Source: Actinomadura opuntiae
GTDB lineage: Bacteria; Actinomycetota; Actinomycetes; Streptosporangiales; Streptosporangiaceae
NCBI RefSeq assembly: GCF_030283205.1
Contig: NZ_JASNWF010000002.1
Coordinates: 1 to 64,000 of the forward strand
Direction of reading: 5' to 3'
DNA: 64,000 nucleotides
The notes below the pieces were generated by a model. That model was given only the letters and a program-made list of their open reading frames with translations. It had not been told where the DNA came from and made no database searches. The translations under genes and the position numbers were made by a program. Each line of letters begins with the position of its first letter. Within the stretch, counting starts at the first letter, position 1. This document shows, one piece after another, positions 1 through 64,000 of the stretch.

Positions 1-1
1 C

Positions 2-133
2 CCGGCCGCGCCCGCGCCGGCCGCACCCGCGCCGCCCGCGCCCGCGCCCGCGCCGGCCGCGCAGGCGACCCGCGTCGGGCCGCGGTCGCAGGTCTCCGCC
101 CGGTCCCCGTTCTTCGACCGCACCGACGACTGA
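2..133 (+). CDS. C-terminal tail of a Pro/Ala-rich protein (5' truncated)
   Basis: An open frame enters from the left edge and ends at the TGA at 131-133. The visible 43 residues are an almost pure Pro-Ala run followed by a polar tail ending FFDRTDD. The Pro-Ala stretch is a low-complexity linker of the kind that joins domains or spans the cell wall in actinobacterial proteins. The domain that would identify the protein lies outside the window, so no function can be given. No start codon is visible. The frame is supported by strong third-position G/C bias and by ending just before a non-coding gap of about 95 bases. Confidence 0.55.
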   Translation, partial: PAAPAPAAPAPPAPAPAPAAQATRVGPRSQVSARSPFFDRTDD

Positions 134-228
134 TCGCGCCGCCGGTCGTTCCGGATGATGAGCGAGAAGTCCGGCGAATCGCCGCGCAGAGGGATGGTTT
201 TCGCGATCTCTCCCACCATCATCATGGT

Positions 229-612
229 GTGCGCATTCTTCTCAAGGTCGTCATCACCGCGGTCGCCCTCTGGGCCGCCACGCTGCTCGACGGCATCACG
301 CTCACCGGCCGGGACACCGCCCACCGGGCCCTGACGCTGCTCTGCGTCGCGGTCATCTTCGGCCTGGTCAACGCCCTCATCAAGCCGATCGTCAAGACGC
401 TCGGCTGCGCCTTCTACATCCTCACCCTCGGCCTGATCGGGCTGGTGGTGAACGGCCTGCTGCTCTGGCTGACCAGCGCCGTCGCCGACCGCCTCGACCT
501 GCCGTTCCACGTCAGCGGGTTCTGGCCCGCCTTCTGGGGCGCGATCGTCGTCGGCATCGTCGGCTGGCTCCTGCACCTGATCGTCCCCGGCGACGACGAT
601 GACGACGACTGA
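229..612 (+). CDS. Phage-holin-4-like small membrane protein (PF04020 type)
   Basis: A 127-residue integral membrane protein with about four hydrophobic segments (roughly residues 5-25, 33-50, 55-80 and 97-118). The sequence GLVNALIKPIVKTLG followed by a long LTLG...GLVVNGLLLWL helix is the pattern of the Phage_holin_4_2 / YvlD-like family. This family is widespread on bacterial chromosomes and does not imply a prophage. The protein ends in a run of six aspartates, probably cytoplasmic. The GTG at 229 is the only reasonable start; no strong ribosome-binding site is seen. It converges with the coiled-coil gene on the other strand, whose stop lies 2 bases away. Cellular role unknown. Confidence 0.75.
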   Translation: MRILLKVVITAVALWAATLLDGITLTGRDTAHRALTLLCVAVIFGLVNALIKPIVKTLGCAFYILTLGLIGLVVNGLLLWLTSAVADRLDLPFHVSGFWPAFWGAIVVGIVGWLLHLIVPGDDDDDD

Positions 613-613
613 T

Positions 614-3600
614 CTAGGAGCCGTCCACTAGCAGGTGGGGCGCGGCGACGGCGGAACGCTCGAACGTCCCGCGCCCCTCCCCCTCCGGCGCCTCGCCGAC
701 GGGCGGGCCGACGAGGAACCAGCGGCGCGTCCGGACGGCGCCGACGAGGAACTCCGCGTCCGCGAGCCCGCCCACCGCCACCAGGGCGTCGAACCGCTCG
801 TCCGCCAGCGCGGCGCCCACGCCGAGCGGCGTCCCGACCACCACATCGGCTCTGGGCAGCAGTGCCGCGCCGTCGGCCTCGCCGCCCTCCAGCAAGCCGC
901 CCAGTTCCTCGATCCGCGCCATCGCGAGCCGCTGGTGTTGCGCGACGGTCTCCGGGTCCTCGGCCGGGTCCGCGCCGCAGATCTCCCGGACGTTCTCCCG
1001 CGACCGCGCCTCGGCCTCCGCCGCCGACTCCAGCTCCACGGCATGCGCGGCGGTCTCCCGCTCGCCGTCCGCGGCGCGCCGCTCCAGCGCCGCCCGCACC
1101 TCGGCTTCCCGCGCCGTCGCCGCGTCCGCGTCCGACCGCGCCTGCTGCGCCGCCGCCAGCGCCCCTTCCCGGGCCGCCACCGCGGCTTCAACCCGCTCCT
1201 CGATCACCCGCGCGGCCTGGTGCGCCGCGCGCGCCTCCAGCCCCGCCTGCGTGGCCCGGTCCACCGCCTCCGCCGCATGCCTGGCCCGCTCCTGATGCTC
1301 AGCGCCCGCCGTCTCCCGCTCCGTCGCCAGCCACGCCAGCTCCGTCGTCAACCGCTCCTGCGCCTCCCGCGCCGTCGCCAGCCGCGCCCCGCCCTCCGAC
1401 ACGAACCCCGCGAGCCCCTGCCGGTGCGCCTCCGCGCGCTCCGCCGCGTCCTTCGCCTCCTGCGCCCGCTTCGCCGCCTCGTCCGCCTCCCGCGTCCGCG
1501 CCCGCACCTCCGCCCGGACGCTCTTGAAGTCCGACGGCGGCGCCGCCACGTGCAGCCGCTGCGCCACCGACATCTTCCGCCGCACCGCCGCCAGCGCCGA
1601 CTCCGCCGACACCAGCCGGTAGTAGGCCGCATGGCCCTCCGCCGAGGCGTCGGCGTCCACGGCGGCCAGCCTGTCCGCCTCCTCCGCCGCCGCCGGCAGC
1701 GCCTCCTGCGCCCGCGCCAGCTCGTCCTTCAGCGACGCCTCCACCTGCTGCGCGCCCTGCAACTCGTGCTGGGCGTTGCGGGCCCGCTCGTCCAGTTGCG
1801 TGCAGCGCGCGAACGCCTCGTCCGCGACCCGCGTCAGCTCGCCCGCCTCGGCGCCCGCCGCGTCCGCGGCGGCCTGCAGCCGCTCCGCCTCCGCCCGCGG
1901 GCCCGCCAGCTCCGCCTCGGCCTCGCGCTGGACCGCGACGAGCCGCTCCGCCTCGGCCTCCGCCTCGACGGCCCGCTGCTCCGCGGTCTGCGCCGCGCCC
2001 CGCGCCTCCTCGATGGCCTGCGCGAGCCCGGCCAGCTCCGCGTCCAACGCCTCCTTGCGGGCAACCCCCTCCGCCCGGACGGCCGCCAGCGCCTCCGCGT
2101 CCCGCGGCCACTGCTCCAGCCACATCAGCCCCCGCCGCAGCAGCCCGGCCTCCTCCCGCCACGACCGCGTCCACGCCTCACCGACCGGCCGCAGCACCGC
2201 ACCCCGAACCCATGACTCCGGCCCCTGGACGTCCGCCCCCGCACGCCCGCCCGGCAACGTCTCACCCGCCGCGCTTCCTCCGGCCTCGGCCAGCGTGTAG
2301 TCAATCCCCGCTTCACCGCCGGACGCAGCGTCCGCCCAACCCGGCGGCCGCACCGGCGTCACGCCCGCAGGGTCCGCGTAACCCGGCCCACCAGGCTGAT
2401 CCGCCGCACCGGTCGCGCCCACCGGGCCCGCCAACGTGGCGCCCGCACCGCTTTCCCCAAGCGGCGCCACCGGAGGCGCGACACCTTCACCAGCCGGAAC
2501 GTCCTGCGGCATCGCGACGCCTCGTGACGCGCCGGGCTCATTCCCCGCAGGACCGCGCGGCGCCTCGACGCGGCCAGCCCCCGCTACGGATTCCGCACCG
2601 AGCGCGTCGCCCTGCGCACTGCCCGTCTCAGCAGCCAACTGCTCGACCCAGGGCGCGCCCCCTTCCCCGACCGGCACGTCACCCGCACCGGGTATGTCCC
2701 CTGCCGGATCAGGCATCGTCACGTCCGCCGCACTCGCGCTGGCCTGCGTGTTCGTCAGGTCTTGGCCCGCGCCGGGTGCGGGGGCCGCCGGGGCGGGCAG
2801 TGTGGCGTCCGCCGCGGTTTCCAGACGCGGCGCCGCGTATTGCGCGGCGGCCTCAGCGGTTGGCACGTCCTGCGGCGTCTCACCCGTGCCCGCGATTGGC
2901 GGTTCGGCGCGGGTCGGGTCCGCTGCGCTTGCCGCCGGCAGGGGGTCGGCTCGGGTGGCGTCCGGAGGGGGTGTGGGGGCTGCTCCCGGGTCGGGGAGGC
3001 CGGTTACGGGCTTGAACTCGACCGTGCCGTGGGAGCCGAAGTCCTCCCTGAACTGCGTCTGCGGTTCGGGAGGAGCGGTCTCGGCGGCTGCGGGTGGGTC
3101 CTGGACGATCGGCTGCACGGCCGTGGCGTCGTCCGGGATGGTCGGCAGTTTGAGCGTCTCGTCGCCCGGCGGGATCGGGACGGAGGCGGGTGCCTCGTCG
3201 TTCTGGGGCAGGGGCTCGTCCGGGGCGGGCGGCTGGGTTTCGACGAGGAGGGTGAAGAGGTCCTCGGTGGTTTCGAGGAGGGCGGCGGCCTGCTCAGGGG
3301 TGGACGTGAGGAGGAGGGTGCGTTCGCCGGCGGCCTTGAGGTCGTTGACGAGGGCGCGGACGGTCTCCGGCTCGTTCTCCATCCGGACGAGGCGGACGGC
3401 GTCGGTCGCTTCGAGGGAGCCGGGGGCGACGAGGAGGCGGGCGAGGGTCTCCCAGTCGCCCGCGACGTGCCCGGTGCGCAGGGCGCGGAGCGCGGCGATC
3501 TGGGCGGACCAGCCGGGCCCGTCCCCGGCCGACCCGGCCTGGAGGCGCTCGTAGTGGTCGGTCAGCGGTCCGTAGACGCTCTCGACGAGTTCGCGGCCGC

Positions 3601-3751
3601 CCCAGGGGACCTGTTCGGTGCCGAGAGCCGGCGTCTCCACCCCGGACGTCTCGGTCAGCGGCATTGTCTCCAGATCCGGGCGGGCGTCGAGAGCGGGCTC
3701 CGGCACGTCGTCCGGCTCGTTGGGTTCCGTTGTGTTGTTCACCGACGCCAT
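614..3751 (-). CDS. Very large Ala/Glu-rich coiled-coil protein with a P-loop/helicase-like tail
   Basis: A 1045-residue cytosolic protein without signal peptide or membrane segment. Residues 1-170 are a mixed N-terminal region. Residues 170-500 are a Pro/Ala/Gly-rich, probably disordered linker. Residues 510-930 are an almost uninterrupted Ala/Glu/Arg coiled coil. The last 80 residues are globular: a segment reading LLPRADVVVGTPLGVG, then FDALVAVGG, then RTRRWFLVGPP. That order resembles the region around motif II of DNA2/Upf1-type superfamily-1 helicases (usually DVV..T..G, FD.VIVDEA, R..LVGD), but the acidic DE pair is absent, so any ATPase activity there is doubtful. I do not recognise the family. 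Start is the ATG at 3751. The gene stands alone, facing the holin-like gene. Confidence 0.7.
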   Translation of the reverse strand: MASVNNTTEPNEPDDVPEPALDARPDLETMPLTETSGVETPALGTEQVPWGGRELVESVYGPLTDHYERLQAGSAGDGPGWSAQIAALRALRTGHVAGDWETLARLLVAPGSLEATDAVRLVRMENEPETVRALVNDLKAAGERTLLLTSTPEQAAALLETTEDLFTLLVETQPPAPDEPLPQNDEAPASVPIPPGDETLKLPTIPDDATAVQPIVQDPPAAAETAPPEPQTQFREDFGSHGTVEFKPVTGLPDPGAAPTPPPDATRADPLPAASAADPTRAEPPIAGTGETPQDVPTAEAAAQYAAPRLETAADATLPAPAAPAPGAGQDLTNTQASASAADVTMPDPAGDIPGAGDVPVGEGGAPWVEQLAAETGSAQGDALGAESVAGAGRVEAPRGPAGNEPGASRGVAMPQDVPAGEGVAPPVAPLGESGAGATLAGPVGATGAADQPGGPGYADPAGVTPVRPPGWADAASGGEAGIDYTLAEAGGSAAGETLPGGRAGADVQGPESWVRGAVLRPVGEAWTRSWREEAGLLRRGLMWLEQWPRDAEALAAVRAEGVARKEALDAELAGLAQAIEEARGAAQTAEQRAVEAEAEAERLVAVQREAEAELAGPRAEAERLQAAADAAGAEAGELTRVADEAFARCTQLDERARNAQHELQGAQQVEASLKDELARAQEALPAAAEEADRLAAVDADASAEGHAAYYRLVSAESALAAVRRKMSVAQRLHVAAPPSDFKSVRAEVRARTREADEAAKRAQEAKDAAERAEAHRQGLAGFVSEGGARLATAREAQERLTTELAWLATERETAGAEHQERARHAAEAVDRATQAGLEARAAHQAARVIEERVEAAVAAREGALAAAQQARSDADAATAREAEVRAALERRAADGERETAAHAVELESAAEAEARSRENVREICGADPAEDPETVAQHQRLAMARIEELGGLLEGGEADGAALLPRADVVVGTPLGVGAALADERFDALVAVGGLADAEFLVGAVRTRRWFLVGPPVGEAPEGEGRGTFERSAVAAPHLLVDGS

Positions 3752-3859
3752 CCCGTCCCAGTTCGACCCCGGGGCCGTATGTGTCCCCTTCTGCCCGTGT
3801 CTAACGTCTCACATGGAAACGATCATCGGTGATCCTCCGCGGGGCGGCCGGGGGGGGCG

Positions 3860-4876
3860 TCAGTGCGGGTTGGTCGCCAGGAGCTCGGCCAGGAGGTCGT
3901 CGAGGGTGACGATGCCCGCGAACTCGCCGCGGTCGCCGTTGACGACGGCGAGCTGGGCGCGGGCGCGGCGCATCCGGCTGACGGCGTCCAGGACGGTCGT
4001 CCGCGCGGTGAGGGTGGGCGCCGGGTAGGCGAGCTCGCCCGCGGGGCGGTCGCCGTCCGGTTCGGTGATGGCGGCGCGGACGTGGACGATGCCGGTGGCG
4101 GCGCCGTCCGGGCCGCGGACGAGGAGGCGGCTGTGGCCGCTGGCGGTCGCGGTGCGGCGGATGTCGGCGGCGGACGCGCCCGCGTCGATGGTGGTGACCG
4201 AGGACGCGGGGATGACCAGGTGCCGGACGGTCGCCTCCCGCGCGGAGATCGCGCGGCGCAACAGCTCGTGGTCGTGCCGCCCGATGAGGCCGAGGCGCCG
4301 GGACTCGCCGACCAGGTGGCTCAGCCCGGCCGGGTCGGTGTGGTCGTCGAGCTCGTCGCGGGGGGTGACCCGGACGAGCCGCAGCAGCCCGTTGGTGGCG
4401 GCGTTCAGCGCGGCGAGGACGGGCCGGGACACCTTCGCGAACGCGCGGAACGGCAGCGCCAGGAAGATCGCCGACCGTTCCGGGTTACCGATCGCCCAGG
4501 ACTTCGGCGCCATCTCGCCGACGACCATGTGCAGGAACGTGATCACGCCGAGGGCGCAGGCGAGGGCGGCGGCCTTCGCGCCGGCCTCGGGGACGCCGGC
4601 CGCGTGCAGCGGCGGTTCGAGGAGGTGCTCGAACGCGGGCTCGGTGACGATCGCGAGGCCGAGCGAGCACATCGTGATGCCGAACTGCGCGCCGGCGAGC
4701 ATCAGCGACAGCTCGCGGACGCCCGCGACGGCCGCGGCCGCGGGGCGGCTGCCCCGGCCGGCGGCGCGTTCGAGCTGGGACCGGTTGGCGGCGACCAGCG
4801 CGAACTCCGAGGCGACGAAGAAGCCGTTCCCGATCAGCAGCAGGACGGTGATGAGCAGGGAGGTCAGCGGGTCCAC
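3860..4876 (-). CDS. CNNM/hemolysin-C-like membrane protein with CBS pair (second of two)
   Basis: A 338-residue protein of the CNNM/CorB-type family linked to Mg2+/Co2+ homeostasis. Residues 1-190 form a DUF21 transmembrane domain (NGFFVASEFALVAANRSQLE, MLAGAQFGITMCSLGLA, VVGEMAPKSWAI). Residues 200-335 form two CBS motifs ending in the FAGIVTLDDLLAEL signature. Unlike the upstream paralogue it lacks a C-terminal CorC_HlyC domain. The GTG at 4876 was chosen because it follows a strong GAGGAGG ribosome-binding site and places the start 13 bases inside the end of the upstream gene, which is good evidence for translational coupling. The two proteins may work as a heterodimer (inference). Confidence 0.88.
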   Translation of the reverse strand: MDPLTSLLITVLLLIGNGFFVASEFALVAANRSQLERAAGRGSRPAAAAVAGVRELSLMLAGAQFGITMCSLGLAIVTEPAFEHLLEPPLHAAGVPEAGAKAAALACALGVITFLHMVVGEMAPKSWAIGNPERSAIFLALPFRAFAKVSRPVLAALNAATNGLLRLVRVTPRDELDDHTDPAGLSHLVGESRRLGLIGRHDHELLRRAISAREATVRHLVIPASSVTTIDAGASAADIRRTATASGHSRLLVRGPDGAATGIVHVRAAITEPDGDRPAGELAYPAPTLTARTTVLDAVSRMRRARAQLAVVNGDRGEFAGIVTLDDLLAELLATNPH

Positions 4877-6255
4877 GACACCTCCTCGGGGCGCGGGGCG
4901 GCGCAGGGCGGGTCGGAGATCTCCGGGCGGTCCGCGGGCGCCGGCGCGGCGGCCGTGCGGATCCGGATCTTCTCGGCGACGCGGCGGGCGACGCTGACGA
5001 CCTCCAGCTCGGCGTGCCCGGACGAGCCGTCCAGCGCGACGGTGAGGCGGTCGCCGGGGCAGGGCAGCCGGCGCAGCTCGGCCATGACGAGGCCGCCGAG
5101 GGTGTCGTAGGCGTCGCCCTCGGGCAGGTCGAGGCCGGTGAGCCGGCCGACCTCGTCGATCCGCATGCCGGCGTCGACCAGCCAGGACCCGTCGGGGCCG
5201 CTGGTCGGGGCGTCCTCGCGGGCGTCGGTCTCGTCGGTGATCTCGCCGACGAGCTCCTCGGCGACGTCCTCGAAGGTGAGGATGCCGGCCAGGCCGCCGT
5301 ACTCGTCGACCACGCAGGCGAACTCCTCGCCGGACTCGCGCATCCGCTCGATCACCCCGTACAGCGGCTGGCTGCCGGGGACGAGCAGGGCGGGCCGGGC
5401 GATCCGCCCGATCGGCGTGGCGGGGTCGAGGGCGTCGTCGGCGACCTCGCGGACGCCCGCGACGCCGACGACGTCGTCGACCTCGCCGTCGTAGACGGGG
5501 TAGGCGCTGTGCCCGGTCTCGCGGATCAGCGCGACGAGGTCGGCGGCCGGCGCGGTGGCGGGCAGCGTGCTGACCTGCGGGCGCGGCACCATCACCGCGT
5601 CGGCGGTGAGGTCGCCGAACGACAGCGCGCGGTCGAGCAGGCCGGACAGGTCGGCGGGCAGGTGCCCCGAGCTCTGCGACTTGCCGATGATGTCGCCGAG
5701 CTCCTCGAGGGTGGCGCCGCTGTGCAGCTCCTCGACGGGCTCGACGCCGACGGCGCGCAGCAGGCGTTCGGCGGCGCGGTCGAACAGCCGGATCAGCGGG
5801 CCCGCGACCGTCAGGTAGAGCAGCGTGGAGCGGGACAGCGCGCGCGCCAGCGACTCGGCGCGAGCCAGGGCGAGGTTCTTGGGGAACAGCTCGCCCAGCA
5901 GCATCTGGATCAGCGTGGCCAGGACGAACCCGGTGGCCAGCGCGATCGCGCCGGTCGCGCCCGCCGGCACGCCCGCGGCGTCCAGCAGCGGCCGTATCAG
6001 CTCGGCGAGGGCGGGCTTGGCGATGAACCCGACGACCAGCGTGGTCATCGTAATGCCGAGCTGCGCGCCCGACAGCATGAACGACAGCCGGCCGATGACC
6101 CTGACGGCCCGGCGGGCGGACGCGTCGCCGCGCGCGGCGGCCTGCTCGAGGGACGCGCGGTCGGCGGCGACGTAGGCGAATTCCTGGGCGACGAAGTATC
6201 CGGTGGCGGCGGTGAGAACGATCACCGCGAGCACTCCCAGCACCGCCGTCAGCAT
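4864..6255 (-). CDS. CNNM/CorC-type transporter-like protein with CBS and CorC_HlyC domains
   Basis: A 463-residue membrane protein. Residues 1-190 form the DUF21 transmembrane domain (GYFVAQEFAYVAADRASLEQ, MLSGAQLGITMTTLVVGFIA, LLGELFPKNLALARAE). Residues 200-330 carry a CBS pair with ARPxLLVPGSQPL and the family hallmark VVDEYGGLAGILTFEDV. Residues 345-430 match the CorC_HlyC domain (DAGMRIDEVGRLTGLDLPE, DTLGGLV). CNNM/CorB proteins are implicated in Mg2+ export; the older name hemolysin is historical and implies no toxin. It is first in a two-gene unit and overlaps the next gene by 13 bases. Start is the ATG at 6255. Confidence 0.9.
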   Translation of the reverse strand: MLTAVLGVLAVIVLTAATGYFVAQEFAYVAADRASLEQAAARGDASARRAVRVIGRLSFMLSGAQLGITMTTLVVGFIAKPALAELIRPLLDAAGVPAGATGAIALATGFVLATLIQMLLGELFPKNLALARAESLARALSRSTLLYLTVAGPLIRLFDRAAERLLRAVGVEPVEELHSGATLEELGDIIGKSQSSGHLPADLSGLLDRALSFGDLTADAVMVPRPQVSTLPATAPAADLVALIRETGHSAYPVYDGEVDDVVGVAGVREVADDALDPATPIGRIARPALLVPGSQPLYGVIERMRESGEEFACVVDEYGGLAGILTFEDVAEELVGEITDETDAREDAPTSGPDGSWLVDAGMRIDEVGRLTGLDLPEGDAYDTLGGLVMAELRRLPCPGDRLTVALDGSSGHAELEVVSVARRVAEKIRIRTAAAPAPADRPEISDPPCAAPRPEEVSWTR

Positions 6256-6450
6256 GGGGCACCGGGTCTGTGACTGGGGTCCGACACCGCGGACTCACCA
6301 CTCCTCTCATCTGGGCCTACCTGCGTAACGCCGCCTCGGGCGGCGGGGTTCCCGGCGCACCAGGGTACGGGCCCGCGCCGATCGTCCCACGGAGGCGGGG
6401 GCTGTCGCGCGGGTCAGCACCTTGTCCTCCGCCAGTGTCACGGATCACAC

Positions 6451-6478
6451 TTGTCGGAGAGCGCACGCCCGATACTTG
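6451..6478 (+). promoter_or_regulatory. Possible sigma-70-type promoter of the pknG-like operon
   Basis: TTGTCG at 6451-6456 and TACTTG at 6473-6478 are separated by 16 bases and lie about 70 bases before the first gene of the kinase operon. The fit to the consensus is only fair, but this is the sole suitable pair in the 295-base gap between the divergent CNNM and kinase units. The rest of the gap holds a GC-rich hairpin (CGCCGCC-TCG-GGCGGCG near 6330-6350) and no gene that I can support. Confidence 0.35.
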
Positions 6479-6550
6479 AGCGGTCCTTGCTCCCAGACCG
6501 CCGGTACGGGGGCGCGCACGGGGACCGAGAGAACCGAACGCGGGGCTGAG

Positions 6551-7795
6551 GTGGACGAGAGCGGGCCCGGGGCCGCCGCGCCCATGAGCCGGGAGGGGAT
6601 CGACCATGCCCTCAAGTCGCTCCAGGCCGACCGGGAGCGGATCGCGGCGTCGCTGCTGGAGCTCGACGGGCACACCGGCGTCCGGCTGCTGAAGGGCGCC
6701 CGGCTCGCCGGGGAGACGTGGCGGCGCTGGGAGGCGGTGCGGGCCCGGCTGGCCACGCTGTGGCGGGTCTTCGACGCCTACCAGCGGGTGCTGGACGAGG
6801 CGTGCGCGCTGCGCGGCCGGTCGTCGCGGCCGGACGCGGCGGCGCTGGTGGAGCTGACCGGGCTGCTGTCGGGGCGGTCGGTCGAGCTGCCGGACGGCGA
6901 GATCCCGCTGGAGGACCGCACGCTGCTCGGCCCGCAGGACAAGCGCGCCACGCTGGACGAGGCGGTCGGGATGATGTCCGACGCGTACGCGTTCGTGGCG
7001 AAGGAGGTCGCGGCGGCGGACGCGGCGTGGTCGGCGCTGCTGAAGCCGCTGGAGCGGGCGGAGAAGAGCTGGCGGAAGACGGCGCGGCTGGCGCACTCCC
7101 TCGACGGCACCCGCCATCCGGAGCTGGACCGGCTGGGCCGCGAGCTGACGGCGCTCGGGCGGCTCGTCCGCACCGATCCGCTGTCGCTGTGCCCGGGCGG
7201 CAAGCCGGACACCTCGCGGTTGGACCGGGTCCGCGCGTCGCTGACCTCGATCGGCGACGAGCTGGCGGGGGTCGCCCGGCTCCGCGACGAGTACCCCGAG
7301 CTGGTCGCGGGCCTCGCCGAGGCCGTCGAGCGGGTCGAGGCGACCGAGCGGGCGGCCTGCGAGGCGCACGCGGCGGTGCTGCTGAAGATCCACGCGCCGA
7401 ACGTGCCGGAGCCGGCGCGGGGGCGCGGCGGCGCGCTGCGCGATCGGCTCGCGGCGCTGGAGCGGCTGCGCGAGGCGGGCCGCTGGGTGGAGATGGCCGG
7501 CTGCGTCGCCGCGCTGGAGGCCGCCGCCGCGCAGGAGCTGGAACGGGCGCGCGACGACCTGCGTCTCAGCCAGGGACTCCTCGACCGGCGGGGCGAGCTG
7601 CGCGGGCGGCTGGAGGCGTACCGCGCCAAGGCGGCGCGGCTCGGGCTCGCCGAGGACGAGGCGCTCGCCGCGCTGCACGGGCAGGCCCGGGACGTGCTGT
7701 GGACGGCGCCGTGCGACCTGCGCCGGGCGACCACGCTGCTGGCCGAGTACCAACGCGCGATCAGGGCGCGTGAGAACGGGACGGGGACCCCATGA
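6551..7795 (+). CDS. Unrecognised helical protein, first gene of the PknG-like operon
   Basis: A 414-residue soluble, Ala/Leu/Arg/Glu-rich protein predicted to be nearly all helix, with no signal peptide or membrane segment. Heptad-like stretches run through residues 20-110, 170-260 and 300-400. I recognise no catalytic motif or family. Its place at the head of a seven-gene signalling operon, with its stop overlapping the kinase start in an ATGA, suggests it acts with the kinase as scaffold or regulator (inference). Start choice is uncertain: the GTG at 6551 is preferred, the ATG at 6584 is an in-frame alternative, and longer upstream extensions have unlikely composition. Confidence 0.75.
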   Translation: MDESGPGAAAPMSREGIDHALKSLQADRERIAASLLELDGHTGVRLLKGARLAGETWRRWEAVRARLATLWRVFDAYQRVLDEACALRGRSSRPDAAALVELTGLLSGRSVELPDGEIPLEDRTLLGPQDKRATLDEAVGMMSDAYAFVAKEVAAADAAWSALLKPLERAEKSWRKTARLAHSLDGTRHPELDRLGRELTALGRLVRTDPLSLCPGGKPDTSRLDRVRASLTSIGDELAGVARLRDEYPELVAGLAEAVERVEATERAACEAHAAVLLKIHAPNVPEPARGRGGALRDRLAALERLREAGRWVEMAGCVAALEAAAAQELERARDDLRLSQGLLDRRGELRGRLEAYRAKAARLGLAEDEALAALHGQARDVLWTAPCDLRRATTLLAEYQRAIRARENGTGTP

Positions 7796-10248
7796 CCCGA
7801 TGCACCCAGCCCGGCTGCACCGGCGAGGTCGGCGCGGACGGCTTCTGCGACGTCTGCGGGATGGCGCCGCTCGCCGAGCCGCCGCCCGCCGACCCGGTGA
7901 GCGCGGGCGCGTCGTCCGCGTCGTCCGGCTCGGGCTCCTCCCTGGGCGCGGCTCCGGTGACGATCGTGAACGCGCCCGCGACGTCGGTCGAGCGGCCGAA
8001 CGGCGCGGCCCCGGGAACCGGCCCGTCCGGCACCGGCCCGTCCGGCGCAGGATCGTCGGGCGCGGGGTCGTCGGGCGCGGGGTCGTCGGGCGGGCCGGGG
8101 AGCGAGCCGACCGGCGGGTCCGGGACGAGCGGGTCCGGGGGGTCGGGCCGCACCGCGTCCCGCGGCGGGACGCGCGGGACGGGCTCCACCGGCTCGGCCC
8201 GGCGCGGGATGCTCGGCGCGGGCCTGGTCGAGGTGCCGCCCGTGCCGTTCCGCGACCCGGCGTCGGCGATCATGGAGAACCCGGAGGTCCCGGAGAACCG
8301 GCGGTACTGCAGCCGGTGCGGGGAGAAGGTCGGCCGCAGCCGGGACGGCCGGCCGGGCCGCACCGAGGGGTTCTGCGCGACCTGCGGGCACCGGTTCTCC
8401 TTCACCCCGAAGCTGAAGCCCGGCGAGGTGATCGGCGGGCAGTACGAGGTGCTGGGCTGCCTGGCGCACGGCGGGCTCGGCTGGGTGTACCTGGCCCGCG
8501 ACCACAACGTCAGCGAGCGGTGGGTGGTGCTGAAGGGCCTGCTGGACACCGGCGACGCCGACTCCCTCGCCGCCGCGGCGGCCGAACGGGCGTTCCTGGC
8601 CGAGGTCGAGCACCCCAACATCGTCAAGATCTACAACTTCGTGCGGCACGACGACTCCGGCTACATCGTCATGGAGTACGTCGGCGGCCGGTCGCTGAAG
8701 GAGATCCTGCTCGAGCGCCGCGACCGGGAGGGCGAGCAGGCGGCGCTGCCGCTCGGCCAGGTGCTCGCCTACGGCCTGGAGGTGCTGAGCGCGCTCGGCT
8801 ACCTGCACGGCGTCGGCCTGCTGTACTGCGACTTCAAGCCGGACAACGCGATCCAGTCCGAGGAGCAGCTGAAGCTGATCGACCTCGGCGGCGTGCGGCG
8901 CGCGTTCGACGTCGACAGCCCGATCTTCGGCACGCCCGGCTACCAGGCGCCGGAGATCGGCTCGTCGGGCCCGTCGATCGTGTCGGACCTGTACACGGTG
9001 GGCCGGACGCTCGCGGTGCTGAGCTTCCCGTTCCGCGGCTACACCCGGCGGCACCTGCGCAGCCTGCCGCCGCGCGAGGAGGTGCCGCTGTTCCAGCGGC
9101 ACGAGTCGTACCACCGGCTGCTGCGCCGCGCCACGCACCCCGATCCGGCCCGCCGGTTCCAGAGCGCCGCCGAGATGGCCGAGCAGCTCACGGGGGTGCT
9201 GCGCGAGGTGCTGTCGGCGGAGGACGGCACGGCCCGTCCGGCGCCGTCGCCGCTGTTCGGCCCCGAGCAGCACACCGCCGGGACCGACATCATCGACCCC
9301 GACCCCTCGCAGGACGGCGCGGCGCCGGTGCTGGCGCCGCTGGAGCCGGCCGCCGCGGCGATCGCGCTGCCCGTCCCACTCGTGTACGGCTCCGATCCGG
9401 CCGCCGCGTTCCTGGCCGGGCTGACCGCCCGCGACCCGGGCGACCTCGCCGCGGCGCTGGCCGCCGCGCCGGTGGCCTCGCGGGAGGTGCGGTTCGCGCT
9501 GGTCCGGGTCCGGATCGAGCTGGGCGACCTGGAGCTCGCGGGGCGGCTGCTGGAGGAGCTGGACGCCGAGCAGGCCGACGACTGGCGGGTCGACTGGTAC
9601 CGGGGCGCCCGCGCGCTGGCGGACGGCCGCGCCGCCGACGCCGCCGCCGTGTTCTCCGACCTGTACGACCTGATGCCGGGGGAGCAGGCGCCGAAGCTGG
9701 CGCTCGGCTTCTGCAAGGAGCTGCTGGGCGAGCACGTGGTCGCCGGGGGCTTCTACGCGACGGTGTGGCGCACCGACCCGACGCATGTCAGCGCCGCGTT
9801 CGGGCTGGCCCGCGCCTATCTGGCGGGCGGCGACCGGGGCAGCGCGGGACGCGTCCTGGACTCGGTGCCGCGCATCTCCAGCCACTATCTCGCCGCGCAG
9901 CTCGGCGCGGTCGGGGCGGCGGTCCGGGGCCGTCCGGCGGCGGAGCTGAACGCGGCGGCGCTGGTGGACGCGGGACGGCGGCTGCGGTCCCTGCGCCTCG
10001 ACACCGAGCGGTACTCGGCGTTCGTCGCCGAGGTGCTGGAGGCTGCGATCGCCTGGCTGCGCGCCGACCGGACCCCGGCGCAGCTGCGTCCAGAAAAGGA
10101 CATCCTCGGCATACCGCTCGAAGAGCCTCGACTGCGGGCGAAGCTGGAGGACACTTACCGGGTGCTCGCCAAGCTCGCGGACGGCCCCGACCACCGCCAC
10201 GCGATGGTCAGACGCGCCAACGCCGTCCGCCCGAGGACGCTGTTCTGA
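7792..10248 (+). CDS. pknG: PknG-like serine/threonine protein kinase with zinc ribbons and TPR domain
   Basis: An 818-residue cytosolic kinase with the PknG domain order. An extra N-terminal four-cysteine ribbon (C4, C9, C19, C22) comes first, then a Ser/Gly/Pro linker to about residue 150. A rubredoxin-like metal site at about 171-200 (CSRCGEKVGRS... FCATCGHRFSF) follows. The kinase domain at about 211-470 has the PknG-specific motifs AHGGLGWVYLARD, VVLKGL (ATP lysine), LLYCDFKPDN in place of HRDxKxxN, and LIDLGG in place of DFG. A helical TPR-like C-terminus fills about 530-815. In mycobacteria PknG phosphorylates the FHA protein GarA in response to amino acids; the same role here is inferred. 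It overlaps the preceding gene by 4 bases. Confidence 0.93.
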   Translation: MTRCTQPGCTGEVGADGFCDVCGMAPLAEPPPADPVSAGASSASSGSGSSLGAAPVTIVNAPATSVERPNGAAPGTGPSGTGPSGAGSSGAGSSGAGSSGGPGSEPTGGSGTSGSGGSGRTASRGGTRGTGSTGSARRGMLGAGLVEVPPVPFRDPASAIMENPEVPENRRYCSRCGEKVGRSRDGRPGRTEGFCATCGHRFSFTPKLKPGEVIGGQYEVLGCLAHGGLGWVYLARDHNVSERWVVLKGLLDTGDADSLAAAAAERAFLAEVEHPNIVKIYNFVRHDDSGYIVMEYVGGRSLKEILLERRDREGEQAALPLGQVLAYGLEVLSALGYLHGVGLLYCDFKPDNAIQSEEQLKLIDLGGVRRAFDVDSPIFGTPGYQAPEIGSSGPSIVSDLYTVGRTLAVLSFPFRGYTRRHLRSLPPREEVPLFQRHESYHRLLRRATHPDPARRFQSAAEMAEQLTGVLREVLSAEDGTARPAPSPLFGPEQHTAGTDIIDPDPSQDGAAPVLAPLEPAAAAIALPVPLVYGSDPAAAFLAGLTARDPGDLAAALAAAPVASREVRFALVRVRIELGDLELAGRLLEELDAEQADDWRVDWYRGARALADGRAADAAAVFSDLYDLMPGEQAPKLALGFCKELLGEHVVAGGFYATVWRTDPTHVSAAFGLARAYLAGGDRGSAGRVLDSVPRISSHYLAAQLGAVGAAVRGRPAAELNAAALVDAGRRLRSLRLDTERYSAFVAEVLEAAIAWLRADRTPAQLRPEKDILGIPLEEPRLRAKLEDTYRVLAKLADGPDHRHAMVRRANAVRPRTLF
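8044..8088 (+). repeat. Three tandem 15-bp units within the kinase linker
   Basis: Three consecutive 15-base units (consensus GGCGCGGGGTCGTCG, starting at 8044, 8059 and 8074) encode GAGSS repeats in the flexible linker between the N-terminal ribbon and the rubredoxin domain of the kinase. Copy number probably varies between strains and changes only linker length. Confidence 0.8.
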
Positions 10249-10250
10249 CG

Positions 10251-11234
10251 ATGAACGCGGACAGGAACGCCGCCATGGACCCCGGCGGGGCCGTGCGCGG
10301 ATCCACGGCCCGGGACCGGGACGCGGCCTGCGGCGACTGCGGGAGCTGGGCCGTCGCGGCGGACGGGTTCTGCGAGGCGTGCGGGCTGCGGCAGCCGAGC
10401 GGGCACGAGCATGTCGAGGCGGAGCTGGTCGTGGACGGGCGGTCCGCGCTGGGCGCCGGCATCAGCGACCTCGGGCTGCGCCGCTCCCGCAACGAGGACG
10501 CGTTCGCGCTGGCGGCGCTGCCGCACGGCGCGTGCGGGGTGGTCTGCGACGGGGTGGCGACGGCGCCCGGGTCGGAGGAGGCGGCGCGGGCCGCGGCGCA
10601 GACGGCGTCGGCCGTGCTGCTCGACCGGATCGCGGCGGGCGCCGACCCCGGCGAGGCGACCCGCGAGGCGGCCGAGCAGGCGGGCCGGGCCGTCGCGGCG
10701 CTCGCGGACGGCGCGCCCGGCGGGTCCGGGCCGGCGTGCACGTTCGTCTCGGCGGTCGTCGCCGCGGGCCGGGTCACGGTCGGCTGGCTGGGCGACAGCC
10801 GCGCCTACTGGCTGTCGCCGTCCGGATCGTTCCCGCTGACCAGGGACGACTCGTGGGCGGTGCGGGCGGTCGCGCGCGGAGAGCTGAGCGCGGAGGCGGC
10901 GTGGGCGGACCGCCGCGCGCACCTGCTGACGGCCTGGATGGGCGCGGACGCGGGCGCGTTCGACCCGCACCTGGCCTCGTTCGAGCCGTCCGGCCCCGGG
11001 CTGGTGCTGATCTGCAGCGACGGGCTGTGGAACCGCCTGCCGGACGCGGCGGCGCTGGCCTCCCTCGCGCTCCCCGGCCGGGGCGCGTGTGGGCCGGAGG
11101 CGGCGGGCGGGCCGATGGGGGCGGCGCGGCGGCTGCTGGGGGCGGCGCTGGACGCGGGGGGACACGACAACGTCACGGTGGTGGTCATCGAGTTCCCGCC
11201 GCCCGAGCCGACGACGAGGGAGCCCGGCAGATGA
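10251..11234 (+). CDS. PP2C-family serine/threonine phosphatase with N-terminal zinc ribbon
   Basis: A 327-residue protein phosphatase. Residues 1-45 hold a four-cysteine ribbon (C27, C30, C41, C44, the second pair in DGFCEACG) like that of the neighbouring kinase. Residues 60-315 are a PP2C/PPM domain with its metal-binding motifs intact: RRSRNEDAF, VVCDGVA, WLGDSRAYW, ICSDGLWNRL and GGHDNVTVVVIEF. It should therefore be an active Mn2+/Mg2+-dependent phosphatase. The likely job is to reverse phosphorylation by the kinase two bases upstream, or to act on the FHA protein. It starts at the ATG at 10251; its stop overlaps the next start in an ATGA. Confidence 0.92.
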   Translation: MNADRNAAMDPGGAVRGSTARDRDAACGDCGSWAVAADGFCEACGLRQPSGHEHVEAELVVDGRSALGAGISDLGLRRSRNEDAFALAALPHGACGVVCDGVATAPGSEEAARAAAQTASAVLLDRIAAGADPGEATREAAEQAGRAVAALADGAPGGSGPACTFVSAVVAAGRVTVGWLGDSRAYWLSPSGSFPLTRDDSWAVRAVARGELSAEAAWADRRAHLLTAWMGADAGAFDPHLASFEPSGPGLVLICSDGLWNRLPDAAALASLALPGRGACGPEAAGGPMGAARRLLGAALDAGGHDNVTVVVIEFPPPEPTTREPGR

Positions 11235-12595
11235 GCGAACGTCCCGAGTTCACGATCCGCGTGGACCAGAATCCCTACCTCCCGGCGGGCGGGCGGGAGA
11301 TGCACGCCATCGTCACCGTCGAGGCGCGCTCGCAGGACGCCGACTCCGACGACGCCGGGCCGCGGGCGGGCTCGGACGCCGTGGAGATCATCATCATCGA
11401 CACGTCCGGGTCGATGTCCTACGGCGGCAAGATGGCCGCCGCCCGGCGCGCGGCGAAGGCGGCGGTCGGGGTGCTGCGGGACGGGGTGCGGTTCGCGGTC
11501 GTCGCGGGTGCCAACCGGCCCCGGATGATCTACCCGCAGGGGGAGCGGCTGGTCGAGGCGAGCGCGTCCACGCGGCGCAGCGCGGCCAACGCGGTGGCCC
11601 GGCTCGACGCGGCCGGCGGCACCGCGATCGGCTCGTGGCTGCGCCTGGCGAACCGCCTGTTCGACGGCCAGGACGGCGCGGTGAAGCACGCCATCCTGCT
11701 CACCGACGGCAAGAACCAGCACGAGAGCGACGAGGAGCTGGACGCGGCGCTGCGGGTGTGCTCGGGCCGCTTCCTGTGCGACGCGCGCGGCGTCGGCACC
11801 GACTGGGAGGTCGCCGAGCTCCGCAAGATCACCTCGGCGCTGCTGGGCGGGTTCCTGGACGTCCCCGACCCCAAGGACCTGGAGGCCGACTTCCTGGCGA
11901 TGACCCGGGCGGCGATGAGCAAGCAGGTCGCGGACGTGGCGCTGCGCGTGTGGACGCCGCAGCAGGCCGAACTGAAGTTCCTCAAGCAGATGGTGCCCGC
12001 CGTGGAGGACCTCACCGGCCGGCACGCCGAGTCCGGGACGCAGACCGTCGACTACCCGCTCGGCGCCTGGGGCAGCGAGAACCGCGAGTACCACCTGTGC
12101 GTGCAGGTCCAGCCGGGCGACATCGGGCGGCAGATGCGCGCCGCGTGGGTGAAGCTGATCGCGCCCGGCGCGGAGGGCGAGGCCGAGCGGGAGCTGGCGT
12201 CCGGGAACGTCCTGGCCGAGTGGACCGACGACGAGGCCAGGTCGACGCGGATCAACGGGCGGGTCGCGCACCACACCGGCCAGTCCGAGCTCGCCGACGC
12301 CATCCAGGAGGGCCTGGAGGCCAGGCGCGAGGGCGACGAGGACACCGCGACCGCCCGGCTCGGCCGCGCCGTGGTGCTCGCCCGCGAGGTCGGCAACGAG
12401 CAGATCGCCGGGCTGCTGGACAAGGTGGTGGACGTCATCGACCCGGCGACCGGGACCGTCCGGCTGAAGGCGGACGTCGCCAAGGCCGACGAGATGTCGC
12501 TCGACACCCGCTCGGTACGGACCGTCCGGACCCGCAAGGACGACCTGCCACCGCACGCCCCGCCGGGCACGCCGCCGGACGAGGCCGGGAGCTGA
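11231..12595 (+). CDS. von Willebrand factor A domain protein of the kinase operon
   Basis: A 454-residue cytosolic protein. After a short beta-rich N-terminus a VWA domain spans about 50-225. Its metal-ion-dependent adhesion site is complete: DTSGSMS (about 57-63), a GGTAIGSWL threonine and LLTDGKNQ. The remainder is a beta-sandwich-like region and a helical tail (about 350-420) followed by a charged, proline-rich end. VWA domains mediate Mg2+-dependent protein contacts; in this operon it is a plausible adaptor or substrate for the kinase-phosphatase pair. No signal peptide is present, so it is not a surface adhesin. It overlaps the phosphatase gene by 4 bases and the FHA gene follows after 5 bases. 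Confidence 0.88.
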   Translation: MSERPEFTIRVDQNPYLPAGGREMHAIVTVEARSQDADSDDAGPRAGSDAVEIIIIDTSGSMSYGGKMAAARRAAKAAVGVLRDGVRFAVVAGANRPRMIYPQGERLVEASASTRRSAANAVARLDAAGGTAIGSWLRLANRLFDGQDGAVKHAILLTDGKNQHESDEELDAALRVCSGRFLCDARGVGTDWEVAELRKITSALLGGFLDVPDPKDLEADFLAMTRAAMSKQVADVALRVWTPQQAELKFLKQMVPAVEDLTGRHAESGTQTVDYPLGAWGSENREYHLCVQVQPGDIGRQMRAAWVKLIAPGAEGEAERELASGNVLAEWTDDEARSTRINGRVAHHTGQSELADAIQEGLEARREGDEDTATARLGRAVVLAREVGNEQIAGLLDKVVDVIDPATGTVRLKADVAKADEMSLDTRSVRTVRTRKDDLPPHAPPGTPPDEAGS

Positions 12596-12600
12596 GGCCC

Positions 12601-13383
12601 ATGCCGGTATGCCCGAGCGGGCACGTGTCCGCCGCCGACGACTACTGCGACGTGTGCGGCGACCTCATGGAGGGCGCGCCGCGCGCCGAGCTCACCATGG
12701 TCGAGCGCGGCGGCGGGCCGATCGCCGAGCCCGCGGCCCGCGAGCGCGGGGCCGCCGCGCCGCCGCCGGAGCAGGAGGCGGCGGCCCCCGAGACCTGCCC
12801 GGACTGCGGCACGCCGCGCAGCGGGCGGTTCTGCGAGAACTGCGGCTACGACTTCGCGACCGGCGCCGCCCGGTCCGGCGGGGAACCGGGACCGGGACCG
12901 GGACCGGAGCCCGCGCCGCCCGGCGAGCCGTCCGCGCCCCCCGAGTCCCCCGGATCGTCCGTGGCGTCCGGCTGGTCTGCGGTGATCGTCGCCGACCGCG
13001 AGTACTACTCCTCCGTGATCGCGCAGGAGGGCCCCGACTCGGCGACGCTGGAGTTCCCGCCCTACTGCCCCGAGCGCCGCGTCCCGCTGGCCGGCGAGCA
13101 GATCCGGATCGGCCGGCGCAGCGCGTCCCGCGCGATCGCCCCGGAGATCGACCTCGGCGGCCCGCCCGAGGACCCTGGCGTCTCGCACCTGCACGCGGTG
13201 CTGCTCGCCCGGCCGGGCGGCGGCTGGCTGCTCGTCGACCCCGGCTCCACCAACGGGACGACGGTGAACGGCGGCACGGAGCCGATCGCGGTGAACGTCC
13301 CGGTCCCGGTCGGCGACGGCGACCGCGTCCACGTCGGCGCCTGGACGACCATCACGCTGTCCCTTCAGGAGGGCACGCCATGA
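12601..13383 (+). CDS. FHA-domain protein with two N-terminal zinc-ribbon motifs
   Basis: A 260-residue protein. The first ribbon (C4, H8, C16, C19, ending DDYCDVCG) and the second (C66, C69, C78, C81) precede a Pro/Gly linker. A forkhead-associated domain spans about 155-257, with the phosphothreonine-binding core IGRRS, VSHLHAVL and DPGSTNGTTVNG. FHA domains read phosphothreonine, so this is a likely phosphorylation-dependent partner of the kinase upstream. It is not a simple GarA orthologue: the N-terminal ETTS phosphorylation motif known from mycobacterial GarA is not visible. The stop overlaps the next start (ATGA at 13380-13383). Confidence 0.9.
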   Translation: MPVCPSGHVSAADDYCDVCGDLMEGAPRAELTMVERGGGPIAEPAARERGAAAPPPEQEAAAPETCPDCGTPRSGRFCENCGYDFATGAARSGGEPGPGPGPEPAPPGEPSAPPESPGSSVASGWSAVIVADREYYSSVIAQEGPDSATLEFPPYCPERRVPLAGEQIRIGRRSASRAIAPEIDLGGPPEDPGVSHLHAVLLARPGGGWLLVDPGSTNGTTVNGGTEPIAVNVPVPVGDGDRVHVGAWTTITLSLQEGTP

Positions 13384-14894
13384 CGATGACGACCGCGGAC
13401 CCGGCGGCGGGCCCGCAAGCGCCGCCGCCCGAGGACGCCGCGGCGGTCGCCGGTCCGGCGCGCCGGGGGCGGCTCGCGACGTTCGCGCGCGGGCGGTGGC
13501 TGCGGACGATCCCGGGCCGGATCCGCGCGCACGTCGCGCTCGTGCTGGCCGCGCTCGTCGCGCTGCTGGCCCTGCTGACGGTCGCGGTCGGGAACGCGCG
13601 CGACTCCGTCCAGACGATCGGGCACGACGCGGGCCCGCAGGTCGTCGCGACCAGCACGCTGTACTTCGCGCTCAGCGACATGGACGCGCAGGTGTCCAAC
13701 ATCCTGCTGATCGGCCGGCAGCACGACCTCGGCATCGGCTACGACCGGACGCTCCAGGTGTACGAGCGGCGCCGCGCCGAAGCCGACTCCGCCGCGGTGC
13801 AGGCCGCGCAGCTCGCCGGGCGCGACCCGGCGCTGCGGCAGACCGTCCAGGACGTGCTGGACGGCCTCGGCCGGTACGAGCGGCTCGTCGGGTCGGCGAT
13901 GCAGTTGAACGAGCAGGCCGGCCATCCGGCGGGGGAGCCGCCGAAGCAGGTCGTCGACGCCTACCGGCAGGCCACCGACCTGATGAAGCTGGAACTGCTG
14001 CCGAAGGCGTACAACATCACGCTCGACACCGGCGCGCACGTCCGGCAGGCGTACGAGACGAAGCGGTCGGCGGTGCTGGCGGGGCGCGACTGGGTCATCG
14101 CCGCCGGGGCGCTGACCCTGCTGCTGCTGGTCGCGACGCAGCTGTACCTGGCGCGGACGTTCCGGCGGCTGCTGAACCCGGCGCTGGTGCTGGCGACGCT
14201 CGGCACCGCCGCGCTCGCCGTCGTCGGGGCGGGCCTGCTGTCGGCGCAGGCCGGGCACATCTGGGAGGCGAAGGAGGACGGCTTCGACTCCGTCCTGTCG
14301 CTGTCGCGGGCCCGGGCCATCAGCCACAGCGCGTTCGCCGACCAGAGCCGCTACCTCCTCGACCCCGGCCGCGCCGACACCTACGAGCAGACCTACCTCG
14401 ACAAGTCGCTGTCGGTGTTCTATCCCGACATCGGCGACAAGCCGCTGAACCTGGAGAACTACTACGCCGGCGTCAGCGGCGAGGTCGGCTCGTACCGGGC
14501 GGGATCCGGGCAGAAGGTGCCGTTCCTCGGCTTCTTCGGGGACGAGGCGCGGACCGCGGACCGTGGCCGCGAGGCCGACGCGCTCCAGCGCACGCTCCGC
14601 GCGTACCAGGCCGTCCAGGCCGACGACCAGCGGATACGCTCGCTCGCGACGTCGGGGGACCGCAGCGGCGCCATCACGCTGCGGATGGGCCGCGAGCGCG
14701 GCGCGATCCACGACTTCGACGCCTACGACGCCGCGCTCGGTTCGCTGACCGCCGTCCACCAGGACGCCTTCACCCGGGCGATCAAGGACGCGGACGGCGG
14801 GCTGCGCGGCTGGAAGGCCGTCCCGCCGGCCGCCGCCGTCATCGCCGTGCTGATCATCGCGGGGGTCCGTCCCCGGCTGGCCGAGTTCCGCTGA
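13380..14894 (+). CDS. glnX: GlnX-like membrane sensor protein
   Basis: A 504-residue membrane protein with four predicted transmembrane helices (about 50-71, 238-258, 264-287, 481-498). These enclose two extracytoplasmic helical domains (about 72-237 and 288-480) that look like bundle-type ligand or partner-binding modules. The order kinase, membrane protein, glutamine-binding lipoprotein matches the mycobacterial pknG-glnX-glnH locus. There the membrane protein passes the ligand state of GlnH to PknG. I assign it by this context and topology rather than by a catalytic motif, as none exists. It is translationally coupled to the FHA gene by a 4-base overlap. Confidence 0.78.
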   Translation: MTMTTADPAAGPQAPPPEDAAAVAGPARRGRLATFARGRWLRTIPGRIRAHVALVLAALVALLALLTVAVGNARDSVQTIGHDAGPQVVATSTLYFALSDMDAQVSNILLIGRQHDLGIGYDRTLQVYERRRAEADSAAVQAAQLAGRDPALRQTVQDVLDGLGRYERLVGSAMQLNEQAGHPAGEPPKQVVDAYRQATDLMKLELLPKAYNITLDTGAHVRQAYETKRSAVLAGRDWVIAAGALTLLLLVATQLYLARTFRRLLNPALVLATLGTAALAVVGAGLLSAQAGHIWEAKEDGFDSVLSLSRARAISHSAFADQSRYLLDPGRADTYEQTYLDKSLSVFYPDIGDKPLNLENYYAGVSGEVGSYRAGSGQKVPFLGFFGDEARTADRGREADALQRTLRAYQAVQADDQRIRSLATSGDRSGAITLRMGRERGAIHDFDAYDAALGSLTAVHQDAFTRAIKDADGGLRGWKAVPPAAAVIAVLIIAGVRPRLAEFR

Positions 14895-14913
14895 CCGGAG
14901 GAGACGACGACCC

Positions 14914-15756
14914 ATGCCCGCCATCCGCGCCGGCGCCGTCCGCGGCGCCGCCCTGGCCTGCACCGTCCTGTCCGCCGCCGGGCTGCTGACGGCGTGCGGG
15001 CTCGGCGGCGCCGACAAGCCGACCATCGCCCACAAGCACTCGCTGACGATCGGGGTGAAGGCCGACCAGCCGAGCCTCGGCGTGAAGGCCAGGAACGGGA
15101 CCTACGAGGGCTTCGACGTCGACGTCGCCACCTACATCGCCGGGCGGCTCGGCGTGCCGAAGGACCGGATCACCTGGCGCACGACGAACTCCTCCGTCCG
15201 CGAGAAGGCGCTCGCCGACGGCACCGTCGACATGATCGTCGCGACGTACTCGATCACCGCCAAGCGCAAGCGGGTCGTCACCTTCGCCGGGCCCTACTAC
15301 GTCGCGCACCAGGACACCCTGGTCGCGCCGGGCAACGGCGCGGTCCGCGACGTCCGCGACCTGAAGGGCCGCAAGATCTGCGCGGTGACCGGGTCGAACT
15401 CCTGGCGGCGGGTGATCGAGGAGCGCAAGACCGCCGCGGTGCCGGTGCAGGCGCCGACCTACGGGGCCTGCATGGACGACCTGGCCGCCGGGAAGCTGGA
15501 CGCGGTCTCCACCGACGACCTCATCCTCGCCGGGTTCGCCGCCGGCCACCCCGGCAAGATCATCAACGCGCCGTTCACGGACGAGAAGTACGGCGTCGGG
15601 CTGAAGAAGGGCGACCTGGAGGGCTGCGAGCAGGTCAACCGGGCGATCACCGCCATGTACCAGGACGGCACGGCCGCGCGGCTGCTGCGCAAGTGGTTCG
15701 GCAGGTCGGGCCTGAAGCTCACCACGAGCGTGCCGCAGTTCGAGGGCTGCAGCTAG
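14914..15756 (+). CDS. glnH: GlnH-like amino-acid-binding lipoprotein
   Basis: A 280-residue periplasmic-type binding protein of the SBP_bac_3 family. The signal peptide ends in the lipobox LLTAC (C28), so it should be tethered to the outer face of the membrane. Family motifs include LTIGVKADQPSLG, GTYEGFDVDVATYIAGRLG, MIVATYSIT..RKRVVTFAGPYY and LKGRKICAVTGS. No ABC permease or ATPase gene is adjacent, which fits a sensing rather than a transport role, as in mycobacterial GlnH. A good GGAGGAG ribosome-binding site precedes the ATG. It is the last gene of the operon and converges on the STAS gene. Confidence 0.9.
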   Translation: MPAIRAGAVRGAALACTVLSAAGLLTACGLGGADKPTIAHKHSLTIGVKADQPSLGVKARNGTYEGFDVDVATYIAGRLGVPKDRITWRTTNSSVREKALADGTVDMIVATYSITAKRKRVVTFAGPYYVAHQDTLVAPGNGAVRDVRDLKGRKICAVTGSNSWRRVIEERKTAAVPVQAPTYGACMDDLAAGKLDAVSTDDLILAGFAAGHPGKIINAPFTDEKYGVGLKKGDLEGCEQVNRAITAMYQDGTAARLLRKWFGRSGLKLTTSVPQFEGCS

Positions 15757-15806
15757 ACGGGTCGCCGCTGGTGACGGGCCGCGGTCGGCGGGCCGCCGGC
15801 GGCGGG

Positions 15807-16160
15807 TCAGGGCGTGGTGGTGGACGGCAGCGCGCCGATCGCCTCGCGCAGCGTGTCGTAGATCGGGACGAACTTGTCGATCCCGGTGATGCGGAACACC
15901 CGCTGCACCCGCGGCGGCAGCGCCACCAGCGACACGGTGGTGCCGCGCTCCCCGGCGCGGCGGTTCGCGGCGACGATCGCGTTCAGCCCGGTCGAGTCGC
16001 AGAACGTGACCTGCCGCATGTCGACGACCATGGGCTCGCCGGAGTCCACGACCTCGAAGAGGGCCTCCTCGAAACGCGCGCGGGACACCACGTCGATGTC
16101 GCCCTGCACCCGGACGAGGGTGCAGCGTTCGTCCTTCATCAGGCTGATGTCGAAGTCCAT
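15807..16160 (-). CDS. STAS-domain anti-anti-sigma factor
   Basis: A 117-residue single-domain STAS protein. The conserved phosphorylatable serine lies in FCDSTGLNAI (S56), and the fold markers VRVQGDIDVVSRARFE and GIDKFVPIYDTLREAI are present. Such proteins bind an anti-sigma kinase when unphosphorylated and so release a sigma factor. Neither the cognate kinase nor the sigma factor is adjacent. The ATG at 16160 was chosen because an AGAGGTGG ribosome-binding site precedes it; the frame stays open to 16247 but that extension is Arg/Gly-rich and unlike the family. Confidence 0.9.
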   Translation of the reverse strand: MDFDISLMKDERCTLVRVQGDIDVVSRARFEEALFEVVDSGEPMVVDMRQVTFCDSTGLNAIVAANRRAGERGTTVSLVALPPRVQRVFRITGIDKFVPIYDTLREAIGALPSTTTP

Positions 16161-16600
16161 GGCCACCTCTCGCCCCGCTCCACGGGCACCCCGGCCCGAC
16201 TCAGGCGACTCCTCAGGATTGCGCACCCGTGCCCGCAATCCAAGCACTTCCCGGGATAAGGTCCGGGTCGCCCTCCCCCGTCCCGGACCGTAACACCCGT
16301 TCCCGGTCCGGCCGCGGGCGCCCGGTGCCCGGCGCGCCGCCGGGGCGCCGCGCGGGTGCCGCCGAATAACTTACCGCAGAGAAACTTACTGTGCGGTAAG
16401 AAATGGTTTCACGATTGCCGCACCACCCCAATGTGACCGAAGTCCCACCCTCGGATCAAGTCCCCCAATAGCCCGACGGCACCCACCGTGACCAGCGATT
16501 GAACCATTCATTGCCTCCGGGGCGGCGAGAAAAGCAGGTGCTGACCGGGGCACGGATCGGGACAGAGGTTACAGTGGCGGTGGGAAATACAGGAGGCTGG
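16161..16600. other. 440-base intergenic region between divergent STAS and acyltransferase genes
   Basis: No credible gene. The centre (about 16360-16500) is clearly less GC-rich than its surroundings and should hold the divergent promoters. It contains a 9-bp inverted repeat listed separately. The acyltransferase frame stays open upstream to 16499 but lacks a good start there. Confidence 0.6.
16370..16400. promoter_or_regulatory. Inverted repeat, possible operator
   Basis: CTTACCGCA at 16370-16378 and its exact complement TGCGGTAAG at 16392-16400 are separated by 13 bases. The motif AACTTAC also occurs twice as a direct repeat (16368-16374 and 16383-16389). It sits in the AT-richer part of the divergent STAS/acyltransferase promoter region. 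The spacing suits a dimeric regulator better than a terminator; which protein binds is unknown. Confidence 0.5.
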
Positions 16601-17278
16601 GTGTTCTACACGTTCATGACGCGAGTGGTGCGTCCGATCCTCTGGCTGCTTTTCCGCCCCCGGGTGGTCGGCGGCGAGAACGTGCCCGGCTACGGGCCGC
16701 TCATCGTGGCCAGCAACCACCTGTCGTTCATCGACAGCTTCATCATCCCGCTCGCCGTCCCGCGCCCCGTCACCTACATCGCCAAGGCCGACTACTTCAC
16801 CGGCGGCGGCCTCAAGCGCGGCTTCGTCCGCTGGTTCCTCACCAACCTCGGCCACGTCCCGGTCAAGCGCGGCGCCCGCCGCGCCGCGATGGGCGCCCTC
16901 GAGCAGGCCGCGGACGTGCTCGCCAACAGCGGCGCGTTCGCGATCTACCCCGAGGGCACCCGCTCGCCCGACGGCCGCCTCTACCGGGGCCGCACCGGCG
17001 TCGGCTGGCTCGTCCTGGCCTCCGGCGCCCGCGTCCTGCCCGTCGCGCTGGAGGGCACCGAGAAGATCCAGCCGATCGGCTCGTCCCGGCCCCGCGTCTT
17101 CGGCCCGCGGCCCACCGTCCGCATCGGCCCCCCGATGGACTTCTCCCACTACCGCGACCTCCCGCCCGCCAAGGCCCGCCGCGCGATCACCGACGAGATC
17201 GTCGAGACGATCCACAAGATGTCGGGCCAGGAGTACGCCGACACCTACAACGACCGAGCCAGCGAGCAAGGGGAATAG
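16601..17278 (+). CDS. 1-acylglycerol-3-phosphate O-acyltransferase (PlsC family)
   Basis: A 225-residue membrane-associated acyltransferase that would move an acyl group to lysophosphatidate or a related acceptor. The catalytic NHLSFID (H40, D45) and the substrate-binding IYPEGTRS (about 113-121) motifs are intact, with a further ALEGTEKIQP block. The C-terminal SGQEYADTYN is typical of the actinobacterial members. The GTG at 16601 was chosen because an AGGAGG at 16591-16596 precedes it and because homologous proteins begin at the hydrophobic FYTF segment. It converges with a lipoprotein gene 11 bases downstream. Confidence 0.9.
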   Translation: MFYTFMTRVVRPILWLLFRPRVVGGENVPGYGPLIVASNHLSFIDSFIIPLAVPRPVTYIAKADYFTGGGLKRGFVRWFLTNLGHVPVKRGARRAAMGALEQAADVLANSGAFAIYPEGTRSPDGRLYRGRTGVGWLVLASGARVLPVALEGTEKIQPIGSSRPRVFGPRPTVRIGPPMDFSHYRDLPPAKARRAITDEIVETIHKMSGQEYADTYNDRASEQGE

Positions 17279-17289
17279 CGCCGCGCGGG

Positions 17290-17853
17290 TCAGCCGCCGA
17301 GGCTGGGGGACTTCTCCTTGATGTCGGCGCCCGCCTGGCTCTTGGCGTCGGACTTCAGGCCGTCGACCGCCGAGCCGACCGAGCCGATCTCCGACGGGTC
17401 GAGCTGCCCGGACTTGAACTTGCCGGCCAGCGAGCCGAACATCGCCGAGACCTTCTCCGCCGGGACCTTCAGCGCCTTGCACAGCTTCGGGTCGGCGCCG
17501 ATGAGCTTGCGCGCCGCGTTCAGCCGGTTGGCGGCGAACAGCCCCGCCGCGGCGGCCTTCGCGAACGCCTTCGTCCGGCCGTTCGCGCCCTGCTTGAAGC
17601 TCCCCGCCTGGTACGGCTTCCAGATGTAGCGGTGGAAGGCGCCGAACGCCAGGCCGGCGTCGGCGACGAACCGCGTCTTGGCGAACTTCTTGGTCGTTTC
17701 GGTCGGGCAGGACGACGGCGACGCGGCCGGCGAGGACGCGGCGGCGCCCCGCCCCGCGGCGACGTTGTCGGCGCTCTTGCCGCCGCCGCCGCACCCGGAC
17801 GCGCCCGCCAGCGTCAACAGGAGGACCGGCAGCACCAATACTCTGCGGAACAT
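17290..17853 (-). CDS. Predicted lipoprotein of unknown function
   Basis: A 187-residue protein with a signal peptide of about 20 residues (FRRVLVLPVLLLTLAGASGC) ending in a cysteine followed by glycines, so probably a lipoprotein. A short Ser/Ala/Pro linker leads to a Lys/Ala-rich helical domain with two further cysteines (about residues 50 and 127) that may form a disulfide. No known family is recognised. The ATG at 17853 was preferred to the longer frame opening at 17901 because it sits directly before the hydrophobic stretch and follows a GGGGGAAG site. Confidence 0.75.
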   Translation of the reverse strand: MFRRVLVLPVLLLTLAGASGCGGGGKSADNVAAGRGAAASSPAASPSSCPTETTKKFAKTRFVADAGLAFGAFHRYIWKPYQAGSFKQGANGRTKAFAKAAAAGLFAANRLNAARKLIGADPKLCKALKVPAEKVSAMFGSLAGKFKSGQLDPSEIGSVGSAVDGLKSDAKSQAGADIKEKSPSLGG

Positions 17854-17978
17854 CGTTGTTCTTCCCCCGAACGTCCTGGTGCGCCCGCGTACCGGGCGCA
17901 CCCCGGAAGCCCTCTACCCGATCATTGCGGACAGTCACCGATTCGACACGTATTGCAATGGTCGAGCCGCCCCGCCGG

Positions 17979-19031
17979 TCAGCGGCGGCGAGCGGTGCGC
18001 AGGAGCAGCAGGCCCGACGCGAGGACGGCCGCGGCGGTCGCGCCGTGGACGCCGAACGCGGTCGCCTTGGAGCCGTGGTGGGCGAGGACCGTCAGCATGT
18101 CGCCGGCCGCGATCGTCGAGAACGCGCACATCACCAGGCCGAGCGCCTCGCGCTTCCCGCGGGCCAGCAGCGCGAGGACGGCGAGACCGGTGCCGAGGTC
18201 CCGGACGCCCTTGATGTTCAACCAGGCGGCGGCGTCGCCGGACGGCACGGACGGCAGCCCGAAGCCCTGCGCGGTGCCGGTCGGGTCGAGGATGTAGGAC
18301 AGCCCGACGTAGCCGATGCCGACGCCGGTGAGCAGCGCGATGCCGCTGCCGGTGCGGGACGTGCGGACGTCCTCGCGGAGCCGCCGCATCCGGGCGGCGT
18401 GGTGGCGTTCGCCGTAGAGCCGCCAGAACGCGCGGGCCGGAGCGGGCAGCCCGGAGAGGAACTCGGCGCGCTCGCCCGGCGTCGCGTCCTCGAGCACGAC
18501 GCCGAGAAGCGTGAGGATCTTCGTCTTCGGGGTGTGCTCGGCGAAGTGGTCGCCCTGGGCGTTCCACTCGTCCTCGGTGAGGTGGCGCTCGGCGAGCGGC
18601 AGCAGGTGCTCCTCCTCGTCGTCCAGGTGCTCGACCAGGACGGCGCGGTGCTCGGCGAGCGCGGCGACCAGGGCGTCGCGGCCGGCCGCGTCCGCCGACC
18701 GCGCCCAGGGACCGGCGAGGCCGCGCAGGCGGTCGATGGTCGCGGCGACCTTCTCGTGCTGGGCCTCCATCCGCAGCACGACGTCGGCGTCCAGGTCGAC
18801 CCGCGACAGCAGCAGCGGCCAGATCAGCTCGTCCTCGCCGTGGTGGTGGTTGTGCAGGCCGAGGAGGTAGTCGGAGAGGTGCGCGGCTAGCGCGCGGGCG
18901 CGGCGGCGGTCGCCGGGACGGGTCGCGCCGATCAGCTCGGCGAGCAGGCGCGACTCGCGGCGCATGCCGCGGTGGATGACGACCATGGAGTGGGTGAAGG
19001 ACGGGGCGGCGTGAACGGTGTCGGTGCTCAT
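17979..19031 (-). CDS. Hemerythrin-like protein fused to a DUF4267-type membrane domain
   Basis: A 350-residue two-part protein. Residues 10-165 are a hemerythrin HHE domain with the expected iron ligands (VIHRGMRRE, LHNHHHGEDELIWPLL, EAQHEKV, EHRAVLVEHLDDEEEHLLPL). Residues 235-345 carry about four hydrophobic helices containing LSYILDPTGTAQGFGLP, the pattern I associate with DUF4267 membrane proteins. The hemerythrin part probably binds O2, NO or senses redox state near the membrane. The fusion is unusual and is reported as a finding. It is divergent from the BTAD regulator, which may control it. Confidence 0.85.
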   Translation of the reverse strand: MSTDTVHAAPSFTHSMVVIHRGMRRESRLLAELIGATRPGDRRRARALAAHLSDYLLGLHNHHHGEDELIWPLLLSRVDLDADVVLRMEAQHEKVAATIDRLRGLAGPWARSADAAGRDALVAALAEHRAVLVEHLDDEEEHLLPLAERHLTEDEWNAQGDHFAEHTPKTKILTLLGVVLEDATPGERAEFLSGLPAPARAFWRLYGERHHAARMRRLREDVRTSRTGSGIALLTGVGIGYVGLSYILDPTGTAQGFGLPSVPSGDAAAWLNIKGVRDLGTGLAVLALLARGKREALGLVMCAFSTIAAGDMLTVLAHHGSKATAFGVHGATAAAVLASGLLLLRTARRR

Positions 19032-19054
19032 GCCGCCAACGCTGCCCGGGCCGT

Positions 19055-19101
19055 CTTGGAACCGGCTTGGAACGCGGCTTGGAGACCGGCTCGGAGGCCG
19101 G
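19055..19101 (+). promoter_or_regulatory. Four tandem 11/12-bp direct repeats in the hemerythrin/BTAD promoter region
   Basis: Four units start at 19055, 19066, 19078 and 19090, reading CTTGGAACCGG, CTTGGAACGCGG, CTTGGAGACCGG and CTCGGAGGCCGG. They lie just upstream of a TACGAT -10-like hexamer at 19106-19111, itself 9 bases before the BTAD start. Direct repeats at one-helical-turn spacing just before a -10 box are the known binding pattern of SARP/BTAD winged-helix regulators. Confidence 0.65.
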
Positions 19102-19120
19102 TGGCTACGATCTGTCTGGG

Positions 19121-22100
19121 ATGGTACGGATTCGGGTGCTCGGGGCCTTCGAGGCCGAGGTGGCGGGCGTGCGGGCGGCGCTCGGCGGGCCGCGGCAGCG
19201 GGCCGTGCTGGCGCTGCTGGTCGCCGCGCGCGGCGAGGTCGTGCCGGTCGACCGCATGATCGAGGACCTGTGGCGCGGCGAGCCCCCGGCGCAGGCCGTC
19301 ACGTCCCTGCAGGCCTACGTCTCCAACCTGCGCAGGCTGCTGGAGCCCGGGCGTCCGCCGCGCGCCCCGGCCCGGGTGCTGGTGTCCGCCGCGCCCGGCT
19401 ACGCGCTGCGCCTGCCCGAGGAGGCCGTGGACGCCTGGCGTTTCGCCGCGCTCGCCCGCGATCCCGAGCGGGCGGCGGAGGCCCTGGTCCTGTGGCGCGG
19501 CCCGGCGTTCGCCGAGTTCGCCGACGAGGACTGGGCGCGCGCCGAGATCGGCTACCTGAACGAGCTGCGCCTGGCTGCCCGGGAACGGCACGTCGCCGCC
19601 CTGCTGCGCGCGGGCGACGCCGCTGCCGCCGTGCCCGAGGCGGAACTCCTGACCCGCGACGAGCCGCTCCGCGAGGAGGGCTGGCGGCTGCTGGCGCTGG
19701 CGCTGTGGGGGTCGGGGCGCCAGGCCGACGCGCTCGCCGCGCTCCGCGAGGTCCGCGCGACGCTCGCCGGCGAGCTCGGCCTCGACCCGAGCCCCGCGCT
19801 GGCCGATCTGGAGACGGCGATCCTCCAGCAGCGCACCGATGCGTTCGACCTCCCGGCTCCCGCCCCCGTCCCGGTCCCTGCGCCCGCCCCTGGAGGGCCC
19901 GCCTTCCTGGGCCGCGACGAGGAGCTGGCCGCCCTCACCGGCCTCGCGGCCGAAGGCGGCGTGCGCGTCGCGCTCGTCACCGGTGAGGCCGGGCTCGGCA
20001 AGACCGCGCTGCTCACCCGGCTCGCCGACGTCCTGGAGCAGCAGGGCCGGCTCGTCGTGACCGGCCGCTGCCCGGAGAGCGAGAGCGCGCCCCCCGCATG
20101 GGCGTGGACGGAGGCCCTCACCGCGCTCGACCGGCACGTCCCGGCGCCCGCCGAGGCGGCGCCGCTGCTGCGCGACGCGTCCGCCGGCGACCCCGGCGAC
20201 ACCACCGCCGGCCGCTTCCGCCTCCACCGTGCCGTCTGGGCCTGGCTGAACGACGCGGCCCGGCGGCGCCCGCTCGCGGTCATGCTCGACGACCTGCACT
20301 GGGCCGACGCCGAGACCCTCGCCCTGCTGGCCGCCCTGTCCGGCGACGCGCCGCTGCTCGTGGTCGCCGCGTTCCGCGCCGACGAGGCCGGCACGCGCCT
20401 CACCGAGACCCTCGCGGTGCTGGCCCGCCGGTCGCCGCTGCGGCTGCCGCTGAGCGGGCTGCCCGAGCCGGCGGTCGCCCGGCTCATCGCCGCCGAGTGC
20501 GGCGACGGCGTGGACGCGGCGACGGTCTCCGCGCTCGCCGAGCGCACCGGCGGCAACCCCTTCTACGTGCGCGAGAGCGCCCGGCTGCTCAGCGGCGAGG
20601 GCGCGCTCGTGGCGACCTCGCAGGTCCCCGAGGGGGTGCGGGACGTGCTGCGCCGCCGGCTCGCCCGCCTGCCCGAGCCCGCCGTCGCGGTCCTGCGGCT
20701 GGCCGCGCTCGCCGGCCGCGAGGCCGACATGGACGCGCTCGTCCTGGCCGCCGACGCCGGCGAGGACGCGGTGCTGGACGCGCTCGACGCCGGGCTCGTC
20801 GCGGGCCTGCTCACCGAACGGGACCCGGGCCGGGTCCGGTTCGCGCACGCGCTCGTCCGGGAGACGATGGTCGCCGACCTCAGCGCGCTGCGCCGCACCC
20901 GCATGCACGCCCGGCTCGGCGCCGCCCTGGAGCGGCTGGCCCCCGACGACGCGCCGGCGCTGGCGTACCACTTCCACCGCGCCGCGTCCGCCGCGACCGC
21001 GGCCAAGGCCGTCGAGTACGCCGTCCGGGCCGCCGACCTCGCCGAACGCCGGTACGCGCACGAGACGGCCGTCGAGCTGCTCACCCAGGCGCTGGAGTCG
21101 TTCGAGCGCCTGCCGGGCCGGGACGCCGCGGACCGCGTCGACCTGCTGGGCCGGCTGCTGCGCGCCCAGGCCCGCGCGGGCGCCGTCCAGGACGCCCGCG
21201 CCACCCGCCGGCGCGCCGTCGACCTCGCCGAGGAGGCCGGACGCGACGACCTGCTCCTGGCGGCGTTCACCGCGTGGACGGAACCGGCCCCGTGGCAGCT
21301 GCGCCCGTACGGGGTCGTCGACGGGCACCTGGTCGGCCTGCTGTCCCGGCTCCTGGAGCGCGACGGCCTCGCACCGGACGTGCGGTGCCGCCTCCTGGAC
21401 GCCTACGCCGCCGAGCTGACCGGCACCGGCGACGCGCGGGGACGGGCCGCCGCCGAGGAGGCCGTCGAGATCGCGCGGAGCCTGGGCGACCCGAAGCTGC
21501 GCGTGCTGACGCTGTTCACGCTCGCCCGCGAGCACGACGACCGCAAGACAGACCGCCTGGCGGCGCATGCCCGCGAGCTCCGCGCCCTCGGCACCGAGCA
21601 CGACATGCCCGCGGCGCTGTGGTCGGGCACGTTCAACCTCGCCGCAGCGGCCGTGTGGGAGGAGCGCCCGGCCGAGGTGCGCGCCCGCATCGCCGAGGCG
21701 GCGGACCTGGCCCGCCGCTACCGGATGCCCGAGGCGGGCGTCGTCTGCGAGGTCGCCGAGGCCGCGCTCGCCCTCACCGAAGCCCGGCCGGACGACGCCG
21801 AGCGCCACTACGCCGCCGCGACCCGGGCCATGGCGGACCAGGGGTCGCTGCACACCACGGGGTTCGCGCTGATCGCGCGCGCGGCGCTGGCGGTGTCGCG
21901 CGGCACGCTGGCCGGGTTCGCCGACGAGGCCGGGACGCTCGCGCCCGAGATGACGCCGCTGGCCGCCGACGTCCTCGCCGCCGCGCACGCCGCCGCCGGC
22001 CGGTTCGACGAGGCGCGCCGCCTCCACGCGTCCGCGCCGCCGATCCAGCCGGACTACTTCTTCACGATGTTCTGCACGTTCCGCGCCATGACCGTGGTCG

Positions 22101-22324
22101 CGCTGGGCGACGAGCGGGGCGCGGCCGAGCTGTACGAGGCGCTGCTGCCGTACCGGGACGGCCCGCCGGCCGGGCTGGAGAGCCTGGCGGTCGCCCTGCC
22201 GCCGCCCGCCCGCACCCTGGGACGGCTCGCCCGCCTCGTCGGCGCGGACCCGTCACCGCACGAGCGGCGCGCCGCGGAGCTCGCGGCCCTGTGGAATGCC
22301 CCGCATTGGGCGCCCGCGGGCTGA
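19121..22324 (+). CDS. Large BTAD/AAA-ATPase transcriptional regulator (SARP-LAL type)
   Basis: A 1067-residue regulator. Residues 1-90 are an OmpR-type winged helix (IRVLGAFEAEV, PRQRAVLALLVAARGEVVPVD, SLQAYVSNLRRLL). Residues 95-240 are the bacterial transcriptional activator domain. A Pro/Ala linker leads to an AAA ATPase with Walker A GEAGLGKT (about 287-294) and Walker B LAVMLDDLHWAD (about 385-396). A long TPR-like C-terminal half follows. Relatives control secondary metabolism or stress genes. The ATG at 19121 was chosen over the open frame from 19067 because the latter overlaps the tandem repeats and a -10-like box; the transcript would be nearly leaderless. Confidence 0.88.
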   Translation: MVRIRVLGAFEAEVAGVRAALGGPRQRAVLALLVAARGEVVPVDRMIEDLWRGEPPAQAVTSLQAYVSNLRRLLEPGRPPRAPARVLVSAAPGYALRLPEEAVDAWRFAALARDPERAAEALVLWRGPAFAEFADEDWARAEIGYLNELRLAARERHVAALLRAGDAAAAVPEAELLTRDEPLREEGWRLLALALWGSGRQADALAALREVRATLAGELGLDPSPALADLETAILQQRTDAFDLPAPAPVPVPAPAPGGPAFLGRDEELAALTGLAAEGGVRVALVTGEAGLGKTALLTRLADVLEQQGRLVVTGRCPESESAPPAWAWTEALTALDRHVPAPAEAAPLLRDASAGDPGDTTAGRFRLHRAVWAWLNDAARRRPLAVMLDDLHWADAETLALLAALSGDAPLLVVAAFRADEAGTRLTETLAVLARRSPLRLPLSGLPEPAVARLIAAECGDGVDAATVSALAERTGGNPFYVRESARLLSGEGALVATSQVPEGVRDVLRRRLARLPEPAVAVLRLAALAGREADMDALVLAADAGEDAVLDALDAGLVAGLLTERDPGRVRFAHALVRETMVADLSALRRTRMHARLGAALERLAPDDAPALAYHFHRAASAATAAKAVEYAVRAADLAERRYAHETAVELLTQALESFERLPGRDAADRVDLLGRLLRAQARAGAVQDARATRRRAVDLAEEAGRDDLLLAAFTAWTEPAPWQLRPYGVVDGHLVGLLSRLLERDGLAPDVRCRLLDAYAAELTGTGDARGRAAAEEAVEIARSLGDPKLRVLTLFTLAREHDDRKTDRLAAHARELRALGTEHDMPAALWSGTFNLAAAAVWEERPAEVRARIAEAADLARRYRMPEAGVVCEVAEAALALTEARPDDAERHYAAATRAMADQGSLHTTGFALIARAALAVSRGTLAGFADEAGTLAPEMTPLAADVLAAAHAAAGRFDEARRLHASAPPIQPDYFFTMFCTFRAMTVVALGDERGAAELYEALLPYRDGPPAGLESLAVALPPPARTLGRLARLVGADPSPHERRAAELAALWNAPHWAPAG

Positions 22325-22408
22325 TTCCCGCCCGGATGGGGTGCTCCTACCGCCCGCACAGCGTGTCGTCCGGGTCGCGGGGCGCGCGTTCCGCCTAGGG
22401 TCGCGGGC

Positions 22409-23110
22409 ATGGCGAACAGGCTCCTTCCGATCGCGGTGCTGGCGGCGGCGGTCGCGGCGGCGTCCGCCTGCGGTGGCGGCGGCGGACGCGCCGGCCGGGT
22501 CCACGGCACCGCCCGCGCCGCGCCGGCCGGCACGGGCTACACCTCCGACCAGCTCGGCCAGGCGCTGCTCCAGCAGGTCACCGGCTACCGGCGCGGCGAG
22601 CCCGACTCCGGCGAGTACGGCTCGCTGAAGGCGCTCCGCAACGCCGCCCAGGTGCGGCAGGAGGCGAAGCTCGACAAGCCCACCTGCGCGGACGCCCAGT
22701 CCGGCGGCGGGAAGGTCGCGGCGGACGTGCCCGCCGCGCTCGTCACGTTCGCCAAGAGCGACGGCCAGACGGCGACGGAGACGCTGATGGGCGTCGCGGA
22801 CGCCGACGCCGAGCAGCAGGTCGAGACGCGCGTCCCCGCCGGCTGCCTGACGTTCCGCACCCGCCTCGGCGGCCAGTGGGCCGAGCACCGGGTCACCGAG
22901 GCCCGGCGCGGCGGCATCGGCGACGGCTCCCGGACGGTCGGCGTCACCACCACCAGCGGCGACCAGCGCATCAACACCTGGTACGTGGTGTTCCAGGGCC
23001 GCCACTACCTCGGCACCGTGACCGTCTTCGGACCGAACGCCACCCGCGCCGAGGCCGAGGGCCTCGCCCGCGCCTCGGTGGCGCAGGCCCGCGGGATCCT
23101 CGACGGGTAG
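22409..23110 (+). CDS. Predicted lipoprotein, unknown function
   Basis: A 233-residue exported protein. The N-terminus (ANRLLPIAVLAAAVAAASAC) is a lipoprotein-like signal with the cysteine at about 21, followed by a glycine run. The mature part alternates beta strands and helices and has two cysteines (about 92 and 149) that could pair. The C-terminal half (WYVVFQGRHYLGTVTVFG) resembles small extracellular sensor or binding domains of actinobacteria, but I cannot name a family. It follows the BTAD gene by 84 bases and precedes the NfeD-like gene; functional links are unknown. Confidence 0.75.
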   Translation: MANRLLPIAVLAAAVAAASACGGGGGRAGRVHGTARAAPAGTGYTSDQLGQALLQQVTGYRRGEPDSGEYGSLKALRNAAQVRQEAKLDKPTCADAQSGGGKVAADVPAALVTFAKSDGQTATETLMGVADADAEQQVETRVPAGCLTFRTRLGGQWAEHRVTEARRGGIGDGSRTVGVTTTSGDQRINTWYVVFQGRHYLGTVTVFGPNATRAEAEGLARASVAQARGILDG

Positions 23111-23146
23111 CCCGGTTCCACCGCACCCCCGCGGACCTCTAGTGTC

Positions 23147-23392
23147 GTGATCGCGAGCGCAGCCGGATTCGAGTACGGGGTGGTGGCCTTGATCGGCAAG
23201 GAGGGCCGGGTGACCGGCAGGATCGGCCCGGGGCTGGTCGGCGAGGTCATGATCCCGATCCGCGGCGGCTCCGAGGCGTTCTACGCCCATCCGGTCGACC
23301 CGCGCGAGGAGATCCCGGTCGGGGCGATCATCGTCGTGGTCGAGTACCACCCGCCGCGGACGGTGTACGTGGCGCACGCGTTCGGTTCGTAG
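23147..23392 (+). CDS. Small NfeD-like OB-fold protein
   Basis: An 81-residue, beta-rich protein. GKEGRVTGRIGPGLVGEVMIPI followed by EIPVGAIIVVVEYHPPRTVYV matches the C-terminal OB-fold domain of NfeD proteins, which partner flotillin/SPFH proteins in the membrane. The usual NfeD transmembrane helices are missing, so this is an isolated soluble OB domain. The SPFH gene lies 109 bases downstream. No strong ribosome-binding site supports the GTG at 23147; a GTG at 23180 is an alternative. Confidence 0.75.
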   Translation: MIASAAGFEYGVVALIGKEGRVTGRIGPGLVGEVMIPIRGGSEAFYAHPVDPREEIPVGAIIVVVEYHPPRTVYVAHAFGS

Positions 23393-23501
23393 ATACTGCC
23401 CTTTAAGGGGGCGAACCGATTTCGGGTCCCCTGCGTCTACTGGGAAACGCGGACGTGACCCCCTTCCCGGGCCGGCCGCCCGCCGACAGTGAGGAGGCCG
23501 C

Positions 23502-24845
23502 ATGCCCATAGTCGCGGTGGCGATCGCGGTGGTCGCCGCCATCATCGTGCTGATCGTGCTGTTCAAGATGGTCTGGCGGGTCGCGGAGCCGAACGAGGCC
23601 CTGATCATCTCGGGTCTGGGCGCCCGGTCCAAGCCGATCGACGGGGTGGAGAGCCTCGGCTTCAAGATCATCACCGGCAAGGGCACCTCGGTGCTGCCGG
23701 GCTTCCAGACGGCGCGCCGGCTGCGGCTCGACAGCCGCGCCGCGAACCTCGAGGTGCACTGCGTGACCCAGCAGGGCATCCCGGTGAAGGTCCGCGGCGT
23801 CGTGATCTACAAGGTCGGCGACGACTTCGTGTCGATCGCCAACGCGGCCCGCCGCTTCCTGGAGCAGCAGAAGTCGATGGACGGCGCGATCCACGAGCTG
23901 TTCACCGGCCACCTGCGCTCGATCATCGGCAACCTGACCGTCGAGGACCTGATCCTCAACCGCGAGCGGCTCACCTCCGAGACCCGCGGCTCGGCCGCCG
24001 ACGAGATGAGCAAGCTCGGCCTGGTCGTGGACTCGCTGCAGATACAGGAGATCGACGACGAGACCGGCTACATCACCAACCTCGGCCGCCCGCATGCCGC
24101 CAAGGTCGCCTCGGAGGCGCGCATCGCCGAGGCCGAGCGCGACCAGGAGGCCACCCGCAAGGAGCAGGAGGCCATGCGGGAGAACGCCGCGGTGATCCGC
24201 GACACCGAGATCAAGAAGGCCGAGTACGAGGGCCAGGTGCAGCAGGCCGCCCAGCAGGCCCGGCAGGAGGTCATCCTCAAGGAGACCCGCAACGCCGAGC
24301 TGGAGGCCGAGCGGACCGAGAAGCGGCTGGAGAGCGAGGTCCGCAAGCCCGCCGACGCGCGCGCGTACGAGCAGGTCAAGCTGGCCGAGGCCGAGCGGGA
24401 GGAGCGCATCTCCTACGCGCAGGCCGCCGCGACCGAGGTGCAGCTGAAGGCGCAGCGGGAGGCCGAGGCCACCCGGCTGCTCGGTGAGGCGCACGCCGAC
24501 GCGACCCGCCGCAAGGGCCTGGCGGAGGCCGAGGCGATCAAGGCGCGCGCGGAGGCGCTGGCGCAGAACACCGACGCGGTCATCGCCCAGCAGCTCGCCG
24601 AGAAGTGGCCGGAGATCGTCCAGGCCGGCGCGGGCGTGTTCGGCAACGTCGACAACATGGTCGTGCTGAACGGCGCGGAGGGCATCGAGGACATGCTCGC
24701 CAAGGCGCTCACGCTCGGCGGCACCGGCCTCGGCGTGGCGCGCCAGCTGCTGGCCGGGATGAACGGGCAGAACGGGCAGAACGCGGTGAACGGGCACGGG
24801 CCGGTCCCGCCGGTTCCGGCGCCGTCGACCCCCGAGGAGAGCTGA
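23502..24845 (+). CDS. Flotillin-like SPFH/Band 7 membrane protein
   Basis: A 447-residue protein. One N-terminal membrane helix (residues 2-23) is followed by an SPFH domain (about 25-190; EPNEALIISGLGAR, GIPVKVRGVVIYKVGDD). A long Glu/Ala coiled coil (200-350) and a flotillin-type C-terminus (LAEKWPEIVQAGAGVFGNVDNMVVLNGAEGIEDM) come next, then a Gly/Asn/Pro tail. Flotillins oligomerise into membrane microdomains and act with NfeD proteins, consistent with the preceding gene. A GAGGAGG ribosome-binding site lies before the ATG and a strong terminator follows. Confidence 0.92.
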   Translation: MPIVAVAIAVVAAIIVLIVLFKMVWRVAEPNEALIISGLGARSKPIDGVESLGFKIITGKGTSVLPGFQTARRLRLDSRAANLEVHCVTQQGIPVKVRGVVIYKVGDDFVSIANAARRFLEQQKSMDGAIHELFTGHLRSIIGNLTVEDLILNRERLTSETRGSAADEMSKLGLVVDSLQIQEIDDETGYITNLGRPHAAKVASEARIAEAERDQEATRKEQEAMRENAAVIRDTEIKKAEYEGQVQQAAQQARQEVILKETRNAELEAERTEKRLESEVRKPADARAYEQVKLAEAEREERISYAQAAATEVQLKAQREAEATRLLGEAHADATRRKGLAEAEAIKARAEALAQNTDAVIAQQLAEKWPEIVQAGAGVFGNVDNMVVLNGAEGIEDMLAKALTLGGTGLGVARQLLAGMNGQNGQNAVNGHGPVPPVPAPSTPEES

Positions 24846-24858
24846 CCCGGAGACGACG

Positions 24859-24885
24859 AAGGCCCGGCCGCCGTGGCCGGGCCTT
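24859..24885 (+). terminator. Intrinsic terminator after the flotillin gene
   Basis: AAGGCCCGGCC (24859-24869) pairs perfectly with GGCCGGGCCTT (24875-24885) around a 5-base loop. It lies 13 bases after the flotillin stop. No long U tract follows, as is common for GC-rich actinobacterial terminators. Confidence 0.85.
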
Positions 24886-24959
24886 CCGCATGCCCGCAGG
24901 GCCCGCGGAGCCCGTTCGGGACGGGAGTTCCGGGGGCCGCTCCCCAATAGACTCCAGGC

Positions 24960-25634
24960 ATGTCCGTGCCGCGGCTCGCTGTCTCCGTCGATCTGGTCGT
25001 GCTCACCGTGCGGGAGCAGCGGCTGTCCGCGCTGCGGTGGCGGCGGGACCGGCCGCCCTACGAGGGCGCGTGGTCCCTGCCCGGCGGGTTCATCCAGCTC
25101 GACGAGGACCTGCCGGCCGCCGCGTCCCGGCTGATGGCCGAGCGGGCGGGGCTCGCCGACGTCCGGATCCACCTGGAGCAGCTCGCGACCTACGGGTATC
25201 CCGACCGCGACCCCCGGCAGCGCGTGGTGAGCGTCGCCTACCTCGGCCTCGCGCCGGACCTACCCGCCTCCAGCCGCGCGCAGGTGCTGTGGACGGCGGT
25301 CGATGACCTGCTCAACAGCGACCGGGCCGCGTTCGACCACCGGCGGATCCTGTGCGACGGGATGGAGCGCGCGCGGGCCAAACTGGAGTACACCTCGCTC
25401 GCCGCCGCGTTCTGCCCGCCCGAGTTCACGGTCGCCGAGCTGCGCCGCGTGTACGAGATCGTCTGGGGGACGGCCCTGGACCCGCGGAACTTCCACCGCA
25501 AGGTCACCGGCGCGGACCGGTTCCTGATCCCCACCGACCGGACGACGACGCGCGACGGGGGCCGGCCCGCGCGGCTGTACCGGCGCGGCGACGCCGAGCA
25601 GCTGCGGCCGCCGATGCTGCGCCCGCGCGGATAG
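24960..25634 (+). CDS. NrtR-like regulator: degenerate Nudix domain plus winged helix
   Basis: A 224-residue protein. Residues 1-135 form a Nudix fold. The Nudix box at 42-65 keeps GG, the first Glu and GL, but the REUxEE core reads RLMAER, losing catalytic glutamates. Residues 138-210 form a winged helix (FTVAELRRVYEIVWGTALDPRNFHRKV). This arrangement is that of NrtR-type repressors, which bind ADP-ribose-like ligands and control NAD or sugar metabolism. No obvious target operon is adjacent. The ATG at 24960 is the natural start. Confidence 0.85.
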   Translation: MSVPRLAVSVDLVVLTVREQRLSALRWRRDRPPYEGAWSLPGGFIQLDEDLPAAASRLMAERAGLADVRIHLEQLATYGYPDRDPRQRVVSVAYLGLAPDLPASSRAQVLWTAVDDLLNSDRAAFDHRRILCDGMERARAKLEYTSLAAAFCPPEFTVAELRRVYEIVWGTALDPRNFHRKVTGADRFLIPTDRTTTRDGGRPARLYRRGDAEQLRPPMLRPRG

Positions 25635-25681
25635 CGCCGCCCGGCGCGGAGGGCCGCTTGCCCGGACGGCGCCGCCCCGCG

Positions 25682-25701
25682 CGTGGCCGGTCGCGGCCAC
25701 G
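25682..25701 (+). terminator. Probable terminator hairpin after the NrtR-like gene
   Basis: CGTGGCCG (25682-25689) and CGGCCACG (25694-25701) form a perfect 8-bp stem with a GTCG loop, 48 bases after the stop, followed by an A-rich stretch (GGGTAAAAGATC). Confidence 0.55.
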
Positions 25702-25773
25702 AGGGTAAAAGATCCCCGCATTGACCTGGGGGGATGTCGCGGGCATCCGGACGGGATTGCTAGCTTGCGACCT

Positions 25774-26061
25774 ATGAACGGTGACTCGTCCGAAGTGCTC
25801 GGCCTGCTCGTCCGGGACATCGGGGACGCCGGCGTCGCGGAGATGGCCGGGTCCCCGGGGCTGGCGGCGGCGGTCGACCAGCACGTCGCGAGCCTGCGCG
25901 ACGAGCTGGGCGAGCCGGACGAGGACGCGCTGATGGGCTACCTGCGGGCGTTCGCCGAGGAGGCGTTCAACCGCGGCTGGTGGCCGGACAGCACCCGCGA
26001 CTGGGAGTTCGTCCGGATCGTGGCGGTGTGCTGGATGATGCGGGAGGCCCGCACCCCCTGA
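25774..26061 (+). CDS. Small DUF6401-like protein
   Basis: A 95-residue acidic soluble protein. The order AGSPGLAAAVDQHVASLRD, then a YLRAF.EEAF.RGW segment, then DWEFVRIVAVCWMMREA recalls the small DUF6401 family of actinobacteria; this is from memory and not verified. Function is unknown. The ATG at 25774 is preferred to a TTG 9 bases upstream. It has its own short upstream region with TTGACC at 25721, and lies 96 bases before the aminotransferase gene. Confidence 0.7.
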   Translation: MNGDSSEVLGLLVRDIGDAGVAEMAGSPGLAAAVDQHVASLRDELGEPDEDALMGYLRAFAEEAFNRGWWPDSTRDWEFVRIVAVCWMMREARTP

Positions 26062-26157
26062 CGCATCCCGCACTTCCCGATACGTCCGCTTTGGCCTTGA
26101 ACACGGCGTGTTCCGTAGGCTTGACCCCAACACCCCTGTGCACCCTGGAGGACAACG

Positions 26158-27237
26158 GTGTCCGAGGCAACCACTCCGCGATTCCGCTCGGTTCTCGACC
26201 GGTTCGTGGCGTACAGGCCGGGAAAGGTCGTGGTGTCGCCCGAGGGCCGCTCGTTCAAGCTCTCGTCCAACGAGTCGCCGGAGGGGCCGCTCCCCTCGGT
26301 GCTGGACGCGATCGGCGCGGCGGCGGCGAACGTCAACCGCTACCCCGACAACAACGCGACCGCGCTGACCGAGGCGATCGCCCGGTTCTGCGGCGTCCCG
26401 GCCGACCACGTCGCGGTGGGCTGCGGCTCGGTCGGCATGACGCAGATGCTGCTGGAGGCCGTCGCCGAGCCGGGCGCCGAGGTGGTGTACGCGTGGCGGT
26501 CGTTCGAGGCGTACCCGCTGCTGGTGTCGCTGTCGGGCGCGACCGGCGTCCAGGTGCCGCTGAAGGACGAGACGCACGACCTGCCCGCGATGGCCGACGC
26601 GATCACCGATAACACGCGGCTGGTCTTCCTCTGCAACCCGAACAACCCGACCGGCACCGTGGTGCGGCGGGCCGAGATCGAGGCGTTCCTCGACCGGGTC
26701 CCCGCCGACTGCCTGGTCGTGCTGGACGAGGCGTACCGCGAGTACGTCCGCGACGACGAGGTCCCGGACGGGCTCACGCTGTACGGCGACCGGCCGAACC
26801 TGGCGGTGCTGCGCACGTTCTCCAAGGCCTACGGCCTGGCCGGACTGCGGATCGGGTACCTGGTCGCGCACCCGGAGGTGGCGGGCGCGATCCGCAAGAC
26901 GTTCCTGCCGTTCAGCGTGAACTCGGTGGCGCAGGCCGCCGGCATCGCGTCCCTGGAGGCCACGGACGAGCTGCTGGAGCGGGTCGAGCGGACGGTGAAG
27001 GAGCGCGACCGGGTCCGGGGCATGCTGCTCGCCGACGGCTGGACGGTCCCGCCGACGGAGGCCAACTTCGTGTGGCTGCGGCTCGGCGAGCGGACGATGG
27101 ACTTCTCCGCCGCCTGCGACGCGCAGGGCGTGAGCGTCCGCCCGTTCGAGGGGGAGGGCGCCCGCGTCTCCATCGGCTCGCCGGAGGAGAACGACGCCTT
27201 CCTGGCCGTCGCCAAGGCGTTCCCGCACCGCAACTGA
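26158..27237 (+). CDS. hisC: HisC-family histidinol-phosphate / aromatic aminotransferase
   Basis: A 359-residue PLP-dependent class I/II aminotransferase. Visible family motifs are [36 protein letters not shown] (about 158-166) and the PLP-lysine segment [15 protein letters not shown] (K about 223), with the C-terminal arginine region [16 protein letters not shown]. It would transfer amino groups to imidazole-acetol phosphate or phenylpyruvate. As the gene is not in a his operon, an aromatic-aminotransferase (Pat) role is as likely as histidine synthesis. A GGAGGA ribosome-binding site precedes the GTG start. Confidence 0.88.
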
Positions 27238-27245
27238 CGCCGCGG

Positions 27246-27284
27246 ACCGGGCCGTCCCGCCCGCCGGGGACGGGACGGCCCGGT
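27246..27284. terminator. Bidirectional terminator between hisC-like and secreted-protein genes
   Basis: ACCGGGCCGTCCCG (27246-27259) and CGGGACGGCCCGGT (27271-27284) form a perfect 14-bp stem with an 11-base loop between two converging genes, ending 7 bases before the stop codon of the opposite gene. Confidence 0.88.
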
Positions 27285-27291
27285 CGCCGGA

Positions 27292-27924
27292 TCAGCTCGC
27301 GGCCGCCCAGAGCTGCTCGCCGCCGCTGCCGACGAGCTGGAAGGCGGCGGTCACCGTGGCGGTGGCGGGGCACAGGAAGGACCCGCTCTTCTTGGACACG
27401 GTGCCGTTGGTGATCTGGGCCTGGGCCTGCGCGACCGAGGTGTCGGGCCGGGTGGGGTTGTCGGGGTTGTAGCCGTTGCCGGTGAGGGTTCCGGAGTAGA
27501 CGCAGCTGAGACCGAAGACGGTGGCGCCGACGGTGTAGTTGGCGACGGTGATGGTGCCGTCCGCGCCGCCGGCGACGGGGGCGTAGACGACGGAGCCGCC
27601 GGTCCAGGGCAGGCTCTGGGCGGTCACGGTCACCGCGCCGAGGCTGCTGGTGCACCCGCTGAACGACGCGGACGTGACGTCCAGGCCGGTGCCGTCGGAG
27701 TTGATCGTGCCGTTCTGGACGGCGGACGTGCAGGTGGCGTTGCTGAGCGAGGTGACCACCGAGACGTTGCCGAGGTTGGTCGCGACGACGCCGCCGGAGT
27801 AGGCGGGCCCGGTGCTGCTCCCGCTGTGGATGGTGGTGCCGGCGGCGGACGCCGGCGCGATCGTCAGCGCGAGTACGGAGGCCGAAGCGGCCCCTACGAC
27901 GGCGAGCTTGCGAGCACGTGACAC
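27292..27924 (-). CDS. Secreted beta-rich protein of unknown function
   Basis: A 210-residue exported protein. A Sec-type signal (SRARKLAVVGAASASVLALT) ends near the AxA site APASAA (about 23-28). The mature part is rich in Thr, Ser, Gly and Val with four cysteines (around 65, 85, 142 and 186) likely forming disulfides, and looks like an all-beta extracellular domain. I recognise no catalytic motif. The GTG start at 27924 follows a GGGAG site that lies inside a hairpin loop (separate entry), and the gene is well isolated with its own AT-richer upstream region. Confidence 0.78.
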   Translation of the reverse strand: MSRARKLAVVGAASASVLALTIAPASAAGTTIHSGSSTGPAYSGGVVATNLGNVSVVTSLSNATCTSAVQNGTINSDGTGLDVTSASFSGCTSSLGAVTVTAQSLPWTGGSVVYAPVAGGADGTITVANYTVGATVFGLSCVYSGTLTGNGYNPDNPTRPDTSVAQAQAQITNGTVSKKSGSFLCPATATVTAAFQLVGSGGEQLWAAAS

Positions 27925-27949
27925 CTGTTGCTCCCTTCGCGAGGTGTCA
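27919..27949 (-). promoter_or_regulatory. Hairpin enclosing the ribosome-binding site and start codon of the secreted protein
   Basis: TGACACCT (27919-27926) and AGGTGTCA (27942-27949) are perfect 8-bp complements separated by 15 bases. On the transcript the 3' arm contains the GUG start and the loop contains the GGGAG ribosome-binding site. It could modulate translation initiation, or be a DNA operator. Confidence 0.5.
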
Positions 27950-28651
27950 AGGGGGTGGTACCGGGATTAAGCACATCTCCGCCGGGCGAATTCAAGTGCG
28001 TTACCAGATTGAGACACTTGCTGGTTTCTATTGTACTGAGGGGCTAATTGGCGCATTCGGGCATGCGAAATCGCGCGCTCAGTGAATGGCGCGTGTGCAG
28101 GAAGGGAAATGGCGGGGTGGGTGAAAGGCGGGGTGGGAGTCGGGGGGCCGTGACGCGGTGCGATCACGCCCCGGGTGGTTCGCGGACGCCCGGCGGCGCA
28201 CGGCCGGGGCGTCCAAGGCGGGTCAGGAGCTGCTCTGCGGAAGCCTTCGGGGGGCCCGGACCGGCGCGGCTCGGCGGCAGGCGCACCGCGCCGGCCGAGG
28301 CGATCGGAGTTGTCGAGTGCACGGCGCGCTCCCACGGACCTGGATACGGCAGGAACCGATATGAAGGCACGCGCCCATCGCCGGCTGATCCGGCCGGTGG
28401 TGCGGCCGGGTTCGGCGATGATGCCTCACGTGACCGTCATGATGAACGGCGAAAGATGATCGGTCAAGACCGCTCCCGGTATGCCTGATCCGGACGCCCG
28501 GAAGCCCCATTTCCGGATGCTCTCGAGTGCGCGGCGGCCGGATGGCGTCGCCCCCGAACCGTAGAGCGGGGCCGAGGCGCCGACGCGGCGGCCGGGTGTC
28601 CCGAACGCCGGCGGTCGCCGCACCGGCGCCGGCGCCCGGGTCTCCGGTGCA
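27950..28651. other. About 700 bases without a supported gene
   Basis: The first 150 bases (27960-28110) are distinctly AT-richer than the genome and probably hold the promoter of the secreted-protein gene. The remainder is GC-rich with several overlapping open frames on both strands (for example 28048-28488). None has a good start or a recognisable product, and their compositions (Arg/Gly/Pro-rich) look like chance frames. No tRNA-like or repeated structure was seen. Confidence 0.55.
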
Positions 28652-28666
28652 GTTCGTTGCGCGAAT
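28652..28666. promoter_or_regulatory. Probable MarR operator in the marR promoter
   Basis: GTTCGTTGCGCGAAT keeps GTTCG..N5..CGAA, the same 15-base core as the two palindromes before the downstream oxidoreductase gene. It lies 32 bases upstream of the MarR start, where it could give autoregulation. Confidence 0.6.
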
Positions 28667-28697
28667 TATACGTGGCCTCCGGTGTTAGCCTGGCCAG

Positions 28698-29180
28698 GTG
28701 GCTAAGCATGAAGAGGGACGGATCGGGGTCGTGGCCGCGCTCGTGCGGTCCTCGTTCCTGGTGGACGCCGTATATGCGGCCTCGGCCCGGGAGTACGGGC
28801 TGACCCAGCAGCAGGGGCAGTTGCTCTGCGTGCTGATGGGGCGGTCGTACGGCATGAGCGAGCTGGGCGCGACGCTGGGGCTGGCGAAGTCGAGCCTGAC
28901 CGGCCTGGTGGACCGCACCGAGCGCAACGGCCTGGTGCGGCGCGAGCCGGATCCCCGGGACACGCGCGCGGTGCGGGTCGCGCTCACCGCCCACGGCGCC
29001 AAGCTCGCGGACGAGTTCTACGCCGAGACGTGCCGCCGGATCGACGAGCTGCCGTCCGGCCTCAGTGCCGAGGAACGCGACACGCTCGCCGAGCTGCTCG
29101 GCCGCGTCGTGTTCGACAACGAGGTCCCGGTGGTCTTCCAGGAGCCCGACGAGGGGGCCGCCGCCGAGCACGCGGACTGA
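28698..29180 (+). CDS. MarR-family transcriptional regulator
   Basis: A 160-residue winged-helix repressor. The DNA-binding core is at about 35-100: LTQQQGQLLCVLMGRSYGMSELGATLGLAKSS for the helix-turn-helix and RREPDPRDTRAVRVALTAHG for the wing, a classic MarR signature. Helical ends form the dimer interface. It most likely represses itself and the two oxidoreductase genes that follow in the same direction, because matching palindromes lie before both transcription units. The GTG at 28698 (VAKHEEG) is the start chosen. The inducing ligand is unknown. Confidence 0.92.
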   Translation: MAKHEEGRIGVVAALVRSSFLVDAVYAASAREYGLTQQQGQLLCVLMGRSYGMSELGATLGLAKSSLTGLVDRTERNGLVRREPDPRDTRAVRVALTAHGAKLADEFYAETCRRIDELPSGLSAEERDTLAELLGRVVFDNEVPVVFQEPDEGAAAEHAD

Positions 29181-29215
29181 CGCCGCGGAATCATTTCCCG
29201 GGCATCCGGCTTGTA

Positions 29216-29252
29216 GTTCGTAGTGCGAACAGCTACGGTTCGTACTACGAAC
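29216..29252. promoter_or_regulatory. Twin MarR operators before the oxidoreductase gene
   Basis: Two 15-base palindromes: GTTCGTAGTGCGAAC (29216-29230) and the perfect GTTCGTACTACGAAC (29238-29252). Their centres are 22 bases apart, two helical turns, so two dimers could bind the same face of the DNA. They lie between the MarR stop and the next start. Confidence 0.8.
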
Positions 29253-29284
29253 TCAGTCGGATTCTCCTAGGGAGTGATGTCATC

Positions 29285-30379
29285 ATGAGCCGTACGGTCG
29301 CGGTCATCGGCGGAGGGTACGGCGGCGCTTCGGTCGCCAAGGCGCTGCAGTCGGAGGCCGACGTCGTCCTGATCGATCCGCGGGACGCGTTCGTCAACGC
29401 GGCGGCGTCGCTGCGGGCGCTGACCCGTCCCGACTGGGCGGCCAACATGTTCTTCCCCTACGCGACGCTGCTCACCGAGGGCGGCCGGGTGGTCCGCGAC
29501 CGCGCGGTCTCGGTCGATCCCCGCGGCGTGACGCTGGCGTCCGGAGACCGTGTGGACGCGGACCACATCGTCCTCGCCACCGGTTCCAGCTACGCCTACC
29601 CCGCCAAACCCGGTTCCGACACGGTCGACGAGGCGCTCGACGATCTCCGCCGCACCCACAAGGAACTGCGCGAAGCCGGCCGGGTGCTGATCCTCGGCGC
29701 GGGCCCGGTCGGCCTGGAGCTCGCCGGGGAGATCAAGGAGGTCTGGCCGGACAAGCACGTCACCGTCGCCGACCCGGCCGCGGAGCTGCTCCCGGGCTTC
29801 CGGCCCGAGGTGGTCGGCGACCTGCGCGCCCAGCTCGACGCCCGGGGCATCGAGCTGCGCCTCGGCACCGCCCTGGAGACGCCGCCCACCGGGCCCGGCC
29901 GGGCCGGATCCTTCACCGTCGCCACCGCCGGCGGCGACGAGATCACCGCCGACATCTGGTTCCGCGCCTTCGGCGTCCGCACCAACAGCGACTACCTCGC
30001 CGACGGCGCGCTCACGCCGCTGACCCCGGAGGGCCTGGTGCCGGTGACCGAGTTCCTCAACGTCAGGGGGCACGACCACGTCTACGCGGTCGGTGACATC
30101 ACCGACGTCGCCGAGGCGAAGATGGCCGGCTGGGCGATGCGGCACGCCGAGGTCGTCGTGCAGAACATCAAGGCCCGGCTGAACGGCGACCGGCCCACGG
30201 CCACCTATCAGCCGCTGCCGTTCCCGATGATGCTGCTCCCGCTCGGCACGACCGGCGGCGTCGGGCAGCTGCCGTCGCCGGACGGCCCGTTGGCGGCCTC
30301 GCCCGCGATGGTCGCGGAGTACAAGGGCACCGACCTGTTCACCGGACGCTTCGTCGAGCAGTTCGGCCCCACCGCCTGA
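29285..30379 (+). CDS. FAD-dependent pyridine nucleotide-disulfide-type oxidoreductase (FSP1/AIFM2-like)
   Basis: A 364-residue flavoprotein. An N-terminal FAD-binding Rossmann motif (VAVIGGGYGGASVAKAL, residues 5-21), a second dinucleotide-binding motif (VLILGAGPVGLELAGEI, about 137-153) and the C-terminal FAD motif HVYAVGDITD (about 265-274) give the two-nucleotide fold. It lacks a redox-active CxxxxC pair, as in the NDH-2/AIFM2-like quinone reductases. It probably moves electrons from NAD(P)H to a quinone or small acceptor. A TAGGGAG ribosome-binding site precedes the ATG. The twin palindromes upstream indicate MarR control. Confidence 0.88.
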   Translation: MSRTVAVIGGGYGGASVAKALQSEADVVLIDPRDAFVNAAASLRALTRPDWAANMFFPYATLLTEGGRVVRDRAVSVDPRGVTLASGDRVDADHIVLATGSSYAYPAKPGSDTVDEALDDLRRTHKELREAGRVLILGAGPVGLELAGEIKEVWPDKHVTVADPAAELLPGFRPEVVGDLRAQLDARGIELRLGTALETPPTGPGRAGSFTVATAGGDEITADIWFRAFGVRTNSDYLADGALTPLTPEGLVPVTEFLNVRGHDHVYAVGDITDVAEAKMAGWAMRHAEVVVQNIKARLNGDRPTATYQPLPFPMMLLPLGTTGGVGQLPSPDGPLAASPAMVAEYKGTDLFTGRFVEQFGPTA

Positions 30380-30430
30380 AGCCGCCGCGCCCCGGCGGCA
30401 TCCCGATCCCATCGAACGAAAGGCACGGTC

Positions 30431-31369
30431 ATGTCCGGACAAGACGTCGTCTTCGGTTTCGGCGCGCACAGCACCTTCGACGAGCGCCCCACGCTGATGC
30501 GCATGGTCCAGCGGGCCGACCGCGACGGACTGGACCTCTTCTCGCTGTCGGACCACCCCTACATCGGCGAGCGCCTGGACGCCTACGCCACCATCGGCTT
30601 CCTGCTCGGCCGCACCGACCGCATCGCCGGCTTCGCCAACGTCACCAACCTGCCGACCCGGCCCGCTCCCATGCTGGCCCGGACGGTCACGACCCTCGCG
30701 GAGCTGTCGGGCGGACGCATCGTCCTCGGCATGGGCGCCGGCGGGCTGTGGGACCGGATCTCCGACATGGGCGTGCCGTGGCTCTCGCCCGCCGCCGCCG
30801 TGGACGCGTTCGAGGAGGCGATCGTCCTGGTCAAGAAGCTGTCCGGCGGCGGCCCGCCCGTTACCTACAAGGGCGAGCACTACCGGGTGAACGAGATCGC
30901 GCCCACACCGGCGGCCGCGCCGCCGGTGTGGACCGGCTCGGTCGGCCGCAGGTCGCTGGCCGCGACCGGCCGCGTCGCCGACGGCTGGCTCCCCGGCCAC
31001 GCCGCCGACTGGCTCAGCGAGCGGTACAGGACGTCGCGGCCGCTCATCGACGAGGCCGCGGCGGAAGCGGGCCGCGACCCGCGCGAGATCCGCACCGTCT
31101 TCAACTTCCCCGGACGCATCACCGACCGGCCGCTGCCCACCACCCGCGACGGCGACGGCCGCTGGGTCGGCGGCTCCGCGGACCAGTGGACCGAGGAGCT
31201 CACCGGCGCGGTGCTGGAGCACGGCGCGTCCGGCTTCATGCTCTTCTCGCCCGAGGGCGGAACACCGGACGAGACATCGCTCGGCCGCTGGGCGGGAGAG
31301 ATCGTCCCGGCCGTCCGCGAGGCGGTCGCGAAGGAGACCGGCGGTGCCGAGGCCCGCACGGGCCGGTGA
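30431..31369 (+). CDS. LLM-class F420-dependent oxidoreductase
   Basis: A 312-residue luciferase-like monooxygenase-fold protein. Typical segments are the N-terminal MVQRADRDGLDLFSLSDHPY, the LARTVTTLAELSGGRIVLGMGAG glycine-rich segment and PPVWTGSVGRRSLAATGRVADGWLPG. In actinobacteria this subfamily mostly uses coenzyme F420, and some members FMN; the cofactor cannot be told for certain here. It follows the flavoprotein gene by 51 bases in the same direction and is probably in the same MarR-controlled operon, suggesting a redox detoxification pathway (inference). Confidence 0.88.
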   Translation: MSGQDVVFGFGAHSTFDERPTLMRMVQRADRDGLDLFSLSDHPYIGERLDAYATIGFLLGRTDRIAGFANVTNLPTRPAPMLARTVTTLAELSGGRIVLGMGAGGLWDRISDMGVPWLSPAAAVDAFEEAIVLVKKLSGGGPPVTYKGEHYRVNEIAPTPAAAPPVWTGSVGRRSLAATGRVADGWLPGHAADWLSERYRTSRPLIDEAAAEAGRDPREIRTVFNFPGRITDRPLPTTRDGDGRWVGGSADQWTEELTGAVLEHGASGFMLFSPEGGTPDETSLGRWAGEIVPAVREAVAKETGGAEARTGR

Positions 31370-31393
31370 CGAGGCCGGTGGCGCGGGCCGGGC

Positions 31394-32566
31394 TCAGGAC
31401 GCCATGTACACCCGGTACTGCATGAACCGGTAGTTCGTCGGGTCGTACCACTGGCTGACGATGATGTGGAAGTTGCCGAACGTCGAGCCGGGGACGACGA
31501 ACCCGCCGTACGGGGCGGTGACGACGTTGGCCACCTGCGCCTGCGCCGGTCCGTTGACGATCATCGTCTGCTCCAGCGTCCGCGTCAGGTCGGAGGTCGG
31601 CAGCGCGAAGACCATCGCCCGGATCGTCGCCGTCGGGGCGTCCAGCCAGGTGAGGACGTACTTGCCGTCCATGGCGCGGAAGCAGATCTCGCCGTAGCGG
31701 CGGTTGGCCATCACCGTCGTCGGGGGCGCGCCCCAGCGCCAGCCGCCGTCGTAGCCCCACGGCTCGTAGGCATCGGGGTCGCCGAGAGCGTCCTGGCGGA
31801 CCCGGTGCAGCAGCAGCCCCGAGTCCCGGTCGCGATTGAAGACCGAGGACAGGACGTAGCAGTACCCGTCGTCGGCGACGGCGTAGGTCTTCTGCTGGAA
31901 CTGCCCGCCGTGCATGTCACCCGGCCACTGGCACAGGTACTCCCACGTCTCGCCGTTGTCGAAGGAGCGCCAGAAGTCGGTGTGGTGGGTGTCGTAGATG
32001 ACACCGCGCATCAGGTGCATGTACATCACGCCGTTGACGACGAACGCGTCGGACGGGATCGCCGTCGTGAACCTGCCGTCGCCGACCGGGTTGTGCGGCT
32101 CGTCGACGAGGCTCCGGGCGTTGTCTCCGCCGACGCTCCCGTCGATGCGCAGGTTGTTGACGTCCCCGTTGCCGGAGCGCAGGCCCGCGGGCGCGCGCCA
32201 GTACGAGGGTTCGCCGGGCCCGGGGACGTGCGGGCCGTCGAAGGTGTCGCCGCAGACGAACAGCATGGTGCCGTCGGGGCACCGGACGGGGATGCCGAGG
32301 TCGGTCCACGGCGCGTTGAACGGGCCGGTCTCGGCGGGCCCGCTGAGGTTCCTCACCTTGACCGCGACCGTCGGGCTGGTCGGGTCGCCCGGGTTGCCGG
32401 CCGGTGCGGCGGCCGGTGCGGCTGCCGCCTCCCGGTTCCGGCCGAGTTCGACCCAGGTCGCGCCGGCGATCCCCGCCCCGACCGCGACGCCCGCGCCGAT
32501 CCTGAGGAGCCCGCGGCGGGTGTACCCGCCGGGTGCCGTGCCGTTCGCGTCCGATGACCCTGCCAT
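31394..32566 (-). CDS. Tat-exported DUF4185 protein
   Basis: A 390-residue secreted protein. The N-terminus has a twin-arginine signal (TRRGLLRIGAGVAVGAGIAG, about 15-35). The mature part follows the DUF4185 pattern, a five-bladed beta-propeller-like fold: LGIPVRCPDGTMLFVCGDTF, a VGDGRFTTAIPSDAFVVNG segment, SFDNGETWEYLCQWPG and a C-terminal SQWYDPTNYRFMQYRVYMAS. These proteins are suspected glycan-binding or glycan-cleaving enzymes. The ATG at 32566, preceded by GGAAGG, was chosen because it directly precedes the twin-arginine signal. It converges with the LLM gene. Confidence 0.85.
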   Translation of the reverse strand: MAGSSDANGTAPGGYTRRGLLRIGAGVAVGAGIAGATWVELGRNREAAAAPAAAPAGNPGDPTSPTVAVKVRNLSGPAETGPFNAPWTDLGIPVRCPDGTMLFVCGDTFDGPHVPGPGEPSYWRAPAGLRSGNGDVNNLRIDGSVGGDNARSLVDEPHNPVGDGRFTTAIPSDAFVVNGVMYMHLMRGVIYDTHHTDFWRSFDNGETWEYLCQWPGDMHGGQFQQKTYAVADDGYCYVLSSVFNRDRDSGLLLHRVRQDALGDPDAYEPWGYDGGWRWGAPPTTVMANRRYGEICFRAMDGKYVLTWLDAPTATIRAMVFALPTSDLTRTLEQTMIVNGPAQAQVANVVTAPYGGFVVPGSTFGNFHIIVSQWYDPTNYRFMQYRVYMAS

Positions 32567-32761
32567 CCGCCGCCGCCTTCCGTCAGTGTGCTGGGAGCCG
32601 GTCCCGGCGCCGGCCGCGGCGCCAGAAACCAAAAGAACACTGATGTCTGTTTTACAGCACGACGGTGCCGGGCGCCAGAGCAGGGGGCGACGACCGGCGG
32701 GCGGCAGCCGGCCGCGCACGGCCCCGGTCGCGATGGGGGCGGTACGGCGGGCGGTGGTAGC

Positions 32762-34093
32762 TCAGCCGGACTTGGCCGGGTTGCCGAGCTTCTCGACGAT
32801 CAGCCGGTACAGCTGGCGGGGCCGGCCCGGCTGCGGCGTGCGGTTCGGCGGCAGCGGCCAGGCGAGGCCCTCCTCGACCAGGGTGCGCAGCAGGCGGCGG
32901 GCGGTGCGCGGGGTGACGCCGAGCATCTTGCCGGCGTTCTCGGCGTCCACGATCAGCGGCTGCTCCTGGTCGCCGAGCTTGTCGGCGAGGCGCGCGAGGA
33001 TCTCCAAGCCCTTCGGCTTGGCCTGCGGCTGGCTGCGCGGCGGGGTGCGCGGCGCCGGGACGAGGGCGCGGCCGTCCCGGTCGAGCGCGAAGCCCTGCGC
33101 GCGCTGCGAGCTCTGCGAGCGGGCGAGCGCGGCGCGCGCGTGGTTCTCCGCCTCGTGCGCGGTGCGTCCCATGCCGATGCCGACCTCGATGGCCAGGCCC
33201 AGCTCCTCGCGGACGCGCTCGACGAACGGCGGGGTGCGGAAGCCCTCGGTGGAGGAGGTGACCGAGCCGCGGGTGGCGATGACGAGGTAGCTGTGGTCGT
33301 CCAGCGGCCACACCGACGCGTTCATCCGGTGCGCCTCCTGGAGCAGGACGCGGTGCAGCGCGAGCTTCAGCTCGTCGCGCCAGTAGCGGGGGGTGACGCG
33401 GCGCGGGGTCTCGCGGAGGGTCGGGACGTCCACCAGCACGACGACGAGCTGGGACTCCTCCAGCCGGTGGTGGGCGCCGAGGAGCGCGGCGGTCTGCAGG
33501 GAGCTGCGGATGGCGGCGCCGGTCGGGCGCACCCGGATGGTCGGCACCCCGGCCATCTCCATCCGCTCGGCGGTGGCGTGCACGCAGGTCATCGCGACGG
33601 TGGTCGCGCCGCGCCGCCACAGCCGCTCGTGGAAGGCGGCGAGCGTGCCGGGGCCGGCGGCCTCCTCGCGCAGGTGGACCTGCTCGGTGCCGAGGCTGAT
33701 CTCGGCGTAGGCCTCCTCGACCTCGGCGCGGCCGAGCACGTCGATGCTGACCCGGGACGGGTCGAAGCGCTCGTCGAGGGAGGCGCGCAGCAGCGCGCCC
33801 TGCAGCGCGGCGCCGTTCAGCGGCACGTAGGTCGCGGGCATGGTGAGCACGCCGGCCTTGCGCGCGAAGTCGTACGGGACGGGGCTGGCGAACAGGCACA
33901 CGTCCACCCCCGACCCCAGCCGGACGACCTTGTCGGCCGCCTCCTGCTCGTCGCGGTAGGCGGCGGCCACCAGCCGGCTCGGCACCGGGGTGGGGCCGTG
34001 GCCCATCAGCATGACCCGCTCGACCAGGTCATGGGGGCCGACGACGCCGATGGTGAGATCCGGCGTGACCGAGCCCGTTCGTGCCGCCGTCAT
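32762..34093 (-). CDS. Putative transcriptional regulator with C-terminal helix-turn-helix
   Basis: A 443-residue soluble protein. The N-terminal half is an alpha/beta domain (TIGVVGPHDLVERVMLMG; DVCLFASPVPYDFARKAGV) reminiscent of ligand-binding or receiver-like domains. A middle part (VTPRYWRDELKLALHRVL; IEVGIGMGRTAHEAENHARAAL) resembles a degenerate nucleotide-cyclase/GGDEF fold. The last 80 residues contain a winged helix (IVDAENAGKMLGVTPRTARRLLRTLVEEGLA). This fits the large actinobacterial regulator family of that layout, but I cannot name a target. The ATG at 34093 was chosen; the frame stays open upstream to 34210 in poor coding sequence. Confidence 0.72.
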   Translation of the reverse strand: MTAARTGSVTPDLTIGVVGPHDLVERVMLMGHGPTPVPSRLVAAAYRDEQEAADKVVRLGSGVDVCLFASPVPYDFARKAGVLTMPATYVPLNGAALQGALLRASLDERFDPSRVSIDVLGRAEVEEAYAEISLGTEQVHLREEAAGPGTLAAFHERLWRRGATTVAMTCVHATAERMEMAGVPTIRVRPTGAAIRSSLQTAALLGAHHRLEESQLVVVLVDVPTLRETPRRVTPRYWRDELKLALHRVLLQEAHRMNASVWPLDDHSYLVIATRGSVTSSTEGFRTPPFVERVREELGLAIEVGIGMGRTAHEAENHARAALARSQSSQRAQGFALDRDGRALVPAPRTPPRSQPQAKPKGLEILARLADKLGDQEQPLIVDAENAGKMLGVTPRTARRLLRTLVEEGLAWPLPPNRTPQPGRPRQLYRLIVEKLGNPAKSG

Positions 34094-34370
34094 CGATGAT
34101 CGCTCGCTTCCGGTCCATCCTCTCGGGGGCACGGCCCCGGCCACGCGTTCGCGCACGCTCCGCCCAACGGTCGTCTCATGGCTTGTCGCCCCTGCTTCCT
34201 GACCCAGCACCGCAGTTCCCGTGCGATTCGTTCCTCAGTGGGCAGATCGGGTCAGGGCGGCGATGTGTGACGCCCAGACGCGAAATCGAATCAAGAGTGC
34301 GGCGAAAAAGTAACCTACGCGACCCCCTGGTCAGTAATTTGTCACCAATCGGTCAGTCTTGATCCTGCAT

Positions 34371-34386
34371 CTTCGGACGTCCGAAG
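34371..34386. promoter_or_regulatory. Perfect 16-bp palindrome, possible operator
   Basis: CTTCGGACGTCCGAAG is its own reverse complement. Having no loop, it is more likely a protein-binding site than a terminator. It lies about 280 bases upstream of the HTH regulator start. Confidence 0.5.
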
Positions 34387-34616
34387 TTGAAAAACAAGAC
34401 CCGAAAACACCACGCGGGCCTCCTCGGGACGCTCGCGCGCACTGAGGAGACCCCTGCCGCGTCCGTTTGGTTTACGCGCGGGCCGAAACCCGATCGCCCC
34501 GGTGCCCGCCGCCCCGGAAAGACGAGTGATCCGGCCGGACGGCCCGGACGGCCGCTCCGGGTGATTTTTTACCGGCTCTGGAAGCGCCCCGTCCTAGATC
34601 GTTCCAGCCCGCTTTT

Positions 34617-34630
34617 CCGCTGATCAGCGG
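34617..34630. repeat. Perfect 14-bp palindrome
   Basis: CCGCTGATCAGCGG, flanked by CCCGCT on the left and GGG on the right, in the murA-to-regulator gap. Function unknown. Confidence 0.4.
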
Positions 34631-34812
34631 GCCGCCCGTCCGGGCAGGTGAGCGAGTGCGGGCGGCCGTGGGTAACCGGGCGGTGACGGTCAGCCCACCG
34701 TGTTTCCCGTCACGCTGTGACAAGCACGGTCAGAGACCACTCCGGATTGGGTCAGGGCGAAGGCCACATGCGGCCGATTCGACCGGACGGAATGACCCCT
34801 CAGTCAGCAGAG

Positions 34813-34842
34813 CGGCCCGGCGGGGAAGCCCCCGCCGGGCCG
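34813..34842 (-). terminator. Terminator of murA
   Basis: CGGCCCGGCGGGG (34813-34825) and CCCCGCCGGGCCG (34830-34842) form a perfect 13-bp stem with a 4-base loop, 20 bases beyond the murA stop codon. Confidence 0.85.
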
Positions 34843-34861
34843 ATCCGAACGCCTCGGAGTT

Positions 34862-36154
34862 CTAGTCGGCTTCGCGGACGATGTCGGCGCCGAGCTGGGA
34901 CAGCCGCTCGGCGGTGTGCGCGTGCCCGCGGTCGAGGTAGTAGGCCGAGGTGATCGTCGTCTCGCCCTCGGCGGCCAGGCCGGCCAGCACCAGCGCGCTG
35001 CCGCACCGCAGGTCGTGCGCCTCCACCTCGGCGCCGCGCAGCCCGCGCGGCCCGTTCACCTTGGCGCGGTTGCCGTCCACCTCGATGTCGGCGCCCATCT
35101 TGCGCAGCTCGTCGGCCAGCTTGAACCGGCCGTCGAAGATCCGCTCGTAGATGTAGGACGGGCCCTCGGCCAGGCAGGACAGCGCCATGATCGGCGACTG
35201 CAGGTCGGTGGCGAAGCCGGGGTACTCGTCGGTGATCACGTTGATCGGGCGGAGCGTGCGCTCGCGGCGGACCTGCAGCACCGCGCCCTGCTGGTGGAAC
35301 TCCACGCCCATCTGCTCGAGCTTGTCGGCCGCGACGCCGAGGTGCTCCAGCGTGGCGCCGACGAGGTTCAGGTCGCCGCCGGTGATCGCGGCGGCCATCA
35401 CGAACACGCCCGCGTCGATCCGGTCGGGCATGACGGTGTGCTCGACGGCGGTCAGCTCGTCCACGCCCTCGACGGTGACGAAGCCGGTGCCGCCGCCGCT
35501 GATCTTCGCGCCCATCGCCTGCAGGATGGCGATGTTGTCCAGCACCTCCGGCTCCAGCGCGGCGTTCTTGATCAGCGTGGTGCCGTGCGCCAGCGCCGCC
35601 GCCATGATCAGGTTCTCGGTGCCGGTGTGCGAGGGGGTGTCGCAGTACAGCGTCCCGCCGCGCAGGTCGCCGGCCTTGATGTGGATGATGCCGTCGCCGT
35701 TGTCGGCCACGTGCTCGGTGACCGTGGCGCCCATCCGCTTGAAGCCGTTGTAGTGGAAGTCCAGGTTGCGGCTGCCGAGGTTGCAGCCGCCGACGCCCTC
35801 GATGATCGCCTCGCCGAGCCGGTGCAGCAGCGCCGGGACGAACAGGAACGAGCCGCGGAACCGGGAGGCGATGTCGGCCGGCAGCACCGGGCTGGTGAGC
35901 GAGGAGGCGTCGATGACGAGCGTGCGCTCGGTCTCGTGCAGCTCGGCCTTGGCGCCGACCGCCCGGGCGAGCTCCACCGCCCGCCGCACGTCCTCGATGA
36001 TGGGAACGTTCCTGAGCACCGTGCGGCCCCGCGAGGCCATCAGCGACGCGCCGATCATCGGCAGGACGGCGTTCTTGGCGCCCTGGACGAAGACGGTGCC
36101 GTGCAGCTGCCGGCCGCCGCGCACGCGATACCGAACCTCGTGGCCCATGCTCAT
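34862..36154 (-). CDS. murA: UDP-N-acetylglucosamine 1-carboxyvinyltransferase (MurA)
   Basis: A 430-residue enzyme of the EPSP-synthase fold that transfers enolpyruvate from PEP to UDP-GlcNAc, the first committed step of peptidoglycan synthesis. Visible: the substrate lysine segment VQGAKNAVLPMIG, the active-site loop GGCNLGSRNLDFH with its catalytic cysteine (about C119), DRIDAGVFVMAAAITGG with the catalytic Asp region, and DEYPGFATDLQ. The loop cysteine is retained, unlike mycobacterial MurA where it is Asp. The PGF segment reads TDEYPGFATD rather than the usual TAPYPGFPTD, so it is a somewhat divergent member. The ATG at 36154 follows an AAAGGAG site. Confidence 0.9.
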   Translation of the reverse strand: MSMGHEVRYRVRGGRQLHGTVFVQGAKNAVLPMIGASLMASRGRTVLRNVPIIEDVRRAVELARAVGAKAELHETERTLVIDASSLTSPVLPADIASRFRGSFLFVPALLHRLGEAIIEGVGGCNLGSRNLDFHYNGFKRMGATVTEHVADNGDGIIHIKAGDLRGGTLYCDTPSHTGTENLIMAAALAHGTTLIKNAALEPEVLDNIAILQAMGAKISGGGTGFVTVEGVDELTAVEHTVMPDRIDAGVFVMAAAITGGDLNLVGATLEHLGVAADKLEQMGVEFHQQGAVLQVRRERTLRPINVITDEYPGFATDLQSPIMALSCLAEGPSYIYERIFDGRFKLADELRKMGADIEVDGNRAKVNGPRGLRGAEVEAHDLRCGSALVLAGLAAEGETTITSAYYLDRGHAHTAERLSQLGADIVREAD

Positions 36155-36389
36155 TCCGCCATATCTCCTTTGAAACGCGGTTAAGGTGCCTGCCCGATGA
36201 AGGTGGGGACCACGGGGCCGGGCGCGCCGTTCGGTCCCGCTGCGCCAACGCGCCCCCAGTAAACCACCGGACCGGGGATGGGGTGTCCGCATGCGCCACC
36301 CTTGCGCCAGTCTGCTTGGTGAGACCCCCAGGGCGTCCCAAAGGTTCGCATTCCACGGGAAAATCCGAGCCGGCGCGTCGCGCGGACGG

Positions 36390-37175
36390 CTAGTCCCGCC
36401 GTTCGAGGATCTCGACCGGGTCGCCGACCGCGAGGGTGCCCAGCGTGCGCGGAATCGCGTTCTGGCCGAACCGGATGCCGCGGTCGATGGTCCGGTAGGA
36501 CGCCAGCGTCCGCAGCGGCTCACGGCCGCGCTCACCGGTCCGCTGGTCGGTCGTGGTGACGACGCACCGCGCGCACGCCTTGACCATCTCGATGACCGTC
36601 CCGCCGACGCGCAGCAGCCGCACGGAGTCCTCCGCGTAGGCGCCGAGGCCCTCGACGACGAGGCTGGGACGGAACCGGTTCATCGGCAGCGGCTCGTCCA
36701 GCCGGGCGTTCAGGTCGTCCAGGGACTCGGCGGAGATGACCAGCAGCGGGTACCCGTCGGCGAACATCAGCTCGCCGCCGCCCCGCGAGGTGGCGCGGTG
36801 CCCGGTGAAGCGGACCAGCCGGCAGTCGGCGTCCAGCAGCGCCGAGAACCAGCCGGCGGCCTCGTCGCCCTGGTCGACGCCCCGGGTCTCGTGCCGGTGG
36901 ACCGTCACGTCCAGCACCTCGCCGTCGTCCACGGCCTTGTGGACGAGCCGGGACGCGCCCGGCGCGTCCACCGTCAGGACCTCGCCGTCGTAGGACGGGC
37001 GCAGCAGCGCCATCCCGGCGAGGTCCCGCTGCGACAGGAACCGGCCCGAGGGCGCGACGAGCATGAACTCCCGGTCGTGCGGGAGCCCCCGCGCGGTCAG
37101 CTCCGCGGTGCGCAGCGCGGTGCCGCCGCCGCTCTTGAGCGGGTAGGCGTTCAGCTCGGTCAGGGTCGCCGTCAC
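36390..37175 (-). CDS. MOSC-domain molybdenum-cofactor-type sulfurtransferase-like protein
   Basis: A 261-residue protein with an N-terminal MOSC beta-barrel (LTELNAYPLKSGGG, GLPHDREFMLV, FLSQRDLAGMALLRP) and a C-terminal MOSC domain (MNRFRPSLVVEG; VKACARCVVTTTDQRTGERG with the conserved cysteine). Relatives include mARC/YcbX-type N-hydroxylated-base reductases, which use molybdenum cofactor. The GTG at 37175 was chosen just ahead of the barrel and after CCGGAGCG. It follows purB by 20 bases and is probably cotranscribed. A role in removing N-hydroxylated purines would fit that context (inference). Confidence 0.87.
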   Translation of the reverse strand: MTATLTELNAYPLKSGGGTALRTAELTARGLPHDREFMLVAPSGRFLSQRDLAGMALLRPSYDGEVLTVDAPGASRLVHKAVDDGEVLDVTVHRHETRGVDQGDEAAGWFSALLDADCRLVRFTGHRATSRGGGELMFADGYPLLVISAESLDDLNARLDEPLPMNRFRPSLVVEGLGAYAEDSVRLLRVGGTVIEMVKACARCVVTTTDQRTGERGREPLRTLASYRTIDRGIRFGQNAIPRTLGTLAVGDPVEILERRD

Positions 37176-37195
37176 GGGTCGCTCCGGGTGCCGGG

Positions 37196-38506
<1,311 letters not shown>

Positions 38507-38549
38507 GCTCGGATTCTCCCAGGTGGTGTAGGTGCGGTGGTCGGGCGGG

Positions 38550-39797
38550 TCAGGCTTGGGAGGCTTTGAGGGCGATGTCGGTGCGGTGGTGGGAGCCGGG
38601 GAGGCCGATCCGGGAGACGGCCTCGTAGGCGGTGGCGCGGGCCGCGGCGAGGTCGGGGCCGGTGCCGACGACGTTGAGGACGCGGCCGCCGCCCGCGACG
38701 AGCCGCCAGTCCGCGCCGTACTTGGTCCCGGCGTGCAGCACGTAGGCGCCGTCGACCTGCGCGGCCTCGTCCAGGCCGGTGATCTCGCCGCCCTTGACGG
38801 GCGCCGCCGGGTAGCCCTCGGCCGCCACGACCACCGTGACGGCGGAGCCGGGCAGCCACTCCAGCGCGGTCGCCGGGTCGAGGCCGCCGATCGCGCAGGA
38901 CTGGAGCAGCACGCCGAGCGGCGTGGCCAGCCGGTCCAGGACGACCTGGACCTCCGGGTCGCCGAACCGCGCGTTGAACTCGATCACCCGGACGCCCTGC
39001 GAGGTGAGCGCCAGCCCCGCGTACAGCACGCCGACGTACGGCGTCTCGCGGCGCCGCAGCTCGTCCACGACGGGCTGGACGACCCGCGCCATGATCTCGT
39101 CCACCAGGCCCGGCGGGGCCCACGGCAGCGGCGTGTAGGCGCCCATCCCGCCGGTGTTGGGGCCCTCGTCGCCGTCGTAGGCGCGCTTGAAGTCCTGCGC
39201 GGGCAGCAGCGGGACGGCGTGCTGGCCGTCGCAGAGCGCGAACAGCGACACCTCGGGGCCGTCGAGGTACTCCTCGATGACCACGCGGCCGCAGGCCTCG
39301 GCGTGCGCGACGGCGACGCCGCGATCGAGGGTGACGACCACGCCCTTGCCGGCGGCCAGGCCGTCGTCCTTCACCACGTAGGGCGGGCCGAAGGCGTCGA
39401 GCGCCTCCTCCACCTGCGAGGCGGACTCGCAGACCCGGGCGTCGGCGGTCGGCACCCCGGCCGCCGCCATGATCTCCTTGGCGAACGCCTTGGACCCCTC
39501 GATCCGCGCGGCCTCCCGGTCGGGCCCGAAGCACGGGACGCCGGCCCGGCGCACCGCGTCGCCGACGCCCGCCATCAGCACCGCCTCGGGGCCGACGACG
39601 ACCAGCTCGATGCCGAGCCTCCCGGCCAGCTCGGTCACCGCCGTCGGGTCCAGCGGATCGAGCTGGTGGTTGTCCGCGATCTCGGCCGTGCCCGGGTTGC
39701 CCGGGGCGCAGTGAAGGGCGGTGACGGCTGGGTCGCGGTGCAGGGCGCGGGCGAGCGCATGCTCGCGGCCACCCGATCCAAGGACGAGTACTCGCAC
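38550..39797 (-). CDS. purD: Phosphoribosylamine-glycine ligase
   Basis: A 415-residue ATP-grasp enzyme joining phosphoribosylamine and glycine in purine synthesis. It has the N-terminal VLVLGSGGREHALARAL motif (residues 3-19), the ATP-grasp lysine and loop PYVVKDDGLAAGKGVVV, the signature segment DFKRAYDGDEGPNTGGMGAY (about 228-247) and IEFNARFGDPE. The GTG at 39797 was chosen because family members begin directly with the RVLVLGSGGREHA strand; the frame is open to 39935 but that part is Pro/Ala-rich. It is divergent from the corA leader region and is first in the purD-purB unit. Confidence 0.96.
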   Translation of the reverse strand: MRVLVLGSGGREHALARALHRDPAVTALHCAPGNPGTAEIADNHQLDPLDPTAVTELAGRLGIELVVVGPEAVLMAGVGDAVRRAGVPCFGPDREAARIEGSKAFAKEIMAAAGVPTADARVCESASQVEEALDAFGPPYVVKDDGLAAGKGVVVTLDRGVAVAHAEACGRVVIEEYLDGPEVSLFALCDGQHAVPLLPAQDFKRAYDGDEGPNTGGMGAYTPLPWAPPGLVDEIMARVVQPVVDELRRRETPYVGVLYAGLALTSQGVRVIEFNARFGDPEVQVVLDRLATPLGVLLQSCAIGGLDPATALEWLPGSAVTVVVAAEGYPAAPVKGGEITGLDEAAQVDGAYVLHAGTKYGADWRLVAGGGRVLNVVGTGPDLAAARATAYEAVSRIGLPGSHHRTDIALKASQA

Positions 39798-39931
39798 GTG
39801 ACGCGAGCTTACTGGTCCGGGCGCACCGGTGTGGGGTGTACGAAGACGGGCATAAGGCCCTGGCGAAAAGGCGTTATGGGCAGTGCCGGCGGGCCGGGCG
39901 GGGTCCCCGGCGGGCGCCGGTGAGGCGGCGG

Positions 39932-39950
39932 TCACACGGGTCCCGTGTGA
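39932..39950. promoter_or_regulatory. 19-bp dyad in the purD/corA divergent region
   Basis: TCACACGG (39932-39939) and CCGTGTGA (39943-39950) are exact complements around a 3-base centre. The site is 135 bases before purD and about 95 bases before the corA leader ORF. Its shape is that of an operator for a dimeric regulator; the regulator is unknown. Confidence 0.5.
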
Positions 39951-40045
39951 ACCTCGCCGAACGCACCGGCGTCTTAAATGTCGGCTGATAAGCTGCGACG
40001 GGCTTGACGCCCCGTAGTCGAGGTGCCTGGAAGGAGGTGGTCGGG

Positions 40046-40162
40046 ATGAGTCCTGGTGATACTTGCAGTTCGCCAGAGAACCCTCACAGTCCGGACAGGA
40101 CTGTCCATCCGTCCGCCTCCATCTGGCGTCCGGCCGTCGCCCTCGCGCGCTCCCCTCGCTGA
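40046..40162 (+). CDS. Small ORF (38 aa), possible leader peptide of corA
   Basis: A 38-residue frame, too short for usual gene finding, starts with ATG after an excellent AAGGAGG site (40031-40037, spacing 8). It begins MSPGDTCSSPENPHSPD and ends at the TGA 56 bases before corA. It is rich in Pro and Ser, with a perfect 7-bp hairpin (40086-40104) inside it. In other bacteria Mg2+ transporter leaders encode Pro-rich peptides whose translation governs transporter expression; that this ORF works likewise is inference. No hydrophobic segment or signal is present. Confidence 0.55.
   Translation: MSPGDTCSSPENPHSPDRTVHPSASIWRPAVALARSPR
40086..40104 (+). promoter_or_regulatory. Hairpin within the corA leader ORF
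   Basis: ACAGTCC (40086-40092) pairs with GGACTGT (40098-40104) around the loop GGACA. It lies inside the small ORF before corA and could contribute to attenuation or translation control. Confidence 0.45.
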
Positions 40163-40218
40163 TCCAGCACGGGTAGAGCGCGCCCCTGCGTGCGTGGCCG
40201 GCGGGTTAGGAGCACCTC

Positions 40219-41319
40219 ATGGCCATGACACGAGTCCGTCCGGCGCGCGCCACCAAGTCGCTGTTCAAGGCCCGCGGGCGAGCCCACGGGGCACAGGTCC
40301 AGGGGCGCGGCCGCGATTCCGCCGTCATCGACTGGGCCGCCTACATCGACGGCCACCGCGCGTCCACCGCCACCGTCGAGGACGCCGTCCGCCTCATCCG
40401 CGACGGCCGCCTCACCCCCGACGGCGACAGCGCCGGCTTCGTCTGGGTCGGGCTGCACGAGCCGTCCGCGACCGAGCTGGCCGAGCTGGCCGAGGTCTTC
40501 GGCCTGCACCCGCTCGCCGTCGAGGACGCGATCCACGCCCACCAGCGGCCCAAGCTGGAGCGCTACGACGACGTCCACTTCGTGGTGATGAAGACGGTCG
40601 GCTACGTCGCCAGCGGCCCGGAGAAGGCCGAGGTCGTCGAGACCGGCGAGATCATGATCTTCTGCGGGCCGGACTTCGTCGTGACGGTCCGGCACGGCAC
40701 GCACGGCGAGCTCGGCCCCGTCCGCCGCCAGCTGGAGAAGGACCCGGCCCGCCTCGCGATGGGGCCCGCGGCCGTCCTGCACGCCGTCGCCGACCGCGTC
40801 GTGGACGGCTACGTCTGCGTCGCCGACGCCGTCCAGGAGGACATCGACGAGGTCGAGGAGGCCGTCTTCTCGCCCGAGCGCACCGACGAGGCCCGCCGCA
40901 TCTACCGGCTCAAGCGCGAGGTCATCCAGCTCAAGCGGGCCGTCGGGCCGCTCGCCGGGCCGCTGCGCAACCTGTCCGGCCGCCGCTTCGTGCCGGCCGA
41001 GATCAGGGAGTACCTGCGCGACGTCGAGGACCACCTGACCCGCGTCCGCGAGCAGGTCGAGTCCTACGACGAGCTGCTGAACCCGATCCTGCAGGCGCAC
41101 ATGACCCAGGTGACGGTCACCGACAACAAGGACATGCGCAAGATCTCGGCCTGGGGCGCGATCTTCATGGTGCCCACCGCGATCACCGGCGTCTACGGGA
41201 TGAACTTCGACTTCATGCCCGAGACGCACTGGCACTTCGGCTACCCGATGATCGTCGGGACCATCGCGTTCATCTGCCTCACCCTCTACCGGGGCTTCCG
41301 CCGCAACGGCTGGCTGTGA
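40219..41319 (+). CDS. corA: CorA-family magnesium/cobalt transporter
   Basis: A 366-residue protein. The large N-terminal cytoplasmic alpha/beta domain and long helix (residues 1-300; FVWVGLHEPSATELAELAEVF, HPLAVEDAIHAHQRPKLERYDD) are followed by two C-terminal membrane helices. The hallmark YGMNF at the pore entrance (about 332) and the loop MPETHW come between them. It would form the pentameric Mg2+ channel. The ATG follows TTAGGAGCACCTC. The preceding small ORF may regulate it. It converges with the glycerophosphodiesterase gene. Confidence 0.94.
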   Translation: MAMTRVRPARATKSLFKARGRAHGAQVQGRGRDSAVIDWAAYIDGHRASTATVEDAVRLIRDGRLTPDGDSAGFVWVGLHEPSATELAELAEVFGLHPLAVEDAIHAHQRPKLERYDDVHFVVMKTVGYVASGPEKAEVVETGEIMIFCGPDFVVTVRHGTHGELGPVRRQLEKDPARLAMGPAAVLHAVADRVVDGYVCVADAVQEDIDEVEEAVFSPERTDEARRIYRLKREVIQLKRAVGPLAGPLRNLSGRRFVPAEIREYLRDVEDHLTRVREQVESYDELLNPILQAHMTQVTVTDNKDMRKISAWGAIFMVPTAITGVYGMNFDFMPETHWHFGYPMIVGTIAFICLTLYRGFRRNGWL

Positions 41320-41327
41320 TCAATGCA

Positions 41328-41345
41328 AGCCCGGCCCAGCGGGCT
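41328..41345. terminator. Weak bidirectional hairpin after corA
   Basis: AGCCCG (41328-41333) and CGGGCT (41340-41345) form a 6-bp stem with a 6-base loop in the 49-base gap between the converging corA and glycerophosphodiesterase genes. Likely but weak. Confidence 0.4.
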
Positions 41346-41368
41346 CGCCTTCGGCTTCGCCCCACCGG

Positions 41369-42241
41369 TCAGATGACGCGCTCGCGTGACGGTTCGGGTC
41401 TGCGGTTGCGGGCGGCCGCGGGCATCAGGTCGGGGTAGTCGGTGACGATGGCGTCGACGCCGTACTTGATGAAGCGGGACATGTCCTCGGGCTCGTTGAC
41501 CGTCCAGACGACGACGGGCAGGCCGGCGGCGTGGGCGTCGTCGACCAGGCCGGGTGTGGTGATGGCGTGCTCGGGGGACAGGGCGGTCGCGCCGATCGCG
41601 CGCGCCGCCGCCACGGGATCGCCGGACGGCAGGCCCGCCAGCCAGCGCGTGCCCGGGACGAGCGTCTTGCGCTCGACCAGCGCGGTGCGGCCGAGCGCCG
41701 GATGGTTGCGGCGGGCCTCCGACAGCACGCGCCAGTCGAAGGCGAGGAGCCGGCTGCGGTCCGTCATCCCGGCGGCGGCCAGGACGGCGGCGACCGCGGC
41801 GGTGAACAGCGCGACCTCCTCGTCCGGCCAGTCCGGGTCGGTCTTCAGCTCGACCGCCAGGCCGACGCCGGTGGGCGCGAGGAGCGCGCACGCCTCGGCG
41901 AGCGTGGGGATCGGCGTGCCGGGCAGCGGACGCTGCGTCCGCGCGAACGCGTCGTCGCGCTGCCGGACGCCCGCGTCGACCGTCTTGAGCTGCGCGAGCG
42001 TCAGCTCCCTGATCGGCGTGCCGACATAGGGGAACGCGGGGTCGTCCGGCCACGCGGGCACCGTGTCGGCGAGGTTCGCCGGGGACAGCGCCTGGTCGTG
42101 GCCGAGGACGACCGCGCCGTCCGCCGACAGGCCCACGTCCAGCTCGATGACGTCCACGCCCAGCTCGACGGCGTGCGCGAAGCCCGGCAGCGTGTTCTCC
42201 GGGCGCAGCCCCCGCGCGCCCCGATGACCGTGCAGCTCCAC
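41369..42241 (-). CDS. Glycerophosphodiester phosphodiesterase
   Basis: A 290-residue TIM-barrel enzyme that hydrolyses glycerophosphodiesters to glycerol-3-phosphate and an alcohol. Catalytic and metal residues are visible: HGHRGARGLRPENTL near the N-terminus, VDVIELDVGLSADG with VVLGHD, and the ELKTD strand. No signal peptide, so cytosolic. The start is uncertain: GTGs occur at 42286, 42262 and 42241. I chose 42241, right before the first barrel strand, because the 42286 option lies inside the hairpin that follows purA. It is downstream of purA in the same direction. Confidence 0.88.
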   Translation of the reverse strand: MELHGHRGARGLRPENTLPGFAHAVELGVDVIELDVGLSADGAVVLGHDQALSPANLADTVPAWPDDPAFPYVGTPIRELTLAQLKTVDAGVRQRDDAFARTQRPLPGTPIPTLAEACALLAPTGVGLAVELKTDPDWPDEEVALFTAAVAAVLAAAGMTDRSRLLAFDWRVLSEARRNHPALGRTALVERKTLVPGTRWLAGLPSGDPVAAARAIGATALSPEHAITTPGLVDDAHAAGLPVVVWTVNEPEDMSRFIKYGVDAIVTDYPDLMPAAARNRRPEPSRERVI

Positions 42242-42282
42242 GGTCCCCCCGATGGTGGTCACCGGAGGGACGCTACGGCCCG

Positions 42283-42311
42283 TCACCGAACCCCGGGTGG
42301 AGGTTCGGTGA
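42283..42311 (-). terminator. Terminator between purA and the glycerophosphodiesterase gene
   Basis: TCACCGAACC (42283-42292) and GGTTCGGTGA (42302-42311) are perfect 10-bp complements with a 9-base loop, 26 bases beyond the purA stop. Confidence 0.75.
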
Positions 42312-42337
42312 TGCCAGGGGGAACGGCGAGTCAGGTG

Positions 42338-43621
42338 TTACACCAGGGGGCGGAGGGAGAGGGTCTGGTCGCGGCCGGGGCCGACGCCGATCGCGGAGAT
42401 CTGCGCGCCGGACATCTCCTCCAGCGACCGGACGTAGGCCTGCGCGTTCTTCGGCAGGTCGTCGAAGGTCTTGGCGCCGGTGATGTCCTCCTGCCAGCCG
42501 TCCAGGTACTCCAGGATCGGCTTGGCGTGGTGGAAGTCGGTCTGGGTGGCGGGCAGCTCGTCGACGCGCTCGCCGTCCACGTCGTAGGCGACGCACACCG
42601 GGACGCGCTCCAGGCCGGACAGCACGTCCAGCTTGGTGAGGAAGAAGTCGGTGATGCCGTTCACCCGGGACGCGTAGCGGGCGATCACCGCGTCGAACCA
42701 GCCGCAGCGCCGGTCGCGGCCGGTGGTGACGCCGTACTCGCCGCCGGTCTTGCGCAGGTACTCGCCCTGCTCGTCCAGCAGCTCGGTGGGGAACGGTCCG
42801 GACCCGACGCGGGTGGTGTAGGCCTTGAGGATGCCGATCACGCGGGTGATCTTCGCGGGGCCGACGCCGGAGCCCACGCACGCGCCGCCCGCCGTGGGGC
42901 TCGACGACGTCACGAACGGGTAGGTGCCGTGGTCGATGTCCAGCAGCGTGCCCTGCGCGCCCTCCAGCAGGACGACCTTGCCGTCGTCCAGCGCCCGGTT
43001 CAGCACGAGCGTGGTGTCGGCGACGAACGGCTTGATGCGCTCGCCGTAGGCCAGGTACTCCTGCACGATCGGGCCGGTGTCGATGCGGCGCCGGTTGTAG
43101 ACCTTGGTGAGGACCTGGTTCTTCTCGCGCAGCGACAGGTCGAGCTTCTGGGTGAGGATGTTCGGGTCGAACAGGTCCTGCACCCGGATGCCCATCCGGT
43201 TGATCTTGTCGGCGTAGGCCGGGCCGATGCCGCGCCCGGTGGTGCCGATCCGCGCCTTGCCGAGGTAGCGCTCGGTGACCTTGTCGAGGGCCCGGTGGTG
43301 CGGCATGATCAGGTGCGCGTTCGCCGAGATCAGCAGCCGTTCGCAGCCGATCCCGCGCTCCCGCAGCCCGTCGATCTCCTGCAGCAGGACGGCCGGGTCG
43401 ATCACGACCCCGTTGCCGATGACCGGGACGACGTCCGGCGACAGCACCCCCGACGGCAGCAGGTGCAGCGCGTAGCTCTTGTCCCCGATGACGACGGTGT
43501 GGCCGGCGTTGTTGCCGCCCTGGAAGCGGACGACGTAGTCGACGTCGCCCCCGAGCAGGTCTGTTGCCTTGCCCTTGCCCTCATCTCCCCATTGGGCACC
43601 GACAAGAACGATGGCAGGCAT
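42338..43621 (-). CDS. purA: Adenylosuccinate synthetase
   Basis: A 427-residue GTP-dependent enzyme that makes adenylosuccinate from IMP and aspartate. Signature elements are the P-loop [11 protein letters not shown] (residues 8-18), the [13 protein letters not shown] segment, [36 protein letters not shown] and [13 protein letters not shown]. Length and motifs are canonical. With purB in the neighbouring unit it accounts for both steps from IMP to AMP. The ATG at 43621 is the standard start. The upstream 138-base gap has a hairpin (separate entry). Confidence 0.97.
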
Positions 43622-43643
43622 GCCACTTTCCTTCCCACGACGA

Positions 43644-43677
43644 AGGCCCCGGTCGCCGCAAGCGCGCGAAGGGGCCT
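43644..43677 (-). terminator. Hairpin between DUF3151 and purA genes
   Basis: AGGCCCC (43644-43650) and GGGGCCT (43671-43677) can form a 7-bp stem with a 20-base loop. It is placed to end the DUF3151 transcript, or to act as a leader structure for purA, which starts 23 bases further on. Confidence 0.5.
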
Positions 43678-43759
43678 CTTGCGATCAAAGCCTACCCGTA
43701 CCCGGCAGGTAAAGAAACCGCACGTCACTCATCGCGGGGCGCCGGGTACGGGTGGGCGA

Positions 43760-44170
43760 TCAGCCGTTGAGCGCGTCGGCGGCCTCGGCGCTGCTGTCGC
43801 GCAGGAACGTCCGGCAGCGCTCGGCCTCGTCGTCCTCGCCGATGGCGGCGGCTGCGCGGCCCAGGGCGTGCAGCGCGCGCAGGAAGCCGCGGTTGGCCTC
43901 GTGCGCCCAGGGGATCGGGCCGTGGCCCTTCCATCCGGCCCGGCGCAGCATGTCGAGGCCGCGGTGGTAGCCGGTGCGGGCGAAGGCGTAGGAGTCGATC
44001 ACGCTGCCCTTGGCGAAGGCGCGGTCGGCCAGTTCGGCCCAGGCGCCCGGGTAGTCGGGGTGGCGCGCCGCGACCTCGAACGGGTCGACGCCGTTCTGCA
44101 GCGCCTCGCGGGCCTCGGTGTTGTCCGGGAGTTCGGTCGGAGGCGGGCCGCCGAGCAGGTTCTGGGTCAT
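43760..44170 (-). CDS. DUF3151 family protein
   Basis: A 136-residue soluble helical protein. It carries the family pattern of a conserved TQNLLGGPPPTELPDN start, then FEVAARHPDYPGAWAELADRA, RTGYHRGLDMLRRAGWKGHG, PWAHEANRGFLRALHALGRA and DDEAERCRTFLRDS. The repeats are TPR-like. Function is unknown; the family is confined to actinobacteria and is often next to purA or fba, as here. The ATG at 44170 was chosen to begin with TQNLLGG; a second ATG 9 bases upstream is possible. Confidence 0.88.
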   Translation of the reverse strand: MTQNLLGGPPPTELPDNTEAREALQNGVDPFEVAARHPDYPGAWAELADRAFAKGSVIDSYAFARTGYHRGLDMLRRAGWKGHGPIPWAHEANRGFLRALHALGRAAAAIGEDDEAERCRTFLRDSSAEAADALNG

Positions 44171-44204
44171 GCGGGTCATCGTAGGTCGACGCGGCCCGTC
44201 CGCA

Positions 44205-44465
44205 TCAACCCGGGTCACGGCCCGTCCGGCGGCGCAGGACGAGGAGGCCGCCGACGCCCGGGACCAGGGCGGTGACCCTGGTGGCGGTCGTCGCCTCCTT
44301 GAGGCGCCACGTCGCGCCCACGACGACCAGGTAGGCGCAGCCGTGAGCCGGGCCCACCAGCGAGGATACGGGTTCGAGGTGGACGGTGGCCAGATTGCCC
44401 AGCAGGACGATCAGCGAGACGAGCTCGGCCCGTGCCGCGATGCGCAGTGCCCGCACGCGCCTCAC
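44205..44465 (-). CDS. DUF3817-like small membrane protein
   Basis: An 86-residue integral membrane protein with about two helices (LVSLIVLLGNLATVHLEP, HGCAYLVVVGATWRL) and a third hydrophobic stretch near the end. The layout VGPAHGCAYLVVV with a positively charged C-terminus matches the small DUF3817 proteins. It starts at the GTG at 44465, whose GTGA overlaps the stop of the preceding gene by 4 bases, good evidence for coupling. Function unknown. Confidence 0.75.
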   Translation of the reverse strand: MRRVRALRIAARAELVSLIVLLGNLATVHLEPVSSLVGPAHGCAYLVVVGATWRLKEATTATRVTALVPGVGGLLVLRRRTGRDPG

Positions 44466-44923
44466 GCTCCCGTCGTCGAGCCGGGGCGGACGATCATCAG
44501 GACGGTGACCGTGGCCCACAGCAGGTTGAAGACGCCCGTGAGCATGGCGATCCGGCCGGCCGGGATCAGGCGGCCGCCGGGCGTCCCCGTGGCGGCGAGG
44601 GCCGCTTCCTGGGCGGGCAGGATCAGCAGCGCCAGGACGCCGGCGGCGGCGCCGGTCAGCGCGATCGCGATGATCAGCCAGGTGTCGCCGAGCACGCCCA
44701 TCGTGCTCGCCGTCGCGAAGCCGAACACCGGGACCGCGATGCCGACCGCGGAGTAGACGCGGCAGATGCGGTTGAGCGTCCGCAGCGTCGTGAGGGCCTC
44801 GCGGTCGTCCGGGGCGCTCTGGGCGCGGCGCAGCGTCTTGGGGAACATGCTCGCGGCGACGGTGACCGGCCCGACGGCGATCACGGCGGCCAGCACGTGC
44901 AGGGAGAGCAGGAGTTTCGCCAT
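44462..44923 (-). CDS. DUF2269-like four-helix membrane protein
   Basis: A 153-residue membrane protein with four predicted helices (about 5-24, 52-72, 78-102, 125-146). The helix order and the LHVLAAVIAVGP start with a conserved histidine resemble DUF2269 (predicted integral membrane) proteins. It lies between the PfpI gene (3-base gap) and the DUF3817-like gene (4-base overlap), so the three form one operon. Role unknown. Confidence 0.78.
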   Translation of the reverse strand: MAKLLLSLHVLAAVIAVGPVTVAASMFPKTLRRAQSAPDDREALTTLRTLNRICRVYSAVGIAVPVFGFATASTMGVLGDTWLIIAIALTGAAAGVLALLILPAQEAALAATGTPGGRLIPAGRIAMLTGVFNLLWATVTVLMIVRPGSTTGA

Positions 44924-44926
44924 GGC

Positions 44927-45583
44927 TCAGAATCCGGCGGGCACCGGGCCGCGGGCGCGCCAGACGGTGCCGCGGCGCTCGTAGGCGAACAGCTCCTCGA
45001 CGGCGTGCGCGATCCGCGGGCCGACCTCGCGTTCCAGCAGGTAGAGCCCGAGGTCGAGCCCGGAGGTGACGCCGGCGGCGGTGACGAGGCCGCCGTCGTC
45101 GACGACGCGGGCCCGCACCGCGTGCGCGCCGCCGGCGGCGAGCACGTCCATCCCCAGGTGGTGGGTGACGGCGTGGCGCCCCTCCAGCAGGCCGGCCATG
45201 GCCAGGACGAGCGAGCCGCCGCACACGGTCGCGACGGTCACGTCCGGGTCGTCCATCGCTGCCTTCAGCAGGGCGGGCAGCTCGGTGGTCAGGGTGCGGC
45301 CGAGCAGCGCGGGGATGGTCTCGTCCTGCGGGGCGCCGCCCTCGCCGGTCGGGCCGGAGGCCCCGGGGACGACGACCAGGTCCGCGCGCGCGGGATCGAG
45401 GGCGGCGGTGGCGCGCAGCGCCAGCCCGCCGGTGCCGCCGACGACCTCGCGCGGTCCTTCCGCGGAGACGAGTTCCACGGTCACCGCGCCGGAGGAGGCG
45501 GTGCCGCCGGCGTGCAGCACCTCGAAGGGGGCGACGGCGTCGAGCGGATCGAAGCCGTCGAACAGGACTATCTGGGCATGCAT
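44927..45583 (-). CDS. DJ-1/PfpI-family protein
   Basis: A 218-residue class-I glutamine-amidotransferase-like protein (AQIVLFDGFDPLDAVAPFEVL, DLVVVPGASGPTGEGG, the cysteine elbow ATVCGGSLVLAMAGLLEG and THHLGMDVL). Cys at the elbow and the following His are preserved. Relatives include isonitrile hydratases and stress chaperone-like proteins, so substrate is uncertain. It is divergent from the GlxA-type regulator, whose N-terminal half has the same fold, and probably is its target. Confidence 0.87.
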   Translation of the reverse strand: MHAQIVLFDGFDPLDAVAPFEVLHAGGTASSGAVTVELVSAEGPREVVGGTGGLALRATAALDPARADLVVVPGASGPTGEGGAPQDETIPALLGRTLTTELPALLKAAMDDPDVTVATVCGGSLVLAMAGLLEGRHAVTHHLGMDVLAAGGAHAVRARVVDDGGLVTAAGVTSGLDLGLYLLEREVGPRIAHAVEELFAYERRGTVWRARGPVPAGF

Positions 45584-45656
45584 GGAGGCTCCCTCTGAAG
45601 CCCGGCGGTCGCCGGGGCCACAGCCGAAGCTAGAGGGCCGCCGCGCCCGACCCCAG

Positions 45657-45670
45657 TGGCATTAATGCCA
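45657..45670. promoter_or_regulatory. Palindrome in the PfpI/GlxA-type divergent promoter
   Basis: TGGCATTAATGCCA is a perfect 14-bp palindrome. An imperfect second copy, TTGCCAACCCTGGCGAA, follows at 45686-45702. Both lie in the 190-base gap between the divergent genes and are good candidate binding sites for the AraC-type regulator. Confidence 0.6.
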
Positions 45671-45773
45671 GTCTTCAACGGATAATTGCCAACCCTGGCG
45701 AAACAGACTCTGACCTGCCTGAATCAGCGCTCGCAAGACGTCACGAACGCCGGTGCAGAGGTAGATTCCCGCC

Positions 45774-46712
45774 ATGCACACCGTCGCCGTGCTCGCGCTC
45801 GACCAGGTGATCCCCTTCGACCTGGCCACCCCGATCGAGGTCTTCACCCGCACCCGCCTCCCGGACGGCCGCCCCGGCTACCAGATCCGCGTGTGCGCCG
45901 AGCGGCCGGAGGTCGACGCGGGCGCCTTCACCCTGCGCGCGCCGTGGGGGCTGGACGGGCTCCGGGGAGCCGACACGATCATCGTCCCCGGCACGGCGAG
46001 CCCGCTCGTCCCGCCGTCCGCGGACGTGCGCGGCGCGCTGCGGGCGGCCGCGGCGGGCGGCACCCGCATCGCGTCCATCTGCTCGGGCACGTTCCCCCTC
46101 GCCGCCACCGGGCTCCTCGACGGCCTGCGCGCCACCACCCACTGGGTCGCGGCCGGACGCCTCGCCGCCGCCCATCCGGACATCGACGTCGACCCGGACG
46201 TCCTCTACGTCGACAACGGGCAGATCCTCACCTCGGCCGGCGCCGCCGCCGGCCTGGACCTGTGCCTGCACATGATCCGCCGCGACTACGGCTCGGCCGT
46301 CGCCGCCGACGCCGCCCGCCTGTCGGTCATGCCCCTGGAACGCGAGGGCGGGCAGGCGCAGTTCGTCGTGCACGACCACGCGCCCACGCCCCAGGGCTCC
46401 GCCCTCGAACCGCTGCTCGCCTGGCTGGAGGGCAACCTGGCCCGCGACCTGTCCCTCGCCGACATCGCCGCGCAGGCCGGGACCAGCACCCGCACCCTGA
46501 TCCGCCGGTTCCGCGAGCAGACCGGCACGACGCCGCTCCAGTGGCTGCACCGCGCCCGCGTCCGCCGCGCCCAGCACCTGCTGGAGACCACGGACCACCC
46601 CGTCGAGCGCATCGCCGCCCAGGTCGGCTTCGGCTCGCCCACCGCGTTCCGCGACCGCTTCAAGAAGACCACCGGCGTCAGCCCCCACTCCTACCGCCGC
46701 GCCTTCAGCTGA
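45774..46712 (+). CDS. GlxA-family transcriptional regulator (PfpI domain plus AraC HTH)
   Basis: A 312-residue regulator. Residues 1-185 have a DJ-1/PfpI-like fold (AVLALDQVIPFDLATPIEVF, TIIVPGTASP, IASICSGTFPLAATGLLDG). Residues 215-310 are a two-HTH AraC DNA-binding domain (LSLADIAAQAGTSTRTLIRRFREQTGTTPLQWL, VERIAAQVGFGSPTAFRDRFKKTTGVSP). Such proteins sense small metabolites through the first domain. It is divergent from a PfpI protein gene; the palindrome between them suggests direct regulation. The ATG follows a TAGATT -10-like box within 15 bases. Confidence 0.93.
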   Translation: MHTVAVLALDQVIPFDLATPIEVFTRTRLPDGRPGYQIRVCAERPEVDAGAFTLRAPWGLDGLRGADTIIVPGTASPLVPPSADVRGALRAAAAGGTRIASICSGTFPLAATGLLDGLRATTHWVAAGRLAAAHPDIDVDPDVLYVDNGQILTSAGAAAGLDLCLHMIRRDYGSAVAADAARLSVMPLEREGGQAQFVVHDHAPTPQGSALEPLLAWLEGNLARDLSLADIAAQAGTSTRTLIRRFREQTGTTPLQWLHRARVRRAQHLLETTDHPVERIAAQVGFGSPTAFRDRFKKTTGVSPHSYRRAFS

Positions 46713-46754
46713 TCCTCGTCGCGGCCGCGATCGTCGACCACGTCGGCGCCGAGG

Positions 46755-47480
46755 CTAGGAGGGGGCCGGCTCGGGGGCGCGCTTGCGGACGACGTGGTAG
46801 CGCCCGGCGGCGGCCATGAGGGCCGCCACCGGCAGCCAGACGGCCGCGACCGTCCAGAAGTCCTCGCCGCCGATCATCGGTGAGAACAATCCGGCGAGGA
46901 ACAGCCCGAGCGCCACCCCCAGGGTGGCGGCCATGCCGGGCGTCGGGGCGCGCCGCGCCAGCCGCCAGCCGCCCGCGACCGCCACGAGCAGGCCGCTGGG
47001 CACGACGATCAGCGCGAGGATGAGGACCCGGGCGCGCAGGTCGGCCGGGGCGTCCTGCGTCTTCTGGGAGGCGCCGTTCGCCGAGATCTCGGTGAGCCGT
47101 CCGCGCCAGACGGTGCCCGTGACCTGGTCGCCCTCCTTCAGATCGGTGAGGACGGGCTTGCGGTCGGCGTACTCCGTCCTCCACCTGCGCCCGCGCTCGT
47201 CGGTCAGGAACGCGTGGTCCACGTCGCCCCGGCTGCTGGTCAGCCGGATGTCCGCCACGGTGAACCGCTGCGTCCACCGGCAGTCGGCGGCGCCTGACGG
47301 AGCCGCCGCGCACCGCGGCGCGGCCTGGTACGCATGTAGATCGCGAACGCCGCCCGGTGCGATCCGGATGCTGAGGAAGAGCCCGAGGGCCACCAGCGCG
47401 ACCCCCACCACCAGCACGATCCCGGCGCCGACCCGGCCGCGCAGTATTCCCCCGACGGACATGTTCCCCATGCCCGGCAT
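46755..47480 (-). CDS. Membrane protein of unknown function
   Basis: A 241-residue protein with about four membrane helices (16-38, 148-170, 180-202, 208-228). Between the first and second lies an extracytoplasmic domain of about 110 residues with two cysteines (about 57 and 67). The domain has beta-strand character (DIRLTSSRGDVDHAFLTDERGRRWRTE; VTGTVWRGRLTEISANG). I recognise no family. Three ATGs (47480, 47471, 47462) compete for the start and none has a strong ribosome-binding site. It converges with the GlxA-type gene and lies downstream of the GNAT gene, which ends 22 bases upstream. Confidence 0.68.
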   Translation of the reverse strand: MPGMGNMSVGGILRGRVGAGIVLVVGVALVALGLFLSIRIAPGGVRDLHAYQAAPRCAAAPSGAADCRWTQRFTVADIRLTSSRGDVDHAFLTDERGRRWRTEYADRKPVLTDLKEGDQVTGTVWRGRLTEISANGASQKTQDAPADLRARVLILALIVVPSGLLVAVAGGWRLARRAPTPGMAATLGVALGLFLAGLFSPMIGGEDFWTVAAVWLPVAALMAAAGRYHVVRKRAPEPAPS

Positions 47481-47502
47481 TATGGGGCCCGCCGGGCGGA
47501 GA

Positions 47503-48042
47503 TCAGGGGCGGGGTGCGGGGACGCGGAGGTGGAAGCGGGCGGCGCCCTCCTCGGTGCGGGAGCGGGCGGCGGGCCATCCGTTCCGGACGAACAGCAGCG
47601 CGTCGCGGTTGTCGAGGATGACGTCGGCGCCGAACTCGGTGATGCCGCGGCGCGCGGCGAGCTGGGTGAGGTAGCCGACGAGGCGGCTGCCGAGGCCGCG
47701 GCGCTGCCACGGGTCGGCCACCAGGACGGCGATCTCCGCGTGCCGGGGCGCGCGGACGTCCCGGGCGTACTCCGCGATCCCCACCATCTCGCCGTCGACC
47801 AGGCCGACCATGGCCTCGCGGTCCCAGTGGTCCAGGCGGTCCATGGCGGCGACGTAGTGGTCGGGGATGCGGGGCGTGCCGGAGAAGAAGCGCGTGTAGA
47901 GGCTGGCCTTGGAGACGCGGCCGGACATCCGGACGAGCCGGTCGCGGTCGGTCACCCCGTAGGGCCGGATCCGCACGTCGTCCAGCGTGGGCCCGGCAAT
48001 GTGGGCGACGTTGCGCACATTGAGTTGCTTCATGAAACCCAT
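47503..48042 (-). CDS. GNAT-family N-acetyltransferase
   Basis: A 179-residue acyltransferase. The acetyl-CoA-binding motif WQRRGLGSRLVGYLTQLA follows the AEIAVLVADP strand, and a C-terminal GADVILDNRDALLFVRNGW segment completes the fold. The N-terminal RIRPYGVTDRDRLVRM is typical. The substrate is unknown. Start codons at 48042 and 48033 both fall in the arm of a large inverted repeat; neither has a ribosome-binding site, so a leaderless transcript is possible. The HxlR gene is 72 bases upstream in the same direction. Confidence 0.82.
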   Translation of the reverse strand: MGFMKQLNVRNVAHIAGPTLDDVRIRPYGVTDRDRLVRMSGRVSKASLYTRFFSGTPRIPDHYVAAMDRLDHWDREAMVGLVDGEMVGIAEYARDVRAPRHAEIAVLVADPWQRRGLGSRLVGYLTQLAARRGITEFGADVILDNRDALLFVRNGWPAARSRTEEGAARFHLRVPAPRP

Positions 48043-48071
48043 TGGACCGCAGGCAGGTTTCGTGAAGCAAC
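48024..48071. promoter_or_regulatory. Large inverted repeat between HxlR and GNAT genes
   Basis: GTTGCTTCATGAAACC (48024-48039) and GGTTTCGTGAAGCAAC (48056-48071) match in 15 of 16 positions as complements with a 16-base spacer. Each arm contains a TTCATGAA-type palindrome (centres 30 bases apart), and CCCATTGGAC is directly repeated at 48038 and 48071. A further GGTTTCAT is at 48581, in front of the HxlR gene. Likely operators. Confidence 0.7.
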
Positions 48072-48114
48072 CCATTGGACGTGAACGGCCGGTGGAAATC
48101 CGGCGGGAGGCCCG

Positions 48115-48564
48115 CTACGCGCCCGGACCCGGGCGGGGGTCGACGTCCGTGGGCCCCAGGGCGGCGCCGCAGGAGTCGCAGGTGAAGCGGGGGGTGAGGG
48201 TGCCGTCGCAGCCGCGATGCCCGACGATCACCGGTGGACCGTCGGGGGCGTAGTGCCGGTCGCCCCACATCAGCAGGGTCATCATCGCCGGCCAGAGCTC
48301 GACGCCCTTGCGGGTGAGCCGGTACTCGTGCCGCTCGGGGCGCTCCTGGTAGGGGACGCGGCGCATGACGCCCTCGTCGCACAACCGGGTCAGCCGGTCG
48401 GTGAGGACGTTGCGGGCCACGCCGAGGACGTCCTGGAAGTCGTCGAACCGGCGGACGCCCTCGAACGCGCTGCGGATCACCAGCAGCGTCCAGCGATCGC
48501 CGACGACCTCCAGCGCGCGGGCGATCGAGCAGTTCTGCGTCTCGTAGGTGCGGGGCAGTGCCAC
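48115..48564 (-). CDS. HxlR-family transcriptional regulator
   Basis: A 149-residue winged-helix protein. The HxlR pattern is clear: CSIARALEVVGDRWTLLVIRSAFEGVRRFDDFQ, VARNVLTDRLTRLCDEGVMRR, VPYQERPERHEYRLTRKGVEL. The C-terminus adds a CDSCG metal-binding-like pair (about 129-132) plus an HRGCDG cysteine, perhaps a zinc knuckle. These regulators often respond to thiol-reactive compounds. Probable targets are itself and the GNAT gene that follows, based on shared half-sites. Confidence 0.9.
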   Translation of the reverse strand: MALPRTYETQNCSIARALEVVGDRWTLLVIRSAFEGVRRFDDFQDVLGVARNVLTDRLTRLCDEGVMRRVPYQERPERHEYRLTRKGVELWPAMMTLLMWGDRHYAPDGPPVIVGHRGCDGTLTPRFTCDSCGAALGPTDVDPRPGPGA

Positions 48565-48655
48565 GCATCGAGACTACCGAGGTTTCATCACAAAACGCGC
48601 GAACCGAAGCCCCGGCCGCACACCCCCCGGAAAACCGGACCCCAGCCCGAGCCAC

Positions 48656-48760
48656 GGGCGGGCACGCGGAGCGAGCGCCAGCGAGCGCAGCGGGCCCGCC
48701 CGACGGTCGGCAGGCTGTTTCGCGCGGAGCGCCAGCGGAGCGCGAAACGGTCTGCCGACC
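48656..48760. repeat. Two large GC-rich stem-loops with related loop sequences
   Basis: First stem: GGGCGGGC (48656-48663) with GCCCGCCC (48694-48701). Second: GGTCGGCAG (48705-48713) with CTGCCGACC (48752-48760), and nested within it GTTTCGCGC (48717-48725) with GCGCGAAAC (48740-48748). Both loops contain GGAGCG..GCCAGCG-type sequence. They fill the gap between fba and the HxlR gene. Confidence 0.6.
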
Positions 48761-48772
48761 GCAACGGGGGTT

Positions 48773-48792
48773 CCAGGGGGTCGCCCCCCTGG
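48773..48792 (-). terminator. Terminator of fba
   Basis: CCAGGGGG (48773-48780) and CCCCCTGG (48785-48792) form an 8-bp stem with a 4-base loop ending one base from the fba stop codon. Confidence 0.75.
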
Positions 48793-48793
48793 G

Positions 48794-49816
<1,023 letters not shown>

Positions 49817-50004
49817 TGTCAGCGTCCTTTCATACGCAGGGTGCCGCCGGGCATCCGGCCGGGCGGTAGCACCACGAACGACCGTCTACCCAGGTGAGCG
49901 GCCCGGGTCACACGGTCTCCGGTCTGGCATGCCGTCCGTGCTCAGTATCTCTTCGGGGCCCGCGTTCCGCCTAATCGCGGGCGGTGGAAAGGTACGCTCG
50001 CGGT

Positions 50005-50733
50005 GTGGATCTCACGACGATTCCCCTTGACATCACCGAGTGGCTGCACCCGACCGCGTGGCTGCAGCTGTTCGGCACGTTCGCGACGATCGGCGTGCTG
50101 GCCATCATCTTCGCGGAGACCGGACTGCTGATCGGCTGCATCCTGCCGGGCGACTCGCTGCTGTTCACGGCGGGGATCCTCACGGCGGTCTCGACCGTCA
50201 ACGGCCAGGAGTTCCAGTCGCTGTCGCTGCCCTGGCTGCTGGTCGGCGGGCCGCTGGCGGCGATCGCGGGCGCGCAGCTGGGGCACTTCCTCGGCGCCCG
50301 CTACGGCCGCCGCCTGTTCGACCGGCCCGACTCCAGGCTGTTCCGGCGGGAGTGGGTCGACAAGGCGGAGTACTACTTCAACCGGTTCGGCCCGGCCCGC
50401 GCGGTGCTGCTGGCCCGGTTCATCCCGATCGTCCGGACGTTCCTGAACCCGCTCGCCGGGATGCTCGGCATGGACGCCCGCAGGTTCTTCGTCTGGAACG
50501 TCATCGGCGGGATCGTCTGGACGGACGCGCTGTTCCTGCTCGGCCACTTCCTCGGCTCGGAGGTGCCCGACGTCGAGAAGTACATCCTGCCGGGCGTCGC
50601 CGTGATCCTGGTCCTGTCGGTGATCCCGATCGTGCGGGAGATCATGAAGGGACGCCGCGGCGGTGGCAACGGTCCGAATAAGAATGAGCGTGAAGAGTCA
50701 CGTCCGTCGCTCAGCAGTGACAGTTATCGCTAA
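50005..50733 (+). CDS. DedA-family membrane protein
   Basis: A 242-residue integral membrane protein with about five helices. DedA hallmarks are present: the LIIFAETGLLIGCILPGDSLLFTAG segment (acidic residue in helix), GAQLGHFLGARYGRRLF, RFIPIVRTFLNPLAGMLGM and WTDALFLLGHFLG. Family members are lipid flippase-like (undecaprenyl-phosphate or other lipids). The tail after residue 218 is charged and disordered. The GTG at 50005 (DLTTIPLDITEWL) is preferred to the GTG at 49984 because it lies after a GGAAAGG site. The next gene starts 9 bases later. Confidence 0.88.
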   Translation: MDLTTIPLDITEWLHPTAWLQLFGTFATIGVLAIIFAETGLLIGCILPGDSLLFTAGILTAVSTVNGQEFQSLSLPWLLVGGPLAAIAGAQLGHFLGARYGRRLFDRPDSRLFRREWVDKAEYYFNRFGPARAVLLARFIPIVRTFLNPLAGMLGMDARRFFVWNVIGGIVWTDALFLLGHFLGSEVPDVEKYILPGVAVILVLSVIPIVREIMKGRRGGGNGPNKNEREESRPSLSSDSYR

Positions 50734-50742
50734 CCTCCCCAT

Positions 50743-51204
50743 GTGGGACGTCATCGGTCGGACCCTATAGGTCTCGCGCGCATCGTGATCGCGGCCATCG
50801 CCGTGGTCTTCGCCTTAGCGCTTCTCGTCGTCGGCGGCATCGCACTGGTGAACGCGGTGTCCGGCTCGCCCGACAAGGAACCTCCCTCGACGGCGGCGTC
50901 CCCCAGCGGCCAGACCTCGTCCGCCCCCGACGCGTCCCCCACCGCGACGACCTCCGCCGCGAACGTCCCCCTGCTCATCGAGGTGACCGGCCAGCCCACG
51001 AAGGTGGTCGTCCGGGTGCCCGACACCGGCACGGTGGTGCGCAGCGGCGTGCTGAACACCGGCGACACCCTCCAGTTCGACCAGACGACCCTCGACGTCG
51101 TCGCGACCAACGGCGGCGCGCTGCAGGTGACGATCTACGGCAAGGTGCAGCCGCCGAAGCCGCAGGGGCAGCGCGCCACCTGGTACGTGCGTCCGAAGAG
51201 CTGA
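50743..51204 (+). CDS. Single-pass membrane protein with RodZ-like extracellular domain
   Basis: A 153-residue protein. One membrane helix at about 11-37 (LARIVIAAIAVVFALALLVVGG) is followed by a Ser/Thr/Pro linker. The C-terminal beta domain (about 75-145; VPLLIEVTGQPTKVVVRVPDTG; GDTLQFDQTTLDVVATNGGALQVTIYG) resembles the DUF4115 domain of RodZ-like proteins, although there is no cytoplasmic HTH. It is 9 bases after the DedA gene and probably cotranscribed. Role in the envelope is inferred; start is the GTG at 50743. Confidence 0.78.
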   Translation: MGRHRSDPIGLARIVIAAIAVVFALALLVVGGIALVNAVSGSPDKEPPSTAASPSGQTSSAPDASPTATTSAANVPLLIEVTGQPTKVVVRVPDTGTVVRSGVLNTGDTLQFDQTTLDVVATNGGALQVTIYGKVQPPKPQGQRATWYVRPKS

Positions 51205-51214
51205 GCGGGCCCGG

Positions 51215-51754
51215 CTAGGACGACAGGCCGAGGTCGGCGACGTCGTAGGGGTGCCGGTAGGTGAGGCCCTCCTCGGCGATCCGGGCGGCGGCGCCGCGCT
51301 CCAGGATCGTCGCGACGGCCACGACCTCGGCGCCCGCCTCGCGCAGCGCCTCGACGGCGGTGAGCACGGACCCGCCGGTGGTGGAGGTGTCCTCGACGGC
51401 GAGGACGCGGCGGCCCGCCACGTCCGGGCCCTCGATGCGGCGCTGCAGCCCGTGCGCCTTGCCGGCCTTGCGGACGACGAACGCGTCCAGCCGGCTGCCG
51501 CGCGCGGCGGCGGCGTGCAGCATCGCGGTGGCGACGGGGTCGGCGCCGAGGGTGAGGCCGCCGACGGCGTCGTAGTCCAGGTCGGCGGTCTCGTCCAGCA
51601 TCACCCGCCCGACCAGGGGCGCCACGGCGCCGTCCAGGGTGACCCGGCGCAGGTCCACGTACCAGGACGCCTTCTTGCCCGAGGACAGCGTGAAGTCCCC
51701 GTGCACGACGGCCTTGTCCTTGATCTGTCGCAGCAGCTCATCACGATCGCTCAC
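51215..51754 (-). CDS. pyrE: Orotate phosphoribosyltransferase
   Basis: A 179-residue enzyme that makes orotidine-5'-phosphate from orotate and PRPP in UMP synthesis. The PRPP-binding motif VLAVEDTSTTGGSVLT (about 117-132) and the FTLSSGKKASWYVDLRR and VGGLTLGADP segments are typical, as is the flexible-loop RKAGKAHGLQRRIEG. Length is normal. The GTG at 51754 (SDRDELLRQIKDKAV) starts the conserved N-terminal helix. It converges with the membrane-protein gene. Confidence 0.96.
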   Translation of the reverse strand: MSDRDELLRQIKDKAVVHGDFTLSSGKKASWYVDLRRVTLDGAVAPLVGRVMLDETADLDYDAVGGLTLGADPVATAMLHAAAARGSRLDAFVVRKAGKAHGLQRRIEGPDVAGRRVLAVEDTSTTGGSVLTAVEALREAGAEVVAVATILERGAAARIAEEGLTYRHPYDVADLGLSS

Positions 51755-51824
51755 GAGAGAACCCTATTCATCCGGCGCCGGGGCCCCGCAGCCGCCATGT
51801 ACGGTGGCCGCGGGAAGGGGGGCC

Positions 51825-52340
51825 ATGACGCCGGGATCCGTGGTGCTGCTGCACGCGCCGGGCGCGGCCGCCGCGTCCTGGGGCGACATGCCGGAGATGC
51901 TGCGCTCCTACGGGATGGACGTGATCGCGCCGGACGTCCCGGACGGCGCCGGAGCCCGCTACGTCGCCCGCGTCTCGCTGATCGTCTCGGCGGCGGGGCC
52001 GGCGGTGCCGCTGGTGCTGGCGGCGCACGGCGCGGCCGGTCCGCTGGTGCCGGCGATCGCGCTGGCGCAGCGCGCCGCGCACCGTCCGGTCGGCGGGTAC
52101 GTGTTCGTGGACGCCGACCTGCCGCGCCCGCCCGGCCCGCACGACCACGACACGCCCGCGGCGCCCCCGGACTGGCCGGAGGCGCCCTGCGGCTACCTGC
52201 GCACCCACGCGGACCGGGCCGCGTTCCCGGGCCGCGACGAGACGGTCCGGGCGGCGCGCCTGCGCGGCTGGTCCGTCATCGAGCACGAGCCGCCGACGGC
52301 CGCCGCGCAGGCGCTCAGCGAGCTGATAGCGACCCTGTAG
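51825..52340 (+). CDS. Alpha/beta-hydrolase-like protein lacking the usual nucleophile
   Basis: A 171-residue protein with the opening of an alpha/beta hydrolase (SVVLLHAPGAAAASWGDMPEMLRSYGMDVIAPDVPD) and a VPLVLAAHGAAGPLVPAIA strand-turn-helix. The position of the nucleophile elbow, normally GxSxG, reads AAHGAAG, with no serine, cysteine or aspartate. The fold is short and lacks the C-terminal His region. It is therefore probably a non-catalytic relative or a differently acting enzyme. A GGGAAGGGGGG site precedes the ATG. It converges with the MFS gene 6 bases downstream. Confidence 0.75.
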   Translation: MTPGSVVLLHAPGAAAASWGDMPEMLRSYGMDVIAPDVPDGAGARYVARVSLIVSAAGPAVPLVLAAHGAAGPLVPAIALAQRAAHRPVGGYVFVDADLPRPPGPHDHDTPAAPPDWPEAPCGYLRTHADRAAFPGRDETVRAARLRGWSVIEHEPPTAAAQALSELIATL

Positions 52341-52346
52341 GGGCCG

Positions 52347-53936
52347 TCAGGCCGCGGCGTCCACCTCGGGCTCGGCGGACATGGCGCGCTTCGACCCGCG
52401 CAGCGTCGCCAGGGTGAGCAGGGCGGACGCCAGTGCGGCGGCCCCGCAGACCACGAAGCCGATCGAGTAGCCGTGGCCCACGGCGTCCAGCGCCAGCGAG
52501 TGGACGGGCTTGAGCGGCGGAGCGGCCGACGACGCGCTGTTGATGCCGAGCGGCCCGCCTTCGCGCAGTACTTCCGTGGCGGCGTGCTTGAGGCCGGCGG
52601 GCAGGGACGAGGCGTTCAGCGAGTCGGTGAACCCGCTGCTCGCGCGGCTCAGCGCCACGGCGCCGATCACGGCGGGGCCGAGGGTGAAGCCGAAGTCGCG
52701 CAGCAGGTTGGTGGTCGCGCTGGCCATGCCCTCCAGGTGGTGCGGGACGGTGTTGACGGCGGTCGCGGTGATCGAGGAGACGGTGACGGCGAAGCCGATG
52801 CCGACGAGCCCGAGCGGCAGGATCAGCGAGGTCATGGCGCGGTCACCGATCGGCAGCGTCGCCGTCCAGAAGTCGCCGGCGGCGATCAGGATGAGCCCGC
52901 CGCCGGTGAGCAGGCCGGGCGGGACCCGGTGCAGGAGCCGTTCGGTGACCGGCAGCAGCACGAGCGCGAGGCCGTTGAGCAGCAGGAACGCCATCGCGGT
53001 GTGCATGGGCGGCTGGTCCTGCGCCGGGCCGAGCCGGATGCTGACCGAGTAGGCGGTGCCGAGGAAGCTGAACATGCCGACGACCGCGACGATCGAGGCG
53101 ACGGCGAAGGCCCGGTTGGCGAACAGGTCGAGCCGCAGCAGCGGCGAGCGGACGCGCCGCTCGGCGAACACGAACGCGACCAGGAACACCGCGGCCAGCA
53201 CGAACCCGCCGACGACGGGCGTGGACCCCCAGCCGTCCTCGGGGCCCTGGATGATCGCGAAGAGCAGCGCGAACAGGCCGAGGCCGATGGTGACCTGCCC
53301 GGCCGGGTCGAGGGAGCGGCCCTGCGGCGCGCGGGAGTCGCGCGCGAGCACGGTGCTGATCGCGGCGCTGGCCACGGCGGCGACCGTGACGACGATGAAC
53401 GACCAGCGCCACGAGCCGTAGGTCGCGGTGATGCCGCCGAGCAGCGGGGCCAGGAACCCGCCGGTGGACAGGGACGCCGCCCACAGCGCGATGACCCGGG
53501 CCCGCTGGGTGGTGCCGCTCGTCCCGGCGGCGAGCATCGCCAGCGAGGTCGGGAACAGCGCGGCGGCGCCGAGGCCGGCCAGCGCCTGCCCGGCCCACAG
53601 CTGGTGGACGCCGGAGCTGGTGGTGCTGACCAGCTCGCCGACCGCCATCAGCGCGGCGCCGCCGATGAGCAGCCGCTTGCGGCCGAACAGGTCGCCGAGC
53701 ACGCCGAAGGTCAGCTCCAGCACGGCGACCGGCAGCAGGAACGCGTCGGAGATCCAGGTGAGCTGGGAGCCGACGGGATGCAGGTCCTTCTGGAACAGGC
53801 CGTTGAGGGTCGCCGGGATCGCGATGCCGATCTGCGCCAGGCAGACCGCGACGCAGCCGGCGATCAGCGTGCCGCGCGCCAGGGCCGAGCCGGGCGCCGG
53901 CGTGGAGCGGGGCGGGGTCTCCGCGGTGGTGGACAC
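52347..53936 (-). CDS. MFS transporter of the EmrB/QacA (DHA2) type
   Basis: A 529-residue transporter with about 14 membrane helices. Motif A-like GVLGDLFGRKRLLIGGAALM (about 80-99) and the motif C-like GGFLAPLLGG (about 157) mark a proton-driven drug exporter. The N-terminus is a Pro/Thr-rich cytoplasmic tail. Substrate is unknown; the partner gene upstream encodes a secreted hydrolase 32 bases away, so export of a compound together with its extracellular processing is possible (inference). The GTG at 53936 follows ACAGGAG. Confidence 0.92.
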   Translation of the reverse strand: MSTTAETPPRSTPAPGSALARGTLIAGCVAVCLAQIGIAIPATLNGLFQKDLHPVGSQLTWISDAFLLPVAVLELTFGVLGDLFGRKRLLIGGAALMAVGELVSTTSSGVHQLWAGQALAGLGAAALFPTSLAMLAAGTSGTTQRARVIALWAASLSTGGFLAPLLGGITATYGSWRWSFIVVTVAAVASAAISTVLARDSRAPQGRSLDPAGQVTIGLGLFALLFAIIQGPEDGWGSTPVVGGFVLAAVFLVAFVFAERRVRSPLLRLDLFANRAFAVASIVAVVGMFSFLGTAYSVSIRLGPAQDQPPMHTAMAFLLLNGLALVLLPVTERLLHRVPPGLLTGGGLILIAAGDFWTATLPIGDRAMTSLILPLGLVGIGFAVTVSSITATAVNTVPHHLEGMASATTNLLRDFGFTLGPAVIGAVALSRASSGFTDSLNASSLPAGLKHAATEVLREGGPLGINSASSAAPPLKPVHSLALDAVGHGYSIGFVVCGAAALASALLTLATLRGSKRAMSAEPEVDAAA

Positions 53937-53968
53937 GTGAACTCCTGTAGGGGTGGGTGGTGCGGGAG

Positions 53969-55369
53969 TCAGCGGCGCGCGCCGACCAGGACGCCGGGCC
54001 GGTAGCGGACGAAGGCGGCGCCGTCCAGGCCGAGGGCGAGGGCGCTGCGCTGGAGCCCGGCGGCGGACGTCCCGGTCCAGCGGCCGGTGTCGGCCCGGCG
54101 CTGGACGGCGTGGACGGCCGCGACGGTCTCCGCCGTGGTGAAGTTGCAGTGGCTCTGCCGGGCGACGTACGCCTGCCGCAGCAGCGCCCCGTCACCGGAC
54201 GCCCGGACCCGCGCGGCGAACGCGCTCTCCTGCTCGACCGGGACGAGCTGGTCGGACGTGGTGTGCACGTCCAGCAGCGGGACGCCGAGGCCCTGGCCCG
54301 CGGTGGAGGTCCGCCGCAGCGACCGGACGGCGACCGGGTCGGCGGTGACGTCGGCGCCCTTGGTGAGCCGGGCCAGGTCGGTCCCGAGGTTCAGCCCGGC
54401 GGACCGGTACAGCGCGCCGACCTGCTTGGCGTGCGAAGACCGGCGCAGCAGCGCGGCGTAGTCCACGCCCCGGTTCCAGGAGGTGTTGCCGCCGGCCGAC
54501 AGTTCGACCTGGTACCGCGCGGTCGTCAGGAACGACAGCAGGCCCTGCGCGAACCAGGCGTACTGCTGCTTCTCCTGGCCCGCGTAGTCGTTCCTGGCGG
54601 GCGGCTGCTGGTCCGGGGCCCAGTCGGCGAGGTTGAGGTAGGCGGCGGCGAGCGCGATGCGCGCCCGGCCCTGCGGGGTGGCCTGCGCCTTGGTGACCGC
54701 GTCGGTGAGCTTGGCGCCGAGGGCCGCCGCTTCGGCGGTGTCGGAGAAGCCGACGAGCTTGTTCCGGTCACCCGGGTCGAGCAGCGCGGAGATCGCGTAT
54801 TCGGCGTCGAGCTGGTAGTTGTCCAGGTCGACGCCGCCCGCGACGAGCCCGCACAGGCCGAGCGCGCCGTCGACGCGTCCGGCGCCGTCGCGGGCGATCT
54901 GCGCGTTGATCAGCCCGCCCATGGACTGGCCGACCGAGATGACCTGGCGGGGCCGTCCGGCGGCGGCGCGGAAGGCGTCGATCGTCGCGAACTGGTCGCG
55001 CTCGGCCGACTTCAGCGCCCACATCGAGCCGTTCGGGTCGTAGGAGGAGCCCGCCAGGGCGTAGCCCTCGGCGAGCAGGGCGGTCCGGGCGCCGGGCCTC
55101 GGCGCGTCCTGCGCGACGAGCGGGCCGAAGCCGTGGCTGAACAGCAGGAGCGTGCCGTTCCAGCGGGCGGGCACCTCGGCGGTCCAGGTGGCGCCGTCGG
55201 CGAGCTTTCCGGAGTGCGAGGTGGTGCCGTCCGCCGGTGCGGACGGCGTGGCGGTGGACGCGGTGGTGGACGCGGCGGCCGCAGGGGCGACGGCGGCGGG
55301 AACGAGGGCGAGGGCGGCACCGGCGACGGAGAGCCGGCCGAGACGGCCGCCGGGGCGAAGCAGGGACAT
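53969..55369 (-). CDS. Secreted alpha/beta hydrolase
   Basis: A 466-residue exported esterase-like enzyme. A signal peptide (about 1-33, ending AAAAS) is followed by an alpha/beta hydrolase fold: NGTLLLFSHGFGP with the oxyanion region, nucleophile elbow SVGQSMGGLINAQIA, LLDVHTTSDQLVP with the acid, and ARQSHCNFT with the catalytic histidine. It resembles the tannase/feruloyl-esterase-like hydrolases, but the substrate cannot be told. Start at the ATG 55369 follows a clear -35/-10 promoter on the minus strand. It leads the hydrolase-MFS unit. Confidence 0.85.
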   Translation of the reverse strand: MSLLRPGGRLGRLSVAGAALALVPAAVAPAAAASTTASTATPSAPADGTTSHSGKLADGATWTAEVPARWNGTLLLFSHGFGPLVAQDAPRPGARTALLAEGYALAGSSYDPNGSMWALKSAERDQFATIDAFRAAAGRPRQVISVGQSMGGLINAQIARDGAGRVDGALGLCGLVAGGVDLDNYQLDAEYAISALLDPGDRNKLVGFSDTAEAAALGAKLTDAVTKAQATPQGRARIALAAAYLNLADWAPDQQPPARNDYAGQEKQQYAWFAQGLLSFLTTARYQVELSAGGNTSWNRGVDYAALLRRSSHAKQVGALYRSAGLNLGTDLARLTKGADVTADPVAVRSLRRTSTAGQGLGVPLLDVHTTSDQLVPVEQESAFAARVRASGDGALLRQAYVARQSHCNFTTAETVAAVHAVQRRADTGRWTGTSAAGLQRSALALGLDGAAFVRYRPGVLVGARR

Positions 55370-55410
55370 GAGGGCTCCTGACGGGGGGAGCGTGCCGGAC
55401 GGTCGCCGCG

Positions 55411-55440
55411 AATGTACGTCCGAATCTTGACGGCTGTCAA
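55411..55440 (-). promoter_or_regulatory. Promoter of the hydrolase-MFS operon with overlapping dyad
   Basis: Read on the minus strand: TTGACA (complement of 55435-55440) and TACATT (complement of 55411-55416) with 18-base spacing, about 42 bases before the hydrolase start. The imperfect palindrome TTGACGGCTGTCAA (55427-55440, plus strand) overlaps the -35 box and may bind a repressor, for instance the adjacent PaaX-type protein. Confidence 0.65.
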
Positions 55441-55492
55441 TAATGTGACGAACATCGGCGCGGACCGGACCCCGGGCCGATCACCAGCGGTT

Positions 55493-56314
55493 TCAGCCGA
55501 GCGGGAGGGTGTCCAGGATCCGGGCCGCCTCCGCCGCGGCCGGCCCCGCCCACTTCCCGGCGAGGTCCCGGAACACCGACTCGGCCCGCATCGCGGGCCA
55601 GTCCGCGGGCAGGTGCTCCACCGGCAGGTGCGGGTCCCGGCGCACCAGCTCCAGCCAGTCGCTGTGCAGGACGAGCTGCCGGGCGAGGTCGTCGGGCAGC
55701 CCGGACGCGGCGTCCGGGACGTCCCAGCGGTCCAGGAACGCCTGGTAGCGCGCGCCCATCGTGGACACGTCGAAGGCCTGCTCCAGCACGTCGCGCACCT
55801 CCGTCGGCGCCAGCACGCTGCCGCCGAAGACCCGGATGTGCGCCTCCAGACCCAGCCCCGCCACCGCGCCGGCGACGTCGACCAGGCCGGGCGCCACCCA
55901 CAGGCCGTTCTGCAGGGGGCCGAAACCCGCCCAGATCAGCCGGGACCGCAGGTCGTGCCGCTCGCGCCGCCAGTCCTCCGGCAGCGAGAACCCGACCAGC
56001 GTCCACCGGCCGTCCCAGTGCCGGTTCACCACGCCCGTGCGCCAGATCCGCTCGCGGCCGTCCTCCAGCACCCCGGCGGCGTGCGCGGTCAGCGCGAAGT
56101 ACATCTTGCGGCCCTGCCGGTGCCGCTCCAGGAGCCCCCGCTTGACCATCCGGTTCAGCGACGTCCGGACCGCGTGCTCCCCGATCCCCACCCGGTCGAG
56201 CACCGCGATGACGCTGCCCGCGGACACCGCGACGGGCCGGCCCAGCACGTGCGCGCCGAAGAACGTGAGCATCACCGGCTGCGTGCGCGCCTCGGCGGCG
56301 GCGGATTCAGGCAT
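55493..56314 (-). CDS. PaaX-family transcriptional regulator
   Basis: A 273-residue regulator. N-terminal winged helix (VMLTFFGAHVLGRPVAVSAGSVIAVLDRVGIGEHAVRTSLNRMVKRGLLERHRQGRK) with the PaaX-like ARTSLNRMVKRG helix, then the central WDGRWTLVGFSLPEDWRRERHDLRSRLIWAGFGPLQNGLWVAP domain, and a helical C-terminal domain. PaaX represses phenylacetate catabolism, but this subfamily controls various genes. It lies just upstream of the hydrolase-MFS unit in the same direction. The ATG at 56314 was chosen as the family-typical start. Confidence 0.9.
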   Translation of the reverse strand: MPESAAAEARTQPVMLTFFGAHVLGRPVAVSAGSVIAVLDRVGIGEHAVRTSLNRMVKRGLLERHRQGRKMYFALTAHAAGVLEDGRERIWRTGVVNRHWDGRWTLVGFSLPEDWRRERHDLRSRLIWAGFGPLQNGLWVAPGLVDVAGAVAGLGLEAHIRVFGGSVLAPTEVRDVLEQAFDVSTMGARYQAFLDRWDVPDAASGLPDDLARQLVLHSDWLELVRRDPHLPVEHLPADWPAMRAESVFRDLAGKWAGPAAAEAARILDTLPLG

Positions 56315-56379
56315 CCCCACAGCGTAAGGGGCCGCCGGAAGCGCCTGTCGCGCCCGCCGGCGGCTCTGCTTCCGGGCCG

Positions 56380-57021
56380 TCAGTTCTTGAGCAGGTCGTC
56401 CAGGAGGGCGTCGTAGTCGTCCTCCTTGCGTCCGAGGTCGATGCGGGCGCGGTAGCGCAGGCGCAGGAGCGCCTCGAGGCTGTCCTCGGCCAGGGCGACG
56501 TCGTCGGGGCCGGGGGTGAGGGACTCGTCGTCGGAGGCGGGCGGCTCTTCGGGGTCGCCGATGCCGGTGCCGACGGCGCGGTCGCGCAGCGCGAGCACCA
56601 CGTCGGCACCGCTGGTGGCCCACTCGTGCGCGCCGGACGCGTCGCCCTGCGCGTAGAGCACCTCGGCGACGGTGCGGTACACCTCCGGGTCGCGCGGCCG
56701 GTCGGCGCGGATCTGCTCGACGAGCCTGCGGGCCTCCTCGGCCCGGCCCAGCTCGAACAGGGCGTCGGCCAGGTAGGCGCGCGGGTCGCCGTACACCTCG
56801 CCGCCGTCCTCCAGGGCCTTGCGGTAGGCGTCGGCGGCCTTGGCGTGGTCGCCGGCGTGCTGCCACTGCTCGCCGGCGCGCAGCAGCACGTTGGCGCGCG
56901 ACACCCCGCCCGTCACCGACTCGGCCAGCTCGGACAGCCGCTTGGCCGCCGAGATGTGATCGCCGGTGCGCAGGGTGTCGAACTCCAGGTCGTCGAGATC
57001 GTCTTCCGTCACATGCGTCAC
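56380..57021 (-). CDS. TPR-repeat protein
   Basis: A 213-residue acidic cytosolic protein. Three tetratricopeptide repeats run from about 35 to 140 (LRAGEQWQHAGDHAKAADAYRKAL; LADALFELGRAEEARRLVEQI; YRTVAEVLYAQGDASGAHEWA). A Pro/Asp-rich segment and a C-terminal helix follow (LEALLRLRYRARIDLGRKEDDYDALLDDLL). TPR proteins are scaffolds; partners are unknown. The ATG at 57021 was chosen. It precedes the PaaX gene in the same direction and follows the NYN gene by about 105 bases. Confidence 0.78.
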   Translation of the reverse strand: MTHVTEDDLDDLEFDTLRTGDHISAAKRLSELAESVTGGVSRANVLLRAGEQWQHAGDHAKAADAYRKALEDGGEVYGDPRAYLADALFELGRAEEARRLVEQIRADRPRDPEVYRTVAEVLYAQGDASGAHEWATSGADVVLALRDRAVGTGIGDPEEPPASDDESLTPGPDDVALAEDSLEALLRLRYRARIDLGRKEDDYDALLDDLLKN

Positions 57022-57126
57022 GCTTCAACGCTACCCGCCGGCGGCCGGCCGAAGCGGGCGAATCGATGATGATCGTGCATTACCCGCCCGTAAGCGGTCC
57101 GCGGCCGCCCGGCGCGGGCGGGGCGG

Positions 57127-58608
57127 TCACCTGCGGGAGCGTTCGAGGGCGTCCCAGAACCCGCGGCGCAGCGCGTGCCGCACCTCGTCGTGCAGCAGGA
57201 AGTCGATGGGCAGGGACGAGCCCTGCAGCAGCCGGGCCTCCAGGTCGGACGGCATGCGCGGCTTGCGGGCGAGGACGGCCTCCAGCCACAGCGCGGGCGC
57301 GTCCCGGGCGACGGACTCGCCGAAGTCCTGGCCCTCCTGGTGGGCGGCCTTCACCGCGTCCGCGAGCGTCGGGGTGTTCTGCTGCGCCGGGACGGGCGCG
57401 ATCTGCTGCGGGCCGGTGTAGGGGCCGTGCGGGCGGCTCTCCGGCAGCGGCGACGGCCCGGACGACTGGGACGGCAGCGTCTGCGGCGGGGGCGGCGGCG
57501 ACGGGGAGGGCACCGGCGAGGACGAGGTGTACTGCGGGCCGGACAGCGGCGGCTGGCCGGTGGCCGGCGCCGGTGCGGGCGCCTGCGCCGAGGAGGACCC
57601 GCCCGACGGCGGGGCCTGGAGCGGCGAGGACGGCAGCGGCATCCCGCCGGAGTTCATCGAGGACGACGAGCCGAACGAGGACGAGGACGACGACGAACCG
57701 AGCGAGGACGACGAGCCGTAACCGCCGCCACCGCCGGGCAGGGGCAGCGGGCCGGTGGGCACCCCGGTGCCTCCGCCACCGCCTCCGCCGCCGTACGAGC
57801 CCGACATCCCCGAGCCGGACATGCCAGAGCCCGACATGCCCGAGCCGGAGGAGCCGGAGCCCGACGAGCCGAGCCCGGACCCGGCGGGGCTCAGCGGCGG
57901 CTGCCCGCCGATCGGGGACGAGGGCGGCGGGCCGTGGTGCGAGGTGGTCTGGAGCGGGCCGAGCGGCGCGCCGGTGCCGGTGCCGCGCCCGTTGGAGGCG
58001 TGCCCGTTGGACAGCGGGCCCGCGCCGAGCGCGTGCGTCCCGGTGCTGGAGGAGCCCGAACCGGTGTCGAGGCCGGTGAGCAGGTTGACGTAGGGGCGCA
58101 GGTGGCCGGCGCCGATCTCGATGAGGTCGTCGCACTCCTGCCGCAGCACCCGGGAGATCGTCCAGTTGCCGTCGACGGCGACGTGCACGACGGTGACGCG
58201 CAGGCCGAGGTCCTGGGCGTCGGCGACGACCTGGGCGAGGTCCTCGTCGCCGCTGACGACGACGGCGTCGGCGAGCGCGCCGTTGCGGGCCAGGGTCATC
58301 AGGTCGCGGTGGATCTCGGTGTCGACGCCCTCGCGGCGGCCGGGCCGGATGCGCCCGAGCCGCAGCTTGAGGCCGGGCAGGTCGGCGAGCGCGTCGTGCT
58401 CGGGGGCGCGGCGCCCCTCGACGGTCGCCTCGTACCAGTAGCAGCGCAGCAGGGGCATGCCGGTGCGCTCGCGCGCCAGGTTGCTCAGCAGTTGCAGCAG
58501 CCCGCCGAAGTCCCACGAGACGGTCTCGCGATGGCGGGTGCCGTGCACCGCCATGGCGCCGTCGGCCAGCAGGTAGCCGGCGTCTACGAACAGCGCGCAG
58601 CGATCCAT
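57127..58608 (-). CDS. NYN-domain (PIN-like) ribonuclease with long low-complexity linker
   Basis: A 493-residue protein. Residues 1-165 are an NYN/DUF88 domain with the acidic metal-binding residues of a PIN-like nuclease (ALFVDAGYLLADGA, VDTEIHRDLMTLA, VVVSGDEDLAQVVADAQ). Residues 180-400 are a Ser/Gly/Pro low-complexity linker including GSGMS tandem repeats. The last 80 residues (PTLADAVKAAHQEGQDFGESVARDAPALW..) form a compact helical domain of unknown type, perhaps RNA-binding. It probably cleaves RNA. GAGGAAGG precedes the ATG at 58608. Confidence 0.87.
   Translation of the reverse strand: MDRCALFVDAGYLLADGAMAVHGTRHRETVSWDFGGLLQLLSNLARERTGMPLLRCYWYEATVEGRRAPEHDALADLPGLKLRLGRIRPGRREGVDTEIHRDLMTLARNGALADAVVVSGDEDLAQVVADAQDLGLRVTVVHVAVDGNWTISRVLRQECDDLIEIGAGHLRPYVNLLTGLDTGSGSSSTGTHALGAGPLSNGHASNGRGTGTGAPLGPLQTTSHHGPPPSSPIGGQPPLSPAGSGLGSSGSGSSGSGMSGSGMSGSGMSGSYGGGGGGGGTGVPTGPLPLPGGGGGYGSSSSLGSSSSSSSFGSSSSMNSGGMPLPSSPLQAPPSGGSSSAQAPAPAPATGQPPLSGPQYTSSSPVPSPSPPPPPQTLPSQSSGPSPLPESRPHGPYTGPQQIAPVPAQQNTPTLADAVKAAHQEGQDFGESVARDAPALWLEAVLARKPRMPSDLEARLLQGSSLPIDFLLHDEVRHALRRGFWDALERSRR
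57801..57845 (-). repeat. Three 15-bp units in the NYN linker
   Basis: Units at 57801, 57816 and 57831 (ccgacatgcccgagc type) encode the GSGMS repeats on the minus strand. Confidence 0.75.
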
Positions 58609-58849
58609 GCGACACCGCCCTTCCTCTACACGGGAGCTCACAGGCCGGCGTAGTGACCTCGGGCGCCTATAGCGTAGTGAAGCCCGTCAGCCCCGTAGGC
58701 CAATACGGCGATTCGCACTCTTTCATGGCATACCGCCGGTTCGCGACTCCCCAGTAACGACGAACTGGGAACCGCGGCGGACGCTACCAGCCGCTGCCGC
58801 CCCGCCCCGCCCTTCCCCATGATCTTTACGGGAAGAGCAGGTCGCCGGT

Positions 58850-60310
58850 TCAGCCGTAGGGCGACCGCGACCGTGTCTTCAACCGCCCATGGGGCCGCCC
58901 GTCCGCCAGGAACGGCGCCATCACCTGCGGCGGGATGCCGGCGGGCGGCCCCGCGCCGGCGTCCACGCGGACGCCGCCGCCGGTCCCGCCGACCTCGACG
59001 CGGGCCCCGCCGCCGGCGTCGACGCGGACCCCGTTGCCGACGTCGACCCGGACCTCGCGGCCGACCCGGACGTGCACCCCGGCGTCCTGCCCGGCGGCCG
59101 CGACCGCGACATGGACGAACGGGACCTGCGGCGGCTTGTGCACGTGGGGCGCGGGCGGACGCGGGTGCGGATGCTTCTTCGGCGGCCTGCGGACCGGTTT
59201 CGCCGGGACGCGCGGCTTCGGCGGCGGCGCGGGCCGGTCGGCCACGGGCTTCACCGGCACCGGCGGCGGCACGGCCGGGGGCGGCGCGGGAGGCGGTGCG
59301 GGCGGCTGCGCGGGCGGTTCCGCCGGCGGCTTGGCGGCCGGCGGCCGCGGACCGGCCTGGACGGCGGAGGGCGGGTCGTGCGCCGGTTCGAGCGGCTCCT
59401 TGCCGGCCACCAGCATCATCGCGGCGGCCACCGCGGCCGCGACCGCCACCGCGCTTCCGCCGGCGAGCGCCTGCTGCTGCCGTTTCGGCAGATGGCGCAG
59501 CCACATGAACAGGCCGCCCTTGGACGCCAGCGCCATCCCGGCGGCGGTGCCGAGCACCAGCGGGCCGAGGGCCTCGCGCAGCGCCGCGTTCACCTCGGCG
59601 AGCTCGGCGTACAGCGTCTTGCAGTCGGCGCAGCCGTCCAGGTGCCGGCGGACCCGGCGGGCCTCGCGCCCGGCCAGGCCGCCGCGCACGTACGGGCCGA
59701 GCCGCTCCAGCGCCGGGCGGCACTCGCGGCGCGCGTCCGGCAGCGCGTCGAGGTGCATCTGCAGGTACGCCTGCCGGAGCCCCTCGCGGGCCCGGTAGGC
59801 CAGCGCCGCCGCGCCGTTGGCGGTGAGGCCGAGCAGCGGCGCGACCTCCGACGGCTTCGCGCCCTCCACCTCGGTGTGCCAGAGCACCTCCTGCCAGCGC
59901 TCCGGCAGCGACCGGTACGCCCGGACGATCATCGAGCGCTCCAGCTCGGCGACGGCCGGGTCCTCGAACGGGGCGCCCTCGTCGAACTCCTCGATCCGGT
60001 CGGTGCGGTGGACGCGGCGGTCCGCGCGCTGCCGGTCGTACACCGATCGGCGCACGGCGGTGAGCAGGTAGGGGCGGAACCCGGTGTCGGGGCCGCCGCC
60101 GCGCCGCAGCATGCCGAGGACCTTGGTGAACGCGTCCTGCACGGCGTCCTCGGCGGCCATCGCGTCGGCGCCGCCGGTCAGGTGGCGGGCGAGGCGGCGC
60201 GCCGCGTCGACGTGCCGTTCGTAGAGCGTCGCGTACGCCGACACGTCGCCGTCCCGGATCCGGGAGATGAGCGTCGCGTCGCCGGCACCGGTCGTGGCGG
60301 GCTCCTCCAC
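58850..60310 (-). CDS. ECF sigma factor fused to a zinc-finger/membrane anti-sigma-like region
   Basis: A 486-residue protein. Sigma region 2 (ISRIRDGDVSAYATLYERHVDAARRLARHL, AEDAVQDAFTKVL) and region 4 (YRSLPERWQEVLWHTEVEGAKPSEVAPLLGLTANGAAALAYRAREGLR) span residues 10-170. A zinc-finger RRHLDGCADCKTLYAELAEV (H-x3-C-x2-C, about 215-235) is followed by a membrane helix (about 292-312). The C-terminus is a long Pro-rich and then Val/Gly-rich extracellular tail. Sigma and anti-sigma-like parts in one chain imply membrane tethering. The GTG at 60310 follows a GAGGAGG site. Confidence 0.88.
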   Translation of the reverse strand: MEEPATTGAGDATLISRIRDGDVSAYATLYERHVDAARRLARHLTGGADAMAAEDAVQDAFTKVLGMLRRGGGPDTGFRPYLLTAVRRSVYDRQRADRRVHRTDRIEEFDEGAPFEDPAVAELERSMIVRAYRSLPERWQEVLWHTEVEGAKPSEVAPLLGLTANGAAALAYRAREGLRQAYLQMHLDALPDARRECRPALERLGPYVRGGLAGREARRVRRHLDGCADCKTLYAELAEVNAALREALGPLVLGTAAGMALASKGGLFMWLRHLPKRQQQALAGGSAVAVAAAVAAAMMLVAGKEPLEPAHDPPSAVQAGPRPPAAKPPAEPPAQPPAPPPAPPPAVPPPVPVKPVADRPAPPPKPRVPAKPVRRPPKKHPHPRPPAPHVHKPPQVPFVHVAVAAAGQDAGVHVRVGREVRVDVGNGVRVDAGGGARVEVGGTGGGVRVDAGAGPPAGIPPQVMAPFLADGRPHGRLKTRSRSPYG

Positions 60311-60578
60311 CGTGGCCTCCTCACCGAGACGCGCCGTCCTTGGCGGGCTCTTCGCCACATCGATGCTAGCTCGTTGTGACGCCTTGACCACTCATTGTCG
60401 CGCACGGCGTCACTCGACACGTTCGATTTCGCGGATCCGCGTCATGGACGGCCCGGTGCGGCGTTGGAGGGGCGTGGGCCGGTTCCCCAGCCGCCCGCCC
60501 GGGGTGCGCCCGTTCCGGCGAGGGGGCTGAACGGGTGCACCCCGCTCCGTGCAGCGGCGGGAGGGGACGCCGGTGCGC

Positions 60579-62207
60579 TCAGCGCGTGATGGAGGCGCGG
60601 CCGAGTTCGGTGAGGGCGGTCTCGGCGTGCGGCGTCTCCCACTGGACGGTGCAGTTCCTGCCGTTGAGCTCGACGGTTGCGATGGCGTTGTCGAACCAGG
60701 GGCCGTCGGTCATCCGCCACCGGAGCGGCGGCGCGGGCACCTTCGCCAGCTTCGCCAGCGCGCGGAACGGTCCGCTGACGCCGCGCAGCGACGCGATGCG
60801 GTTGGCCCTGCGGAAGGTGCCGATCAGCGGGTTGCGCAGCGGCGAGCAGACGATCTGCGCGATGTCCGACGTCGTGTCGGGGGCGGTGACACGGGAGAGG
60901 TAGGAGTAGTGGACGTCACCGGAGAGAAAGGAGATGCTGGCCGGCGCGGGACCTCGCTCTCCCTTCGCGACCGCGACCACGTCCTCCGCCACCTCGCGGA
61001 ACGAGCGCTCGAACGCCGCCCAGTGCTCCAGGTCGGCGGCCTGCCGGATCTTCTCCCCGACCACGGCGGCGCGCCGCCCCCACGCGCCGCCCGCGACGGC
61101 CTCGTTCCACGACTCGGCGTGGTGGACCGTGCGGGGCAGCAGGTAGGGCAGCGAGCTGGCGATGAGCAGGTGGTCCACGCCGCCCTGGCACTGCTCGTCC
61201 AGCCAGCGGAACTCCCCGTCGTCCAGCATTCCGCGCCGGTCGGGCGTCAGCAGCCGGGAGCAGCGGCTGTCGACGACGATCAGCCGGGTGCCGCCCCAGT
61301 CGTGCGCGTAGCTCCACCGCATGCTGTCGGGTTCCTTGTCGGCGCGCTCGGCGAACTCGTCCAGCACCTTGCCCGCGTCGCCGCCGCCCTCGGACGCCGC
61401 GCGCACGGCCGCCAAGAGCGGGTCGGACGCGCGTTCCTGCGGCGCCATGTTCCCGAGGTGCTGGTAGATCCAGTACGAGCCGATCCCGGCGGTGATCCGG
61501 GTCCGCCACCACGGCTGCGCCCACATCTGCTGCCGCCAGGTGTAGGAGGTGTTCCAGTCGTCGCGGATGTCGTGGTCGTCGAAGATCGTGAAGATGGGGA
61601 CGGTGGACAGCAGCCAGCGGACGGTCGGCTCGTCGCGCCAGGCCAGCTTGTACAGGTGGGTGTAGTCCTCGAAGTCGGCGGCCTCGTCGACGGGCGGCTC
61701 GTCCTTGGCGCGCCGGCTGTTGATGAACTCGCGCATCTCGTCGGTCAGCTCGTCGGCGTACACCTGGTCGCCGACCATCAGCAGGACGTCCGGCCAGCTC
61801 ACGGCGTCGCCGCCGGTGCGCAGCCGGTGCGCGAACGCGGCGAGCGCGTCGTGCCCGAACTGGTCGGGGGTGCCGGGGGAGCGGCGGCACGACCCGAACG
61901 CGATGCGCAGCGTCCCGTCGGGGTCGAGCGTCCGGATCAGGCTGGCCGGGTGGTCCGATCCCGGTTCCGGCCAGACCGTCTCGCCGTCGATGACCACTTC
62001 GTAGGGGATGCGCGCGCCGGGTTCCAGGCCGTCGACGTCCACGATCGCGTAGTGGTGGCCGTGCGCGGTGAACGTGCGGGCGCCCGCGTCCAGCCCGTGG
62101 TCGGCGTTGACCACGCGGACTTCGCACGGGTGGTCGGTCTCCACCCAGATCGTCGCGGTGCGGGCGCTCACGTGCCGGAGATGGGGGCCGAGTGCCAAAG
62201 CGGTCAT
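60579..62207 (-). CDS. PhoD-like alkaline phosphatase/phosphodiesterase
   Basis: A 542-residue metallophosphoesterase of the PhoD type. An N-terminal Fn3-like domain (about 1-95) precedes the catalytic part: FGSCRRSPGTPDQFGHDALAAF, DVLLMVGDQVYADE, FDDHDIRDDWN, LIVVDSRCSRL and SFLSGDVHYSYL, which supply metal ligands. Unlike classic PhoD it has no Tat or Sec signal, so it acts inside the cell. Substrate is unknown. The ATG at 62207 was chosen as the first in-frame start before the Fn3-like part. The next gene upstream is the epimerase, ending 49 bases earlier. Confidence 0.9.
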   Translation of the reverse strand: MTALALGPHLRHVSARTATIWVETDHPCEVRVVNADHGLDAGARTFTAHGHHYAIVDVDGLEPGARIPYEVVIDGETVWPEPGSDHPASLIRTLDPDGTLRIAFGSCRRSPGTPDQFGHDALAAFAHRLRTGGDAVSWPDVLLMVGDQVYADELTDEMREFINSRRAKDEPPVDEAADFEDYTHLYKLAWRDEPTVRWLLSTVPIFTIFDDHDIRDDWNTSYTWRQQMWAQPWWRTRITAGIGSYWIYQHLGNMAPQERASDPLLAAVRAASEGGGDAGKVLDEFAERADKEPDSMRWSYAHDWGGTRLIVVDSRCSRLLTPDRRGMLDDGEFRWLDEQCQGGVDHLLIASSLPYLLPRTVHHAESWNEAVAGGAWGRRAAVVGEKIRQAADLEHWAAFERSFREVAEDVVAVAKGERGPAPASISFLSGDVHYSYLSRVTAPDTTSDIAQIVCSPLRNPLIGTFRRANRIASLRGVSGPFRALAKLAKVPAPPLRWRMTDGPWFDNAIATVELNGRNCTVQWETPHAETALTELGRASITR

Positions 62208-62256
62208 AGAACGTCTCTCTAGCGGAACCCGGCGGTTCGCGTCCACCCCGGTGCGG

Positions 62257-63249
62257 TCAGTGTGCCTTGGCCTCCAGGAACGCCGCCTCCTTTTCCGGCG
62301 CCAGCCCGACCGTGGGACGGTCGGGTCGCTGCGGCGCGGTTCCGCCTATGGAGCGCAGCCATTTCCAGGTGTCCTCCACCGTCTCCTCCACGGGACGGCA
62401 GCGCAGGCCGGTGTCGAGCGCCTTGTCGACATTCCCCTGGTGCATGGTGCCGTGGGCCTCGCCGGGCGAAATCCAGATGGGAAGCTCCATCCACGGCTCG
62501 ATGCCCGCTTCGAGGATCTCCTCGGGGGATGCCCATACGAATTCCGCGTCCGAGCCCGTCGCGCTTGTGCATGCCGCCAGCAGGTTGCCCATCGTCGTGT
62601 GGTCCTGCGGACTGATCAGGTTGTAGGGGCCGTTCAGCTTCCGCTCGATGGCGTCCAGCGTCCAGATGGCGAGGTCGCGGACGTCGATGTACTGGATTCC
62701 CAGGTCGCGTGGGCCGGGTGCCAGGACGCGCCCGCCGCGCGCGATCCGGTTGAGCCACCATGGCAGGCGCCCGATGTTCTCGTAGCGGCCGAGTATGAGA
62801 CCTGCGCGCACGAGGAGCGCGCTGTCGCCGAACGCGTCGAGCGCCGCAAGTTCGCCACCGCGTTTGGCCTCCGCATAGGGGACGTCGCCGTCGTCCATGG
62901 AGCCCTCTACGACGGCGGCGTTCTCGTCGGCTCCGGCGGGCGTCGGGAACGGGTGCACGGACCTGCTGGAGATGTAGGCGTAGTGGCCGGCCCGTCCTTT
63001 CAGCAGCCGGGCGGCGTCGCGGACCACGGTCGGCGCGGCCGACCAGGTGTCGATGACCGCGTCCCATTCCCCCTGGACGAGCGCCTTGAGGCCGTCCTGC
63101 GTGGTGCGGTCGCCGTGGAGGGCGGTCGCGCCGTCCGGAGGCTCGTGGCGGCCGCGGTGGAAGACGGTCACTTCCCAGCCGCGGGCCAGCGCCTCCTCGG
63201 CCGCCGCGCGCCCGACGAATTCCGTGCCGCCCAGCATCAGAAGTCTCAT
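62257..63249 (-). CDS. NAD-dependent epimerase/dehydratase family protein
   Basis: A 330-residue short-chain-dehydrogenase-like enzyme. N-terminal nucleotide-binding motif MLGGTEFVGRAAAEEAL (residues 5-21), the Tyr-Lys pair VPYAEAKRGGE (Y about 126, K about 130), and the sugar-nucleotide-type LGIQYIDVRDLAIWTLDAI and YNLISP segments. It may act as reductase or epimerase; substrate unknown. The ATG at 63249 follows no strong ribosome-binding site but directly begins the Rossmann strand. The TetR gene lies upstream in the same direction with an operator-like repeat between. Confidence 0.87.
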   Translation of the reverse strand: MRLLMLGGTEFVGRAAAEEALARGWEVTVFHRGRHEPPDGATALHGDRTTQDGLKALVQGEWDAVIDTWSAAPTVVRDAARLLKGRAGHYAYISSRSVHPFPTPAGADENAAVVEGSMDDGDVPYAEAKRGGELAALDAFGDSALLVRAGLILGRYENIGRLPWWLNRIARGGRVLAPGPRDLGIQYIDVRDLAIWTLDAIERKLNGPYNLISPQDHTTMGNLLAACTSATGSDAEFVWASPEEILEAGIEPWMELPIWISPGEAHGTMHQGNVDKALDTGLRCRPVEETVEDTWKWLRSIGGTAPQRPDRPTVGLAPEKEAAFLEAKAH

Positions 63250-63256
63250 GGCGTGG

Positions 63257-63279
63257 ACTGTACGTTCTGTACGTTCAGT
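63257..63279. promoter_or_regulatory. Operator-like repeat between TetR and epimerase genes
   Basis: CTGTACGTT is repeated in tandem at 63258-63266 and 63267-63275, and the 23 bases ACTG..CAGT (63257-63279) form an imperfect palindrome (18 of 23 positions). It lies 8-30 bases before the epimerase start, overlapping where transcription and translation would begin. Confidence 0.55.
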
Positions 63280-63316
63280 ACGGCAGCCGTGCACGCTCTC
63301 GGCGGAATCACCTGGA

Positions 63317-63892
63317 TCACACGCCCCGCTCGGGATGCGCGGCGAAGCCCCGCAGCAGCGTGTCCATGACCTGCGTCGCCAGGACGCCCGGCTCCTTGCC
63401 GTCGTCCCTGCTGCTGGCCTCGTGGATCAGCGCGTAGTAGACGCGCCGCGCCCACGCCAGGTCGGCGTCCGCGCGCAGCGCGCCCGCCTCCCGGGCCCGC
63501 CGGAAGAGCCGCTCGCACCTGGCCTCGACGTCGGCGTGCACCCGCGCGATCTCGGGATCGGACGAGGCGGAGGCCCGGGTCATCCCGAACCCCCAGCCGA
63601 TCTTGACCTCCAGGACGCTCGCGGTGACCTGGTACAGCGCCACCAGCGGCGGCGCGCTCTCGACCGGCGCCGCGTCCACGGCCTCGGCGAACCGCCGGGT
63701 GGCCCAGGAGGCGAGCGCGTCGACCAGCGCGTCCCGGGTCGCGAACCGCCGGTGCACGGTCGTGCGGGCGACGCCGGCCGCCTCCGCGATCTGCTCCATC
63801 GTGGCCGCCGGATCGGCGGACAGCACCCGCTCGGCCGCCTCCAGGATCGTCCGGACGGTCCGTTCCGCGTCCGCGCGCAACGCTCTGCTCAC
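63317..63892 (-). CDS. TetR-family transcriptional regulator
   Basis: A 191-residue regulator. N-terminal HTH (RTILEAAERVLSADPAATMEQIAEAAGVARTTVHRRFATRDALVDALASWA) of the TetR type, followed by an all-helical ligand-binding domain. GTG at 63892 (SRALRADAERTVR) was chosen over the upstream 63910 start. It is divergent from the gene beginning at 63995 and sits upstream of the epimerase gene; both are likely targets. Confidence 0.9.
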   Translation of the reverse strand: MSRALRADAERTVRTILEAAERVLSADPAATMEQIAEAAGVARTTVHRRFATRDALVDALASWATRRFAEAVDAAPVESAPPLVALYQVTASVLEVKIGWGFGMTRASASSDPEIARVHADVEARCERLFRRAREAGALRADADLAWARRVYYALIHEASSRDDGKEPGVLATQVMDTLLRGFAAHPERGV

Positions 63893-63964
63893 CCCGAAAC
63901 AGTACAGCAAAGTTCCAGGTATCCACCTACTTGCAACATCTCTGTCGCATCTATTAGCTTGAAC

Positions 63965-63980
63965 GCATCATCAGTGATGC
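63965..63980. promoter_or_regulatory. Dyad in the TetR divergent promoter
   Basis: GCATCA (63965-63970) and TGATGC (63975-63980) are exact complements around TCAG. It lies just before the ribosome-binding site of the gene at 63995 and downstream of a TTGCAA/TTAGCT promoter-like pair; a candidate TetR operator. Confidence 0.5.
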
Positions 63981-63994
63981 ACGAAGGAGTTCTC

Positions 63995-64000
63995 ATGGAC
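63995..64000 (+). CDS. First codons of a gene cut by the window edge
   Basis: ATGGAC at the right edge follows a clear GAAGGAG ribosome-binding site (63983-63989) and a plausible promoter, divergent from the TetR gene. Only two codons are visible, so the product cannot be told; a TetR-controlled enzyme or transporter is the usual arrangement. Confidence 0.5.

Follow-up and report, generated by a model that had tools for sequence, protein, structure and literature searches.

A seven-gene actinobacterial operon that may couple a GlnH-GlnX-PknG amino-acid relay to an ArnA-ArnB-like phospho-switch

Signalling through PknG has been described in mycobacteria and corynebacteria. In the stretch of DNA analyzed here (64,000 nucleotides, hereafter the window), the open reading frames place a PknG kinase gene in a run of seven, all on the + strand, in the order HEL, PknG kinase, PP2C, VWA, zinc ribbon-FHA, GlnX and GlnH lipoprotein, which raises the question of what the further proteins do in such a system. 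We conclude that the seven-gene operon is a common form of a known amino-acid-sensing kinase system. What is new concerns the VWA and FHA proteins, which together look like a bacterial counterpart of an archaeal nutrient-controlled protein switch. The features of the locus are:

6256-6550, + strand: intergenic region, the probable site of the operon promoter
6551 (GTG) or 6584 (ATG) to 7795, + strand: HEL, an all-helical protein of 403-414 aa without a Pfam match
7792-10248, + strand: PknG-type Ser/Thr kinase, with an N-terminal zinc ribbon (residues 4-22), a G/S/P-rich linker, rubredoxin, kinase and TPR (Pfam, phmmer)
10251-11234, + strand: PP2C phosphatase with a zinc ribbon (PP2C_2 in Pfam, metal-site motifs)
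11231-12595, + strand: VWA protein, putatively ArnB-like (VWA_3 and VWA_3_C in Pfam, match to 4fx5, fold, tail census)
12601-13383, + strand: FHA protein with two N-terminal zinc ribbons and an ArnA-like architecture (FHA in Pfam, family profile)
13380-14894, + strand: GlnX membrane sensor with four hydrophobic clusters and the C-terminal tail RLAEFR (NF058618, hydropathy)
14914-15756, + strand: GlnH lipoprotein of solute-binding protein family 3 (SBP_bac_3, lipobox LTAC)

The head-to-tail order on one strand is as an earlier, sequence-only reading had it, but the ATGA overlaps that it placed at most junctions occur at three of the six (7792, 11231 and 13380), and the remaining three are gaps of 2, 5 and 19 bases. 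For HEL, the ATG at 6584 is a more likely start than the GTG at 6551, since it agrees with the start sites assigned in relatives. Opposite-strand genes flank the operon on both sides, a CNNM gene at 4864-6255 and a STAS gene at 15807-16247. A scan for promoters and terminators gave nothing above chance and no sigma-70-type match. A further copy with all seven genes lies on contig C16 of the host genome (10.5 Mb, 62 contigs). Judged by its named relatives, the window appears Actinomadura-like; the nearest listed relative of the VWA protein comes from Actinomadura nitritigenes, at 91%.

The identities proposed earlier for the kinase, GlnX and GlnH are supported by Pfam, NCBIfam and phmmer matches. 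Rubredoxin (102.7 bits), kinase (Pkinase, 95.5 bits) and PknG TPR (PknG_TPR, 312 bits) domains are all present in the operon kinase, which matches the PknG structure 2pzi with a phmmer E-value of 3e-162. GlnX, which has no Pfam match, belongs to the GlnX family by NCBIfam NF058618 (300.8 bits, cut-off 250) and lies far from the narrow GlnX equivalog NF041460 (57.6 bits, cut-off 780). Its C-terminus, R-hydrophobic-x-E-[YF], recurs in 156 of 165 GlnX relatives, and the same motif is found in the three-gene loci inspected; the available part of one study proposes the GlnX termini as partners of the PknG TPR domain (PMC6069109). GlnH scores 101.8 bits against SBP_bac_3 and has a lipobox read from the sequence. 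Of the six side chains described as touching the ligand directly in M. tuberculosis GlnH, it retains five. In its pocket R147, T162, S164, R169 and D250 are kept, while W232 is replaced by Y and K161 by A; among loci in which GlnX comes first, 51 of 69 have Q at position 232. Because of these changes, ligands may differ. By homology, a chain running from an external amino acid through GlnH and GlnX to PknG is well supported.

That this chain serves sensing rather than uptake, as claimed before, is supported by the surroundings of the operon. No permease family was detected among the eight flanking ORFs scanned (614-22324), and the seven operon genes together with these eight contain neither a permease nor an ATPase of an amino-acid ABC importer, which rules out an ABC uptake role for the genes scanned.

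How widespread the arrangement is was judged from PknG TPR matches over the cut-off, found in 63 of 101 genomes drawn from the order, 99 of 296 from the class and 20 of 296 from the phylum (the draws overlap); all six genus-group genomes in the order survey, the host included, have two each. A selection of these matches gave 97 PknG-anchored loci, which were scored with profiles seeded from the window's proteins and their relatives, counting members on the kinase strand. The kinase is present in 97 (including L055, where the kinase and HEL matches share one reading frame), GlnX in 86, GlnH in 79, VWA in 77, FHA in 72, HEL in 70 and PP2C in 69, with some of the missing genes attributable to contig ends; 20 loci have no VWA match. 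PP2C is thus not constant, and five sister copies of the operon in the same genus group (L034, L035, L038, L039, L042) gave no PP2C match above the cut-off. The co-occurrence in relatives that the sequence-only reading had named as its check was borne out, with 55 of the 97 loci carrying the full set of seven on a single strand. Its description of the operon as an enlarged version was not, since the form with GlnX, GlnH and kinase only is the rarer one (7 of 97: five in family f6, plus L068 and L099).

Two arrangements account for these 55 loci: HEL-PKN-PPP-VWA-FHA-GLX-GLH in the host family (f1), and GLX-GLH-HEL-PKN-PPP-VWA-FHA in f20, f19, f28, f13 and once in f6. Since the same gene order appears in several families, the clustering goes far beyond chance, and a chance or mis-annotated cluster is ruled out. 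Among 80 named loci recruited through the VWA protein, and so outside the count of 97, 27 of 31 from Streptomyces have the second arrangement complete (three stop before FHA, and in a further one no kinase is seen), and the first arrangement is that of 21 of 30 from Actinomadura. Across the 296 class genomes, 83 VWA-family matches reach E<=1e-40, and 67 of them have a PknG TPR match no more than 6 kb away; of the other 16, 15 belong to f19 and include loci at contig ends as well as second copies.

Family f6 is presumed to be mycobacterial because its PknG_TPR scores are high and its GarA motif is ETTSVF; it has seven loci: five GLX-GLH-PKN only, one PKN alone and one with all seven genes (L067). 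A quick, midpoint-rooted PknG tree puts the five mycobacterial-like rows in one starred group with L067 (the L066 row is a 90-residue fragment; later trees, also quick, were built from the complete matched stretch of a single reading frame). The seven-gene L067 may be acquired, and the deeper branch of the tree is drawn open, with the root not inferred. Given these points, the view of the three-gene form as derived remains one of parsimony.

The same survey bears on whether amino acids are central to the system at all. The VWA, FHA, PP2C and kinase set could instead serve envelope, developmental or stress control, with GlnX and GlnH as one exchangeable input. Consistent with this, the sensor genes lie at either end of the cluster or on the opposite strand, depending on the family, divergent PKN-VWA-GLX modules have no GlnH match, and GlnH pocket position 232 varies. 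Against it stand the frequency of GlnX and GlnH on the kinase strand, to which at least four loci with both on the opposite strand (L076, L078, L081, L124) can be added, and the conservation of the GlnX tail. We consider this reading improbable.

The proteins that set the operon apart are the VWA and FHA partners; domain searches support the earlier statement that kinase, phosphatase, FHA and VWA share one operon. The VWA protein had been called adaptor-like, a label that its fold does not support, pointing to ArnB instead. By sequence it matches PDB 4FX5 (Caci_2163, Catenulispora acidiphila) with 419 bits; identity over the model is 50-51%. In the structure that AlphaFold predicts for it (mean pLDDT 87.7), a beta-sandwich is split by the VWA domain and followed by a C-terminal helical region and a tail; split sandwich, VWA domain and C-terminal helices are the build of ArnB. 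With Foldseek, the model finds 4FX5 (E 2.7e-56), then the ArnB chains of 8S05 (E 4.7e-21 for 8s05_A, and 3.8e-20), the ArnB paralogue 5A8J (2.8e-18), ITIH1 (5.2e-16), Sec24 (from 2.6e-13) and Sec23 (from 1.9e-12). A second structural comparison gave Z 45.5 for 4FX5 (rmsd 9.1 Å, 404 residues aligned), 25.5 for 8s05_A (5.6 Å, 329) and 22.9 for 5A8J (5.8 Å, 317). Single VWA domains reach Z of about 21-25 over shorter alignments, so ArnB stands out more by how much of the protein is aligned than by Z. The sequence profile of the VWA family ranks 8S05 chain A (E 5.6e-9, matched along the VWA domain) after 4FX5 and two animal VWA proteins, and does not find 5A8J significantly (E 0.12). The available text of one ArnAB paper identifies chain A of 8S05 as ArnB and chain C as ArnA, and also describes an archaeal paralogue, ArnE, that has the ArnB fold but lacks the key phosphosites and does not bind ArnA; its authors caution that most proteins of this fold do not take part in such multi-phosphorylation processes (PMC12852372). 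The ArnB fold by itself therefore proves nothing.

Other features of the VWA protein are conserved. The MIDAS residues are invariant in 27 of 27 aligned sequences (the window's own protein included), and the C-terminus contains a conserved stretch, exemplified by DEMTLETRSTKT (49 loci) and DEMSLDTRSVRT (18). The tail motif occurs in 137 of 157 VWA proteins, within which S428 and T431 are each present in 137 and T426, which is not invariant, in 127; the other 20 tails are mostly small variants and a few are quite different. In the AlphaFold model, T426, S428 and T431 are located where the last helix stops and the low-confidence tail starts. We noticed, after the fact, that the tail resembles both the ArnB phosphosites and SDEVTVETTSVFRADFL, given in the available part of a further paper as the PknG target peptide of OdhI/GarA (PMC8546545).

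The FHA protein combines N-terminal zinc ribbons with a C-terminal FHA domain, as ArnA does. Searched against the PDB, its family profile places ArnA at the top (8S05 chain C, 2.7e-11; 5A8I, 6.1e-11), level with the plant protein 1UHT (4.4e-11) and ahead of GarA (1.6e-8); the window's sequence by itself finds only 1UHT, not ArnA. Among 28 aligned sequences that include the window's protein, six of the eight ribbon ligands (C4, H8, C16, C19, C66, C78) never vary and the other two, C69 and C81, hardly do; R172, S195 and N218 of the FHA domain are invariant in all 28. From these profile and fold comparisons, the VWA protein may be likened to ArnB, and the FHA protein to ArnA, in the sense of 'works like'.

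The sequence-only reading had implied that the operon's FHA protein is the GarA-like reader. We reject this identification: against the OdhI/GarA model NF041660 it scores 14.9 bits (cut-off 200), and a separate GarA/OdhI relative is encoded elsewhere in the host genome (C1:239441-239830; 199.6 bits against the same cut-off, next best 56). That relative has ESTSTI in place of ETTS and starts with a zinc ribbon. A GarA relative is present in all 55 genomes tested, 17 of them over the model cut-off. Its zinc ribbon was scored in 50 of these 55: where the genome has VWA, 28 of 30 carry it; where PknG is present without VWA, 3 of 8; and among the rest (no PknG, or a neighborhood outside the survey), 2 of 12. 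This association is confounded with clade.

These observations touch on a plainer account of the operon, in which GarA is the sole target of PknG, and PP2C, VWA and FHA are accessory tuners (a GarA phosphatase, a membrane scaffold for the kinase) with no switch of their own. The occurrence of a GarA relative in every genome tested is in its favor, and the host-family GarA, bearing an N-terminal ribbon like the operon proteins, could reach the same scaffold. However, GarA also occurs in genomes in which PknG was not found (for example G003, G009 and G102), and the invariant pThr-reading FHA residues and the conserved Thr/Ser tail of VWA suggest a reader and target pair distinct from GarA. This plainer account is possible, though we think it unlikely.

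The phosphatase retains its catalytic motifs, as had been claimed: the metal-site Asp motifs of PP2C are invariant in 34 of 34 aligned sequences, the window's included. The AlphaFold model of HEL (pLDDT 91.8) consists mostly of long helices, a PDB search gave no match at E<=0.001, and the best hit in the second structural comparison, EzrA (Z 11.2, rmsd 4.2 over 165 residues), falls short of the value of about 13 below which helical proteins call for caution.

Zinc ribbons are a shared trait of several of the proteins. Cys-knuckle pairs are found in the matched regions of 134 of 171 kinases (rubredoxin included), 140 of 144 PP2C and 120 of 147 FHA proteins, and in those of none of 143 HEL, 158 VWA, 168 GlnX or 156 GlnH proteins. 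Three divergent VWA proteins (L044, L061, L069) have a zinc ribbon at the C-terminus, outside the matched region. The kinase ribbon is present in 134 of 149 loci with VWA compared with 2 of 14 without (one of the 14, L089, has no kinase N-terminus in its contig, and seven loci that were cut off or had no matched kinase start were left out). Among the 15 VWA-bearing loci scored as lacking it, some have a ribbon minus one Cys or one lying further upstream. The ribbons of L047 and L099, which lack the aromatic residue, are included in the counts. A phylogenetic control with seven independent contrasts gave an average of 3.9 in the same direction and none in the opposite one (median p 0.125). The proposed tie of kinase ribbon to VWA failed this control and is confounded with clade; the association is only suggestive. 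Prompted by 8S05, we suggest that the VWA protein may be a docking hub for zinc ribbons.

TerY-type triads are defense or conflict systems of the kinase-phosphatase-VWA kind, and the operon shares these broad domain classes. A defense role is disfavored, though, by a PADLOC search (E<=1e-5) that returned only kinase-domain matches and one weak phosphatase match, with none for VWA, FHA, GlnX, GlnH or HEL. Pfam gave no TerY-named domain among the seven operon proteins, and the cluster is repeated across families in two arrangements. We regard such a role as highly improbable.

The archaeal switch offers a model. As the accessible portions of two papers on Sulfolobus describe it, the kinase ArnC, which has a TPR-like stretch, phosphorylates the helical C-terminal region of ArnB at a SIETT motif and other sites, whereupon the ArnA FHA domain binds phosphorylated ArnB tightly; in the unphosphorylated state the ArnA zinc ribbon keeps a loose complex with ArnB, and the state of ArnAB is set by nutrients (PMC12852372, PMC6509490). 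By analogy, we propose that the GlnH-GlnX-PknG amino-acid relay is coupled to an ArnA-ArnB-like phospho-switch, a reading to which we give as much credence as doubt; its PknG-VWA-FHA part is a proposal built on fold, synteny and the conserved VWA tail. An amino acid, probably an acidic one judging from the pocket residues, would bind GlnH outside the cell. GlnX would relay the signal, its cytoplasmic C-terminal RLxE[YF]R tail presumably docking on the PknG TPR domain. Active PknG would then phosphorylate the GarA relative encoded elsewhere in the genome, in keeping with the published pathway, and may also phosphorylate the C-terminal region of VWA, which contains the candidate motif. The zinc ribbon-FHA protein, loosely held to VWA by its ribbon, would grip the phosphorylated tail through its FHA domain, and the operon PP2C, where present, would reset the switch. 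HEL might act as a scaffold, the weakest part of the proposal.

A broader version is more speculative, and we think it doubtful as a whole. Outside the mycobacterial group, actinobacterial PknG would be the core of a membrane-linked complex in which the ArnB-like VWA protein serves as hub. The zinc ribbons of the kinase, the phosphatase, the FHA reader and GarA may dock on this hub, with PknG phosphorylating the VWA tail and FHA reading it. The three-gene pathway would have arisen from such a system by reduction, and ArnAB and the present system would be two uses of one ancient nutrient switch.

In the open-licence literature we found no pairing of PknG with an ArnAB-like module (a STRING neighborhood figure in PMC6069109 may show some of the operon genes), no link, in the text available, of PknG with a von Willebrand protein or with ArnB, no report of PknG, PP2C, FHA and a von Willebrand protein together in an actinobacterial operon, and none joining TerY, PP2C, vWA, kinase and FHA. 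The available portions of the ArnAB papers name the Catenulispora protein 4FX5 as a structural relative, assign it no function and make no mention of PknG (PMC12852372, PMC6509490). If mycobacteria and corynebacteria have a reduced form of the system, the versions in Streptomyces, Actinomadura, Nocardiopsis and others hold unstudied output genes. The link to ArnAB also provides a candidate function for the orphan crystal structure 4FX5, relates a nutrient kinase of bacteria to a nutrient switch of archaea, and points to specific residues (T426, S428, T431).

Among known systems, the operon resembles first the GlnH-GlnX-PknG-OdhI/GarA system of Corynebacterium and Mycobacterium, with which it shares a rubredoxin and TPR kinase, a GlnX-family sensor and a GlnH lipoprotein in one operon, a GarA relative elsewhere in the genome and the GlnX C-terminal tail. 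Unlike that system, it adds HEL, PP2C, VWA and a zinc ribbon-FHA protein, and its kinase has an extra N-terminal zinc ribbon; the distant score of GlnX to the narrow equivalog, the Tyr for Trp232 in GlnH and the ESTSTI for ETTS in the GarA relative are further differences. Compared with the ArnA-ArnB archaellum repression complex of Sulfolobus (8s05, 5a8i; paralogue 5a8j), it likewise pairs a zinc ribbon-FHA protein with a VWA protein of beta-sandwich/VWA/C-terminal helix build, with an intact MIDAS and with Ser/Thr kinase and phosphatase partners, as seen in the available portions of the descriptions (PMC12852372, PMC6509490). The phosphatase, however, is PP2C here and PP2A in Sulfolobus, the kinase here shares an operon with a membrane sensor, and the FHA protein has two ribbons. 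The operon VWA protein falls in the same family as 4FX5 (Caci_2163). With the Sec23/Sec24 COPII core, a parallel that the ArnAB authors also draw in the accessible part of their paper (PMC12852372), it shares only the core fold, and the cellular role differs.

The genome that carries the window operon holds a second complete seven-gene copy (L032, G000:C16:184000-202000), whose kinase is roughly 60% identical to that of the window, and the two operons may represent two specialised circuits coexisting in one organism. A third GlnX-like gene of this genome is partial, scoring 128 bits, under the cut-off, and the surrounding 19 kb yielded none of the other six operon genes:

L125 9031-10092, contig C35, minus strand: partial GlnX-like gene.

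Upstream of the window operon, on the opposite strand, lie two adjoining genes, the start of the second of which was assigned by hand:

Window 3860-6255, minus strand: two adjoining CNNM/CBS proteins.

The phosphatase is not constant among sister copies of the same genus group. Because no PP2C match above the cut-off lies between kinase and VWA in the five examined (L034, L035, L038, L039, and L042), the eraser is, judging from sequence, apparently lost or replaced in these copies; L039 retains a weak PP2C match below the cut-off.

Other arrangements were also recovered. Three loci (L044, L061, and L069) are divergent kinase-VWA modules in which the VWA protein bears a zinc ribbon at its C-terminus. 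A locus from another class (L124, genome G542) gives matches to all seven genes, with the FHA and VWA matches overlapping in position and GlnX-GlnH on the opposite strand. In three loci of family f19 (L076, L078, and L081), the GlnH-GlnX pair lies on the opposite strand, facing a PknG-like kinase, and no matches to VWA, PP2C, or FHA were found.

GarA, too, can bear a zinc ribbon: of 30 genomes that have the VWA module, 28 show one there, a count confounded with clade. The GarA/OdhI relative encoded outside the window operon has ESTSTI in place of ETTS:

L112 1483-2112, minus strand: GarA/OdhI relative, with the zinc ribbon at its N-terminal start.

The GarA of genome G357, from family f6, is without the ribbon. 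On a 25.7 kb contig, this genome carries a seven-gene cluster (L067), which may be either acquired or ancestral, within a family that mostly has the three-gene form, GlnX-GlnH-kinase only, of the published GlnH-GlnX-PknG pathway.
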